Shown: positions 1 through 51,328 of the stretch, piece by piece | How the letters are laid out: every line of letters begins with the position of its first letter | Numbering within the stretch: the stretch's first letter is position 1 | From: an uncultured cyanobacterium | GTDB lineage: Bacteria; Cyanobacteriota; Cyanobacteriia; PCC-6307; Cyanobiaceae | Assembly: GCA_903871775.1 (NCBI GenBank) | Contig: CAIQIA010000008.1 | Coordinates: 1 to 51,328, forward strand | Direction: 5' to 3' | Length of the DNA stretch: 51,328 nucleotides | Translations under genes and position numbers: made by a program | Notes under the pieces: model-generated | The model's database searches: none | What the model was told of the DNA's origin: nothing | Seen by the model: the letters and a program-made list of their open reading frames with translations, nothing else

Positions 1-82
1 ATCTCGAACTCGGAGGTGAAACGCTGCAGCGGCGACGATAGTTGGGGGGCAGCCCCCTGTGAAAATAGCTCAATGCCAGGTA
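1..82 (+). rRNA. rrf: 5S rRNA, 3' part (5' end outside window)
   Basis: The first ~82 bases read as the 3' two thirds of a cyanobacterial 5S rRNA. They contain the conserved CCGAACTC-like segment near the start (here TCGAACTCGGAGGTGAAACG), the GGCGACGATAGT block, and the closing GATGCCAGG-like 3' strand that pairs with the missing 5' end. A strong terminator follows directly, as expected at the end of an rrn operon. The 5' part, 23S and 16S lie to the left of the window. The exact 3' end (about 81-82) is estimated by eye. Confidence 0.9.
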
Positions 83-108
83 AAACTTTTCTGTTTGTTC
101 CGATGTCG

Positions 109-137
109 GCCACCCCTGTGTTGGGGTGGCTTTTTTA
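109..137 (+). terminator. Rho-independent terminator of the rRNA operon
   Basis: A perfect 8-bp stem GCCACCCC (109-116) and GGGGTGGC (123-130) with a 6-base loop is followed by TTTTTTA. It lies about 27 bases past the 5S 3' end and reads in the rrn direction. Confidence 0.92.
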
Positions 138-167
138 TTGGGTTGCTGATCTGCAGCTGGTCGTTCC

Positions 168-1085
168 ATGACTCCAGCAACGACGCTGAAGCGCTGGCTC
201 CGAATGCTGAGGCATGGCGTCATGCTGTGGAATCGCCATGGCTGCATTGACCTTGGCGCTTCCTTTGCCTTTCATAGCCTTCAATCAATTCTGCCGTTTC
301 TGCTCCTGTGCCTTGGGCTAGGTGCCTGGTTTTTTGGCAGAGAAACAGACGCATTGGCCTCCATTGTTCGCACTGCTGAGAACCTGTTGCCCGCTCCGGC
401 CAGTCGGGTTCTGGTGGAGAGTCTGCAGGCTCTGATCCGTCAGGCGAGGGGGGCCGGGATTGTGGGTGCGTTGACGCTTTTGGTCAGTGCCGGTAACGCT
501 GCTCTTTCCCTGCAGAGAGGTGCTGACCGTCTGTGGGGGGTGTCAGGTCTGGCTGCTCAACAGGCCACCAACTGGCGCGATGCCGTGGGACACTGGCTCT
601 TCATGCGGTTGAAAGCCAGCCTCGTGGCGTTGCTGCTGGCGGTGGTGCTGGTGCTCAATCAACTGGTCAGTCCCTTGCCTCAGCTCGCCCGGGCGTTGGC
701 CTTTCTCCCTGATCTGCTGCTGCCGGGAGGCGGGCCCCTGGCGGGGACTGGTGGCACCCAGGGCTTGCTTGATGCGCTGCTGGGTTGGGGTGCGCTGGTG
801 CTTCTCGCGTTGTTGCTGCTCTGGGGGCTTCCGTCACGCCCGCCGGCCTGGCGCGACATCGTTCCTGGTGCTTTCTGCACGGCTTCAGGCCTCCTGCTGG
901 CCAAGCCCCTCCTTTTGCATCTGGTGCTGTGGCTTGGTCGCCGCTTCCAGGCTTACGGAATTCTGGGAGGCGTGCTGGTGCTCACGCTCTGGGTGTGGCT
1001 TGTGGGATTGCTCGTTTATCTCGGCATGGTTGTCGGTGTCACCTGGTCTGCCGGACGGAGATCCGCACGCCAGATGGTTCGCTGA
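168..1085 (+). CDS. YihY/BrkB-family inner-membrane protein
   Basis: This 305-residue protein has the hydrophobic profile of the YihY/virulence factor BrkB family, with about six membrane segments. The first is near residues 40-60 (FLLLCLGLGAWFFG), others lie around 140-165 and 200-225, and a C-terminal hairpin ends in VLTLWVWLVGLLVYLGM. The family's conserved aromatic/glycine C-terminal region (RRFQAYGILGGVLVLTLW) is present. Length fits the family (about 280-330). The molecular function of the family is unsettled; the old RNase BN label is wrong. The ATG at 168 lies just after the rRNA terminator, so the gene needs its own promoter. Confidence 0.85.
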   Translation: MTPATTLKRWLRMLRHGVMLWNRHGCIDLGASFAFHSLQSILPFLLLCLGLGAWFFGRETDALASIVRTAENLLPAPASRVLVESLQALIRQARGAGIVGALTLLVSAGNAALSLQRGADRLWGVSGLAAQQATNWRDAVGHWLFMRLKASLVALLLAVVLVLNQLVSPLPQLARALAFLPDLLLPGGGPLAGTGGTQGLLDALLGWGALVLLALLLLWGLPSRPPAWRDIVPGAFCTASGLLLAKPLLLHLVLWLGRRFQAYGILGGVLVLTLWVWLVGLLVYLGMVVGVTWSAGRRSARQMVR

Positions 1086-1130
1086 AGGGGCCTCGTCTCC
1101 CGCAGACTGAAGTCATTCCACCTCCGCTCC

Positions 1131-1367
1131 ATGTCCCGCTTTGTGTTGGTGCGCCGTCGCCCGCTCCCCCTGCCGGTGCTGGTGGTCGGCGGCCTGTCGG
1201 TGCTGCTTCTGGCACCTGTGGCGCTCGTGACCCTGGTGCCGGCCCTCGTTCTGCTGATGGTCAGCATTGCGGCTGGTGTGGGCATCGTTCTGTCTGCCTG
1301 GGCGGTGGTTGAACTGCTGGCATGCGTGGAGCGCTGGCTCGATCGTGACGCTCGCTTCCACAGCTGA
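1131..1367 (+). CDS. Small two-helix membrane protein, unknown
   Basis: This 78-residue ORF starts 45 bases after the YihY gene and may be co-transcribed with it. A basic N-terminus (MSRFVLVRRRPLPLP) precedes a nearly unbroken hydrophobic stretch over residues 14-64, long enough for two membrane helices, and then a charged tail. I do not recognise the family. Reading frame, start spacing and membrane character make a real gene likely, but small hydrophobic ORFs in GC-rich DNA can be spurious. Confidence 0.55.
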   Translation: MSRFVLVRRRPLPLPVLVVGGLSVLLLAPVALVTLVPALVLLMVSIAAGVGIVLSAWAVVELLACVERWLDRDARFHS

Positions 1368-1408
1368 TCGTGAGACAGGTTCAGCCGTTCAGATCTCTCC
1401 TCCCCTGA

Positions 1409-2113
1409 TCAACCCTCACCCTCATCCAGGACGGTGACCTGTACCGGCTCAACAGCCTGGTGATGCTGCATTGCGTGTCCGTACTCGCGCGCCGTGAGCC
1501 GTATGGCTTCACCGGCAGCCTGCATGAACAGCACGTTCACCCCTGCACCCAGAACCACACCCCCGACGGGGATCCAGCGCAAGGATGCTGGTCCCAGGCG
1601 TTTCACCAGGCGCACCATCAGTTGCTCGCCGAGCCGTTGCTGCAACTGCTGCAGCAGAGGTCGCGACAATCCCGTCAGCAGACGGGCCATGGCCTGCTCT
1701 GTGGCGCGAAACCCCAGCAGGCGGATCAGTTCATTGGCACCCAGCCCCAGCAATGCTCCGATCAGGATCGGCCGGTGCTGTTCTTCGTTGAGATGAACGC
1801 CATGCAGGGCAAAGATCGCAGCGGCCAGTTCCAGCTCGGTGTACAGGAAATAGAGAACATCTCCGCCTCCTGTCGCCATCGACAGCACTCCCCCCAGGCC
1901 CGCGAGGGCCCCACTGGCTCCACTGCGCCAGAGGGATCGACGGATGGCCAGGGTCACCAGGCTGTCAAGACTCGCATCAGGCTGCTCGAGCCGCAGCCGC
2001 TCGGCCCAGGCGATGCCCTGGGCCTGGGCCCGCTGGAGTCCTGCGCTGACCACGGGCATCTCCAGAAGACGCAGCAGCAGGGCTGATGACGGGGCAGCGC
2101 CGGAGGCTGTCAT
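1409..2113 (-). CDS. EcsC-like membrane-associated protein, unknown function
   Basis: The protein is 234 residues from the ATG at 2113, which overlaps the stop of the upstream gene in an ATGA arrangement and so fixes the start; a longer reading frame upstream is shadow. The sequence is rich in Leu/Ala/Gly with a glycine-rich hydrophobic centre (GALAGLGGVLSMATGGGDVLYFLYTELELAAAIFALHG) and a second hydrophobic segment near the C-terminus (WIPVGGVVLGAGVNVLFM). This layout resembles the EcsC/YaaH-like group of cyanobacterial conserved proteins, but I cannot assign it firmly. It is co-oriented with the DUF2834 and xse genes and is probably the last gene of that run. Confidence 0.7.
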   Translation of the reverse strand: MTASGAAPSSALLLRLLEMPVVSAGLQRAQAQGIAWAERLRLEQPDASLDSLVTLAIRRSLWRSGASGALAGLGGVLSMATGGGDVLYFLYTELELAAAIFALHGVHLNEEQHRPILIGALLGLGANELIRLLGFRATEQAMARLLTGLSRPLLQQLQQRLGEQLMVRLVKRLGPASLRWIPVGGVVLGAGVNVLFMQAAGEAIRLTAREYGHAMQHHQAVEPVQVTVLDEGEG

Positions 2114-2502
2114 CCCGATGCTCCTCCGTCGGACGCAGCGATGGAGAGCTCCTCCGCGCGGAGGTGCCGTTCCCGCAGCAGCAGGAACAGGGGCACCCCA
2201 AAGGCGAAGGCCACACCCATGCTCAGCAGGATCGGCCACAGGCCATGACGGAGGCGCAGGCGTCTCCGTTCGGTCTCCATCCAGATCACCACGGCGGTGG
2301 ACCCGAAGAGGAGGTCGTAGCTCAAGGATGTCGCCGCGTCGTTCACAGCCGCCTGCCGGATGAACTCGGCAACGTCGAAACCGCCGCCGCTGGCCTGCAC
2401 AAACGCCAGATTGGCGCTCTGGGTGGAGAGCAATCCGCCGATGGCCAGGCTGATGTAGGCGATCTGGCGCAGGCTGGAGCCGAGCCCCGCGGGGATGGTC
2501 AT
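2110..2502 (-). CDS. DUF2834 membrane protein
   Basis: This 130-residue protein matches the DUF2834 pattern: an N-terminal membrane helix, a middle FGSTAVVIWMETERRRLRLRHGLWPILL segment, and a final membrane helix ending in FGVPLFLLLRER, the family's hallmark 'LPLFLYLRE'-like end. About three membrane helices are expected. Its function is unknown. Its stop overlaps the next gene's start by four bases, and its start overlaps the xseB stop by four bases, so it sits inside a translationally coupled run. Confidence 0.8.
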   Translation of the reverse strand: MTIPAGLGSSLRQIAYISLAIGGLLSTQSANLAFVQASGGGFDVAEFIRQAAVNDAATSLSYDLLFGSTAVVIWMETERRRLRLRHGLWPILLSMGVAFAFGVPLFLLLRERHLRAEELSIAASDGGASG

Positions 2503-2777
2503 GGCTGTGCCTCTGACCAGGGCATCAGCTCAAGCGTGTCGGGATCCAGTCGCTGAATCCCCTGGCTCACGTCGCTGAGGATCTGGCGGCATCGTGCTTC
2601 CCAGGCCATCGCACGGCCATACAGGGCTGGCAGGTCTTCGAGGGGGAGGTCATCCCGTTGCAGCTGGGCGAGGCTCTCCTCCAGAGCCCGCTGGGCCTCG
2701 GCGAAGCTGCTGCCCGTCGTATCGGGGGGCTCCGGTCGGGGTGGGGCACCGCTGGAGCTGGCTCTGGCCTTCGGCAT
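2499..2777 (-). CDS. xseB: Exodeoxyribonuclease VII small subunit
   Basis: The protein has 92 residues from the ATG at 2777. It carries the XseB core: FAEAQRALEESLAQLQRDDLPLEDLPALYGRAMAWEARCRQIL, the helical hairpin with the L..LE.LP..YE.A motif. The first ~22 residues are a Pro/Ser-rich extension. XseB binds XseA to form exonuclease VII, which degrades single-stranded DNA to acid-soluble oligonucleotides. It follows xseA by 13 bases, the usual order. Confidence 0.9.
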   Translation of the reverse strand: MPKARASSSGAPPRPEPPDTTGSSFAEAQRALEESLAQLQRDDLPLEDLPALYGRAMAWEARCRQILSDVSQGIQRLDPDTLELMPWSEAQP

Positions 2778-2790
2778 GCCTTGGTTGTGC

Positions 2791-3942
2791 TCAGGCACCA
2801 CAACTCTTTTCAGGTTGCCATGCCTCCACCACCAGATGAACGGTGCCGGCGGCCAGCTCGGCGCAAAGCCTGTCACCCCTGGCCAGGCCTTCGCCCGTGC
2901 GGACCAGGGTCCCGTCGTCCCGGCGCAGCAGGGCGTAACCGCGCTGCAGCTGGCGGCCGGGATCGAGGGCCCCCAGCAGACGGGTCTGACCCTCCAACCG
3001 CAGGCGGTGTCGATCGAGGTGCCCACGGATGCTCTGCAGCAGGCGGCTTCGATCCAGGCGGGCCAGCTGCTGCCGCCGCCGCTGCAACTGCTGCGCCAGC
3101 TGCAGCCGGCGTTGTTGTCGCAGGTGATCCAGCCGGCGCTCCACATCCAGGCGGTCGGGTAGCACCGCCACGATGGCGGCCGTCGGTGTGGCCGCCCGTC
3201 GGTCGGCGACTAGGTCGGCCACGGTCAGATCGTCCTCATGGCCGATGCCGGTCACCAGCGGCACCGGCAGCCGGCTCAGTTCCCTGGCCAGGTGCTCCCC
3301 GTCGAAGAGGGCCAGATCCTCCCGGTTGCCACCGCCACGGGCCAGCACCACGACCTCGACGCCCCAGTCGAGCCAGCGGCCGCGGCACCGTTCCAGCAAT
3401 GCGCAGAGCTCGGCCTCCACGGGACCCTGCACAGGAATGGGCAGCACCATCAGATCGCAGGCCGGCCAGCGGCTGTGGGCCGTGCGCAGCAGATCCGCGA
3501 GGGCTGAACTGGGAACCGCTGTGAGCACGGCGATGCGTCGGGGCAGGTCAGGCAGGGGGCGATGGCGTTCAGGATTGAGCAGCCCCTCGGCCTCCAGCCG
3601 TTCCCGCACCTGTTCAAACCGGCGGAGCACCGTGGTGAGACTTGGGCGCAGATCCAGCACCTGCACGCTCAGGGTGGCCCTGGCGGCCCAGAAGTTGAGC
3701 TTGCCGACGACCGTGACCCCGTCACCGTCCTCAGGCACGATGCTGAGATTCGCGAGGGTGCTGGCCCAGACCACCGCCCCGATGGACGCATCGCCATCGG
3801 AGAGGGTGAGCCAGAGGTGTCCCTTGCGAATCTGCGGTTTGACGACCCGCGCCTCAAGCAGAAACCGTGGCACAAAGCCCCGTTCCAGCAGAACGCCGAT
3901 GGCCGCGTTCAGCTCGGAGATGCTGAATCGCGGCAGGTCCAT
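2791..3942 (-). CDS. xseA: Exodeoxyribonuclease VII large subunit
   Basis: The protein has 383 residues from the ATG at 3942, which overlaps the upstream stop (ATGA); an in-frame ATG 11 codons earlier is less likely. Domain order is an N-terminal OB fold (about residues 1-100, starting with the typical FSISELN), the XseA catalytic core with the family motifs VLARGGGNREDL and GIGHEDDLTVADLVADRRAATPTAA (the latter with its catalytic Asp/His), a long basic coiled-coil region (LRQQRRLQLAQQLQRRRQQL), and a C-terminal segment with the GYALLRR motif. Slightly shorter than E. coli XseA (456), mainly in the coiled-coil part. Subunit of the ssDNA exonuclease with the adjacent xseB. Confidence 0.93.
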   Translation of the reverse strand: MDLPRFSISELNAAIGVLLERGFVPRFLLEARVVKPQIRKGHLWLTLSDGDASIGAVVWASTLANLSIVPEDGDGVTVVGKLNFWAARATLSVQVLDLRPSLTTVLRRFEQVRERLEAEGLLNPERHRPLPDLPRRIAVLTAVPSSALADLLRTAHSRWPACDLMVLPIPVQGPVEAELCALLERCRGRWLDWGVEVVVLARGGGNREDLALFDGEHLARELSRLPVPLVTGIGHEDDLTVADLVADRRAATPTAAIVAVLPDRLDVERRLDHLRQQRRLQLAQQLQRRRQQLARLDRSRLLQSIRGHLDRHRLRLEGQTRLLGALDPGRQLQRGYALLRRDDGTLVRTGEGLARGDRLCAELAAGTVHLVVEAWQPEKSCGA

Positions 3943-4115
3943 CAGTGGCTCAGCTGCCGATAGCAGATCCACCACCAGAGGCTGAGGGCGGTGGCCCCCA
4001 GGGCCACGGCCTGCCCCCAGGGGCTGTCGAAGCGCACGAATCCCACGACGGCGGTGGCGATCGCACTGCTCAGCAGCCGGGAGCCATCGCGTCGATTGCC
4101 CACGAAAAGCCTCAT
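3942..4115 (-). CDS. Small membrane protein upstream of xseA, unknown
   Basis: This 57-residue ORF starts at the ATG at 4115 (an in-frame ATG at 4139 would add eight residues). Its stop overlaps the xseA start by one ATGA unit, which supports it as a real, coupled gene. It is basic at the N-terminus (RLFVGNRRDGSR) with two hydrophobic stretches (LLSSAIATAVVGFVRF and AVALGATALSLWWWICY). No family recognised. Confidence 0.6.
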   Translation of the reverse strand: MRLFVGNRRDGSRLLSSAIATAVVGFVRFDSPWGQAVALGATALSLWWWICYRQLSH

Positions 4116-4204
4116 GGCGCCTGTGAACGATCGAAACACCCTATGCCCCGACGGTGCGACTAGCCTTGGCGGGCCTGCAGCGGTGGCCTGAAGCCCCTTC
4201 GGCC

Positions 4205-5005
4205 ATGGGACGTGTGCTGTTCGAGCAGCAGGTTCAGGCTGCGATCCCGTCTGATCCGCAGCTCGTGCTGGTCACCGATCTGGATGGCACGCTGCTGGCC
4301 GGCGATCGCCGTGACCGCCTGACGCTGTACCGCTGGCTGGCCAGCGAACGGGAGCACGTGCTGCATCTGTTCGCCACCGGGCGCGATCTTCGCTCCATCG
4401 GCGCATTGTTTGATGACCCCCTGCACGAGGATCTGGGGCGGCCCCATCTGGTGATCGGCGATGTGGGCTGCACGGTGGCCTGCGGTCAGTCTCTGCAGGA
4501 GGTGCCGTTGGTGGTCGATGCCATTGAGGAGCTCTGGCAAGGGTATGCCGAGCGGGTGTTGCAACTGACCCGCAACCAGCGGGGCCTGAGTCCGCAGCCG
4601 GTGGTGAGCCGCCGCCGCCATGCGTTCCATGCCGAACCGGATCTGCTCGACCCCGATCTGATGCGGCAGCTGGAGGCGATCGGTGTGGATTGCCTGCTGT
4701 CGGATGGTCGGTATCTGGACGTGCTGCCGGCGGGGGTGAACAAGGGCACCACCCTGCGCCGGGTGATCGCTCTGCTGGAACTGACCCACCTGCCGGTGGT
4801 GGTCGCCGGTGACACCCTCAACGATCTGGCGATGTTCCAGCAGGGCTACCACGGCATCATCGTCGGCAACGCCGAGGAGCCCCTTCTGCAGCGGCTCGAC
4901 GACGTCAGCGGCGTCTATCTGGCCCGGGGCCATGGCTGCTCGGGCATCCTGGAAGGCCTGCGGCACCACGGCTTCGGACCGTCGTCAGGAACGGCAGCGG
5001 TCTGA
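4205..5005 (+). CDS. HAD-IIB sugar-phosphatase (sucrose-phosphatase-like)
   Basis: The protein has 266 residues from the ATG at 4205; an earlier in-frame ATG at 4154 is less likely. It is a HAD-superfamily type IIB (Cof/S6PP) phosphatase. Motif I VTDLDGTLL near residues 23-31 supplies the two aspartates, motif II is the T of FATGRD, the Lys lies in GVNKGTTLRRV, and motif IV is VVAGDTLNDLAMF. The arrangement resembles sucrose-6-phosphate, mannosylglycerate-phosphate and glucosylglycerate-phosphate phosphatases, so a compatible-solute or sugar phosphate substrate is likely. No synthase domain is fused. The stop TGATG overlaps the start of a SemiSWEET sugar transporter gene, which suggests coupled expression and a sugar-related role. 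Confidence 0.82.
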   Translation: MGRVLFEQQVQAAIPSDPQLVLVTDLDGTLLAGDRRDRLTLYRWLASEREHVLHLFATGRDLRSIGALFDDPLHEDLGRPHLVIGDVGCTVACGQSLQEVPLVVDAIEELWQGYAERVLQLTRNQRGLSPQPVVSRRRHAFHAEPDLLDPDLMRQLEAIGVDCLLSDGRYLDVLPAGVNKGTTLRRVIALLELTHLPVVVAGDTLNDLAMFQQGYHGIIVGNAEEPLLQRLDDVSGVYLARGHGCSGILEGLRHHGFGPSSGTAAV

Positions 5006-5316
5006 TGGAGCCGCTTCTGCCCCTGCTGGGTTACACCGCCGCCGTGCTCACCACGGTCAGCTTCTATCCGCAGGCCATCAAGACCCTGCGCACGAACGAC
5101 ACCCGCGGCCTGTCGTTGCGGATGTACCTCCTCTTCACCCTCGGGGTGATGGCCTGGGGGCTGTACGGCCTCCTCAGGCGCGACTGGCCGGTGTTCGTGG
5201 CCAACCTGGCCACCCTGCCGGCGACGCTGGCCATCCTCGAGCGTCGGATCACAGGGGGCCGTCGCGCGCGGCGATCAGGGGTTCGCCAGGCCCAGGATCA
5301 GGGCGAAGAGGGCTGA
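5005..5316 (+). CDS. SemiSWEET-type sugar transporter (PQ-loop)
   Basis: This 103-residue, three-helix membrane protein starts at the ATG overlapping the preceding stop. The segment VSFYPQAIKTLRTNDTRGLSLRMYLLF is the diagnostic PQ-loop of SemiSWEETs (the PQ dipeptide plus the T..T.GLS motif), followed by helices GVMAWGLYGLLRRDWPVFVAN and LATLPATLAIL. SemiSWEETs work as homodimers that move sucrose or glucose down a gradient across the inner membrane. Translational coupling to a HAD sugar phosphatase fits a pathway in which the dephosphorylated sugar is exported or redistributed. The substrate is not visible from sequence. Confidence 0.9.
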   Translation: MEPLLPLLGYTAAVLTTVSFYPQAIKTLRTNDTRGLSLRMYLLFTLGVMAWGLYGLLRRDWPVFVANLATLPATLAILERRITGGRRARRSGVRQAQDQGEEG

Positions 5317-5382
5317 GCTGACCAGCCCGACGGCCGCCAGCAGGCGGATGAGGGACCCCTCCAGCAGGGAGAGCGGAACCAT
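5275..5382 (-). CDS. Possible 35-residue single-helix membrane peptide
   Basis: The minus strand holds an ATG at 5382 and a 35-codon frame: a short [10 protein letters not shown] start, a hydrophobic helix ([22 protein letters not shown]) and a stop at 5275. The size and one-helix design match small thylakoid subunits of photosystems, cytochrome b6f or NDH-1, but I could not match it to a known one. It overlaps the SemiSWEET 3' end by 42 bases tail to tail, and no clear ribosome site is seen. Treat as a candidate. Confidence 0.35.
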
Positions 5383-5505
5383 GAAAGAAAACCGAAGAGT
5401 CGTGATGACTCCGTTTTAGTCGGATGGTCTGGGGCCGTGGTCGCCCCCGATGCAGCACGTTTCAAATGGTTGAAGAACGTCACACATGGGGCCGGCGGGG
5501 CCGCC

Positions 5506-5889
5506 TCAGCGCACGTGGCGGATGCCGTCAACCGGGTGGTAGGTCTCGCCGGTGGTCTCCTCGAAGACATGGGCCGGCAGGCCGGTCTCGAACATGGTCT
5601 GCAGGGCTTCCTTGAGGTAGGGGTTCCAGCCACCGGTCGAGACGTTGCCGTGGCGGACCGTCCAGTCCCAGGTGCCCTGCAGGTCCCGGGGGATGCGTCC
5701 CTCCCGGTCCCGACGGGCCACCAGGTCCTGGGACTCCACCAGGCCCACCAGAATCGGGTCCTTGCCATAGGCCGGGGTGATCGTCAGCTCCAGCCGCACG
5801 GGATCTTCCTTCACCAGCCGCAACCGGAAGCGCGGGGGGAGTTTGAGCGCCTTCAGCACCGCCGCCACCACCTTCGTTCGTTGCTCCAT
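5506..5889 (-). CDS. Conserved cyanobacterial hypothetical protein (127 aa)
   Basis: This soluble 127-residue protein has a basic amphipathic N-terminus ([21 protein letters not shown]) and a well-patterned core with many charged and aromatic residues ([49 protein letters not shown]). This composition is clearly protein-like rather than a GC shadow, and I believe the family is conserved across picocyanobacteria, but I know no function. The ATG at 5889 is the only good start. It is followed downstream, in the opposite direction, by the SemiSWEET region. Confidence 0.75.
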
Positions 5890-5934
5890 CCGGGCGTCCT
5901 CCTGCCTGCGTGGCCCCGACGGGGCCTCTGCTTC

Positions 5935-6171
5935 CTAGCTTCCCTGATCGTCGGACGGTCCGCGCTCCTCGTCGCCGAACCGCACCGTCAGCAGGTCTTC
6001 CTGGGTGAGCCGCCCTTCGGCATCGAGCAGTTCAGGATGGATGGTGATGCCCGGTCGCGGACGGTTGACCGCCGCGAAGCCCCGGCCCATGACCCGAAAG
6101 GCCTGCCAGAGCAGCACCCCGAAGCAGACCAGGTAAATGAGTGGAACCAGTTGTGTCATTGCCGGTGTCAT
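5935..6171 (-). CDS. DUF2973 small membrane-anchored protein
   Basis: This 78-residue protein starts at the ATG at 6171 (or at 6159, four codons later). One N-terminal membrane helix ([21 protein letters not shown]) is followed by a short linker and the segment [22 protein letters not shown]. The HPELLD.xG.x..E.LL motif is the signature of DUF2973, a cyanobacteria-specific family of unknown function. It probably shares a promoter region with the divergent protease gene and lies 45 bases upstream of the 127-residue gene in the same direction. Confidence 0.8.
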
Positions 6172-6339
6172 CGCGCTGGTGTCTCCTGCCCGGCCATGTC
6201 CCTCCATTCTGCGGCCGGCCCGGCCGGCGGCGGTGGCCTGCAGCCACACACCTGGTCACAGATGCCTGTCCCGAAGGCGGTGATGACCAAAGTCCATCTC
6301 GATAGCCTGGGCCATCGTTTGCGGGTCTCCCCTCCCAGC

Positions 6340-7419
6340 ATGGCTGTGCTGCTTGGCTGCTCCGGTCGGCGTCGGGCCCTGACGGCCGCCCTGGGGCTGA
6401 TGCTGGTTGCCCCGCCGGCCCTCGCCCAGGCCCCCCGCTCCTTCGTTGCCGAAGCCGTGCGGCGGGCCGGGCCTGCCGTGGTGCGTCTCGACACCGAGCG
6501 GACCGTCGAGACCCGGGGCGGTGTGCCGTCGGTGTTCCTGCTCGATCCGCTCTTCCGCCAGTTCTTCGGGGACGGGGGCGGTGGCCCTTCGAGGCGCACC
6601 GAGCGGGGGCAAGGTACGGGGGTGATTTTTCAGAAGGAGGGCCTCATCCTCACCAACGCCCATGTGGTGGAGGGCAGCACCCGGGTGAGCGTCGGCCTTG
6701 TCGACGGCCGACGCCTCGAGGGCAGCGTCGTGGGGACAGACCCGATCACCGATCTGGCGGTGGTGCGGGTGCCGGTGTCGGGGCCGCTGCCGGTGGCTCC
6801 CCTGGGCAATTCGGATGCCGTTCAGGTGGGGGACTGGGCGATCGCGGTCGGCAATCCCTTCGGCCTCGACAACACGGTCACCCTCGGGATCATCAGCAGC
6901 GTCAACCGCAACGCCGCCAAGCTGGGCATCACCGACAAACGCCTGGATCTGATCCAGACCGATGCCGCCATCAACCCCGGCAACTCCGGCGGACCGCTGC
7001 TCAACGCCGAAGGCGAGGTGATCGGAATCAACGCCCTGGTGCGCTCGGGTCCGGGGGCGGGGCTGGGCTTCTCGATCCCCATCAACCGGGCCAAGGAGAT
7101 CGCCAGCCAGCTGGTGCGCAGCGGTCGCGCCAGCCATGCCCTTGTGGGGCTGGCCCTGGCCCAGGAGGAGGGGCGGGTGCGGGTGGCATCGGTCATGCCC
7201 GGCGGGCCGGCGGCCCGGGCGGGACTGCGGCCCGGCGATCTGCTGGTGAAGGCCGCCGGACAGGCGATCAGCAGTCCGGCCCAGTTTCTCCGGCTGGTGG
7301 ACGTGAGCGGGGTGGGGGTGCCCCTGGGTCTGGAAGGTCAGCGCGAGGGCCGTGGATTTGCGGTCACAGTGGTGCCGATCGACATGGCCCAGGTGATGCG
7401 GACCCCCCAGAGCCCCTGA
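6340..7419 (+). CDS. HtrA/Deg-type periplasmic serine protease
   Basis: The protein has 359 residues from the ATG at 6340, chosen because it yields a clean signal peptide (basic [21 protein letters not shown], then QAP); in-frame ATGs at 6262 and 6283 would put an unlikely tail in front of it. The trypsin-like domain carries the triad His108 (LTNAHVV), Asp138 (DPITDLAVV) and Ser216 (NPGNSGGPL). One C-terminal PDZ domain follows (about residues 265-350, with [16 protein letters not shown]). This is the cyanobacterial HhoA/HhoB/HtrA layout; which of the three it corresponds to cannot be told here. It works in quality control of damaged exported proteins. Confidence 0.92.
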
Positions 7420-7444
7420 CGATCAGCCCCTGGCCTGGGGCCTC

Positions 7445-7480
7445 GGGGACGGGGACGACCGGAGGGCCGTCCCCCATCTC
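7445..7480 (+). terminator. Possible terminator after the Deg protease
   Basis: An 8-bp stem GGGGACGG (7445-7452) and CCGTCCCC (7467-7474) follows the protease stop by 25 bases. The downstream run is C/T rich (CATCTCACCCTTTC) rather than a true T tract, so termination may be weak. Confidence 0.4.
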
Positions 7481-7517
7481 ACCCTTTCGCTCAGCCTGGA
7501 CACAGACTGAGACGCCG

Positions 7518-7715
7518 TTGGGATCCCGGACCGTGAGAAAGCAGCAGAGCCTGTCCCGTGCCCTGACGCTGGCAGGGCTTGATCTGTGGTGCCGCGGTCG
7601 TCTGGAGCGGCTGGAGGTGGAAGGGCGCTGGCGGGATGGCCAGGCCCTGCGACGTGAGTTTGAAGAAGGATGCCGTCACCCGGGGGGGACGGCCTGGTGC
7701 CCGGGGCGGGTGTGA
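7518..7715 (+). CDS. Small basic hypothetical protein (65 aa)
   Basis: The frame from 7518 encodes 65 residues with a plausible helical middle (LSRALTLAGLDLWCRGRLERLEVEGRWRDGQALRREFEEG). The charge pattern suggests a real short helical protein, but no family was recognised and the start codon is not certain. The frame ends 15 bases before the stop of a convergent gene. Confidence 0.35.
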   Translation: MGSRTVRKQQSLSRALTLAGLDLWCRGRLERLEVEGRWRDGQALRREFEEGCRHPGGTAWCPGRV

Positions 7716-7730
7716 CCGCCCGGCGGTCGA

Positions 7731-7925
7731 TCAGAGGGCCGCTCCCCCCGAGCCGAGGTGCTGTCGCATCACCCAGTTGGTGGCGGCTTTCTGGGTGTGC
7801 CAGGCCTGGAGCAACTGCTTCGCCAGATCACGCAGCACCTGGGGATCTCCCTCAGCATCGATGGCGCGGCTCATGCGCTCGACCTCGAACTGCTGTCCGA
7901 GGCTGAGGCTGATGGCTTGGTCCAT
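7731..7925 (-). CDS. Conserved small hypothetical protein (64 aa)
   Basis: This 64-residue acidic/helical protein (MDQAISLSLGQQFEVERMSRA... and LRDLAKQLLQAWHTQKAATNWVMRQHL) has the alternating pattern of a two-helix soluble protein and looks like a family conserved in picocyanobacteria. I know no function. An inverted repeat (ACACAG/CTGTGT, 7988-8005) lies about 63 bases upstream of its start. Confidence 0.65.
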   Translation of the reverse strand: MDQAISLSLGQQFEVERMSRAIDAEGDPQVLRDLAKQLLQAWHTQKAATNWVMRQHLGSGGAAL

Positions 7926-7987
7926 GGCTGACGCTTCGACTGACCGCGATCGTAAGAAGTGTTTCAGGCTGGCCCGTAGTTACGGTT

Positions 7988-8005
7988 ACACAGGGGGTTC
8001 TGTGT
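7988..8005. promoter_or_regulatory. Perfect 6-bp inverted repeat between two small genes
   Basis: ACACAG (7988-7993), loop GGGGTT, CTGTGT (8000-8005). It lies 25 bases past the stop of the 58-residue gene and 63 bases upstream of the 64-residue gene, both read on the minus strand. No T tract follows on either strand, so an operator or mRNA 3'-end structure is more likely than a terminator. Confidence 0.3.
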
Positions 8006-8029
8006 GTTAAAGGCCTGACCGATCACCCG

Positions 8030-8206
8030 TCAGCCCGGGTCGCTCCCCTCGGAATCCGGGGCCTTCAGTTCCTCCACGCAGCGGGTCACGCATTCGCCGT
8101 CGTCGAGGGAGCACTCGCTGATGCAGTTGAAATACACCTCGACGGCATCCCAGGACCCTTCGCTGCTGCCGAGGGTCCCGTCACCGGTCTGGAAGGCGGA
8201 GGTCAT
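8030..8206 (-). CDS. Small cysteine-containing protein (58 aa)
   Basis: ATG at 8206 to TGA at 8030 gives 58 residues. A Ser/Gly-rich start is followed by SWDAVEVYFNCISECSLDD and GECVTRCVEELK, with four cysteines in a C-x3-C-x6-C-x3-C pattern (Cys28, 32, 39, 43) on what look like two amphipathic helices. This spacing resembles a disulphide-linked helical hairpin or a metal site. The W-D-A-V-x-V-Y-F opening looks conserved-protein-like. Function unknown. Confidence 0.65.
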   Translation of the reverse strand: MTSAFQTGDGTLGSSEGSWDAVEVYFNCISECSLDDGECVTRCVEELKAPDSEGSDPG

Positions 8207-8315
8207 GGCGCTCCTGGCGTTGTTTCGTCAGCGTATGCAGACGATTCCCGTGGGTCCAGCACTTTGAGTCTTCCTGCCTAGGTCTCTGTGAAGTTTCGTG
8301 CGGGACCTCTCAGGA

Positions 8316-10037
8316 TCAGCCCTCCGCCGGCCGCTGGCGGCGTCGTTCAGCCCGGGTCTTCTGCTTGAGCCGATTGGCGGCACGCTTGGCTTCCCGCGCC
8401 GCTTCGGCCTCCATCTCCTCCTGGCGCGACGCCTCCTGGGCCTTGCGCTCCAGATAGGCGTCGTAGCCATCGGGATACGACACCAGGCCGCCGTCGCGCA
8501 GCTCCACGACACGGTTGGCCACCGCCCTCAGAAAGGCCCGGTCATGGGAAACCAGCAGCACCGCCCCCTCGTAGGCGCTCAGCGCCTCCTGCAGACGCAG
8601 CTTGGCCGGAATGTCGAGGTGGTTCGTGGGCTCGTCGAGCAGCAGCAGGTTGGTGGGCTTCACCATCAGCAGGGCCAGGGCCAGCCGTGCCTTCTCACCA
8701 CCGCTGAGGCGACCCACCGGCTGAAAAACGGCGTCGTTGCTGAAGCCGAACCCCCCCAGCAGCGAGCGGACCTGGGTCTGGGTCCAGTCCGGCACGGCAC
8801 TGAACAGCGTCTCGATGACCGTCGTGTCGAGGTCCAGGGCCTCCGCCTGGTTCTGCTCGTAGTACCCGGCGATGACGTTGTGGTCGCCCAGCTGGGCCGT
8901 GCCGTCCTCCGGTTGCTCGACGCCCAGGATCAGGCGCAGCAGGGTTGATTTGCCCGCGCCGTTCGGGCCGACGAACGCGATGCGGTCCCCCCGCTCCACC
9001 TCCAGTTCAGCCCCCAGAAAGAGGATGCGGGAGCCGTAGGCATGGCTCAGGTCGCTGACCCTGGCCACCACCCGACCCGAGCGCGGTGCCGTCGGCAGCT
9101 GGAAACCCGGCCCGCTCAGGTCGGTCTCGGGGGCATCGAGTCGGTCGACCTTGTCGAGCAGCTTCTCGCGGCTCTTGGCCTGGGTGCTGCGGGTGGCGCT
9201 GGCGCGGAAGCGGTCGATGTAGGCCTGCTGGGCGGCCAGCTCCTTCTGCTGGCGGTCGTAGGCGGCCTGGGTGGCGTCCTGATCGAACTGCTTCTGTTCC
9301 AGGTGGTCGGAGTAGTTACCCACATAGCACCGGGTCAGTCCCCGCTGGGTCTCGACGATCGAGGTGCAGATCCGATCGAGAAAGGCCTGGTCATGGCTGA
9401 CCACCACCAGGGCCACGCTGAGGCTGCACAGGTATGACTCCAGCCAGTCGATCGTGGCCAGATCGAGGTGGTTCGTCGGCTCGTCGAGCAGCAGCAGATC
9501 CGGCTCCTGCAGAAGGATCTTGCCCAGGGCCATGCGCATCTGCCAGCCCCCCGAGAAGGTCCGCACCCGCCGTTCCGCGTCGTCGCCGCTGAAGCCGAGG
9601 GTCGGCAGCAGCCGGTCGATGCGGGCATCGAGGGCATAGCCCCCCAAAGATTCGAAGCGGCTCTGCAGCCGCCCCAGCTCCTCCACCAGGCTGTCGAGCT
9701 CGGCGCCGTCGGCCGTGGCCAGCAGGTCTTCGACCTGCCGCTGGCGATCCACCACGGCGGCGGCCTCGGCGAAGGCCTGGAACAGCTCCTCCCGCACCGT
9801 GCGTTCGCCCTCCACGTCGCACTCCTGGCGCAGAAAGGCGATCCGCGGGTTGCCGAGGCGGATGATCTGGCCGCTGCTGGGTTCTTCGAGACCGGCGATG
9901 ATGCGCAGCTGGGTCGATTTGCCGGCGCCGTTGACGCCCACGAGACCGATGCGGTCTCCGGCCTTCACCTCCCAGCTCACATCCCGGAGCACCTCTCCGT
10001 TCGGGTAGATCTTGCCGACTCGCTCCAGGCGCAGCAC
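8316..10037 (-). CDS. ABC-F family ATP-binding protein
   Basis: This 573-residue protein starts with GTG at 10037 and contains two ABC ATPase domains and no membrane domain. Domain 1 (about residues 1-240) has Walker A GVNGAGKST, signature FSGGW and Walker B LLLLDEPTNHLDL. A linker region rich in Gln/Arg/Lys follows (YDRQQKELAAQQAYIDRFRASATRSTQAKSREK), and domain 2 (about residues 320-530) has Walker A GPNGAGKST, signature LSGGE and Walker B LLLLDEPTNHLDI. The C-terminus is a charged coil. This is the ABC-F layout (Uup/YheS-like), whose members bind the ribosome E site rather than transport. Which ABC-F subfamily is not decided here. Confidence 0.92.
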   Translation of the reverse strand: MLRLERVGKIYPNGEVLRDVSWEVKAGDRIGLVGVNGAGKSTQLRIIAGLEEPSSGQIIRLGNPRIAFLRQECDVEGERTVREELFQAFAEAAAVVDRQRQVEDLLATADGAELDSLVEELGRLQSRFESLGGYALDARIDRLLPTLGFSGDDAERRVRTFSGGWQMRMALGKILLQEPDLLLLDEPTNHLDLATIDWLESYLCSLSVALVVVSHDQAFLDRICTSIVETQRGLTRCYVGNYSDHLEQKQFDQDATQAAYDRQQKELAAQQAYIDRFRASATRSTQAKSREKLLDKVDRLDAPETDLSGPGFQLPTAPRSGRVVARVSDLSHAYGSRILFLGAELEVERGDRIAFVGPNGAGKSTLLRLILGVEQPEDGTAQLGDHNVIAGYYEQNQAEALDLDTTVIETLFSAVPDWTQTQVRSLLGGFGFSNDAVFQPVGRLSGGEKARLALALLMVKPTNLLLLDEPTNHLDIPAKLRLQEALSAYEGAVLLVSHDRAFLRAVANRVVELRDGGLVSYPDGYDAYLERKAQEASRQEEMEAEAAREAKRAANRLKQKTRAERRRQRPAEG

Positions 10038-10153
10038 CGCTGCCCTCCGGGGATGGGAGTCGGGACCCTACCAAGGCAACCTGCAGGAGAGGGCAACTGC
10101 AGGAGGGGGCAACCAGCAGGGGGCAGACTCGTGGGGTTCCAGCCTGCGGTCGG

Positions 10154-10306
10154 ATGCAGAGGCGCCTCGAACAGGTGGCCGCCCTGGTGGTGGCGGCGGG
10201 TCTGGCGATCGTCAGCTACTGGCTGTTCTTCAGCTGGGCCCAGGGGGGAGGGCAGCGGCCGCAGCCGGCGCCGCCCGCCGCGCTCAGAGACCGCCCCGCG
10301 CCTTGA
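10154..10306 (+). CDS. Possible single-helix small membrane protein (50 aa)
   Basis: ATG at 10154, 50 codons. A short basic start (MQRRLEQ), one membrane helix (VAALVVAAGLAIVSYWLFFSWA), then a Pro/Gln-rich tail. Lies in the space between the ABC-F and Nif11 genes and overlaps the Nif11 gene's 3' end by 23 bases tail to tail. No family recognised. Confidence 0.42.
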   Translation: MQRRLEQVAALVVAAGLAIVSYWLFFSWAQGGGQRPQPAPPAALRDRPAP

Positions 10307-10517
10307 GCAGCCACTGACCGTCGCCCCCTGGGGCTTCGTCCTGGAGGTACCGCTGCACATCCTCGCGATCCACCTGCAGGCCGCGTTCCCCGGCGATGGT
10401 CACCAGGCGCTGGAGCGTCCCCTGGGGATCCTGCAGGGCCTGGCGGAACAGATCCCTGGTCAGCTCCGCGTCGTCGCGGATGTGGTCATAGAGAGCACGG
10501 GCGTCCTCGAGGCTCAT
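10284..10517 (-). CDS. Nif11-domain small protein (leader-peptide-like)
   Basis: The protein has 77 residues from the ATG at 10517. Residues 1-60 match the Nif11/N11P leader domain: MSLEDARALYDHIRDDAELTRDLFRQALQ, then LVTIAGERGLQVDREDVQRYL, which are the F-x3-D-L and 'A...G...' helices of the family. Nif11 leaders precede many picocyanobacterial RiPP precursors such as prochlorosins, but the tail here is only about 17 residues (DEAPGGDGQWLLKARGGL), has no cysteine, and no LanM is nearby. It is therefore more likely a free-standing Nif11-like protein than a lanthipeptide precursor. It follows the DUF2811 gene by 61 bases, same strand. Confidence 0.78.
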   Translation of the reverse strand: MSLEDARALYDHIRDDAELTRDLFRQALQDPQGTLQRLVTIAGERGLQVDREDVQRYLQDEAPGGDGQWLLKARGGL

Positions 10518-10578
10518 GGCAGTCGGCTGGCGCGTTCCGTCCAACTGTCGCAGTTCCTGCGCCGCACGGCTGCAGCGC

Positions 10579-10809
10579 CTAGGCCGCACGGCCGAACATC
10601 GATCCCACGTAGCGGCGGGTGAGCTGGCGCTCGACCATGCCCTGCTGCATCAGGAAGCCGCAGAGGGCCGCCTGCACCAGGCGGTACTGGTCCCACTGGG
10701 GGTGGTCTTCGATGAAGCGCACCAGCGCGGCGTGCAGGGCCGCCGGCAGGGGGGTCCGGAAGCTGATCACCGGCTCGGCCGCGGCCGCCTCCAGGGCAGC
10801 GGTGGTCAT
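10579..10809 (-). CDS. DUF2811 family protein
   Basis: The protein has 76 residues from the ATG at 10809. The segment ISFRTPLPAALHAALVRFIEDHPQWDQYRLVQAALCGFLMQQG matches the DUF2811 signature ('PE.LH.ALQ.Fl..hP.WDQ.R...AAL..FL.QNG'), a cyanobacteria-specific family of unknown function. Longer upstream in-frame starts give non-conserved sequence. It lies upstream of the Nif11-like gene on the same strand and may be co-transcribed with it. Confidence 0.82.
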   Translation of the reverse strand: MTTAALEAAAAEPVISFRTPLPAALHAALVRFIEDHPQWDQYRLVQAALCGFLMQQGMVERQLTRRYVGSMFGRAA

Positions 10810-11196
10810 CGTGGCTGAGCTCGGGGCCGGCATCGCGGGCGGTCGGTTCGGTCGCACCAGTTCGCCACGTCGGCCGCCGAACGTCAAAGGGCGGCGGCGG
10901 GCAGCCGCGGGAACCCGTCGCCACGGTCTCGTCGGCCACGATCCAGTGCTGAACAGGCTTCTGGGGGGCAGGGTCGGGGGCGGGGCCGCCAGTGACGGAT
11001 GGGGGCGCCGGCGTCAACCAGGGGATCCGTGGAAACCTCGGATTCCCCAGGAGGGCCGCAGCCGGTCGGGCCGACCCGTGCCCCCCTGGGGAAAACCACC
11101 CCCTGGGGATGGGGAAAAGCCGACGCGGCTGTGGAGGGCGAAATGCATCAGCAGATCTGATCAGCGCGCATCCGCGGCGGCGTCTCAGGGCGCGAT
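10810..11196. other. Gene-free stretch with hairpin and GGGGA repeats
   Basis: I see no convincing gene in these 387 bases; the ORFs that cross it have shadow-like compositions. It holds a long hairpin at 11018-11052 (GGGGATCCG and CGGATTCCCC around the loop TGGAAACCT, one bulged T), two CCCTGGGGA copies 17 bases apart (11084-11092 and 11101-11109) and two TGGGGAAAA copies (11087-11095, 11110-11118). It must carry the promoter for the DUF2811 gene at one end. A small RNA is possible but not shown. Confidence 0.5.
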
Positions 11197-11421
11197 TCAG
11201 GCGGCCTGGTCGTGCTGCCCGCGACGGGGCCCGCCGGGGATCGACTGGGCCTCGTTGCACAGGAGCCGGCGCAGCTGGGCGTAGTTGCGGGCCATGGTGG
11301 CTCTGCCTTCGCGTTGCGCACCGAATTCAGCCCGCTGCAGGACGTGGTGCAGATGGGTCAGCAGATACGGGCTGAGAACGGCGGAGACGAGGACGTCGTC
11401 GCTTGGGGCGGGGGTGGGCAT
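11197..11421 (-). CDS. Hypothetical protein (74 aa)
   Basis: Using the ATG at 11421 gives a 74-residue protein (MPTPAPSDDVLVSAVLSPYLLTHLHHVLQRAEFGAQREGR..., then TMARNYAQLRRLLCNEAQSIPGG). The composition is helical and charged, unlike a shadow frame. The longer frame upstream overlaps the divergent ribbon-helix-helix gene and is not believed. No family recognised. Confidence 0.5.
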   Translation of the reverse strand: MPTPAPSDDVLVSAVLSPYLLTHLHHVLQRAEFGAQREGRATMARNYAQLRRLLCNEAQSIPGGPRRGQHDQAA

Positions 11422-11525
11422 GGCAGGAAGAGCGGGCGCTCCGGACCGGGCCACAAGCCAGGGCCAGGCCACAAGCATAGTGCTGGATAGTATCCATGAC
11501 AGTGCGACTACACTGGTGGCGAGCC

Positions 11526-11864
11526 ATGCCAGCCGCTGCCCCTCGCGTCCAGCCGCCCACCCCCCTTGTGGCCACCCGTCAGACCTCCAGCAGCGGCCGT
11601 CCCAAGTCGCCCCGCATCCAGGTGGTGCTGTCGGAAGAGCTGCTTGATCAGCTGTCGGCAGCCGCCGAGGCCGACTGCCGCACGGTGAGCAACCTGGCGC
11701 GGGTGCTGATTCAGCAAGGGTTGCAGCAGCGGCTCGCCCCCGGGGCCCCCAGCCAGCCGCGGGAGAGCCTGCGGGAGTCCCTGGAACGGTCCCAGGCCGG
11801 TACGGCACGGCGCCTGCGGGGGCGGCCCCGGCGCATCCGTCTGCGGGGGCCCTTCAGGGCCTGA
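11526..11864 (+). CDS. Ribbon-helix-helix (CopG/Arc-like) DNA-binding protein
   Basis: The protein has 112 residues from the ATG at 11526 (an in-frame upstream start at 11496 is possible). After a Pro/Ala/Ser-rich start it carries a compact RHH fold: SPRIQVVLSEELLDQLSAAAEADCRTVSNLARVLIQQGLQQRL, i.e. a beta strand, a helix and a second helix with the S-N-L-A-R turn. The C-terminus is strongly basic (RRLRGRPRRIRLRGPFR). Such small proteins act as transcription regulators or antitoxins, but no toxin gene is adjacent. The last 11 bases overlap the anmK 3' end. Confidence 0.68.
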   Translation: MPAAAPRVQPPTPLVATRQTSSSGRPKSPRIQVVLSEELLDQLSAAAEADCRTVSNLARVLIQQGLQQRLAPGAPSQPRESLRESLERSQAGTARRLRGRPRRIRLRGPFRA

Positions 11865-12975
11865 TCAGCACCCCCAGGCGCCCGCCGCGGCGGCAGCCCG
11901 TCACGGCCGGGTCTGCCGCCGCCACCCCCCGCCAGTGCCACCAGGCCAGCAAGGCGAACGCCAGGGCTTCCCGATCCAGGTCGGCGATCCCCAGTTCGGC
12001 CAGCGGACGCACCCGCATCCCACGGCAGCGCCGCCGCAGGTCTCCCATCAGGGTGGCGTTGCGGCAGCCGCCACCGGCCACCAGCAGCTCCAGGGGCCGT
12101 GGCCCCCGCTCCAGATCGGCCGCCACAATCGCCGCGGTGAAGGCGGTCAGGGTCGCCAGGGCATCGGCCGGATCCGCCGCCCCCAGGTCGTGCAGCCGCC
12201 GCTCCAGGTCCGCGGCTCCGAAGAGTTCGCGACCTGTCGATTTCGGCGGTCGCTGCTGCAAATAGGGCTCCTGCAGCCAGCGGGCCAGGGCCGCCTCATC
12301 CACCCGCCCCCGGGCCGCCCAGGCGCCGTCGGCGTCGAAGCCGAGGCGCCCGTCGCTGAACCGCTGCACGGCCAGATCCAGCAGGGTGTTGGCCGGTCCG
12401 CAGTCCCAGCCGCGGATGGCCGCCCGCCGGTCTGGGCCCTGGCGGGGGGGCAGCAGGGTGAGGTTGGCGATGCCGCCGAGGTTCAGCAGGGCGCGCCAGC
12501 CATCGATCGCCGGCAGCAGCGCCCCGTCACAGAGGGGAACCAGGGGGGCCCCCTGGCCGCCGCGGGCCAGGTCGGCCCCGCGGAAGTCGCAGACCACCGG
12601 GGTGGTCAGCAGTTCGGCCAGCAGGGGGCCCTGCAGCACCTGCCAGCTCGCCCCCCGGCGCGTCGCTTCGGGGGGGCGGTGCCAGAGGGTCTGCCCATGG
12701 CAACCCACCAGCCGCGCGGTGCGCGCCGGGTCCACCTGGCGGGCACAGGCGGCCTGCACCTCGGTGATGGCCTCGGCCAGCGCAAGCAGCGCCGCGGTGG
12801 TCCGGGGACTGCCCTGGCCCACCGCGATGATCTCGGCCCGCAGGGCCTCGGGGTAGGGCACATGGGCCGAAGCCAGGATCCGCCAGCGGGGGCGTCGGGG
12901 TGCCCCCCGCAGGCGGACCAGCACCCCGTCGACACCGTCGGCGCTGGTGCCGCTCATCAGGCCGAGGACCCTCAT
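11854..12975 (-). CDS. anmK: Anhydro-N-acetylmuramic acid kinase
   Basis: The protein has 373 residues from the ATG at 12975, giving the canonical start MRVLGLMSGTSADGVDGVLV. AnmK phosphorylates 1,6-anhydro-MurNAc with ring opening to MurNAc-6-phosphate in peptidoglycan recycling. Further family signatures are VGCHGQTLWHRP, VCDFRGADLARGGQGAPLVP, LLNLGGIANLT, WDCGPANTLLDLAVQR and the C-terminal LLVAGGGCRNATLM. The typical length (about 370) and all motifs are intact. No other recycling gene is adjacent. It follows the peroxiredoxin gene by 22 bases on the same strand. Confidence 0.95.
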   Translation of the reverse strand: MRVLGLMSGTSADGVDGVLVRLRGAPRRPRWRILASAHVPYPEALRAEIIAVGQGSPRTTAALLALAEAITEVQAACARQVDPARTARLVGCHGQTLWHRPPEATRRGASWQVLQGPLLAELLTTPVVCDFRGADLARGGQGAPLVPLCDGALLPAIDGWRALLNLGGIANLTLLPPRQGPDRRAAIRGWDCGPANTLLDLAVQRFSDGRLGFDADGAWAARGRVDEAALARWLQEPYLQQRPPKSTGRELFGAADLERRLHDLGAADPADALATLTAFTAAIVAADLERGPRPLELLVAGGGCRNATLMGDLRRRCRGMRVRPLAELGIADLDREALAFALLAWWHWRGVAAADPAVTGCRRGGRLGVLIRP

Positions 12976-12997
12976 GGGCCGGTGTCCGCGCCGGGGG

Positions 12998-13633
12998 TCA
13001 GCGGTTGGGCTGGGGGGTGAGGCGCAGGTAGGGCCGCACCTCGGTGATGCCCTTCGGAAAACGGGTGCGGGCCTCCTCGGTGGGGATCGAGGGCACCACG
13101 ACGCAGTCGTCACCGTCCTTCCAGTTGACCGGTGTCGCCACCTGGTGGTTGTCGGTCAGCTGCAGAGAGTCGATCACTCGCAGGATCTCGTCGAAGTTTC
13201 TGCCGGTGCTGGCGGGATAGGTGATCTGCAGGCGCAGCTTTTTCTGCGGATCAATGATGAACACCGAGCGCACCGTGAGGTTGCTCAGGGAATTGGGGTG
13301 GATCATCCCGTAGAGGTCGCTCACGCTCCGGTCCTCATCGGCGAGGATCGGGTAATCGACCAGGGTGCACTGGGTTTCGTTGATGTCCGCGATCCAGCCC
13401 TTGTGGCTGTCGGCCCGATCAACACTGAGGGCCAGGGTCTTGACGTTCCGCTTCTCCCATTCCGGACGCAGCCGCGCCACTTCACCCAGCTCGGTGGTGC
13501 ACACCGGTGTGAAGTCAGCGGGATGGGAAAAGAGCACAACCCAGCCGTCGCCGGCGAAGTCGTACAGGTTGATGGGACCCAGCTGGGAGTCCTGGGTGAA
13601 ATTCGGGACGGTGTCGCCGAGCTGCAGGGCCAT
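12998..13633 (-). CDS. 1-Cys peroxiredoxin (Prx6 type)
   Basis: The 211-residue protein begins with MALQLGDTVPNFTQDSQLGP, which matches other cyanobacterial Prx6 starts, so the ATG at 13633 is chosen over an in-frame ATG at 13651. The peroxidatic Cys45 lies in FTPVCTTELG. The DYPILADEDRSVSDLYGM segment and the long C-terminal domain (LQLTDNHQVATPVNWKDGDDCVVVPS) are typical of Prx6. It reduces peroxides using a single active cysteine. It shares a short divergent region with the glycosyltransferase cluster. Confidence 0.93.
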   Translation of the reverse strand: MALQLGDTVPNFTQDSQLGPINLYDFAGDGWVVLFSHPADFTPVCTTELGEVARLRPEWEKRNVKTLALSVDRADSHKGWIADINETQCTLVDYPILADEDRSVSDLYGMIHPNSLSNLTVRSVFIIDPQKKLRLQITYPASTGRNFDEILRVIDSLQLTDNHQVATPVNWKDGDDCVVVPSIPTEEARTRFPKGITEVRPYLRLTPQPNR

Positions 13634-13739
13634 GGCCTGGAACGCTGTCATCTCAATGCTGGCACAGCCCGCCGGGCCGGGGCAGGTGTCACGGCCCCGG
13701 CCGCCCATGGCAAGGTGACTGCGGATACACGGCGTTCCT

Positions 13740-15332
13740 GTGCAGGACCTTCCGCAGCGGTCAGCCCACCCGCTGGCGCGTCTGCGGCGCCGCTGGATCA
13801 ATGACGGTCACCATCGCGGGGCGGACCTGCCTCCCCTGGCCCTGCAGGCCCTCTGGCGCCGCCACCAGGCCGACGGGTGCCGCCAGGCCCTGCGGACCCT
13901 GGCTGTCCACGATTCCCCGGGGTTGCTGGTGCTTGAGGCCGGTGCCTGGCCCAGGCCCTGGCAGCTGCTGCGCTGGCGGCGGGGCCGACGGATCTGGCTC
14001 CGGGGCCGGGGCGGCGCCGCCGAGCTCAGGACCCTCGACTGGTCCGCCGTGCTGCTGCTGGCGCCTGGGGTGCGCCCGCTGGCGAGTGGCCTGCCGGCGC
14101 TGCTCCTGGCCCTGGCGGCGGCCGAGGGCCCGGGCGGCTGGGTGGGCGATGCCCTGGAGTGCCGGCTCTGGCATCGGCGCCCGCTGCTGCGTCCGGGCTG
14201 GGATCCCCTCCTCTGGCACCTGGACGCTGATCTGGCCGACCATCTCGTGCTCAGCCGCGAGCTGTGGCTGCCGGAGGCTGGGGCCGCCGATCGGGTGGGC
14301 GCCCCCGCGCAGCTGATCCCCACCCTGGGGGTTGGCGGCTGTCCCATGGTCAAGCTGCCCTGGGTTCTCGTGCGGCGCCCGCCGGCCAGCGCCGCCGAGC
14401 GGCTGGCGGCAGGGCTGGACCGCCGGCGGCAGCTGCCGCCGCCTGGCCCCGGCCTGTCCTATGCCCTGGCCCCCAGCCCTGGGTTGCTGCAGCTGCAGGT
14501 CGGCCCGGGATTCCGCTGTCCCACGCTGGAGGTGCTGATCCCGACCATCCAGGCGCCCCTCGCCGGCGGTGGCAGTGCCGTGAACAGGCTGCTCGGCAGT
14601 TTCGCCGCCACGGTCTGGCCCCGGGAGCGGCTGCTGCTGCATCTGGGCGATGACCTGGGTCGCCCCGGCTCCCTCGACCTGGCGGTCAGTGGTTTTCCGA
14701 CCCGCGTCGAGGACACCCGCGAGCAGTGCCGCGACGGCTTCCACTACGCCCGCAAGCTCAACGCGATGGCCCGGGGCAGCCGGGCCGATCTGCTGCTCTT
14801 TCTCAATGACGACGTGGTCGTCACCGAACCCGACTGGCTGCGGCAGCTGGCGGCGCTGCTGCGGCATCAGGGAGGGGGGCTGGTGGCCCCGCTGCTGCTC
14901 TTCGCCGACGGCCGGGTTCAGCACGTCGGTGTGATGGGCGGTCTGCTGGGGCTGGCCTCCCACCCCTGGGCCGGAGAGGCCCCGGCCCGGCTGGACCGGA
15001 CGGCCCTGGCCCAGAGGGCCTGTACCCTGCTCACCGGCGCCTGCCTGCTCACGGCGCGCAGTGATTTCGAGGCCGTCGGCGGCTACGACGAGAGCTACCC
15101 CGTGGAGTTCAACGATCTCGACCTGTGTCTGCGCTACCGGGAGGCCGGTCGGCCCGTCACCCTCGATCCCACCACCTGGCTCCAGCACGACGAGGGCCTC
15201 AGCCGCGCCGGCGATCCCCGCCGCGAGCAGGGGCGCGAGCACTTCCAGGCCCGCTGGGGTGAGGTGCTGCGCCACGATCCGGCCGCGCATCCCTGCCTGA
15301 GCCGTACCCACCACCGCCTGCGGCCTGAATGA
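13740..15332 (+). CDS. Glycosyltransferase family 2 with N-terminal extension
   Basis: The protein has 530 residues from the GTG at 13740. A GT2 (GT-A) domain begins near residue 263 (LEVLIPTIQAP); the DXD-type metal site is LLLFLNDDVVV (Asp357-Asp358), and the acceptor-side motif FNDLDLCLRYREAG sits near residue 460. In front lie about 260 residues rich in Leu/Trp/Arg that I do not recognise, probably a second, diverged domain found in rhamnosyl/glycosyltransferases of this type. The gene overlaps the next one (ATGA), so it starts a three-gene glycosyltransferase operon likely acting on surface polysaccharide or LPS. Confidence 0.82.
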   Translation: MQDLPQRSAHPLARLRRRWINDGHHRGADLPPLALQALWRRHQADGCRQALRTLAVHDSPGLLVLEAGAWPRPWQLLRWRRGRRIWLRGRGGAAELRTLDWSAVLLLAPGVRPLASGLPALLLALAAAEGPGGWVGDALECRLWHRRPLLRPGWDPLLWHLDADLADHLVLSRELWLPEAGAADRVGAPAQLIPTLGVGGCPMVKLPWVLVRRPPASAAERLAAGLDRRRQLPPPGPGLSYALAPSPGLLQLQVGPGFRCPTLEVLIPTIQAPLAGGGSAVNRLLGSFAATVWPRERLLLHLGDDLGRPGSLDLAVSGFPTRVEDTREQCRDGFHYARKLNAMARGSRADLLLFLNDDVVVTEPDWLRQLAALLRHQGGGLVAPLLLFADGRVQHVGVMGGLLGLASHPWAGEAPARLDRTALAQRACTLLTGACLLTARSDFEAVGGYDESYPVEFNDLDLCLRYREAGRPVTLDPTTWLQHDEGLSRAGDPRREQGREHFQARWGEVLRHDPAAHPCLSRTHHRLRPE

Positions 15333-16639
15333 ATGAAATCCGGCTGCTGGCCTTCGAGCTTGAGAACGGGTCCCGGCGCGGCATCTTTCAGGTGCTCAAG
15401 GCTCTGATGCTCGGCCTGGAGGCGGAGGCCGCGAACCCGCCCGCCCCGGACCAACCGCTGCGCCTGTCGCTGATGCCGCCGGTGCCGGGGCGCCCGTTCC
15501 TGGATCCCCTGCGGGATCCCCTCGTGGTGGGCACCGGCCCCACGGCCGTCAGCAAGCCGCCCAAGCCGCTGGTGCGGCGCGTCAAGGCCGTGCTGCTGCC
15601 CCTGGATCGGCTGGTGCCCCTGCCCCTCAGCCGCGGGTTGCTGGCCCTGGCCCTGGCCCTGCCGTCTGGCTGCTGGCGCTGGCTGGCCCGCCTGCTGGCC
15701 CGTCGCCCCTCCCTGGCCTACTGGGCCCTGGGCAACAGCGTGCTCGCCTCACTGCCGGTGGTGGCCAGTGCGGGGCGCCGCCCGGGGCGCTGGACCGTGG
15801 CCCTCTCCCCGAGCCTGTACGTGCCCCCGGCCGGCGAGCGGCTGGCCACGGTCATCCATGACCTCATCCCCCTTGACTACCCGCGACACCACGGCGAGGA
15901 ACCGGATGAGTGGCAGCGGCGGCTCGACCACTGCCTGGATTGCAGCGACCTGCTGCTGGCCGTGAGCGAAGGCACCGCCGATCGCCTGCGGCGCTACCGG
16001 CCCCGCTGCAGCCCCCGGGTGCGGGTGGTGCGTCCCTCCGTGTCGGAGCAGGGTGTGCCGCGGCCGCAGGATCCGCCCCTGGGTCCCACGGACCCCCTGC
16101 GGTTGTGCTGCATCGGTTCCCTCGAGCCGCGCAAGAACCTGCATGGGCTGCTCGAGGGGCTGGCCCTGGTGCGACGGGGGGTGATCGAACTGGATGTGGC
16201 CGGGGCCGAGGCCGATGAGGCCTCGGGTTATGCCGATCAGATCCGCGCCCGGGCCGCTGAGATCGGTCGTCAGCAGGGCCATCGCCTGCGCTTCCATGGC
16301 CGTGTCAGCGCCGAGACCAAGCAGGCGCTGTTGGCCGACGCCCATGGCCTCGTCTACGTGCCTTTGATGGAGGGGGGCGCGCTGCCCATTCTTGAGGCGC
16401 AGCTGCAGGGGCTGCCCACCCTGGTGAGCGATCTGGCCGTCTTCCGGGAACTGGTGGCGGCCGATCGCGCCTACTTCTGCCCCCCCGACGATCCGCTGGA
16501 GATGGCCGCGGCGGTGGAGCAGCTCTGGGACGATCTGCTGCAGGCGGCCCCCCGCCGGCCCGATGCCGAGGCCCTGGCGCCCTATGCCAGTCCCCGCCGA
16601 TACGCCAGGGCGGTGCTGGCGGCCCTGGCCCGGGGTTGA
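15329..16639 (+). CDS. Glycosyltransferase family 4 (GT-B)
   Basis: This 436-residue protein starts at the ATG overlapping the previous stop. The C-terminal Rossmann half is clear: LCCIGSLEPRKNLHGLLEGL (donor-binding start), then LVYVPLMEGGALPILEAQLQGLPTLVSD, where the E-x7-E arrangement of GT4 enzymes is expected. The N-terminal half includes ATVIHDLIPLDYPRHHGEEP, common to mannosyl/rhamnosyl GT4 members. It transfers a sugar from a nucleotide donor; donor and acceptor cannot be read. It is followed after four bases by a third glycosyltransferase gene. Confidence 0.88.
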   Translation: MNEIRLLAFELENGSRRGIFQVLKALMLGLEAEAANPPAPDQPLRLSLMPPVPGRPFLDPLRDPLVVGTGPTAVSKPPKPLVRRVKAVLLPLDRLVPLPLSRGLLALALALPSGCWRWLARLLARRPSLAYWALGNSVLASLPVVASAGRRPGRWTVALSPSLYVPPAGERLATVIHDLIPLDYPRHHGEEPDEWQRRLDHCLDCSDLLLAVSEGTADRLRRYRPRCSPRVRVVRPSVSEQGVPRPQDPPLGPTDPLRLCCIGSLEPRKNLHGLLEGLALVRRGVIELDVAGAEADEASGYADQIRARAAEIGRQQGHRLRFHGRVSAETKQALLADAHGLVYVPLMEGGALPILEAQLQGLPTLVSDLAVFRELVAADRAYFCPPDDPLEMAAAVEQLWDDLLQAAPRRPDAEALAPYASPRRYARAVLAALARG

Positions 16640-16643
16640 GCCG

Positions 16644-17687
16644 GTGGCTGCACCGCTGGCCCTGTTCAACGGCAGCTACGTCGGCGCCCGCCCCACCGGG
16701 ATCGGCGTCGTGGCCAGGGATCTGGCCGCCAGCCTCGATCCCGCCCTGGTGCCGGCCGTCTGGCCCACCGGCCTTTCCCCCGACGCCGGCAGCCGTGGCC
16801 ATGCCCGCCGGCTGCAGTGGACCCAGCGCACCCTGCCCGGCCTCTGGCGCCGTAGCGGGGCGGCGCTGCTGCTGTCGCCATTGCCCGAGGCGCCGTTGCT
16901 GGCCGGAGTCCCGTCGGTGGTGCTGGCCCATGACCTGCTGCCCCTCCGCTACCCCCGGCTGACCCCGCTCCTGGCCTACCACCTCGCCTACGTACCGCTC
17001 GTGCTGCACCGGGCCCGCCATGTGCTCTGCAATTCGGAGGCCACGGCCCGGGAGGTGCACGGGCGGCTGGGGGTGCCCCTCCGGCGCCTCTCGGTGCTGC
17101 GGCTGGGGTTCGCCGCCGGCAGCCTGCGGCCCCTGGGGCTGGCGCGGGGCCCGGAACTGCTTGTGCTGGGGCGCCATGATCCCCACAAGAATCTGGCCCG
17201 TCTGTTGCGGGCCTTCGCCCAGGCGGCCGCGGCGGATGGGGAGCTGAGGCTGCATCTGGTGGGTCCCCACGACCGCCGTTACACCCCACGACTCCAGCGC
17301 CTGGCCCGGGAGCTGGGCATCGCCGACCGTTGCCGCTGGACCGCCTGGGTGTCTGACGACGACCGGCTGCAGCTGCTCAACCGCGCCCTCGGGCTGGTGA
17401 TGCCCAGCCTCTGGGAGGGGTTCGGTCTGCCGGCCCTCGAAGCCATGGCCTGCGGCACCCCCGTGCTGGCCTCAACGGCCGGTGCCCTGCCGGAGGTGGT
17501 GGGCGACGCCGCCCTGCCCCTCGATCCCCGTGACGTTGGCCAGATGGCCTCGGCGCTGCGGCGATTGCGGACCGATCCGGGACTGGTGGCGGCGCTGGCG
17601 GCCGCGGGACCGGCCCGGGCCGCCGCCTTCAGCTGGAGCCGATCGGCCCGGGATCTGGAGGGGCGTCTGCGGGAGCTGGCCCGCTGA
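16644..17687 (+). CDS. Glycosyltransferase family 4 (GT-B)
   Basis: The protein has 347 residues from the GTG at 16644, four bases after the previous stop; the upstream extension in this frame lies inside the previous gene and is not protein-like. Motifs are YVGARPTGIGVVARDL (acceptor domain glycine loop), VVLAHDLLPLRYP, LLVLGRHDPHKNLARLLRAF and LVMPSLWEGFGLPALEAMACGTPVLAS, the full GT4 mannosyltransferase-like set. Its last 59 bases overlap the 3' end of the convergent HAD hydrolase gene. It forms the end of the three-gene glycan operon. Confidence 0.9.
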   Translation: MAAPLALFNGSYVGARPTGIGVVARDLAASLDPALVPAVWPTGLSPDAGSRGHARRLQWTQRTLPGLWRRSGAALLLSPLPEAPLLAGVPSVVLAHDLLPLRYPRLTPLLAYHLAYVPLVLHRARHVLCNSEATAREVHGRLGVPLRRLSVLRLGFAAGSLRPLGLARGPELLVLGRHDPHKNLARLLRAFAQAAAADGELRLHLVGPHDRRYTPRLQRLARELGIADRCRWTAWVSDDDRLQLLNRALGLVMPSLWEGFGLPALEAMACGTPVLASTAGALPEVVGDAALPLDPRDVGQMASALRRLRTDPGLVAALAAAGPARAAAFSWSRSARDLEGRLRELAR

Positions 17688-18342
17688 CCGCCAGCGGCAG
17701 GTGCACGCCGCCGGGTCGGGCGAGCCGCAGGCAGGGGATGCCCGCGGCGGCGGCGGCGGCCTCGTCGGCGTCCGAATCGCCGATGTGCCACACCGCGGCG
17801 GCCGGCAGTCCGAGCAGGTCGAGGGCCCGCAGCAGCGGCTCGGGATCGGGCTTGGCGGCTCCCACCTCGGAGGATACCACCACCGCCTCGAGGGCCTCAC
17901 CCAGACCCAGGCGCTGCAGCAGCCGGTGCAGCCGCCGATCGAAGTTGCTGACCACCACCAGCCGCAGCCCGCGGTCCCGCCAGCGGGCCAGGGCGTCGGG
18001 CACCTCGGGGTACACGCCCCAGGGTTCAGGCCCGGCGAACCGGTCGAAGAGGTTGGCGGCCAGTCCCATCGGCAGCTGGGGGACTCCGACGCCGGCGAAG
18101 GTGGCGGCGATCCGCTGCTGCCACCAGTGGCGTTCGGCCTGTTCGAGGTGGATGGTGGCCGTGCCGGGGAAGGCAAGGGGGGGGGCCTCGCGGTAGGCCT
18201 GGAGGAAGGCCCGCTCCAGCGGTTCGGCGTCGAGGCTGAGGCCATGGTCCGCCGCCGCCTCGGCATAGATCGCGCCCACCGGCTGCTTCAGGCCGATCAG
18301 CGTGCCCATGGCATCCAGCAGCAGGGCGCGGGGACGGGTCAT
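17629..18342 (-). CDS. HAD-superfamily hydrolase (HAD-IA, phosphatase-like)
   Basis: The protein has 237 residues from the ATG at 18342, which overlaps the stop of the upstream gene (ATGA). Motif I is LLLDAMGTLIGL (the first Asp present, but the second position is Met where DxD enzymes have Asp), motif II is VVVSNFD, the conserved Lys lies in EVGAAKPDPE and motif IV is HIGDSDADEAAAAAAG. This is the HAD IA 'DREG-2/REG-2' type of layout. The C-terminal ~20 residues (Pro/Gly/Ser rich) are encoded inside the overlap with the glycosyltransferase gene. Substrate unknown. Confidence 0.82.
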   Translation of the reverse strand: MTRPRALLLDAMGTLIGLKQPVGAIYAEAAADHGLSLDAEPLERAFLQAYREAPPLAFPGTATIHLEQAERHWWQQRIAATFAGVGVPQLPMGLAANLFDRFAGPEPWGVYPEVPDALARWRDRGLRLVVVSNFDRRLHRLLQRLGLGEALEAVVVSSEVGAAKPDPEPLLRALDLLGLPAAAVWHIGDSDADEAAAAAAGIPCLRLARPGGVHLPLAVSGPAPADAPPDPGPIGSS

Positions 18343-19541
18343 CAACGGGACGGCCGCGGGCCGTGGTCGGCAAGCCAGCCCGCTGCGGCCAGCAGCGGCA
18401 GCGGTCCCGGCAGGCGGGTGAGGTAGGTGAGCCGGCGGAGGGTCTGGGCCGCCGGGCCGGCCAGGGTGAGCCCGAGCCCGGTGACGCTGGCCTCGCCCAC
18501 CCCCAGGCTCAGCATCTCGCCCAGGTCGTTCCACTGGAAGGGTTCGAGCGGTTCGCCGGCCAGGGATCGCCGCAGGTTGGCGGCCAGCTGCTGCCCCTGC
18601 TGCATGGCCACCTGGGCGCTCGAGGGCAGCTCGGGATCGTGGGGAACGGAGGCGCCGTCGCCGAGGGCGAAGACTCCGGGGTGCCCTTCCACCTCCAGGG
18701 TTGCGCTGCAGACGAGCCGGCCGCGGGGGTCGGTGCCGTCCGCCAGCCCCGATGGCCGGGGCCGGGAGCCCGCCGTCCAGACGAGGACGTCGACGGGCAG
18801 CGATTCGCCCATGGTCTGGCCGTCGGACTGCCATTCGAGGTCGACCCCCTCGGCGGTCACCCGGCGCACGCGGGTGCCGCAGCGCAGGCGCACATCCCGC
18901 CGCGCCAGGGTTTCCAGGGCCCGGTCCCGGTTGAAGGCGCGGCAGCCCGCCAGCGCCTCGGGGCCGGCCTCCAGCAGCTCGATCACCGCCCGGCCGGCGA
19001 GCAGATCGGCGAGCTTGCAGGCGAGTTCGACACCGGTCGGCCCGGCGCCAGCCACCGCCAGTCGCTGCAGGGGGCGTGGGCTCTCGCGCAGGCCATCCAC
19101 CCGCCGGCGCAGGTGCAGGGCGTCATCGAGGGTGCGGAAGGCCAGGGCATGCTCGCGGACGCCGGGGACGGCGTGGTCGTGGTCCTCAGCCCCACAGGCC
19201 AGCACCAGCCGCTGCCACGTCAGTCGCTGGCCTCCGGCGGTCGTGAGGGTGCGGCCGGCATGGTCGATGGACGTGACCCGGTCCTGCAGCCAGCCGATCC
19301 CCCGGCCCGGCAGCAGGGCGTCGAACCGGGGGGCCACCGTCCAGGCCGGCAGTTCGCCGCTGAGCACCTCGTAGAGCAGGGGCGCAAAGACGAACCGCTC
19401 GGCGGGGTCGATGACCAGCAGCGGCGGATGGTCCGGCTGGCGGGCGAGCTCCAGGGCCGTGGTCAGGCCGCCGAAACCGCCTCCCACGATCACGATCGGC
19501 GCTGACACGGATCCGCTCGTTTTGCCGAGCCTAGTGGTCAT
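18342..19541 (-). CDS. NDH-2 type NAD(P)H:quinone oxidoreductase
   Basis: This 399-residue FAD protein has two dinucleotide folds: an FAD-binding IVIVGGGFGGLTTALEL near the start and an NAD(P)-binding LAVAGAGPTGVELACKL in the middle. The NDH-2 markers FAPLLYEVLSGEL, VLVWTAGSRP and GVFALGDGAS are present. The C-terminal region (TYLTRLPGPLPLLAAAGWL) is where NDH-2 enzymes attach to the membrane. It passes electrons from NAD(P)H to plastoquinone or a related quinone without proton pumping. It may be NdbB-like (demethylphylloquinone reductase); I cannot decide which. Confidence 0.88.
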   Translation of the reverse strand: MTTRLGKTSGSVSAPIVIVGGGFGGLTTALELARQPDHPPLLVIDPAERFVFAPLLYEVLSGELPAWTVAPRFDALLPGRGIGWLQDRVTSIDHAGRTLTTAGGQRLTWQRLVLACGAEDHDHAVPGVREHALAFRTLDDALHLRRRVDGLRESPRPLQRLAVAGAGPTGVELACKLADLLAGRAVIELLEAGPEALAGCRAFNRDRALETLARRDVRLRCGTRVRRVTAEGVDLEWQSDGQTMGESLPVDVLVWTAGSRPRPSGLADGTDPRGRLVCSATLEVEGHPGVFALGDGASVPHDPELPSSAQVAMQQGQQLAANLRRSLAGEPLEPFQWNDLGEMLSLGVGEASVTGLGLTLAGPAAQTLRRLTYLTRLPGPLPLLAAAGWLADHGPRPSR

Positions 19542-19581
19542 CCGGGGGCTGCCGCGGCGATGCGGCAGGCTGGGAGGGAAG

Positions 19582-20334
19582 ATGACGCATCAGTTGTTAG
19601 CAACCGTGGACGGTAGCCAGCGGGGTGGCGAGGGGCTGGAGGGCGTGCCATCCCCTCCCACGGATCTCGACGCCCCGGGTCTGCTGCGCTGGGGGCAGGC
19701 CCGGTTCGGTGCCGGCTTCGCGGCCACCACCAGCTTCGGCATTCAGTCGGCGGTGCTGCTGCATCTGCTGTCGGGCCTGGATGAGCCCGTGCCCGTCTAC
19801 TGGATCGACACCGGTTACCTGCACGCCGAGACCTACCGCTACGCGGCGCAGCTCACGGACTTGCTCGCCCTGGATCTGCGGGTGGTGCTTCCTGAGCTCA
19901 GCCCGGCACGCATGGAGGCCTTGTACGGCTGCCTCTGGGAGCAGGACGACGACAGCAGCCAGGAGACGTACCACCGGCTGCGCAAGGTGGAGCCGCTCGA
20001 CAGGGCGCTCGAGGCCGGCGGGGTGACCTGCTGGGCGAGCGGGGTCCGGGCCGCCCAGACCGACCACCGGGCCGCCATGCGTCCCCTCGAGCCGATCCGT
20101 GGTCGCTGGAGCCTGCGCCCCCTGCTGGGCTGGACCAGCCGCGACGTGTACTACTACCTGCAGGAGCACGGCCTGCCCCAGCACCCCTTGTTCGACCAGG
20201 GGTACACCACCGTCGGCGACTGGCATTCGAGTGCCCCTGACGATGGCCAGGGCCGCTCCAGCCGCTTCGGCGGTCGGCGCCAGGAGTGTGGGATCCACCT
20301 GCCCTCGCCGCTGGTGGAAGGTGCCGGCATCTGA
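19582..20334 (+). CDS. cysH: Phosphoadenylyl-sulfate (PAPS) reductase
   Basis: The protein has 250 residues from the ATG at 19582, which has a good ribosome site (GGGAGGGAA) just upstream. The PP-loop-like TTSFGIQSAVLLHL lies at residues 49-62, the catalytic cysteine in ECGIHL (Cys236), and KVEPLDRAL is typical of PAPS rather than APS reductases. The cysteine pairs that hold a 4Fe-4S cluster in APS reductases are absent. It reduces PAPS to sulfite with thioredoxin in sulfate assimilation. The coaX gene starts about 13 bases downstream. Confidence 0.93.
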   Translation: MTHQLLATVDGSQRGGEGLEGVPSPPTDLDAPGLLRWGQARFGAGFAATTSFGIQSAVLLHLLSGLDEPVPVYWIDTGYLHAETYRYAAQLTDLLALDLRVVLPELSPARMEALYGCLWEQDDDSSQETYHRLRKVEPLDRALEAGGVTCWASGVRAAQTDHRAAMRPLEPIRGRWSLRPLLGWTSRDVYYYLQEHGLPQHPLFDQGYTTVGDWHSSAPDDGQGRSSRFGGRRQECGIHLPSPLVEGAGI

Positions 20335-20347
20335 GCCCTGGCGGCGC

Positions 20348-21043
20348 GTGCTATTGATCGGCAACAGCCGCTGGCATTGGGGGGAGACTGCCGACGGGCG
20401 GTTCTGGCGGCATCGGGATGAAACCGCCGCTGCCGATCCGCCGCTGCCCGACGCCTGGGCGGCGGTGGGCCCCCTGCCCCCGGTGGCGGCCGGTGACCCC
20501 TGGCGTCAGCGCCAGCTGACCAACCGCCAGGTTCCCCTGGCTGGGCTGCCTGACCACGTCGGCATTGATCGGGCCCTGGCGGCCTGGGGGGCCTGGACCC
20601 GGACCGCTGGCCCCGTGCTGGTGGCTGACGCCGGCACAGCCCTCACCCTGACCCTGGTGGATGCGGAAGGGCGCTTTCGGGGGGGGCGCATCCTTGCCGG
20701 CGCCGGGCTGCAGCTGCGGGCCCTGCACAGCGGCACCCGCCAGCTCCCTCTCGCCTGCCTCAGGCAGCCCATCACCGGGGACGACCCATGGCCCCGCGAT
20801 ACCGAGGCGGCCCTGCGGATCGGTGTGGCCGAAGGCCTGGCCTCGGCGGTGACCGGGGCCTGGGTCCAGCTCACCGGGGGCCAGGACGCTGTTTCCCCCT
20901 GGAGCCTCTGGCTCACCGGCGGCGACGGCCCCTGCCTCGAGCCGCTGCTCCAGCGTCGGGGCCTGGCCGTGCGGCACGTTCCCGGCCTGGCTCTGGAGGC
21001 CCTGGCCTGCCTGGCTGGCCTCAGTCCAGCCCCAGATCCCTGA
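20348..21043 (+). CDS. coaX: Type III pantothenate kinase (divergent)
   Basis: The frame from GTG 20348 gives 231 residues; a GTG slightly upstream inside cysH is an alternative start. The family motifs are VLLIGNSRW (phosphate 1 loop), VADAGTALTLTLVD (the second Asp motif) and GGRILAGAGLQLRALHSGTRQLP, characteristic of CoaX. The protein phosphorylates pantothenate in CoA synthesis without feedback inhibition. Oddity: in most CoaX the loop reads D-x-G-N-[TS], but here the Asp position is Leu (LLIGNS), possibly a lineage variant. The 3' end overlaps the bcp gene by 23 bases tail to tail. Confidence 0.85.
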   Translation: MLLIGNSRWHWGETADGRFWRHRDETAAADPPLPDAWAAVGPLPPVAAGDPWRQRQLTNRQVPLAGLPDHVGIDRALAAWGAWTRTAGPVLVADAGTALTLTLVDAEGRFRGGRILAGAGLQLRALHSGTRQLPLACLRQPITGDDPWPRDTEAALRIGVAEGLASAVTGAWVQLTGGQDAVSPWSLWLTGGDGPCLEPLLQRRGLAVRHVPGLALEALACLAGLSPAPDP

Positions 21044-21488
21044 GGATGTCGTCGGCCATGGTCTCGGCCTTGACCTTGGTGTAGACGCGTTCCAGCCGTC
21101 CCTCGGCGTCGATCACGAAGGTGTGGCGCATCATGCCCATGTATTCACGGCCCATGAATTTCTTGAGGCCGTAGCTCTCGTAGGCGGCTGCCACCGGGCA
21201 GGGCTCGGCGTCGGTGAGCAGGGTGAAGGGCAGGTCGTATTTGGCCACGAACTTGCCGTGGCTGGCGGCGCCGTCCTTGCTCACCCCCAGGACCCGGATG
21301 CCATGGGTTTCGAAGGCCGCCCAGCGATCCCGGAAGTTGCAGGCTTCCTTGGTGCAGCCAGGGGTGTCGTCCTTTGGATAGAAGTACAGAACGACCCGCT
21401 GACCGCGCAGGTCGGCCAGGGCCACGGGCTGCCCCGACTGGTCGGGAAGGGTGAAGTCCGGAGCGGGGTCACCGATCGTGAGGGCCAT
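21021..21488 (-). CDS. bcp: Peroxiredoxin Q / bacterioferritin comigratory protein
   Basis: The protein has 155 residues from the ATG at 21488 (MALTIGDPAPDFTLPDQSGQ). The peroxidatic Cys45 and resolving Cys50 lie in DDTPGCTKEACNFRD, the atypical 2-Cys pattern of PrxQ, separated by four residues. Also present are VVLYFYPKDDTPG and the C-terminal MMRHTFVIDAEGRLERVY. It reduces peroxides with thioredoxin. An in-frame upstream ATG would add 14 residues and is not favoured. Confidence 0.95.
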   Translation of the reverse strand: MALTIGDPAPDFTLPDQSGQPVALADLRGQRVVLYFYPKDDTPGCTKEACNFRDRWAAFETHGIRVLGVSKDGAASHGKFVAKYDLPFTLLTDAEPCPVAAAYESYGLKKFMGREYMGMMRHTFVIDAEGRLERVYTKVKAETMADDILRDLGLD

Positions 21489-21577
21489 GCGGGGGGCGTT
21501 GCGGGCGTGGATGCGGCTGAGCCTAGGCATCCACGTTCCAGGCCCACGGCTAGCGTCAGCACGCCTGCCGGAACCCG

Positions 21578-22084
21578 ATGCCGAGACCTTTCAGGGTTGG
21601 ACTCCTTCTTCTTCTGGGACTTCTCGGACTGGGTGGTCTCCTCCGCCTGCAGATCCTGCCTCCACCCCTGGCCCGGGTCGGTCGGGATGACACCTTCACC
21701 CGGCTGGAGGCCCGCGAGTCGCTCCTGGAGGTGCGGCAGCAGGCCGCCTCGCTGCTGACCCTGTTCGTCGGAGGTGAGATCACACGCCACTACTGGGGTG
21801 GCTTCACGCCCTACTTCGATGTGCTCGGCATGGAGGTGCCGCCCACCTTTGAAACCGACCTGACCGTCAGCGAGGACCGGGCCCGCCTGAGCCTTCGGCC
21901 CCGCCGTCAGGCCGAGCAGTATCTGGCTGAGGTGAGGTTGTTCGAGAACATGCCCCGTGGCATGGCCTGCCGCGGCCAGGGAACGCCGGGGCCGTTCCGC
22001 GAGCAGGGACGCCGCCTGGCCTGCCCGAAGGGCTGGACGGCCCTTGACGATCCCCTGGTGCGCCAGGACGGCGTCTCGCATTGA
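21578..22084 (+). CDS. Membrane-anchored conserved hypothetical (168 aa)
   Basis: This 168-residue protein has an N-terminal signal anchor (FRVGLLLLLGLLGLGGLLRL) and an exported domain with a patterned sequence (RDDTFTRLEARESLLEVRQQAASLLTLF; GGFTPYFDVLGMEVPPTFETDLTVSEDRARLSL; AEQYLAEVRLFE). Two cysteines (ACRGQG...LACPKGW) could form a disulphide near the end. It resembles picocyanobacterial 'hypothetical exported' proteins, sometimes compared to pseudopilins, but no prepilin site is seen. Function unknown. Confidence 0.68.
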   Translation: MPRPFRVGLLLLLGLLGLGGLLRLQILPPPLARVGRDDTFTRLEARESLLEVRQQAASLLTLFVGGEITRHYWGGFTPYFDVLGMEVPPTFETDLTVSEDRARLSLRPRRQAEQYLAEVRLFENMPRGMACRGQGTPGPFREQGRRLACPKGWTALDDPLVRQDGVSH

Positions 22085-22108
22085 GACCTGAAAGCAACCG
22101 AAAGACAG

Positions 22109-22137
22109 TTGGCGGTTTTCGCTTGAGCGGCTAATTT
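22109..22137 (+). promoter_or_regulatory. Possible promoter for the secreted DUF1400-like protein
   Basis: TTGGCG (22109-22114), a 17-base gap and TAATTT (22132-22137) give a moderate sigma-70 match upstream of the ATG at 22162, in a locally AT-richer stretch. Only partial consensus matches. Confidence 0.35.
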
Positions 22138-22161
22138 TTGCGTGACGTGTTCCTCACTCCC

Positions 22162-22794
22162 ATGCAGAAGCGCCTTGTTTCCGGCGTTTTCGCCGCCTCT
22201 CTCGTGGCTGCCGCCGCCCTTCCCGCCGGTGCCCAGACCAATGTCATCCGCTGGAACTCCGGTGCTGCCGTCTACAGCACCACCCAGGACAATGTCTCCA
22301 GCTTCCTCAAGTCCCCCACTTTCGAAGCCCCCGACCGCGGTCTGACTGATGGTCTGGCCCGCTCCGGCTGGTCTGCCAAGGAAGTTCAGGCTGGCCTGAA
22401 GAAGGACTACAACGTCGATGTGGTCGGCGTGTCCCGCTTCCTGTACTCCAAGGACGGTGTGAAGTTCCTGCAGGACCAGACCCGCAGCTACTTCCCCTAC
22501 TGGGGCATGAAGAAGACCGCCGTGCAGGCCCTGCGTTCGGCGATCATCCTCGACGCTGTTGATGGCAAGATCTCTTCTGCCACCATCATGAAGAATCTGC
22601 CGGTCGACTTCCGTCTGGCCGACACCTGCAACACCTACGACGGCAAGCAGAACATCTGCGCCAAGGGCAAGTGCAAGGGTGAAGCCCAGTGCACCTCCCT
22701 GCTCTCCTGGTACGTGTTCCTGCCCGCCTGCGTCCAGGCCAACCAGATCCTCGACAAGGAGCCCAGCAAGACCCCCGTCCGCGCCCTCTGGTGA
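22162..22794 (+). CDS. Secreted DUF1400-like protein
   Basis: The protein has 210 residues from the ATG at 22162, chosen because it gives a clean signal peptide (MQKRLVSGVFAASLVAAAALPAGAQ, predicted cut after AGA); an upstream in-frame start adds only a short tail. The middle region (VVGVSRFLYSKDGVKFLQDQTRSYFPYWGMKKTAVQALRSAIILDAVDGKISSATIMKNLP) resembles the DUF1400 N-terminal domain found before alpha/beta hydrolases in cyanobacteria, here without the hydrolase. Five cysteines near the C-terminus (CNTYDGKQNIC, KGKCKGEAQC, PAC) could form disulphides. Codon use favours C-ending codons strongly, as in highly expressed genes, and a strong terminator follows. Confidence 0.75.
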   Translation: MQKRLVSGVFAASLVAAAALPAGAQTNVIRWNSGAAVYSTTQDNVSSFLKSPTFEAPDRGLTDGLARSGWSAKEVQAGLKKDYNVDVVGVSRFLYSKDGVKFLQDQTRSYFPYWGMKKTAVQALRSAIILDAVDGKISSATIMKNLPVDFRLADTCNTYDGKQNICAKGKCKGEAQCTSLLSWYVFLPACVQANQILDKEPSKTPVRALW

Positions 22795-22833
22795 TCCCTG
22801 GGGATCTCTTCCCTGCCGGTCTATCCGGATCCC

Positions 22834-25074
22834 TCACCCCGCTTCGGCGGGGTTTTTTGTTGGCGTGGTGCCTCCACCCCGACGGGCTGTGATGCGCCGG
22901 TGGATCAGGGGTTGGTCGACCCGGTTGCCCAGCCGTTGCCGCCAGCGCCGGTGCAGCTCGGTCAGTTCCGTTCCTTCACCGGCCTGCCCGAGGCGCCGGC
23001 GGTACCGGGAGTCGGGCCCGAACCAACGCTCCAGCAGGGCCTCCGTGATCGGCAGCGGGACCTGTTCCGCCCACGACTCCTCGTGCACGCGCCAGCCCCG
23101 GTCGGCGAGGGCGACCCCCACCGACTCCCAGCCGGCGGCCTCCTGCAGCCCTGGGCCCTCCAGGTCGGCCAGGGCCCCCAGCGCAGGTGGAACGTCCCCA
23201 TCCGTGAGGCTGGCCAGCAACCCCGCCGGACCGGCGCCCGGCCGGCTGAACAGCAGATCCAGGCGCCCGTCCGGCGTCAGCAGCCGGTCGAGGGCCAGCA
23301 GCCAGCCCTCCCGGTCGGCCGGGGTCATGGCCACGGGCGGAGCGAGCACATTCCGGCCGACCATCCGTTCGAACCGCTGGCCGGCCGGCAGCCGTGACGG
23401 CAGGGCGGCCAGGGTCCGCCCGGGCAGCGCGCAGACCAGGGGGGCGGTCAGGTCATCGAGCACCCCCAGCTGATCCCTGAGGACGGCGGCGGTGCCCTCC
23501 TCCTCCACCTGCAGCACGGTGCCCCCCTCCGGACAGCCGTCCACGGCGGGCAGCGCCCAGAGGAGCGAGCGGCAGTCGAGCACCAGAACCCGCTGCTGGC
23601 GTTCCAGCGGGATCGCGGCCCAGAACCGCTGCTGCAGGGTCTGCAATCGCTCCCCCTCCTGGGCCAGCTGGCGCCGTTGCCAGCGTTCGAACAACGGGTC
23701 GGCGGGGCCGCTGCTCAGGCTTTCCCCCTGTTCGCTGGCCCATTCGGCGGCAGCCGCCATCTGGGCGGCGCGACGGCGCTGCAGCTGACCCCGTCGGGCC
23801 CCCTCCCAGCCGAGCCGACCGGGTTGCCAGAACACCTCCCCCTGCAGCCCGGCCGGCAGGTAGGCCTGGGCCACCCAGTGCTCGGCGTAGGCATGGGGAT
23901 AGCGGTAGCCCAGGCCGTCCCCGAAGGCCTTGCCATCCCGGTGGGCATCGCGCAGGTGGGACGGCACGGCGCTGGTCTTCTCCTGCCGCACGCGCCGGAC
24001 GGCGTCGAAGAACCCCAGGGCGCTGTTGCTCTTCTCGGTGGAGGCCAGGTAGAGGGTGGCCTGCACCAGCGGGTACAGGCCCTCGGGCAGTCCCATGCGT
24101 TCGAAGGCCGCGGCACAGGCCTCGACGACAACGATCGCCTGGGGATCGGCCAGGCCGATGTCCTCTCCTGCGGCGATCAGCAGGCGCCGGAACAGGAACC
24201 GCGGGTTCTCACCGGCCTCGACCATCCGGGCCAGCCAGAACAGGGCGGCGTCGGCGTCACTGCCGCGGATCGATTTGATGAAGGCGCTGATGGTGTCGAA
24301 ATGGGCGTCGCCCTGCTTGTCGTAGAGCACCGCCTGCTGCTGGATCGATTCCTCGGCCACCGTCAGGGTGATCCGGATCGTGCCGTCGTCAGCGGCGGGG
24401 GTGGTGTCCACCGCCAGTTCCAGGGCATTGAGCAGCGTGCGGGCATCGCCACCCGCCACGGCCACCAGATGGTCGCGGGCGGCGGGGTCGACCAGCACCT
24501 GCCGGTCGCCGTAGCCACGCTCCCGGTCGCTCAGCGCGCGCTCCAGCAGAACCCCCAGGTCGGCTGCCTCGAGGGGCTGCAGCCGGAAGAGCCGGGAGCG
24601 GCTCAGCAGGGCCTTGTTCACCTCGAAGAACGGATTTTCGGTCGTGGCGCCGATGAGCACCACCGTGCCGTTCTCGACCCAGGGCAGCAGCGCATCCTGC
24701 TGGGCCGTGTTGAAACGATGCACTTCGTCCACGAACAGCAGCGTGCGCAGGCCGTGGCGGCCCAGGCGTTCGCGGGCCCCGTCGATCGCGTCGCGCAGCT
24801 CGCGGATGCCGGCCAGCACCGCGTTGAGGCTGGTGAAGCGGCAGCGGGTGGTGTTGGCAATGATCCGGGCCAGGGTCGTCTTGCCCGTCCCCGGGGGGCC
24901 ATGCAGGATCAGGCTGCCGATGCGGTCGGCGCTGATGGCCCGGCGCAGCAGCCGGCCGGGCCCCAGGATCGCCTCCTGACCGACGAACTCCTCGAGGGTG
25001 CGCGGACGCAGCCGTTCCGCCAGGGGGGCGAGCTGCTGACGCCTGGCGTCGGCCTGGTGCTCGAAGAGGTCCAT
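22834..25074 (-). CDS. RarA/MgsA-type AAA ATPase with methyltransferase-like tail
   Basis: The protein has 746 residues from the ATG at 25074 (an in-frame ATG at 25083 is possible). Residues ~1-420 are a replication-associated recombination ATPase (RarA/MgsA): Walker A HGPPGTGKTTLAR, Walker B LLFVDEVHRFN, sensor IGATTENPFFEV, and the C-terminal 'RarA' helical part (FIKSIRGSDADAALFWLARM; YRYPHAYAEHWVAQAYLP). The remaining ~300 residues form a second, methyltransferase-like region (PLERQQRVLVLDCRSLLWALPAVDG; VGRNVLAPP) seen fused to RarA in cyanobacteria. The SAM-binding motif looks degenerate. The role is at stalled replication forks. The end of the gene lies in the opposing terminator. Confidence 0.88.
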   Translation of the reverse strand: MDLFEHQADARRQQLAPLAERLRPRTLEEFVGQEAILGPGRLLRRAISADRIGSLILHGPPGTGKTTLARIIANTTRCRFTSLNAVLAGIRELRDAIDGARERLGRHGLRTLLFVDEVHRFNTAQQDALLPWVENGTVVLIGATTENPFFEVNKALLSRSRLFRLQPLEAADLGVLLERALSDRERGYGDRQVLVDPAARDHLVAVAGGDARTLLNALELAVDTTPAADDGTIRITLTVAEESIQQQAVLYDKQGDAHFDTISAFIKSIRGSDADAALFWLARMVEAGENPRFLFRRLLIAAGEDIGLADPQAIVVVEACAAAFERMGLPEGLYPLVQATLYLASTEKSNSALGFFDAVRRVRQEKTSAVPSHLRDAHRDGKAFGDGLGYRYPHAYAEHWVAQAYLPAGLQGEVFWQPGRLGWEGARRGQLQRRRAAQMAAAAEWASEQGESLSSGPADPLFERWQRRQLAQEGERLQTLQQRFWAAIPLERQQRVLVLDCRSLLWALPAVDGCPEGGTVLQVEEEGTAAVLRDQLGVLDDLTAPLVCALPGRTLAALPSRLPAGQRFERMVGRNVLAPPVAMTPADREGWLLALDRLLTPDGRLDLLFSRPGAGPAGLLASLTDGDVPPALGALADLEGPGLQEAAGWESVGVALADRGWRVHEESWAEQVPLPITEALLERWFGPDSRYRRRLGQAGEGTELTELHRRWRQRLGNRVDQPLIHRRITARRGGGTTPTKNPAEAG
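22836..22860 (+). terminator. Rho-independent terminator of the secreted DUF1400-like gene
   Basis: A perfect 7-bp stem ACCCCGC (22836-22842) and GCGGGGT (22847-22853) with a TTCG tetraloop is followed by a T tract to 22858. The same bases, read on the minus strand, encode the last residues of the rarA-like gene. Confidence 0.95.
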
Positions 25075-25136
25075 GGCGGCCATGCTGGCGTCTCTTGCGT
25101 CGCCCCGGCAGGCTGGGGGCGCCCTGGAATCGTTCC

Positions 25137-26300
25137 GTGCGCCGCCCTGCGGTCCTGCTGCTGGCTGCCCTTGCCCTCCCCGTCCTGACCGCCTGCCGCC
25201 CCCGGACGGCGGAGCCGCCCCCACGGGTGCCGCGGGTGGCGACGGCTGCCCTGGGACCCCACATGTTCCGTGAGCGCCGTGAGGTGGTCTCGACCCTCGA
25301 GGCCGTGGCGGATGTGCGCCTGGCCGCCACCTCGGCGGGCCGGGTCGATGCCCTCCCGATCCGTGAGGGGGATGTGGTGCCGGCGGGGGCGTTGCTGCTG
25401 CGCCTGCGGGTCCAGGAGCGCCAGGCCGATGTGGGTCAGGTGCAGGCCCAACTGGCGGCGGCCGAGGCGCGGGTGGTCGAGCAACAGGCGCGGTTGGCCC
25501 GTGACCGGGCCAATTACCAGCGCTACAGCTATCTGCAGGGCCAGGGGGCCGCCAGCCAGCAGGATCTGGACACCTACCGCACCCAGGCGATCGCCCAGGA
25601 AGCCCAGCTCAAGGCCAGCCAGGATGCGGTCCGCTCCGCCAGAGCCCAGCTGGAGGCCGCCTCCGAGCGGCTGCAGGACCGGCTGGTGCGGGCGCCGTTC
25701 GCCGGCCAGATCAGCGACCTGCGTGTCAAATCCGGGGATGTGCTGCGGGAGGGGGATCCGTTCACCCGTCTGCTGCGCAACGACCGGCTCCTCAGCCGGA
25801 TCACCCTGCCCTCGACCCTGGCGGACCGGGTGCAGCAAGGGCAGACGGTGACCCTCGCCGATCCCGCCAGCGGTCAGGTGCTGGCCACCGGTGGCGTGAG
25901 CTTCATCGATCCCACGGTCGATCCGGCCACCCAGTCGCTGCTGGTCAAGGCGGAGGTGGCCAACCCCGGGGGGCGGCTGCGCAATGGCCAGCGGGTGCGC
26001 GCCTGGCTTGAGTTCGGCCGCCGCGAAGCCCTGGCGGTCCCCTTCCAGGCCGTCACCCAGAGCGCCGGCCAGAGTTTTGTCTACACCCTCGGCCGCGGCC
26101 CGGATGGCCGGCCCCAGGCCCTGAAGGTGCCGGTGCGGCTTGGCCCGCTGCAGGACGGCTGCTACCCGCTCCTCGATGGGCTCCAGGCCGGGGACAGCCT
26201 GATCACCAGCAACCTGCTCAACCTGCGGCACCGTGCCCCGGTCCGCCCGCAGGCCGGTCCGCCCGTGCGCTGCCTTGACCCCTCGGGTGCTCCCCCCTAG
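25137..26300 (+). CDS. RND periplasmic adaptor lipoprotein (first of two)
   Basis: The protein has 387 residues from the GTG at 25137, which gives a lipoprotein signal (VRRPAVLLLAALALPVLTAC, lipobox LTAC). A membrane-fusion layout follows: biotinyl-lipoyl half (GRVDALPIREGDVVPAGALLL), an alpha-helical hairpin rich in Gln/Ala (RQADVGQVQAQLAAAEARVV; EAQLKASQDAVRSAR), the second lipoyl half (VRAPFAGQISDLRVKSGDVLREG) and beta-barrel/MP domains. It is the first gene of an RND efflux operon. The start is 62 bases from the divergent rarA start. Confidence 0.9.
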   Translation: MRRPAVLLLAALALPVLTACRPRTAEPPPRVPRVATAALGPHMFRERREVVSTLEAVADVRLAATSAGRVDALPIREGDVVPAGALLLRLRVQERQADVGQVQAQLAAAEARVVEQQARLARDRANYQRYSYLQGQGAASQQDLDTYRTQAIAQEAQLKASQDAVRSARAQLEAASERLQDRLVRAPFAGQISDLRVKSGDVLREGDPFTRLLRNDRLLSRITLPSTLADRVQQGQTVTLADPASGQVLATGGVSFIDPTVDPATQSLLVKAEVANPGGRLRNGQRVRAWLEFGRREALAVPFQAVTQSAGQSFVYTLGRGPDGRPQALKVPVRLGPLQDGCYPLLDGLQAGDSLITSNLLNLRHRAPVRPQAGPPVRCLDPSGAPP

Positions 26301-26318
26301 GTTGCGGCCCTTGGCTGG

Positions 26319-27425
26319 GTGGACGTGTCGCTCCCTTCTGTCCGTCGTCGCTGGCCGATCCAGGGTGGAGTGCTGGCGCTGGCTCTGCTGCTGCCCGGTG
26401 CCTGTGCCCGTCGACCGCCGATGGCGGCGGCCCCACCGCCCACCTTCACCCTGGCGAGCCCCGAGAGCCGGACGTTTCAGGACGAGGCGGTGTACCAGAG
26501 CACCCTGGAGGCGATCCGCAACGTCAACCTTTCGGCCGAGATCAGCGGCCGCATCGTGGCCATGCCCATGCAGGAGGGGCAGACCGTGCGCCCGGGGGAT
26601 CTGCTCTTCCGCCTGGATCAGGTGCAGCAGCAGGCCCAGGTCAATGCCACGGCCGCCGAGGCCCGCAAGGATCTCGTCAACGCCGAGCGCTACATCTTTC
26701 TGAACAACCAGGGCGCGGTCTCGACCAAGGACCGGGACTTTTACGTGACCCAGGCGATCCAGAGCGCCGACAAGCTGCGGGCCGACAAGGCCACCCTCGG
26801 CTACAAGAACGTGCTGGCCCCCATCGCCGGACAGATCGGCAGCCTGCTCCACAAGCAGGGGGATGTGGTGAATCAGGGGGAAAAGATCGTCAACCTGATC
26901 GACAACAGCCAGCTCTGGCTCCGGCTTGATGTGCCGGCCGATCTCTCCAGCCGCATGCGGCTGGGGCTGCCGGTGTTGCTGCAGTCCCCTGACCGGTCCC
27001 AGACCCTGGCCAGGGGGACCGTCACCTTTCTGGGGCCGGCCATCGACACCCAGAGCCAGACCCTGCTGGCGAAGGCCACCTTCGCCAACCCGGATGGCCA
27101 CCTGCGCCACAACCAGCGGGTGAGCGCCATCCTGCAGTTCTCGAGTGGCGCGAGCCTGTCCATCCCGGAAGGGGCGGTGTTCGTGCAGGCCGGGCAGAGC
27201 TTCGTCTTCCGGGCTGTGTCGGCCGACGAGGCCCGCCGGGCCCTGGGGCGGCCCCTGCAGCCCGAGCCTCCGGCCGGCAGCCTGGTGGCCCTGCAGGTGC
27301 CCGTCACCGTCGGGGTTCCCCAGAACGGCCTCTACCCCGTGAGCCAGGGCCTCAGCGCCCAGGACCGGGTGGTGCTGGGCAACCTGGCCCAGTTGCGCAG
27401 CGGCATGGGGATCAGGATTCGATGA
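26319..27425 (+). CDS. RND periplasmic adaptor lipoprotein (second of two)
   Basis: This 368-residue protein starts at a GTG and has a lipoprotein signal (IQGGVLALALLLPGAC, lipobox LPGAC). The same domain order as its neighbour: lipoyl half (NVNLSAEISGRIVAMPMQEGQTVRPGDLLF), hairpin (VNATAAEARKDLVNAERY), second lipoyl half (VLAPIAGQIGSLLHKQGDVVNQGEKI), then the barrel. The final four bases overlap the pump gene start (ATGA). It is about as similar in organisation to AcrA-type adaptors as to the first gene; why one pump has two adaptors is an open question. Confidence 0.9.
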   Translation: MDVSLPSVRRRWPIQGGVLALALLLPGACARRPPMAAAPPPTFTLASPESRTFQDEAVYQSTLEAIRNVNLSAEISGRIVAMPMQEGQTVRPGDLLFRLDQVQQQAQVNATAAEARKDLVNAERYIFLNNQGAVSTKDRDFYVTQAIQSADKLRADKATLGYKNVLAPIAGQIGSLLHKQGDVVNQGEKIVNLIDNSQLWLRLDVPADLSSRMRLGLPVLLQSPDRSQTLARGTVTFLGPAIDTQSQTLLAKATFANPDGHLRHNQRVSAILQFSSGASLSIPEGAVFVQAGQSFVFRAVSADEARRALGRPLQPEPPAGSLVALQVPVTVGVPQNGLYPVSQGLSAQDRVVLGNLAQLRSGMGIRIR

Positions 27426-30400
27426 GCCTCTCTGACACCTTCATCCGCCGCCCGGTGCTCAGCACCGTCTGCAGCATCCTCATCCTGCTGGCCGGGGTGA
27501 TCGCCGTGCCCCTGCTGCCGATTGAGTACCTCCCCAACATCGCCCCGCCGACGATCCAGGTGAACGCCAGTCTGCCCGGGGCGGATGCGCTCACGGTCGA
27601 GAGTGCCGTGACCGGACCACTGGAGGAGCAGATCAACGGCGCCCCCGGCATGGATTACATCACCTCCACCAGCACCAGCGAAGGGGTGAGTCAGATCAAC
27701 GTCTATTTCACCGCAGACACCGATCCAGCCATTGATCAGGTCAATGTGCTCAACCGTGTGCAGACCGCCAGCCCCCAGTTGCCCCAGCAGGTGAATGCCC
27801 AGGGGGTGACGGTTCAGCAGACCGCCAGCAGCTACCTGCTGGTCTACAACCTCACATCAACGGAGGGCCAGTTTGATCGCAACTACCTCAATGGCCTGTA
27901 CCAGCTCAATCTCGCTTACCCCCTCGCCCGCGCTGAAGGGGTCGGACAGGTCAACGTCTTTGGCAGCAGCAATCCGGCCTACCGACTCTGGGTCGATCCG
28001 CTCAAGCTGGCACGCTTCAATCTGACCGTCTCCGACGTCACAAACGCCCTGCGCTCCCAGAACCGCATCGTCATCGGTGGCACCATCGGCGGTCCCCCCC
28101 AGGCTCCCAGCAACCGCACCACCTTCCCGATTCTGGTGGAGGGGAACCTCACCACGGTCCAGGAATTCGAGGATCTGATCCTCAGCCGCGGCCCCAGCGG
28201 CGCAGCCGCCGACAAGGGGCCCTCAGGAAGTCTGATCAGGCTCGGGGACGTGGGACATGCCGAATATGCCTTCCAGAACTTCAACCAAGCCGCTGTCGGC
28301 ACGATCCAGGGCCATCCGTCGATTGGTTTCGGTGTGATCCAGCTGCCAGGCAGCAATGCCATCACCACAGCGAAAGCAGTCAGAGAGGTTCTCAGTCAGT
28401 TCGAATCAACGCTTCCCCCCGGCGTTGTGCTGGGCAAGGTCTTTGATCAGACCGATTTCATCCATGCGTCCATTGAAGGAGCCGTGGATGCCCTTCGTGA
28501 TGCCGTTGTGCTGGTGCTGCTGATCATCTTCCTGTTCCTGCAGGACTGGAAGGCCACTGCAGTGCCTGCCCTGGCATTGCCGATCGCCCTGCTGGGTGCT
28601 CTGGTGTTCGTCAAGGTGTTCGGCTTCTCGATCAATGAGCTGACGCTCCTCGGCATCATCCTGGCCACCGGCCTCGTGGTCGATGACGCCATCGTTGTCG
28701 TCGAAGCGGTCTCGGCTCGCATCGAGGCTGGAGACCGGCCGTTCGCGGCCGCATCCAATGCCATGAAGGAGCTCACCGGGGCGATTCTGGCCACCGCTCT
28801 CGTGCTCATGGCGGTGTTCATCCCGGTGACCTTCTTCCCGGGGCCCACGGGCGTGATCTACCGCCAGTTCGCCCTGACGATCGTCTTTGCGATCATCGTC
28901 TCCACCTTCAATGCCATCACCGGCAAGCCGCTGCAGGCGGCGCTGCTGCTCGGGGGGGGCAAGTCTGAACCACGGGGCCTGATGTGGACCGTCATCGGCG
29001 GCCTGTTCGGTGCCGGTTACGGCTGGCTGTTCGGCGGCCTGCCCTGGTGCATCGGCTTCGGCCTGCTCGGCGCTGTCGTCGGCACCTTCCTCGGGCCGAT
29101 CTTCGCGGGTTTCAATGTCGCCTTCGCCAATCTCTCCAGGGGCTATGCCGCCCTGCTCGCGGCGGCGATCCGTCTGCGGCGGGTGCTGGTGGCCGTGCTG
29201 CTGGGGGGCGTGGTGCTCACGGGCATCGCCTTTCTGTCGGTGCCGAGCGGCTTTGTTCCCACCGAGGACCAGGGCTATGGCCTTGGCATCATTCAGCTGC
29301 CCCCCCAGGCCTCGCTGGAGGCCACGATGGCCGTGGCCGAGCAGGCCCGGCGGATCATTGCCCGGGAACCCGAGGTGGTGGGGGGCCAGATGGTCGGTGG
29401 GGCCGGCTTCAACGGTGGTTCCCTGAACCAGGGGCTCTTCTTCTTCGGCCTCAAGCCGATTGATGAGCGAACCAGCCCGGATCAGAACGCCAACCGCATC
29501 ATCCGCCGTCTCAACCAGTCCTTCCAGGCGATCCCGGGCGCCAAGGTGCTGGCCATGCCACCGGCGGCGGTGCCCGGTTTCAGTGCCCAGGGGGGTCTGT
29601 CGTTCCAGCTCAATGATCTGAGCAATGGCGGCTACAGCCCAACGGATCTGGCCCGGCTCGGCAACCAGCTCATTCAGCGGGCCCTGGCCAGCGGCGACTT
29701 TCTCAACCTCTACACCCAGTACGTGAGCGATGCGCCGGTGTGGCGTCTTGAGCCTGATCGGGATCGGATGGCCTCGCTGAACGTTGATTTCGGCACCGCC
29801 ATGGAGGTGCTGGGGACCCTCAACGGAGGCACCTTCGTCAACCAGACCTACGAGAACGGTCAGTACCGCCAGGTCTATGTGCAGGCCGAAGGTGACCGTC
29901 GCGCCATCGTCCAGGACCTCAACAACCTCTATGTGCCGACGGTGTCTGGCCAGCAGGTTCCGCTGGCCAACGTGATCCGCGTCAGGCTCGACAGCGCCCC
30001 GCCGATCATCAGCCACTACGACCTGTACCGCACGGTGCTGATTCAGGGTGTCGAGGGGCTGGGCAAGAGCAGCGGTCAGGCCATTGATTCGTTGCTCAGC
30101 AGCTTCCAGCAGCTCCAGTTCAGCAACGTCGGTCAGGCCTGGTCGGCCCTCAGCCGCTCCGAGGTGGCCGCCGGCTCCCTGGCGGCCCTCGTGTTCGCCC
30201 TCGGCCTGGTGGTGGTCTACCTCGTGCTGTCGGCCCAGTACGGCAGCTACATCGACCCGCTGATCATTCTGATGACGGTGCCCCTGGCCATGCTCGGTGC
30301 CCTGGTCTTTCTGGTGAGCATGGGACAGGTCAACAATGTCTACGCCCAGGTGGGGCTGGTGACGCTGATCGGTCTGGCCGCCAAGAACGGCATCCTGATC

Positions 30401-30712
30401 GTCGATCTCGCCAATCAGCGCATGGAGGCCGGACTGTCGGCGAGCGAAGCCGCCCGCGGCGCCGCCGAGTCGCGCCTGCGTCCGATCCTGATGACCGCTT
30501 CGGCGGCACTGGCGGGCTTCTTCCCCCTGGTGGTGGCCAGCGGTGCCAGCGCCCTGGCCCAGCGCAGCATCGGCTCGGTGATCTTCGGGGGCCTGCTGGT
30601 GGCCACGGTGCTGAGCCTGTTCGTGGTGCCGTCGTTCTACGTTCTGATGAAGAACCTCGAGGCGAGCTGGTTCCCGGCCAGCCAGAGCGCCGATCCCCTG
30701 CCGGAGGGCTGA
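27422..30712 (+). CDS. RND efflux permease (HAE1 type)
   Basis: This 1096-residue inner-membrane pump begins with the typical SDTFIRRPVLSTVCSILILLAG and the pore-domain opening LPIEYLPNIAPPTIQV. The transmembrane core has the proton-relay segment TLLGIILATGLVVDDAIVVVEAV in TM4, and a second-half LVTLIGLAAKNGILIVDLAN. Large periplasmic loops are present in both halves. An unusual Gly-rich hydrophobic insert (about residues 520-565, MWTVIGGLFGAGYGWLFGG... and FGLLGAVVGTFLGPIFAG) follows TM6 and could add two helices. No outer-membrane factor gene is adjacent, so a TolC-like channel must be encoded elsewhere. Confidence 0.95.
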   Translation: MSLSDTFIRRPVLSTVCSILILLAGVIAVPLLPIEYLPNIAPPTIQVNASLPGADALTVESAVTGPLEEQINGAPGMDYITSTSTSEGVSQINVYFTADTDPAIDQVNVLNRVQTASPQLPQQVNAQGVTVQQTASSYLLVYNLTSTEGQFDRNYLNGLYQLNLAYPLARAEGVGQVNVFGSSNPAYRLWVDPLKLARFNLTVSDVTNALRSQNRIVIGGTIGGPPQAPSNRTTFPILVEGNLTTVQEFEDLILSRGPSGAAADKGPSGSLIRLGDVGHAEYAFQNFNQAAVGTIQGHPSIGFGVIQLPGSNAITTAKAVREVLSQFESTLPPGVVLGKVFDQTDFIHASIEGAVDALRDAVVLVLLIIFLFLQDWKATAVPALALPIALLGALVFVKVFGFSINELTLLGIILATGLVVDDAIVVVEAVSARIEAGDRPFAAASNAMKELTGAILATALVLMAVFIPVTFFPGPTGVIYRQFALTIVFAIIVSTFNAITGKPLQAALLLGGGKSEPRGLMWTVIGGLFGAGYGWLFGGLPWCIGFGLLGAVVGTFLGPIFAGFNVAFANLSRGYAALLAAAIRLRRVLVAVLLGGVVLTGIAFLSVPSGFVPTEDQGYGLGIIQLPPQASLEATMAVAEQARRIIAREPEVVGGQMVGGAGFNGGSLNQGLFFFGLKPIDERTSPDQNANRIIRRLNQSFQAIPGAKVLAMPPAAVPGFSAQGGLSFQLNDLSNGGYSPTDLARLGNQLIQRALASGDFLNLYTQYVSDAPVWRLEPDRDRMASLNVDFGTAMEVLGTLNGGTFVNQTYENGQYRQVYVQAEGDRRAIVQDLNNLYVPTVSGQQVPLANVIRVRLDSAPPIISHYDLYRTVLIQGVEGLGKSSGQAIDSLLSSFQQLQFSNVGQAWSALSRSEVAAGSLAALVFALGLVVVYLVLSAQYGSYIDPLIILMTVPLAMLGALVFLVSMGQVNNVYAQVGLVTLIGLAAKNGILIVDLANQRMEAGLSASEAARGAAESRLRPILMTASAALAGFFPLVVASGASALAQRSIGSVIFGGLLVATVLSLFVVPSFYVLMKNLEASWFPASQSADPLPEG

Positions 30713-30714
30713 CC

Positions 30715-30999
30715 ATGCCCCTGCCGCCGCCGCCGGGCTACCGCCCCCCCGGCCCCCAGAAGCGGGTCGACCGCCGCCGGATCCTCCTCGCCGGGGTGAT
30801 CTACGCCAGCCTCGCCAGCGTGCTCGTGGTCCTCGGCCACCATGCGGCCCGGGCCAACGGCCGTCTCCTCCACGGGCTGCTGGTGCAGCCCCTGCTCGTG
30901 GTGACGGTGGCCGCCGGGGCCTGCGGCGCCTGGAGCGAGGCCATGCGCCAGCTGGCCCTGGTGGCCCGCGACCGTCCCCCGGACGATCATTTCAGGTGA
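30715..30999 (+). CDS. Small membrane protein at the end of the RND operon
   Basis: This 94-residue protein starts two bases after the pump stop. A Pro-rich cytoplasmic start (MPLPPPPGYRPPGPQKR) is followed by two membrane helices (ILLAGVIYASLASVLVVLGH and LLVQPLLVVTVAAGACGAW) and a charged tail. Not recognised; close coupling suggests an accessory role for, or a chance neighbour of, the pump. Confidence 0.65.
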   Translation: MPLPPPPGYRPPGPQKRVDRRRILLAGVIYASLASVLVVLGHHAARANGRLLHGLLVQPLLVVTVAAGACGAWSEAMRQLALVARDRPPDDHFR

Positions 31000-31005
31000 T
31001 CAGGA

Positions 31006-32751
<1,746 letters not shown>

Positions 32752-32787
32752 CTATGGTCTGGGGCACAACAACCAAGACCTGAAGCC

Positions 32788-33132
32788 ATGGCGCCCCCAT
32801 TGCTGCTGCGGGGCATTGTCCTCGTCCCCCTGCTGGCCCTGGTCCCCGGCGCCGGCCGGGCGGCCCCGGCCCTTCCATTCCCCCAGGCGATCGAGATCTC
32901 CCGGCGGGCCGCCGATGCCGTCCTGCGTCAGACAGGTTCGGAGAACTGCCTGCGGGGCAAGCTCACCAACGCCATGGTCACCCTGTCCGACAGCTGTGAT
33001 GCAAGCGGCCGTCAGGACAGCCTCTGCCGGCTGGCCGATCAGGTGGTGATGGAGACCTCCGGCCTGACCATGAGCATCATGGAGGACACCGCCCAGAAGC
33101 TGCTGCGACTCACGGCCGGGACTGACCGCTAG
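32788..33132 (+). CDS. Small exported hypothetical protein (114 aa)
   Basis: The protein has 114 residues from the ATG at 32788 with a signal peptide (MAPPLLLRGIVLVPLLALVPGAGRA). The mature part has three cysteines (ENCLRG, SDSCDAS, SLCRLA) and a regular helical pattern. A longer frame from 32713 has no signal peptide and is not favoured. It is divergent from pgm. Its last 23 bases overlap the convergent secreted protein gene. No family recognised. Confidence 0.6.
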   Translation: MAPPLLLRGIVLVPLLALVPGAGRAAPALPFPQAIEISRRAADAVLRQTGSENCLRGKLTNAMVTLSDSCDASGRQDSLCRLADQVVMETSGLTMSIMEDTAQKLLRLTAGTDR

Positions 33133-33508
33133 GGGGCTGCTGGCCAGGGGGCTGATTGGTGGGTGCCGGTTTCTGCGGTTCCCTTGCCGTGCAGGTCGCC
33201 ATCAGCTCGTCGGCGCGCCGCAGCAGATCCTCCCGCCGCTCGTAGGGGTTCCCGGCCACGGGCACCGCGCGGACCGTCACCGCAAAGGCGTTGTCCTTGC
33301 AGAGGGCCGTCACGAACCGCCGGTCGAGCAGCCGGTCGGCCCGCTGGCGGGCCTGCTGGCAGCTGCCGTCGTCATTGCGCTGGGCGCAGGCCACCACAGC
33401 GTCATACACGGGCCGCAGATCCATCCGGGTCAGCGGTTCCTCCTGGGCCCGGGCGATCCCAGCCACCAGCAGGAGGGGCAGCACGGCTCCCGGAAGGTGG
33501 CGGGTCAC
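33110..33508 (-). CDS. Small exported hypothetical protein (132 aa)
   Basis: The protein has 132 residues from the GTG at 33508, which overlaps the stop of the upstream phospholipase-like gene (GTGA). A signal peptide (TRHLPGAVLPLLLVAGIARAQ) precedes a helical, Arg/Asp-rich domain with four cysteines (VACAQRNDDGSCQQ, ALCKDN, ATCTAR) and a Pro/Gln-rich tail. Not recognised. Coupling suggests it works in the same periplasmic process as the phospholipase-like lipoprotein. Confidence 0.6.
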   Translation of the reverse strand: MTRHLPGAVLPLLLVAGIARAQEEPLTRMDLRPVYDAVVACAQRNDDGSCQQARQRADRLLDRRFVTALCKDNAFAVTVRAVPVAGNPYERREDLLRRADELMATCTAREPQKPAPTNQPPGQQPPSGQSRP

Positions 33509-34914
33509 GGGGATCGGTGCGAAGAGGCGTCAGTCTGGCGGAAGCTGGCCGATCCGCAGAGCCTGGCCTGACGGGACAGCCGCCGCTGCAGCCGTGGGGT
33601 GACGCCGAGGCTGGCCCCTCGCCAGAGGCGCTGCATCTCCCGTTCGGCCTCTGCCGCCACCGCCGGCGCATGGACGATCAGCAGGGTCTCGTCGTTGGTG
33701 CCGGCGGCCGACGGACTCCAGTTGAAGCTGCCGCTGATGACCGTTGTTCCGTCGATCACCGCCAGTTTGTGGTGCAGCTTGTCCCCCGCGGCCAGCCGCG
33801 GGATGCCGACGGAGGCCAGGGGCCGTGCCCAGGGGCTGTTCCGCTGCTCCAGGCGGCAGCGCCGGTCCGGCAGGGTCAGCCCCATCAGATCCAGCAGTTC
33901 GGAGTAGCTGCGGTAAGCGAAGCCAGGATCCACCAGGGCGCGCACCTTGACCCCGTTGCGGGCCCGTGCCGCCAGCCCATCGGCGAGCGGTTGGGCCGAG
34001 AACACGAACAGGGCCATATCGATGCTGCGCCGGGCTTCCCCCAGCCGCTGGCCGATCAGGGCCAGGCCGTTGGCCGGATCGGCGTCAGCGTGGGGGGCGA
34101 ACAGCACCTCCACCTCCGTGGCACCGACGCTGATGCGTCGGGCGGGCCCTTCGGCTTTGTCCATCCCGAAATGACCGGACCACAGCCGTTCGAACTCCTC
34201 CCGGAACACGCCGGCCAGGGCGGCGCTCTCGAAACGGAAGAGGTGGTTGGCGTTGCCGCTGGTGCGACCACCATCGGCATCCCCATGGATGTCGGAACTG
34301 CTGAAGTTGGCGGAGCCGGTCACGACCCAGCGTCCATCCACCACCAGGAATTTGTGGTGCATCAGTCCGCTGCCCCGGCTGCCGTCGCTGGTGTCGTCAT
34401 GGATCGGCACACCGGCGGCCTCCAGCAGGGCCATGGCATCGCCTTGGAACCGCTCGTCGCCGGTCAGCCGACCATCCCGGTTTCTGTCGGCCAGGGCAGC
34501 GAGCTGCTCCAGCCTGTCGCGGCCATGGGCGTCGAGCTCACTGGGGTGAAGGAGGCTCCAGGGGCGGCGGTAGGTGTTTTCGACCACCACCCGCACGGGG
34601 ACCCCTGCCCGCGCGCGTTCGATCAGCGCCGCGGCGATGCCGGGCAGCGACAGCTCCTGAACCGCCACCACCACCTCGGCGCGGGCTCGTCGGATCGTGT
34701 CGATGATCAGGGCCTCGAGATCGCTGCCTTCACGCAGCTCCCCCGACGTGGGGCTGCGGTAGTGGCGCAGGGTGTCGTGGTTGAAGGCGAGTTCCACCCC
34801 CGCCGGCAGGGGTGGGCGCGGGACCTTGCGGGGCAGGAAGCTTGCCTGAGCCGTGCAGCCCGCAAGGGAGAGGCTCAGCAGGAGCCCCAGAACCGGATGG
34901 GCGTTGACGCGCAC
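33505..34914 (-). CDS. Phospholipase D-like lipoprotein with EF-hand-like loop
   Basis: This 469-residue protein starts with GTG at 34914. The signal peptide ends in SLSLAGC (lipobox, Cys20). Two PLDc domains carry HKD motifs: HHKFLVVD (His186, Lys188, Asp193) with GSANFSSSD, and HHKLAVID (His381, Lys383, Asp388) with GSFNWSPSA. Between them, at residues 143-154, lies a canonical EF-hand calcium loop (D-R-N-R-D-G-R-L-T-G-D-E) inserted into the first PLD domain. Substrate could be a phospholipid or nucleic acid; the lipoprotein form points to the cell envelope. A short hairpin (ATGGGG/CCCCAT, 34933-34948) lies just upstream. Confidence 0.85.
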   Translation of the reverse strand: MRVNAHPVLGLLLSLSLAGCTAQASFLPRKVPRPPLPAGVELAFNHDTLRHYRSPTSGELREGSDLEALIIDTIRRARAEVVVAVQELSLPGIAAALIERARAGVPVRVVVENTYRRPWSLLHPSELDAHGRDRLEQLAALADRNRDGRLTGDERFQGDAMALLEAAGVPIHDDTSDGSRGSGLMHHKFLVVDGRWVVTGSANFSSSDIHGDADGGRTSGNANHLFRFESAALAGVFREEFERLWSGHFGMDKAEGPARRISVGATEVEVLFAPHADADPANGLALIGQRLGEARRSIDMALFVFSAQPLADGLAARARNGVKVRALVDPGFAYRSYSELLDLMGLTLPDRRCRLEQRNSPWARPLASVGIPRLAAGDKLHHKLAVIDGTTVISGSFNWSPSAAGTNDETLLIVHAPAVAAEAEREMQRLWRGASLGVTPRLQRRLSRQARLCGSASFRQTDASSHRSP

Positions 34915-34959
34915 CTGGGGCTGATCATGGGGAGAACCCCATCAGGATTCCCCCCGTTG

Positions 34960-35163
34960 TCACCCGTGTTCGGGCATCTCGGCGAAGCGCAGCATCAGGG
35001 CGAACCAGAGACAGCTCACCACAAGAGTGAGCAGGACCCCAGCGCCGATGCCCCAGCGGCTGATCACCAGGGGCACCAGCAGAGGCAGAGACAGGGAGCC
35101 TGCCAGGGGCAGGCTCAGCACCAGCCAGCGCAGGCCGGCGGTTGGCGGCCGGTTCAGAACCAT
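34960..35163 (-). CDS. Small membrane protein after the DUF4912 gene
   Basis: This 67-residue ORF has its start (35163) ten bases inside the 3' end of the upstream gene. Two hydrophobic segments are visible: WLVLSLPLAGSLSLPLLVPLVIS and AGVLLTLVVSCLWFALMLRF. The tail ends in AEMPEHG. Overlap with the upstream gene supports coupling. No family recognised. Confidence 0.58.
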   Translation of the reverse strand: MVLNRPPTAGLRWLVLSLPLAGSLSLPLLVPLVISRWGIGAGVLLTLVVSCLWFALMLRFAEMPEHG

Positions 35164-36242
35164 TCGGCCTGGGCCTGTTCGGGGGTGTTGGTGTTGTCTT
35201 CGGGGGTCGAGCGGTTGAACTGCAGGGTGATGTTGCGGTTCTGTTCGCCGTCGGCGGCCACCGCCTTGATCGGATAGAGCTGGTGACCATCGCGGAAGGG
35301 CACCTGGATGCGGAAGGTGCCGTCGGCGGAGAGGGGAACGACCTCGTCGCCGATGGTCAGGGTCGCAGAGGGGTCGGTGGCGCCGTAGACGATGAGTTCG
35401 GCATCGGCCACCAGCCAGAAGGCCCGCTGACGGGGCATCACCCCGCCGATGCCGCTCTCGCTGCGGCCGCTGGCCCAGCGGCCGATCCCGGAGTCGTTGA
35501 TGGACCGCGACAGGGCAGCACCTTCCTCACCTTCTTGATAAGCCTCGGAGCCGGTGCCCAGACGGCGCCAGCGGATGGTGGCCGTCTGGTACAGACGCTC
35601 GTGCAGGCTCACATCACCGGTCTCGACCGGGGTGGGCAGCGGCATGGGGGCCGATTCGAGGGAGAAGGGAACGAACTGGTCGAGGATCTGTTCGCTGGGG
35701 TGGAGGGCCGGAACCCGGGCCACGGCCGAGAAGGCAAGGGAATACCAGCCGCCGTCCGACAGACGGAAGCCCAGTTCAACCCGGTAATCGCGGTCGCTCA
35801 GGGGGACGGGCAGGTACCACTCGCTGGCGTGGGAGTCGACCACCACTTCCTGGAGGGTGTGGGGATGGCTGGCTCCGTCCTGCAGGCCTGTCACATCGGA
35901 CACCCGCAGGCAGAGCTGACGGGCGCCCACAGCCTCGGCGGCCTGGCGACTGGCAGCAGAGATCTCCCAGAAGACGTAGGCCCACTGGGGATCACGGGGC
36001 AGGAACACCACGCGGGTGTCAGCTAGGGGGAGCGGAGCCTCGTCGAGGCCTTCCTCGAGTTCGGCCAGGGTGATGGCGGCTTCGACGGTGCCCGGAGCCG
36101 TGAATTCCTGGCGATGGCTGATGGCGTCCAGCAGCTCCTCCTTCGACTTGCGGCTGTACAGCGCCACGCCGAGGTCGCTGGCCACCCGGCGAAGCTGACG
36201 CAGGGTGAGACGGGCCAGGGAGGAGAGGGACTTGGAGACCAC
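35154..36242 (-). CDS. DUF4912 domain protein with N-terminal Rho/SAP-like helices
   Basis: This 362-residue protein starts with GTG at 36242. The first 45 residues (LTLRQLRRVASDLGVALYSRKSKEELLDAI) form a SAP/Rho-N-like helix pair often involved in nucleic acid binding. The core is DUF4912: DTRVVFLPRDPQWAYVFWEIS, then YLPVPLSDRDYRVELGFR and HPSEQILDQFVPF. The C-terminal part has an Ig-like strand pattern (LIVYGATDPSATLTIGDEVVPLSADGTFRIQVPF). Cyanobacterial DUF4912 proteins are of unknown function. A 14-bp palindrome containing HIP1 lies 70-84 bases upstream of its start. Confidence 0.82.
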   Translation of the reverse strand: MVSKSLSSLARLTLRQLRRVASDLGVALYSRKSKEELLDAISHRQEFTAPGTVEAAITLAELEEGLDEAPLPLADTRVVFLPRDPQWAYVFWEISAASRQAAEAVGARQLCLRVSDVTGLQDGASHPHTLQEVVVDSHASEWYLPVPLSDRDYRVELGFRLSDGGWYSLAFSAVARVPALHPSEQILDQFVPFSLESAPMPLPTPVETGDVSLHERLYQTATIRWRRLGTGSEAYQEGEEGAALSRSINDSGIGRWASGRSESGIGGVMPRQRAFWLVADAELIVYGATDPSATLTIGDEVVPLSADGTFRIQVPFRDGHQLYPIKAVAADGEQNRNITLQFNRSTPEDNTNTPEQAQAEWF

Positions 36243-36311
36243 GGCTTCCGCTTAAGTTCGGGATCACTCTGACCCGGGTTTCCAGTCGAGACAACGACTC
36301 CGGCGGGAACG

Positions 36312-36325
36312 TCAGCGATCGCTGA
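36312..36325. promoter_or_regulatory. Palindrome TCAGCGATCGCTGA containing HIP1
   Basis: A perfect 14-bp palindrome built around the cyanobacterial HIP1 octamer GCGATCGC (36315-36322). It sits upstream of the DUF4912 gene. HIP1 octamers recur in the window (e.g. near 6838, 25585, 31325), so this may just be an extended HIP1 rather than an operator. Confidence 0.4.
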
Positions 36326-36384
36326 TCCGTCTCGGGCTGGGACTATGCAGAATCTGCAAGATATTGCGGCGGCGATGCCGCATG

Positions 36385-36407
36385 AAAAAGGCGCCCCTCG
36401 GGGCGCC
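36385..36407 (-). terminator. Rho-independent terminator of cpcG
   Basis: On the minus strand, a stem formed by GGCGCCCC and GGGGCGCC (36390-36407) is followed by TTTTTC. It lies about 36 bases after the cpcG stop. Confidence 0.93.
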
Positions 36408-36442
36408 CTTGCCCCCGGAAGGGAGCTCGATGGCACTGGTCT

Positions 36443-37204
36443 TCAGCGACCCACGCTGCGGTAGGGCACCTTCGCCAGGTAGTTGCCGCCCACACCGCCG
36501 GCCGCCGCCGCCGGGGTGCGCAGGGCAGGCAGGGAGCGGACCCAGGGCAGGTAGTCCTCGGGGAAGCCGCCGCGGCGCTGGCGGGAGCGCTCGGGCAGGG
36601 TGCGTGCCGAACCGGTGAAGACGATCTGAGGGAAGCCGAGGATGCCCCGGTGGTAGGCGTCGTAGCGGGGGGAGGTGATGTTGAACGGCGTCTCGCCCAG
36701 ATCCCTGGACCCCACCACCCGATTGCGGTGATACGGCACGGTGTCGTATCCGAAATTCTCCAGGTACTCCTGGCTGTCGAGGATGGCATCGACGACGCCT
36801 TTGACGCCCTGGGTCATCAGCACCGCTGACCAGGCGATCTCCTCACTCTTGCCGTGGGTGGGCCGGCCGAGCAGCTTTTCGACGAGGTGGCGCACCACCT
36901 TGTAGTTGCTGTTCAGGTTGTAGAAGCTGCGGGTGAAGGTGTCCGACAGGCACAGGGAGCGGATGAAATCCCTCACCGTGATCTGGCCATCCCGCAACTG
37001 GGATTCCAGCGTCCGGTCGCGGTCGACCTTGAAGGCATGGAAAAAGATCTGACGGTAGGCCGCCTCGATCACGAAGTTCTGGTCTTCGCGATCCAGGGCC
37101 TTGTCGATGGAATTCGCCTTGGGATCCTCGTCGGAACCGACGCGGAAGGCTTTCACCCGCGAATTCTGGGTGGTGGGCGCGTACTTCAGAAGGGGCAGGG
37201 CCAC
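36443..37204 (-). CDS. cpcG: Phycobilisome rod-core linker
   Basis: The protein has 253 residues from the GTG at 37204, giving the family start (VALPLLKYAPTTQNSRVKAF); the upstream extension is not linker-like. The PBS_linker_poly domain spans residues ~10-185: EDQNFVIEAAYRQIFFHAFK, LRDGQITVRDFIRSLCLSDTF, NYKVVRHLVEKLLGRP, MTQGVKGVVDAILDSQEYLENFG and VPYHRNRV are all linker hallmarks. It attaches phycocyanin rods to the allophycocyanin core. The C-terminal tail (RGGFPEDYLPWVRSLPALR) is variable among CpcGs. It stands alone, away from cpcBA, 109 bases downstream of cpcS. Confidence 0.95.
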   Translation of the reverse strand: MALPLLKYAPTTQNSRVKAFRVGSDEDPKANSIDKALDREDQNFVIEAAYRQIFFHAFKVDRDRTLESQLRDGQITVRDFIRSLCLSDTFTRSFYNLNSNYKVVRHLVEKLLGRPTHGKSEEIAWSAVLMTQGVKGVVDAILDSQEYLENFGYDTVPYHRNRVVGSRDLGETPFNITSPRYDAYHRGILGFPQIVFTGSARTLPERSRQRRGGFPEDYLPWVRSLPALRTPAAAAGGVGGNYLAKVPYRSVGR

Positions 37205-37313
37205 GCGTGCTCGGCATCCGTCGCAGCCGATCGTAGAAGTCACGTCCGGCGGCTTCTGCCGACGGGGCACCGGCACTCACAGTCCGTAACCTTCCTGCCG
37301 CCTCCGCCGGGCC

Positions 37314-37925
37314 TCACCAGCCCAGCAGCGACAGCGCCGGGGTGGCCCCTGCCCCCGCCACGGTCCCTGCCCCTGGGGCCTCGTCAGCCGCTTCGCCGTC
37401 CTTCAGGCGGGTCTCGATGCAGAGGCTCGCGGTGTTCGACAGACCCTCGACCGTGCTGCTGCGCAGCCGCCGATCGGGCCCCTCGAACCAGAACCGTTCC
37501 ACGGAGGTCATGGTTTCGTAGCCGGTGCTCAGCCAGAGCTGGCCGCGCTCGTCGAGACGAAAACGCCCTGCCACCGGTGCGGTCTCGGCATAGCCCCGAT
37601 CGCGCAGCAGCAGCCCCTGGCGTCCGGCACCGTCCTCCGGGATGAGGGCGAACAGGCTCTCCCCCTGGTGCTGTTCGCCGGCTTTGTCCCAGGCCATCGA
37701 GCCGCTCCAGCGCACATGGCAGCCGCCGACCACCGCCGTCGGCTCCTGGCCATGCAGCCGGGCGATGGCGTCGAGCCGCGGGTCGCCGGCCTCGACCATC
37801 ACCACCACGATCAGTGAGCCGCCGGCCTCGGCCTGGCGGTGCAGGAGATGGTGGCTGCTGCGCTGGGAGCGCCAGCGGCCTGCGCTCAGCCGGAAGAAGC
37901 TGAGGGCATCGACGATCGCGTCCAT
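37314..37925 (-). CDS. cpcS: Phycobiliprotein lyase, CpcS/CpeS family
   Basis: The protein has 203 residues from the ATG at 37925 (MDAIVDALSFFRLSAGRWRSQR; an ATG five codons earlier is possible). The lipocalin-like CpcS core is plain: FFRLSAGRWRSQRSSHHLLHRQAEAG, WSGSMAWDK, LLRDRGYAETAPVAGRFRLDERG, YETMTSVERFWFEGPDRRLRSSTV and LCIETRL. Such lyases attach phycocyanobilin to Cys-82/84 of phycocyanin or allophycocyanin beta subunits. The extra C-terminal ~25 residues are Gly/Ala-rich and not conserved. Located 11 bases after a small unknown gene. Confidence 0.93.
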   Translation of the reverse strand: MDAIVDALSFFRLSAGRWRSQRSSHHLLHRQAEAGGSLIVVVMVEAGDPRLDAIARLHGQEPTAVVGGCHVRWSGSMAWDKAGEQHQGESLFALIPEDGAGRQGLLLRDRGYAETAPVAGRFRLDERGQLWLSTGYETMTSVERFWFEGPDRRLRSSTVEGLSNTASLCIETRLKDGEAADEAPGAGTVAGAGATPALSLLGW

Positions 37926-37936
37926 GGGGTGGGGGG

Positions 37937-38314
37937 TCACGGGTCCGGTGGTCCCATGCTGCCGGGTCCGGGGGGGCCGGCGGCCGTGGTCACGGTGATC
38001 AGCTGGTCGAGGGTCACGGCCAGGGGGCTCACCCCCAGGCCGGCGGCCAGGTCCTCGATCTGGATGCCGGCCGTGATCAGCTGATCCACCAGCAGGCTGC
38101 GGAAGTGGCTGTCACCGGCCAGGGCTGGCTGGGCCGCCGCCCAGGCCTCCAGTCGGGGGCGTTCGGGCAGGGGGCCCTCCCCACGGCCGGCCGCCTCCTG
38201 CAGGCTCCGCAGGGCATGGGCCAGCAGCCGCAGGTGCTGCCGTTCCCGCAGGGGCAGGGGAACGATCTCCAGCCGCTCCGATTCCGCGGCGCTGAGGGGG
38301 CCGTGCTCAGCCAT
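37937..38314 (-). CDS. Hypothetical protein between sufR and cpcS (125 aa)
   Basis: The protein has 125 residues from the ATG at 38314, which overlaps the sufR 3' end by eight bases and supports coupling. The composition is helical with charged heptads (ERLEIVPLPLRERQHLRLLAHALRSLQ; HFRSLLVDQLITAGIQIEDLAAGLG), ending in a Pro/Gly tail. I recognise no domain. Placement between an Fe-S regulator and a bilin lyase gives no clear hint of its function. Confidence 0.6.
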   Translation of the reverse strand: MAEHGPLSAAESERLEIVPLPLRERQHLRLLAHALRSLQEAAGRGEGPLPERPRLEAWAAAQPALAGDSHFRSLLVDQLITAGIQIEDLAAGLGVSPLAVTLDQLITVTTAAGPPGPGSMGPPDP

Positions 38315-38966
38315 CGCCTGGGTGGGGGCCGATGCGGAAGCCGCAGGCATGGTCGCCATCCAGCCGCCAGTGCACCCGCTCCACCGAACAGTCGGGAAAG
38401 GTGCGGCGGATCAGCTGCAGTTCCTGGTCGCAGATCAGCGGGAACGACTCCGCCACCCGCGAGACCGAACAGTGGTATTCGTGCAGCAGCCAGGTGCCGG
38501 GGGCCGGCGGCTCAGGGTCGGGGAGGGCGTCGGCAACGTAGCCCTCCCGTCGCCGCAGCTCCACCAGCTGCCGGATCCGCTCGGCCAGGGGGCCATCGCC
38601 GATCTGGGCCCTGTAGCTGTCGGCGAGCTGCTCGGCCTGGCTGCGCAGCAGCGCCTGCACCTGCTCCGCAGGCAGCGACTGGCTCAGGGATTCGAGCAGG
38701 CCCAGGGCGAACTGTTCGCTGCCATCGGGGAAACGGCCTCGGCCGGCGGGGGTGAGTCGCCAGCGGTTGCTGGGACGCCCCGGGCCGAGGTTCAGGGGGC
38801 TGGCTTCGACCAGGCCCTGCTCCTCGAGGCTGCGGAGGTGCCGCCGCAGCACCTGCACCGACAGCCCCAGGTCGGCGGCCAGGGATGCTGCGGTGGCTTC
38901 TCCCTGGCGCAACAACAGCGTCAGGGTCGCCTCGTGGGTACCCGGAACCGGCGGGGAGACGGACAT
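38307..38966 (-). CDS. sufR: SufR, Fe-S cluster-sensing repressor of the suf operon
   Basis: The protein has 219 residues from the ATG at 38966. An N-terminal winged HTH (residues ~10-70, DLGLSVQVLRRHLRSLEEQGLV) with the wing RPSNRWRLTPAG precedes a C-terminal sensor. The latter has four cysteines (Cys166, 179, 193, 208) in C-x12-C-x13-C-x14-C spacing, the SufR cluster-binding pattern. In cyanobacteria SufR represses sufBCDS and binds a 4Fe-4S cluster. It is transcribed away from ftrC-sufBCDS, sharing a 121-base intergenic region, the classical arrangement. Confidence 0.95.
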   Translation of the reverse strand: MSVSPPVPGTHEATLTLLLRQGEATAASLAADLGLSVQVLRRHLRSLEEQGLVEASPLNLGPGRPSNRWRLTPAGRGRFPDGSEQFALGLLESLSQSLPAEQVQALLRSQAEQLADSYRAQIGDGPLAERIRQLVELRRREGYVADALPDPEPPAPGTWLLHEYHCSVSRVAESFPLICDQELQLIRRTFPDCSVERVHWRLDGDHACGFRIGPHPGDG

Positions 38967-39025
38967 CGGCGCGGCATGGCCTCAGCAGAGGCTAGGGCTG
39001 CAGGCCCCGGCGGGTCATACCCTTG

Positions 39026-39043
39026 CCTTACCCTGGGGAAAGG
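39026..39043. promoter_or_regulatory. Imperfect palindrome between sufR and ftrC-suf (operator candidate)
   Basis: CCTTACCC-TG-GGGAAAGG (39026-39043) is an 18-base inverted repeat with one mismatch pair, placed 44 bases before ftrC and 60 bases from sufR. It could be a SufR dimer site, but it does not match the CAAC-N6-GTTG motif reported for Synechocystis. Confidence 0.4.
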
Positions 39044-39087
39044 AAACCGGGGTGTTTCGTAATTCTCCCGCCCCGATCGAAGGTCCC

Positions 39088-39456
39088 ATGGCCGCTTCCT
39101 CCGAGCCCACCGGGCAGACCCCTGCCGCCTCCGACAGCCTGGAGGTGATCCGGCGGTTCGCCGAGACCTATGCCCAGCGCACGGGCACCTATTTCTGTAG
39201 CGACCCCGGCGTCACGGCCGTGGTGCTCGCCGGCCTTGCCCGTCACAAGGATGAGCTCGGCGGTGCCCTCTGCCCCTGCCGTCACTACGAGGACAAGCAG
39301 GCCGAGGTCGAGCAGGCCTTCTGGAACTGCCCCTGCGTGCCCATGCGCGAGCGCAAGGAATGCCATTGCATGCTGTTTCTGACCGAGGACAACCCGTTCC
39401 GGGGCGAGAAGCAGACCATCTCCATTGAGGAGATCCAGTCCCTCAGCGCCGGCTGA
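39088..39456 (+). CDS. ftrC: Ferredoxin-thioredoxin reductase, catalytic (beta) chain
   Basis: The protein has 122 residues from the ATG at 39088. All catalytic Fe-S cysteines are present: CPCRHY (Cys62, Cys64), CPC (Cys81, Cys83) and CHCMLF (Cys92, Cys94), the [4Fe-4S] cluster plus redox-active disulphide pattern of FTR. Cys37 is extra. With the variable subunit (encoded elsewhere), it passes electrons from ferredoxin to thioredoxin in the light. Only ten bases separate it from sufB, so it appears to be the first gene of the suf operon. Confidence 0.95.
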
Positions 39457-39466
39457 CCGCCCTCCG

Positions 39467-40954
39467 ATGACTGCCCTGCCCCTTCGCGATCCTTCCAGCG
39501 CCGGCACCGACGCCGCCGTCAGTGCCGGTGTCGATGCCCTCGTCGCCCAGCCCTACCGCTACGGCTTCGTCACCGACATCGAGACTGAGAAGATTGCCAA
39601 GGGCCTCAGCGAGGATGTGGTCCGGCTGATCTCGGCGAAGAAGAACGAACCGGCGTTTCTCCTTGATTTCCGCCTGCGGGCCTTCCGCCTGTGGCAGCGC
39701 ATGGCGGAGCCCGACTGGGCGGCGGTCTCCTATCCCCCGATCGACTACCAGGACATCGTCTACTGGGCCGCTCCGCGGCAGCAGGCCCGCAAGGCCAGCC
39801 TCGATGAGGTGGACCCCGTGCTGCTCGAGACCTTCGACAAGCTCGGCATTCCGCTCACCGAGCAGAAGCGGCTGGCCAACGTGGCTGTTGATGCCGTTTT
39901 TGACAGCGTCTCGATTGCCACCACCTACCGCGAGAAGCTCGCCGAGCACGGGGTCATCTTCTGCTCCTTCGGCGAGGCGGTGGCTGAGCATCCTGATCTG
40001 ATCGAGCGCTGGCTGGGCTCGGTGGTGCCGATCGCTGACAACTACTTTGCGGCCCTCAATTCAGCTGTCTTCAGTGACGGGTCCTTCGTCTACATCCCCA
40101 AGGGGGTGACCTGCCCGATGGATCTGTCGACCTATTTCCGCATCAACAGCGGTGACACCGGCCAGTTCGAGCGCACGCTGATCGTGGCTGAAGAAGGGGC
40201 CTCCGTGACCTACCTCGAGGGCTGCACCGCGCCGATGTTCGACACCAATCAGCTCCATGCCGCTGTGGTGGAACTGGTGGCGCTTGATGATGCCAGCATC
40301 CGCTATTCGACGGTGCAGAACTGGTATGCCGGCGACGAGAACGGCAAGGGCGGAATCTACAACTTCGTGACCAAGCGCGGCCTCTGCAAGGGCGCCCGCA
40401 GCCACATCAGCTGGACCCAGGTGGAGACCGGTTCGGCGATCACATGGAAGTATCCCAGCTGCGTTCTGGTGGGCGAGGACTCGGTGGGTGAGTTCTATTC
40501 CGTCGCCCTGACCAACAACCGTCAGCAGGCCGACACCGGCACAAAGATGGTCCATGTGGGTCCCCGCACCCGTTCCACCATCGTCAGCAAGGGCATCAGC
40601 GCCGGGCAGTCGAGCAACAGTTATCGCGGCCTCGTGCAGATGGGACCCCGTGCCGTCGGTGCCCGCAATTACAGCCAGTGCGATTCGATGCTGATCGGCG
40701 ATCAGGCGGCCGCGAACACGTATCCCACCATCCGTTCGCAGCAGCCCGAGGCCACCGTCGAGCACGAGGCCAGCACCTGCCGGCTCTCGGAAGATCAGCT
40801 GTTCTATCTCCAGAGCCGGGGAATCGCCTTCGAGGAGGCGGTCTCGATGATGGTCAGCGGCTTCTGCCGTGACGTCTTCAGCCAGTTGCCGCTTGAGTTC
40901 GCCGCCGAGGCCGACAAGCTGCTGGCCCTCAAGCTCGAGGGATCCGTGGGCTGA
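39467..40954 (+). CDS. sufB: Fe-S cluster assembly scaffold protein SufB
   Basis: The protein has 495 residues from the ATG at 39467, just after ftrC. It matches the long SufB form: [77 protein letters not shown], and the C-terminal [23 protein letters not shown], including the conserved Glu/Cys residues that accept sulfur. It forms the SufBC2D scaffold that assembles clusters. A 44-base gap to sufC has no gene. Confidence 0.97.
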
Positions 40955-40998
40955 GCCCGCGGCAACGCTCCCGTCCCCTCCGCTCCCCTGCCCGTCCG

Positions 40999-41804
<806 letters not shown>

Positions 41805-41808
<4 letters not shown>

Positions 41809-42947
41809 CCACCACCCGCGACCGCTGGAGCGAGGCTCTGACCCCCGCAACCCTGCCCCGGCAGGCCCGTGACAGCTGGCGCTTCACCGACCTTGCCCCC
41901 CTGAAGGCCCTGGACCCCGGGCGCCTGGCCCCCCGGCCGGGGGTGATCCCTGATCTGCCACCTCCTGCGCCCGGAGTGGTGCGGCTCTGCCTCGGGCCCG
42001 ATGGCGTCAGCTTCAGCCCTGCCCCGGCGGACATCTCCTGGCCTGCCGGAGTGCAGGTCTGTGCCGTTCCGCCCGACGTCGCCGACGCGCCGGCGCTGGC
42101 GGTGCGGCTGGGGGCCCTGCTCCCCGGTCCATCCCTGGGTCTGCAGCTGGCCCCTGGTGCCCGGCTGCGGCTCGAGCTGGTGCTTCAGCCGGCTCAGGCC
42201 GAGGCGGCCCTGGCTCCGCGGCTGTGGTTCGATCTGGCGGAGGACGCTTCGCTGGAACTGGCCCTGGGGCTCTGGGGGCCCGCCGACTCCCTTCTGGTGG
42301 CCTGCGTCGGGGCGCGGCTGGCGGCCGGTGCCGAGCTGCTGGAGGGGCAGCGACTTCAGGGGGCGGACAGTGCCGTCGCCCTGGTCAGCGGGCAGGTGCA
42401 GCAGGCCCCCGGCAGCCGTTATGGGCGCACGGCCGTGGTCAGCGGCTGGCGGCTGGCCCGGCTGGAGCCCCAGGTGTGCCAGACCGAGGGGCAGGCCGTC
42501 ACGACGTTCCGGGATCTGGCCCTGGCCCGGGGCCAGGCCACGATCGATCTCCACAGCCAGGTGCGCTTCGGCGGCCCTGAGGGGCGGCTCGATCAGCTGC
42601 AGCGCGCTTTGGTCGACGACGGCGCCCAGAGCGTCTTCAACGGTGTGGTGCAGGTGCCCCGGGAGGCCCAGCGCACCGACGCCGCCCAGCTGAGCCGCCA
42701 TCTGCTGCTCAGCACCCGCGGCCGGGTCGACACCATCCCCCAGCTCGAGATCGTCGCCGACGATGTGCGCTGCACCCACGGCGCCACGGTCAGCAGCCTC
42801 AGCGATGACGAGCTGTTCTATCTCCAGAGCCGAGGAGTTGACAGGGTCCTGGCGTGTCGTCTGCTGACCCGTGGCTTCTGCCGTCCGATTTTCGATGACC
42901 TCCCCCCGCTGATCGCCGCCTGGCCCTCTGAGGGTCTCCTCCCATGA
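41805..42947 (+). CDS. sufD: Fe-S cluster assembly protein SufD
   Basis: This 380-residue protein starts at the ATG overlapping the sufC stop. The N-terminal segment [18 protein letters not shown] and the beta-helical C-terminal half with [15 protein letters not shown] and [25 protein letters not shown] are the SufD hallmarks. The latter includes the conserved His used for Fe acquisition. Compared with E. coli SufD (423) it is compact. Partner of SufB and SufC in the scaffold. Confidence 0.95.
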
Positions 42948-44188
42948 CGACCGACCTCGCGAGCCTTCACCGCGTCGATTTCCCCCTGCTCGACCAGGAG
43001 GTGCAGGGCCAGCCGCTGATCTACCTCGACCATGCGGCCACCAGTCAGAAACCGCGCGCGGTGCTGGAGGCCCTCGAGCATTACTACAGCTGCGACAACG
43101 CCAACGTCCACCGGGGGGCCCACACCCTCAGCGCCAGGGCCACCGAGGCCTTCGAGGCCGCCAGGGGCACCACCGCCCGCTTCATCGGTGCCGCCGATCC
43201 CGACGAGATCGTCTTCACCCGCAACGCCACCGAAGCCATCAACCTGGTGGCCTTCACCTGGGCCCTGGATCGGCTCAGGCCCGGTGACGAGATCCTCACC
43301 ACCGCCATGGAGCACCACAGCAATCTGGTGCCCTGGCAGCTGCTCGCGGCCCGCAGCGGCGCCGTGCTGCGCCATGTCGCGGTCACGGCCGAGGGGGAGC
43401 TTGATCTCGATGATCTGCGCGCCCAGCTGGGGCCCCGCACCCGGCTGGTGACCCTGGTCCATGTCAGCAACACCCTCGGCTGCCTCAACCCTGTGGCTGA
43501 GGTGGCGGCCCTGGCCCACGGGGTGGGCGCCAGGGTGCTGGTGGATGCGTGCCAGAGCCTGGCCCATCTGCCCACCGATGTGACCACCCTGGGCTGCGAC
43601 TGGCTGGTGGGGTCGAGCCACAAGCTCTGCGGTCCCACCGGCATGGGGTTCCTCTGGGGTCGCCGAGAACTGCTCGAGGAGGCCCCGCCGTTCCTCGGCG
43701 GCGGCGAGATGATCGACGAGGTCTTCCTGGACCGCAGCACCTGGGCGGCCCTGCCCCACAAGTTCGAGGCCGGCACGCCGGCCATCGGTGAGGCCATCGG
43801 CATGGGCGCAGCCCTCGACTACCTGAGTGCCATCGGTCTCGAGCGCATCCACGCCTGGGAGCAGGTGCTCACCGCCAGGTTGTGGGAGGGGCTGGCCCGC
43901 ATCGATGGCGTGCGCCTCCTCGGTCCGACCCCCGGGCGCCAGCCCGACCGCGGGGCCCTGGCCGCCTTTGCCGTCGAGGGGGTCCATGCCCACGACCTGG
44001 CGGCCCTGCTCGATGTTGAGGGCATCTGCATCCGCAGTGGCCACCACTGCACCCAGCCGTTGCACCGGCAGCTCGGGCTGACGGCCTCGGCGCGGGCCAG
44101 CCTGGCCTTCACCACCACCCCCGTCGAGATCGACCGGTTCCACGAGCGCCTCGAGGATGCCGTCGGTCTCCTGCGCGCCCATGCCTGA
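42944..44188 (+). CDS. sufS: Cysteine desulfurase SufS
   Basis: This 414-residue PLP enzyme overlaps sufD by four bases (ATGA). The motifs are DHAATSQKP, NVHRGAHTLSARAT, TRNATEAINLVA, the PLP-lysine segment LVGSSHKLCGPTGMGFLWG (Lys in SHK), and the catalytic cysteine in IRSGHHCTQPLHRQLG. These define the type II SufS group. It extracts sulfur from cysteine and passes it as persulfide to the Suf scaffold, in cyanobacteria probably with SufE. No sufE is in the window. Confidence 0.97.
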   Translation: MTTDLASLHRVDFPLLDQEVQGQPLIYLDHAATSQKPRAVLEALEHYYSCDNANVHRGAHTLSARATEAFEAARGTTARFIGAADPDEIVFTRNATEAINLVAFTWALDRLRPGDEILTTAMEHHSNLVPWQLLAARSGAVLRHVAVTAEGELDLDDLRAQLGPRTRLVTLVHVSNTLGCLNPVAEVAALAHGVGARVLVDACQSLAHLPTDVTTLGCDWLVGSSHKLCGPTGMGFLWGRRELLEEAPPFLGGGEMIDEVFLDRSTWAALPHKFEAGTPAIGEAIGMGAALDYLSAIGLERIHAWEQVLTARLWEGLARIDGVRLLGPTPGRQPDRGALAAFAVEGVHAHDLAALLDVEGICIRSGHHCTQPLHRQLGLTASARASLAFTTTPVEIDRFHERLEDAVGLLRAHA

Positions 44189-44723
44189 GGCCCCGGCCGA
44201 GCCCGGGCCCCTGCTGTTCCTGGTGGTGCTGGGTGGTCGCGTGGAGGGGGGGCTGATTGAGGTCCACGACGCCCGGCTGGTGGCTGGGGCCAGCCTCGAA
44301 GACACCTTCCCGACCCTGCGCCAGGGCTGGTTCGGCCGCCCCAGGGGCCTCCACCTCGACAGCTGGGCCCTGGTGCGGGGGGTTGATGGCCATCGCATCG
44401 CCCTGCGGCCCGAGGCGCCGGCGGATGGCGCGGACAAGCTCTGGTTCGTCAATGTCGGGGCCTATGACCCGACGGCCTTCCACGAGCGGCACCGCTGTGG
44501 GCTGGTGGTCGCCCCCTCCGCCAGGGCCGCCCGCTCGAGGGCCCTGCGCCAGCTCCCCCTGGGGATCTGCCAGCGCCACCACGACGATCTGGCGGCCGTC
44601 GATGACTGCCTGGCGGTGGATCGGCTGGACCGCTGGCACGTGCATCTCTGCCCTGATCCGGCCTTCGGCGACGGCCCCCTGGAGCCCGACTGGATCGGTT
44701 ATCGCCGCATCGACCGGCCCTGA
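44181..44723 (+). CDS. DUF1543 protein at the end of the suf operon
   Basis: The protein has 180 residues from the ATG at 44181, eight bases before the sufS stop. The start LLFLVVLGGRVEGGLIEVHDARLVAGASLEDTFPTLRQGWFG is the DUF1543 signature (a two-repeat domain with a G-G-R, H-D motif), and the second repeat (KLWFVNVGAYDPTAFHERH) follows. The family's function is unknown. Co-transcription with sufBCDS is suggested by the overlap. The 3' end overlaps the amine oxidase-like gene by 25 bases tail to tail. Confidence 0.85.
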   Translation: MPEAPAEPGPLLFLVVLGGRVEGGLIEVHDARLVAGASLEDTFPTLRQGWFGRPRGLHLDSWALVRGVDGHRIALRPEAPADGADKLWFVNVGAYDPTAFHERHRCGLVVAPSARAARSRALRQLPLGICQRHHDDLAAVDDCLAVDRLDRWHVHLCPDPAFGDGPLEPDWIGYRRIDRP

Positions 44724-46084
44724 CGGACGAGCACCGCCTCGGCCGCGGCCTCACCGGCCCGGATCGCCCCCTCGAAATAGCCCGGCCAGCGGCGGGCCAC
44801 CTCGGTGCCCGCCCACACGACCCGGCCATGGGGGCGGCGCCAGGCATCGCCGAGGGTGGTCCAGGTGCCCGGCAGCGGAAAGGCCGTGAAGGCTCCGCCG
44901 GTCCAGGGTTCGCTGCCCCAGTCGTGCCAGATGAGCTCAATGGGCCTGCCGGCCCGGGGTCCCCAGAGGCTCTCCAGTTCGGCCAGCAGGCAGGCCCGTT
45001 GCTCGGCGGGGTTCATGGTCCCGAAGGCCAGGGCCCGGTCGGCGGCGATGAAGCCCGCCAGCACCCCGGGCTCCGCTTCCGGCGGCGAACTGTCGGCCGT
45101 CAGCTCCAGCCAGGCCCGTTCGCCCAGGGTCAGGCCGTTGCCACCATCGTCGCGCCAGAAGGCCCGCTCATACACGGCGAGCACCTTGACCATCGCGCCC
45201 ATGGGCCAGCGCTGGTGCAGGGCGATCTGGTCGGGGGGCAGCGGGGGGTCGAACCGCAGGCGCTGCCGCTGGTTCGGGGGCATGGCCACCACCACGGATC
45301 GGCAGCGATGGCGGTGGCCATCGTCCGTCGTCACCTCGGCGCCCCCGTCGTCCTGCGCAATCGCCACGACCGGGCAGCCGGTGTGGAGGTCTGGCCCCAG
45401 GTCTGCGGCCAGCCGTTCGGCCACCTGGCCGGCGCCGCCGCGCAGCAGCCAGCCTTCCGGCGCCTCCCGCTGGGGGGCAACGGCCTGGGTCCAGGCCAGG
45501 TGCAGCATCGACACCTGATGCAGTTCGAAGCCGCCTGACCCCCCCACCCGTCCCAGCCACTGCAGAGGCAGCTGAGCGGCGGCCGATGCCCCGAGTCCCT
45601 GCAGCCACGCAGAGGCCGTGATCGTGTCGAGGGCGACGGCGTCGGGGCTGCGCCAGGGTTCATCGGGATCGACCTGCTCCACCAGCTGGCGGAACCGCTG
45701 TTCCACGGCCCTGGCCTCTGCCCGTTCGCCAGCGCTCAGGGGCAGGTCGCCGGGTTCGAAGAACAGCAGGGTGTCGTCGAAGTCGGCCCCCAGCCGCGCT
45801 TGCCGGGCTTCCCCACGCCAGCGGAACAGGCCCTCTCCGTCGTAGAAGCTCCTGAACCGTTCCAGGTCCAGCGCGTTCACCAGGGCCTCGAAGCGGGTGT
45901 GGGTGTCGCCTCCCCACTGGCCGCCCAGGTCAACGGTCACACCGCAGTCGAGCCGCCGCCGCCGCATGCGCCCACCGGCCGTGTCGGCCGCCTCCAGCAC
46001 CCGCACCGTCTGACCGGCGGCCCGCAGGCGGCGAGCCGCCACGAGGCCCGACAGGCCCGCCCCCACCACCACCGCATCGAGCAT
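44699..46084 (-). CDS. Flavin amine oxidase-like FAD oxidoreductase
   Basis: The protein has 461 residues from the ATG at 46084; much longer frames upstream are shadow of mtnA. FAD-binding [42 protein letters not shown] is the N-terminal Rossmann fold with the GG motif of monoamine oxidases. The C-terminal FAD motif [29 protein letters not shown] closes the fold. The substrate-binding half resembles plant/bacterial MAO and carotenoid desaturase relatives; the precise substrate cannot be told. Divergent from mtnA across a 66-base region. Confidence 0.9.
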
Positions 46085-46150
46085 GGGGCCCCGCCGCCAC
46101 TGTCTCCAGTGTGGCCGGCAGGACATGATCGAGGCAGAGACCCCGCCGCC

Positions 46151-47245
46151 ATGAACATCGACGGTCGCCCCTGGCGCACCATCTGGCTCGAACCCGATGG
46201 CCGCGCCGTGGGGGTCATCGACCAGACCCGCCTCCCCCACGCCTTCGAGACCCGGCGCCTCGACAGCCTCGAGACGGCTGCGGCGGCCATCCGCACCATG
46301 GTGGTGCGCGGGGCTCCGCTGATCGGCGTCACCGGTGCCTACGGACTGATGCTGGCGTTGCAGGCGGATCCGTCGGATGACGCCCTCGTGGCGGCCGAGG
46401 CCACGTTGCTGGCCACCCGGCCGACGGCGGTGAACCTGGCCTGGGCCCTGGAACGCACCCGCCGGCGGGTGCAGGCCCTGCCCCCCGGTGAACGGGCCGC
46501 CGCCGCCGCCGCCGAGGCCGCGGCCATCGCCGATGAGGATGTGGCGATGTGCGAGGCCATCGGTGACCACGGCCTCGCCGAGTTCCGCCGCCTGCATGGG
46601 GCCCTGCCCCCCGGGCGGCGGGGCCAGCCGCTGCAGGTGCTGACCCACTGCAATGCCGGCTGGCTGGCCACCGTCGACTGGGGCACGGCCCTGGCGCCGA
46701 TCTACAAGGCCCACCGGGCCGGGTTGCCCGTCCACGTCTGGGTCGACGAGACCCGGCCCCGCAACCAGGGGGCGAGCCTCACGGCCTATGAACTGGGACG
46801 CGAGGGGGTTCCTCACACGGTCATCGTCGACAACGCCGGTGGCCACCTGATGCAGCACGGCCAGGTGGATGCCGTGATCGTGGGCACCGACCGCACCACC
46901 CGCCGGGGGGATGTGTGCAACAAGATCGGCACCTACCTCAAGGCCCTGGCGGCCCATGACAACGGCGTGCCGTTCTATGTGGCCCTGCCGTCCTCCACCA
47001 TCGACTGGACCCTGGAGGACGGTCTGGCGGAGATCCCGATCGAGGCCAGGGCCGCCGAGGAGGTGACCCACATCCAGGGCACCGGCGCCGCGGGTGATCT
47101 GGTCAGTGTGCGCCTCACCCCCGGCCCGTCCCCTGCCTTCAATCCCGCCTTCGACGTGACACCGGCCCGGCTGGTGACGGCCCTGATCACCGAGCGGGGC
47201 CTGGCAGCGGCCAGTGAAGAGGGCCTGCGGCGTCTCTACGGCTGA
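46151..47245 (+). CDS. mtnA: S-methyl-5-thioribose-1-phosphate isomerase (or related pentose-P isomerase)
   Basis: The protein has 364 residues from the ATG at 46151. Motifs are [16 protein letters not shown], the catalytic cysteine in [16 protein letters not shown], and the catalytic Asp in [41 protein letters not shown]. The enzyme converts MTR-1-P to MTRu-1-P in methionine salvage. Some MtnA-like enzymes act on 5-deoxyribose-1-P. A class II aldolase gene 3.2 kb downstream could take its product. Confidence 0.95.
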
Positions 47246-47251
47246 GAGGGA

Positions 47252-48166
47252 CTACGGCTGAGCGGGGGGCTGGGGCCGCAGTCCGCTGAGGGCCTGGGCG
47301 AGCTCGAGGGGGAACAGCACCACCGTGTTCGAGGGGCTGGCCCCGAGGCCGTCGATGGTCTGCAGGGTCCGCAGCTCCAGGGCAATGGGGTTGGCGGCCA
47401 TGGTGGCCGCGGCCTGGGCCAGGTTTTCGGCCGCCAGCCGGTCGCCGTCGGCCTTGGTGATCGTGGCTCGCTTTTCCCGCTCCGCCGAGGCCTGGCGCGA
47501 CATCATCCGCTTGAGATCCTCCGGCAGCTCGATGTCCTGCAGCTGGATCGATTCGATCGTGATCCCCCACTGGCGCGCCTGGGTTTCGACGGCCGTCTGC
47601 ACCTGTTCCTGGATGCGTTCGCGCTCCGACAGCAGCTCATCGAGGGTCAGGCCGCCGACCACGTCCCGGAGGGCGGCCTGGCTGTACTGGGCAATGGCGA
47701 AGCGGTAGTCCTGGATCTGATTGACGGCCGCGGCGGCATCGTCCACGCGGAAGAACACCGCACTGTCGATGCTGGCGGGCACGTTGTCGCGGGTGATCAC
47801 CCGCTGGCTGGGGATGTTCAGCACCTGGGTGCGGGTGTCAAGAAAGCGCACGGTCTCCACGATCGGGATCACGTACAGCACCCCGGGGCCCCGCACGCCC
47901 TGCAGGGTCCCGAGCCGCAGGATCACCCCCCGTTCCCACTGGGCGGCCACCCGCACCCCGCTCACCAGGCCGTTCCAGAGCAGGGCCAGGGCCCCCACGG
48001 CGGTGATCGCCCCGGGCCGTCGGGGTTCGGGCTGGGCCAGGGCCACCAGGGCCGCCAGGGCCAGCGGCACCACCAGCAGGGTCAGCCGCAGGCCGCCCCC
48101 CAGGGAGACATGCCCCCGTTGCGGGGCGGCGAAGATCCGTTCCGGGGTCGGGGTGCTGCTTCCCAT
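47252..48166 (-). CDS. Slipin / band 7 (SPFH) membrane protein
   Basis: The protein has 304 residues from the ATG at 48166 (the upstream frame extension is not conserved). Two hydrophobic N-terminal segments (LTLLVVPLALAALVALA and GAITAVGALALLWNGLVS) are followed by the SPFH domain: VAAQWERGVILRLGTLQGVRGPGVLYVIPIVETVRFLDTRTQVLNIPSQRVITRDNVPASIDSAVFFRV. Then comes a coiled-coil (MSRQASAEREKRATITKADGDRLAAENLAQAA), the stomatin/slipin layout. The family scaffolds membrane microdomains. The usual NfeD-like partner is not adjacent; the stop is only seven bases past the mtnA stop on the other strand. Confidence 0.93.
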   Translation of the reverse strand: MGSSTPTPERIFAAPQRGHVSLGGGLRLTLLVVPLALAALVALAQPEPRRPGAITAVGALALLWNGLVSGVRVAAQWERGVILRLGTLQGVRGPGVLYVIPIVETVRFLDTRTQVLNIPSQRVITRDNVPASIDSAVFFRVDDAAAAVNQIQDYRFAIAQYSQAALRDVVGGLTLDELLSERERIQEQVQTAVETQARQWGITIESIQLQDIELPEDLKRMMSRQASAEREKRATITKADGDRLAAENLAQAAATMAANPIALELRTLQTIDGLGASPSNTVVLFPLELAQALSGLRPQPPAQP

Positions 48167-48243
48167 GACCGTGGGGTTGCTGTCGTCAGTCTGGCCAGTC
48201 GCAGGTCCCGTGCAGGCTGGTGTTGCCCGCCTGCCTGGCGCCC

Positions 48244-48798
48244 ATGGTGGTGGAGCCATCCACGCCCCTTCCGGAGAGGGGCCTTTGCAGCCCGTCCCAC
48301 GCCGGGGCGGTGATCAGCCCCTGCGGCCGCTATCGCTATGCCCTCTGGCGCCGCTGGGGGGAGGGCTCCGGCGAGTTGCTGGTGGTGGGGCTCAACCCCA
48401 GCCGTGCCGATGCCGACGGCGATGACCCCACCCTCCGCCGCTGTGTGGGCTACGCCCGGGCCTGGGGCTGTTCCGGCCTGAGGTTGGCGAACCTGTTCGC
48501 CTGGCGCAGCCCCGACCCTGGCGCCCTGCGGCGGGTGGCTGATCCGGTGGGTCCCGATGCCGACCGCTGGCTGGTCGGGCTCGCGGCGGGGGCCCGGCTC
48601 GTGCTGGCCGCCTGGGGCAACGGCGGCCGCCTGGGGGGGCGCTCCCGGGTCGCCCGGCGGCTGCTGCCGCCGCTGCAGGTGCTGCGGTTCACCCGCCTCG
48701 GCGAGCCGGCCCATCCGTTGTATCTGCCGGCCTCCCTGCGGCCGCAACCCTGGATCGAGCCGCCGATCGACCCACCGATCGAGGCCCAGCGAGAATGA
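48244..48798 (+). CDS. DUF1643 protein
   Basis: The protein has 184 residues from the ATG at 48244. The signature SPCGRYRYALWRRWGEGSGELLVVGLNPSRADADGDDPTLRRCVGYARAWGCSGLRLANLFAWRSPDP is the DUF1643 motif (LNPS.A......DPT....). It is a small protein of unknown function, found often near DNA repair or mobile genes in other bacteria. Its stop overlaps the methyltransferase start (ATGA). The divergent slipin gene starts 77 bases away. Confidence 0.88.
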   Translation: MVVEPSTPLPERGLCSPSHAGAVISPCGRYRYALWRRWGEGSGELLVVGLNPSRADADGDDPTLRRCVGYARAWGCSGLRLANLFAWRSPDPGALRRVADPVGPDADRWLVGLAAGARLVLAAWGNGGRLGGRSRVARRLLPPLQVLRFTRLGEPAHPLYLPASLRPQPWIEPPIDPPIEAQRE

Positions 48799-49793
48799 GG
48801 GCCATGCACCCCCCGGCGATGCCAGCGGCACCCCAGGCCCCCACGGCTCCCCCCAACTGGGTGGCCTCGCGCCATCCCCTCGGCTGGCTGATTGACCGGC
48901 TGCTGCAGGTGGGGCCCCTGCGGGGGCTGCTCTTCCAGCAGGCGCGGCGGTTGATCATCCGCACGGCCGAATCCCGTGGCATCGCCTGGAGGGCCCGGCG
49001 CCACGACCTGGTGGCTCAGGCGGAACCGCTGCTGCCCGCCGTGCTTTGTCCCGGCCTCGAGCCACCCCCGTACTACCGGGTGCGCTTCCATGCTTACGAC
49101 GCCGGCAACCTCTGCTGGGAGGCCGCCGGCGAGGCCGAACAGGCCACCGACGCGATGGCCCTGCGGGTGTGGCCCGGTGAGGCCCTCGCTCCCCAGGTGG
49201 CCCAGCGGCGCCTGCGGGAGGCGATCTTCGCCATCGTCGAACCGTCCCTGGAGGGCCCCCTGCGCCGGGTGCTGGATGTGGGGTGTTCCGTCGGTGTCGG
49301 CACCCTGGCCCTGCGGGACTGGCTGGATCAGCGGGGGGACCGCACTGCGGTGGTCGAGGGGCTGGACCTCTCGGCACCGATGCTGGCGGTGGCGCGGGTG
49401 CGGGATCGTGAGGGGCGCATCGCGGCCTGGCACCATGCCGCCGCTGAAGCAACGGGTCTGGCCGGGGGCAGCTTCGATCTGATCACCCTGCAGTTCGTGT
49501 GTCACGAGCTGCCCCAGGCCGCCACCCTGGCCGTGCTGGCCGAGATGGGCCGCCTGCTGCGGCCCGGCGGCACCCTGGCCCTGGTGGACCAGGATCCGCA
49601 GTCGACCGTGATCCGGCGGCTGCCGGCCCCGATCGCCACCCTGCTCAAAAGCACCGAGCCCTATCTCGAGGAGTACTTCTGCCTCGACCTGCCGGCGGCG
49701 CTGGAGGCCTCCGGGTTCGGTGGAGTGCGCACCCAGCCCTGTGATCCGCGCCATCGGGTGGTCGTGGCGCAGCGGATGCGCGTTCCGGAGTGA
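48795..49793 (+). CDS. Class I SAM-dependent methyltransferase
   Basis: This 332-residue protein starts at the ATG overlapping the DUF1643 stop. Residues ~150-310 are a Rossmann methyltransferase: motif I RVLDVGCSVGVGTLAL, acidic loop VVEGLDLSAPMLAVARVR, motif IV-like FDLITLQFVCHELPQAA, and LRPGGTLALVDQD. The N-terminal ~130 residues (ESRGIAWRARRHDLVAQ; YYRVRFHAYDAGNLCWEAA) are an additional region seen in UbiE-like and picocyanobacterial members. Substrate unknown. It is followed 73 bases later by the GG-peptide genes; no link is shown. Confidence 0.9.
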   Translation: MRAMHPPAMPAAPQAPTAPPNWVASRHPLGWLIDRLLQVGPLRGLLFQQARRLIIRTAESRGIAWRARRHDLVAQAEPLLPAVLCPGLEPPPYYRVRFHAYDAGNLCWEAAGEAEQATDAMALRVWPGEALAPQVAQRRLREAIFAIVEPSLEGPLRRVLDVGCSVGVGTLALRDWLDQRGDRTAVVEGLDLSAPMLAVARVRDREGRIAAWHHAAAEATGLAGGSFDLITLQFVCHELPQAATLAVLAEMGRLLRPGGTLALVDQDPQSTVIRRLPAPIATLLKSTEPYLEEYFCLDLPAALEASGFGGVRTQPCDPRHRVVVAQRMRVPE

Positions 49794-49866
49794 GGGAGGG
49801 GTCAGGCGCGGGTAACCAGGACTTGGGCGTACGACCCACTGGACCCACCTTTCATTTCCTGAACCC

Positions 49867-50025
49867 ATGAACAACCTCGTGCTCAAGCCCCTGTCGACCA
49901 AGCAGTCCGAGTCCGTCTCGGGGGGCTTCTTCAACGGCTTCGCCGTGAATTCGACCGGGACCAACTCCCAGCAGAGCGTCGGCTATGTCGGCATCGGCCT
50001 GGTCGGTATCGGCCGCATCCTCTGA
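49867..50025 (+). CDS. Double-glycine leader peptide 1 (52 aa)
   Basis: ATG at 49867, TGA at 50025, 52 residues. The leader MNNLVLKPLSTKQSESVSGG (20 residues) ends in Gly-Gly and has L at -12, S at -11, E at -6, V at -4, S at -3, close to the C39-peptidase leader consensus (L-S...I-x-G-G). The predicted mature part is 32 residues, starting FFNGFAVNSTGTN and ending in the Gly/Val-rich QQSVGYVGIGLVGIGRIL, with no cysteine. It resembles bacteriocin-like or EbfG-like secreted peptides of cyanobacteria. No canonical ribosome site is seen upstream. A strong terminator follows. Confidence 0.8.
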   Translation: MNNLVLKPLSTKQSESVSGGFFNGFAVNSTGTNSQQSVGYVGIGLVGIGRIL

Positions 50026-50052
50026 TTCCCTGACCATCTGAAGTCAGCTCTG

Positions 50053-50080
50053 CCCATCCGGAGGCCTACGGATGGGTTTT
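50053..50080 (+). terminator. Rho-independent terminator between the two GG-peptide genes
   Basis: A perfect 8-bp stem CCCATCCG (50053-50060) and CGGATGGG (50069-50076) with loop GAGGCCTA is followed by TTTTAT. It lies 27 bases past the first peptide's stop. Confidence 0.95.
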
Positions 50081-50107
50081 ATCTGATCCACCGCGTTCCC
50101 AAGATCC

Positions 50108-50347
50108 ATGCCCCTCGTGCAACCCTCTTTCTGCTCCCCTCGCCTCCGCCCCCTCACGCCAGAGACCTGTGAGGTCATCTCCGGTGGAGCGGTCCGCATG
50201 TCCGTGATCTCACTGCAGGCCCTGCTGCCTCGCTTCGGGTCCGATATGGCTGTCACCCCTGCCACCACAGACCCCGGTGGCTCCACGACCACCAACATCG
50301 GCAGCATCGGCACGTCTCTGGTCAGTGTCGGCGCGATTTATCTTTAG
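50108..50347 (+). CDS. Double-glycine leader peptide 2 (79 aa)
   Basis: The frame from ATG 50108 encodes 79 residues. Its leader ends LRPLTPETCEVISGG at residue 27, with L -12, T -11, E -6, I -4, S -3, the same pattern as the first peptide; E -6 and the SGG end are shared by both. The predicted mature part has 52 residues; its tail (PGGSTTTNIGSIGTSLVSVGAIYL) aligns with the first peptide's tail (NSTGTN...VGIGLVGIGRIL). Two cysteines lie in the leader, none in the mature part. It starts 28 bases after the terminator, so it needs its own promoter or readthrough. Confidence 0.78.
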   Translation: MPLVQPSFCSPRLRPLTPETCEVISGGAVRMSVISLQALLPRFGSDMAVTPATTDPGGSTTTNIGSIGTSLVSVGAIYL

Positions 50348-50401
50348 GTCCCTGTTGAGGCAGCCTGGCGGCGCGTACGCTGCCCCATTCGCGCTGGTCC
50401 G

Positions 50402-51079
50402 ATGCCGTCGGAGGTCACCCCCGCCACGGAGGAGCAGCTGCGGCTGGAGCTGGTGACGGTCGCCCGGCGCATGAATGCCTGCGGCATCAACCAGGGCACC
50501 TCCGGCAATCTGTCGGTGCGCTGGGGCGACGGGCTGCTCATCACGCCGTCGTCGCTGCCCTATGAGCTCATGCAGCCCGAGGATGTGGTGCTGCTTCAGG
50601 GCGGGGGCCGCTGGCAGGGCCGCCGCCGGCCCTCGTCCGAGTGGCGTCTCCATGCCGATGTGCTGGCCCGGCGCCCCGATATCCAGGCGGTGGTCCACTG
50701 CCATTCCGTGCATGCCACCGCCTTGGCCTGCCATGGCCTGGCTATTCCGAGTTTTCATTACATGGTGGTGATGGCGGGGGGCTCCTCGATCCGCTGCGCC
50801 CCTTACGCCACCTTCGGCACCCAGACCCTAAGTGATCTGGCCCTTGCCGCCCTGGTCGACCGCCGGGCCTGTCTGCTGGCCCAGCACGGTCAGGTGGCCC
50901 TGGGCGCGGGTCTTGACCAGGCGCTGCGCCTGGCCATTGAGGTCGAAACCCTCGCCCGCATGTACCTGCAGGCCCGCCTGATCGGTGATCCGCCCCTGCT
51001 GGATGACCGCGAAATGGAGCGTGTGGCGGCTGCCATGGCCGAGATCCATTACGGAGAGACGCCAGAACCCTTGCCCTGA
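50402..51079 (+). CDS. Class II aldolase (FucA/AraD family)
   Basis: This 225-residue protein starts at the ATG at 50402. Family markers are INQGTSGNLSVRWGDGLLITPSSLPYELMQPEDVV, SSEWRLHADVLARRPDIQAVVHCHS (catalytic Glu in SSEW; zinc His pair HCH) and the third His in LLAQHGQVALG. Class II aldolases of this group cleave fuculose-1-P, and homologues (Ald2/DrdA) cleave 5-methylthioribulose-1-P or 5-deoxyribulose-1-P. With mtnA 3.2 kb upstream, the latter is plausible. Confidence 0.92.
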   Translation: MPSEVTPATEEQLRLELVTVARRMNACGINQGTSGNLSVRWGDGLLITPSSLPYELMQPEDVVLLQGGGRWQGRRRPSSEWRLHADVLARRPDIQAVVHCHSVHATALACHGLAIPSFHYMVVMAGGSSIRCAPYATFGTQTLSDLALAALVDRRACLLAQHGQVALGAGLDQALRLAIEVETLARMYLQARLIGDPPLLDDREMERVAAAMAEIHYGETPEPLP

Positions 51080-51096
51080 CTGGCCGCCTCCGCGGT

Positions 51097-51108
51097 GTCT
51101 CCCGAGAC
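51097..51108 (+). terminator. Possible short hairpin after the aldolase gene
   Basis: GTCTC (51097-51101), CC, GAGAC (51104-51108) is a perfect 5-bp stem with a 2-base centre, 18 bases after the aldolase stop, followed by TCCTTAG. Too short for a confident terminator. Confidence 0.3.
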
Positions 51109-51121
51109 TCCTTAGAAGAGG

Positions 51122-51149
51122 GTCACACTCCGCAATGATCCGTTACGAT
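51122..51149 (+). promoter_or_regulatory. Candidate psbA promoter
   Basis: GTCACA (51122-51127), a 16-base gap and TACGAT (51144-51149) fit a cyanobacterial psbA-type promoter. The predicted start (near 51156) coincides with the first base of a 5' hairpin and gives a leader of about 40 bases. Confidence 0.45.
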
Positions 51150-51155
51150 GCAACG

Positions 51156-51171
51156 GAGCGGGTCACCGCTC
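51156..51171 (+). promoter_or_regulatory. Hairpin at the predicted 5' end of psbA mRNA
   Basis: GAGCGG (51156-51161), loop GTCA, CCGCTC (51166-51171) is a perfect 6-bp stem immediately downstream of the predicted promoter, within the psbA leader. A 5'-end hairpin would be expected to influence mRNA stability. Confidence 0.45.
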
Positions 51172-51195
51172 TTCATTCCGTCTCACCTCGGACTC

Positions 51196-51328
51196 ATGCA
51201 AACCACGCTCCAGCAGCGCTCCGGCGCTTCGGTGTGGAACCAGTTCTGCGAGTGGGTCACCAGCACCGACAACCGCCTCTACGTGGGCTGGTTCGGCGTT
51301 CTGATGATCCCCACCCTGCTGGCCGCCA
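51196..51328 (+). CDS. psbA: Photosystem II D1 protein, 5' fragment
   Basis: The first 44 codons are complete: [20 protein letters not shown], then [24 protein letters not shown], the unmistakable D1 N-terminus up to the first membrane helix. The gene runs off the right edge. D1 is the reaction-centre subunit that binds pheophytin, plastoquinone QB and the Mn cluster. Residue 130 (Gln or Glu), which tells low-light from high-light isoforms, is outside the window. It is preceded by a candidate promoter and a leader hairpin. Confidence 0.97.

Follow-up and report, generated by a model that had tools for sequence, protein, structure and literature searches.

Small proteins with a double-glycine (GG) leader and a C39 exporter are a known kind of cyanobacterial microprotein, to which the EbfG proteins belong. 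In Synechococcus elongatus PCC 7942, EbfG1-4 are encoded by four genes beside pteB, and the cysteine of PteB is required for secretion (PMC4997328). EbfG1-3 were described as forming amyloid (PMC9981879), the EbfG mature parts were reported to lack homologues in other cyanobacteria (PMC4997328), and very low core conservation is the rule among cyanobacterial C39-exported GG peptides (PMC3140520). We found a comparable arrangement in one other genome (G070), where a PteB-type exporter adjoins three EbfG-type genes: the mature parts start with TYTPPSHPYP, SGYTQYPSYK and LFQSANSGAS, resembling in style the secreted EbfG1, 2 and 4 of S. elongatus (PMC4997328), and each peptide contains ALNIG or AQNIG, which resemble the amyloid hotspot of EbfG (PMC9981879).

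The two genes described here, P1 and P2, belong to a freshwater picocyanobacterium with a genome of 2.57 Mb and are located on contig C8, within the window (the whole stretch of DNA that was analysed, 51,328 nucleotides; Table 1). Like EbfG1-4, they encode small GG-leader proteins without a recognised domain, their leaders are of the same class and their genome has a PteB-like C39 exporter. In contrast to the EbfG genes, they are only two, with a hairpin between them, they are not beside the exporter, and their mature cores are not homologous to EbfG by alignment: comparison with EbfG-type cores yielded no alignment at a reporting limit of ≤10/500 shuffles. The parallel with EbfG therefore concerns the system, without homology of the mature peptides, and the comparison with EbfG drawn in an earlier, sequence-only reading of this DNA holds for exporter and leader class and fails for the mature cores. 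What is new in P1 and P2 is the unrecognised core, the lack of linkage to the exporter and the narrow distribution.

Table 1. Features of the P1/P2 locus, in coordinates of the window.
Feature	Position	Strand	Remarks
mtnA gene	45800-47245
SAM methyltransferase gene	48795-49793	+	directly upstream of P1/P2, same strand
Near-palindrome GGGCGTACGACCC	49825..49837	.	upstream of P1; identical in the sister genome, nearby intergenic sequence diverged
P1 precursor gene	49867..50025	+	52 aa; ORF, kept in the sister genome; dN/dS 0.23 (rough); leader score rank 3/12,110
P1 leader	49867-49926		20 aa; MNNLVLKPLSTKQSESVSGG
P1 predicted mature part	49927-50022		32 aa; FFNGFAVNSTGTNSQQSVGYVGIGLVGIGRIL
Hairpin then U-run	50052..50081	+	9-bp stem, 8-nt loop GAGGCCTA, between P1 and P2; terminator-like scan and fold
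P2 precursor gene	50108..50347	+	79 aa; ORF, kept in the sister genome; dN/dS 0.33 (rough); leader score rank 2/12,110
P2 leader	50108-50188		27 aa; MPLVQPSFCSPRLRPLTPETCEVISGG
P2 predicted mature part	50189-50344		52 aa; AVRMSVISLQALLPRFGSDMAVTPATTDPGGSTTTNIGSIGTSLVSVGAIYL
Class II aldolase gene	50402-51079		beyond P2; psbA next, at contig end

Several features read earlier from the letters alone were borne out: the two ORFs are adjacent and placed as described, the lengths of the predicted mature parts are correct, and both leaders end in L[S/T]xxxxEx[V/I]SGG, with L at -12, S/T at -11, E at -6 and V/I at -4. The corresponding strict DNA pattern (YTN WSN (NNN)4 GAR NNN RTN NNN GGN GGN) has three matches in the whole genome, and the reversed pattern, run as a control, has none. 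P1 and P2 account for two of these matches, 262 bases apart; the remaining one has no ATG shortly before it in its frame and indicates no plausible small gene. We also trained a leader matrix on 41 GG peptides encoded upstream of the exporter at 20 PteB-like loci, from 19 genomes of other genera (one of the 41 was removed as spurious); the consensus of these leaders is L-12, D-10, Q/E-8, A/S-7, E-6, I/L/V-4 and GG. The matrix was used to scan the six frames of 205 kb of this genome, made up of the window, the two exporter loci and the sequence around most of the 57 genome-wide matches to a looser pattern, with overlapping pieces counted twice. Four peptides head the 12,110 distinct G[GAS] sites, A (19.4), P2 (10.8), P1 (9.8) and B (8.6), the fifth site scoring 6.4, and the same four lead when only the 272 sites matching the regular expression behind the training set are considered.

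Peptides A (MTLITLNECAAETVRGG, followed by FFDLAAIRQ..) and B (MLRTLDASQCDVITGG, followed by WAMPPVTV..) are the two GG peptides that precede a C39 exporter on contig C14. A search of the genome with PF03412 retrieved two loci, on contigs C14 and C6, both adjoined by HlyD. The C14 exporter is of the short type, which matches the 'group III' described by Wang et al. (PMC3140520), keeps the catalytic cysteine (DCGAAC) and shares 51% identity over 716 aa with the exporter at the EbfG-type locus of G070. The C6 locus (L057:8878-12429) is a long-type cluster, with rotamase, cNMP-C39-like-ABC and HlyD, and matches the SurA-containing long-type clusters that Wang et al. (PMC3140520) call 'group I'. 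In its C39-like domain the motif is DEPFAC, whereas active enzymes have DCGxxC, and with the catalytic cysteine missing it is unlikely to cut leaders, although long-type clusters such as this one are filed as bacteriocin clusters. By the motifs of the two domains, the C14 exporter is shown to be the only detected C39 exporter of the genome with a catalytic cysteine, and the PteB-like exporter predicted from P1 and P2 was thus found. We observed that peptide B runs in frame into its own exporter (L056:9398-11833) and that the two are separate ORFs in the sister genome (L194); the junction differs by one base between the genomes, from a frameshift or an assembly error, and a real peptide-exporter fusion was rejected, this 1-nt difference explaining it.

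Comparison of the leaders shows that those of P1 and P2 are, at the level of predicted sequence class, the kind that accompanies PteB-like exporters. The genes on C8 and the exporter on C14 are unlinked, and it is mainly on the leader-matrix ranking that we assign P1 and P2 to the C14 exporter nonetheless; export by this system appears highly probable. Because both carry a GG signal cut by a dedicated exporter, the cell probably secretes them.

The mature parts resemble each other in their tails, as had been claimed. Mature P1 and P2 align with a score of 43 (2/2000 shuffles equal or better) and their sister-genome counterparts with a score of 42 (0/2000), the composition-preserving shuffles controlling only partly for Gly periodicity. 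The alignment is ungapped over 21-26 residues and the N-terminal halves differ. On these alignments, common descent of the two tails seems likely; chance Gly-rich similarity is argued against by both shuffle counts, with incomplete exclusion. The tails are Gly-rich and hydrophobic, an aggregation-prone stretch covers each of them (AGGRESCAN scale), and AlphaFold models of P1 and P2, with a pLDDT of about 50, are uninformative. Neither protein was assigned to a family in the libraries searched, in line with the suggestion of a possible undescribed family.

The cores of this genome contain no Cys and match no lanthipeptide family, which agrees with the earlier view that they are not lanthipeptide-like. 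The NHLP/Nif11-leader lanthipeptide precursors of picocyanobacteria also have a GG leader, and prochlorosin-type precursors can sit apart from their exporter. P1 and P2 differ from them in their short leaders and Cys-free cores, and neither protein has a match to a Nif11 or NHLP leader domain in Pfam or NCBIfam.

We compared P1 and P2 with the peptides beside PteB-like exporters as well. The exporter occurs in about 36 of 400 family genomes (C39 domain 45-64% identical), and is therefore broader than the pair; peptides other than P1 and P2 adjoin most of the PteB-like exporters inspected. In picocyanobacteria, 37 of 40 exporter-linked cores contain QxN (shuffle mean 8.9), and in 27 of the 40 a second Qx[NS] follows 12-32 residues on (shuffle mean 0.7, maximum 5), the spacing being most often 17-25 residues. 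Peptides A and B belong to this set (0/400 shuffles as good). The QxN peptides (L255-L274; L056:9132-9320 and 9398-9600) recall curlin-type repeats, without a Pfam match, and judging by these repeats they possibly form a family of two-repeat amyloid-like microproteins. They share with P1 and P2 the leader class, a richness in Gly, Ser and hydrophobic residues and a near absence of Cys. P1 and P2 differ in lacking QxN and in being unlinked to the exporter, and we rejected their membership of the QxN family, as their cores align with QxN cores no better than shuffles, 10-25% of which are as good on mean score (60% for sister P2).

Homologues were expected in related genomes, and both genes were in fact found, in unchanged order and again flanked by the methyltransferase and aldolase genes, in the sister genome (G001; the MAG Synechococcus sp. 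UW140, CAMASU01), the one other genome of the genus that was compared. P1 is 73-76% and P2 about 59% identical to its counterpart there, and the dN/dS ratios (NG86) of 0.23 and 0.33, respectively, are rough, coming from two sequences only. The C-terminal 18 residues of P2, TNIGSIGTSLVSVGAIYL, are identical in both genomes, as are the TGTNSQQSVG and VGIGLVGIGR segments of P1. Both genes are coding and under purifying selection. A paired architecture across picocyanobacteria, the wider expectation of the sequence-only reading, did not prove general: the pair is present in 2 of 400 family genomes (this one and its sister), though about 36 have PteB-like exporters. Neither P1 nor P2 was found elsewhere among these 400 genomes or in 99 relatives, and P1 has no relatives in the genome collection, in viral contigs (P1 profile) or in plasmids (P1 protein). 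The weak matches of a broader family search (E 0.001-0.05) were rejected, as they mostly contain internal stops or lie inside long ORFs, and no GG leader was seen at the few sites inspected. So far, P1 and P2 are confined to one genus.

The genes around the pair are arranged differently in relatives. mtnA and the class II aldolase gene are adjacent or nearly adjacent in several of them (G002, G007, G010, G025 and G034); in the window the interval between the two holds the SPFH-protein gene, orf48220, the methyltransferase gene and P1/P2. In G025, the counterpart site reads mtnA, orf48220 homologue, aldolase and psbA, with methyltransferase and pair missing.

Two short elements flank P1. The hairpin downstream, not noticed in the sequence-only reading, is a candidate terminator or attenuator: its 24-nt core and the following TTTT are identical in the sister genome, the flanking spacer being hardly alignable, its sequence occurs once in the genome, and Rfam has no match in the region. 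Its loop includes the self-complementary AGGCCT, and the constraint exceeds the needs of a plain terminator. As the hairpin lies only about 26 nt before the start of P2, P2 is probably reached by read-through, and we infer that the hairpin may set the P1:P2 ratio. The near-palindrome upstream is possibly an operator or promoter element, judging from its form and conservation; no copy with ≤2 mismatches occurs close to where the exporter operon begins, so that no operator common to pair and exporter was found, and no sigma-70 consensus promoter was found for the pair.

We consider it rather probable that P1 and P2 are unlinked cargo of the PteB-like exporter, assembled as EbfG-like matrix or surface microproteins. 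The C14 exporter would cut both leaders after GG and send the 32- and 52-residue proteins outside, the step for which the leaders and the catalytic cysteine argue strongly. There, the Gly-rich hydrophobic C-terminal tails may, by analogy with EbfG, self-assemble or co-assemble as matrix or surface material; they could alternatively be membrane-active. Perhaps the hairpin lets only some transcripts continue to P2, so that P1 would be in excess. A bolder version, which we regard as rather doubtful, makes the pair an independently evolved, EbfG-analogous two-component assembly, in which excess P1 and the scarcer, longer P2, with its related tail, would co-assemble, in a ratio set by a conserved attenuator hairpin and with the exporter acting in trans.

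As neighbouring GG-leader peptides that differ in length, with cores without Cys and hydrophobic Gly-rich tails, P1 and P2 could also be a C39-exported two-peptide bacteriocin of the class IIb kind, whose members combine in the membrane of competitors, and such cyanobacterial precursors are usually filed as bacteriocins (PMC3140520). P1 scored 16.4 bits against the CTB family bacteriocin NF038167 (cut-off 32), the match lying mostly in the leader. Peptides of class IIb typically have a positive charge and carry GxxxG-like motifs, whereas the charge of the P1 and P2 cores is 0 to +1 and strict GxxxG occurs in neither (P2 has one SxxxS). In addition, the 608-base interval between methyltransferase and aldolase holds, beyond P1 and P2, no plausible plus-strand gene for a candidate immunity protein, and related tails are unusual for complementary partners; a bacteriocin is therefore unlikely. 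GG leaders serve signalling peptides too, in other bacteria, and the short conserved C-terminal tails would suit secreted signals sensed by the population, but the neighbouring genes (methyltransferase, aldolase and psbA) include no sensor kinase or receptor gene and hydrophobic Gly-rich tails would fit assembly better than diffusion, which leaves signalling with little probability. The methyltransferase gene immediately precedes the pair in the same orientation and occurs with it in the sister genome too, and the enzyme might be taken to modify P1 and P2 for release as a modified natural product; its relatives, however, are found in 29 of 60 genomes searched, nearly all without the pair, so the enzyme is not dedicated to the peptides, and such a product is highly improbable. 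That the ORFs are non-functional and their GG leaders chance or decayed relics, as very short ORFs without a database match in only two genomes might suggest, is hardly credible: the dN/dS ratios and the conserved gene order speak against it, as do the high ranks of the leaders, which are intact, and the invariance of the tails.

With P1 and P2 read as unlinked cargo of the PteB-like exporter, a PteB-like system is mapped in a freshwater picocyanobacterium, comprising an exporter, its linked peptides and an unlinked pair with matching leaders. This arrangement suggests a lasting exporter and leader class with changing cargo, and also that cargo may be encoded elsewhere in the genome, where searches confined to exporter neighbourhoods miss it. 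With two peptides and one exporter, it offers a small system for studying picocyanobacterial aggregation or attachment.
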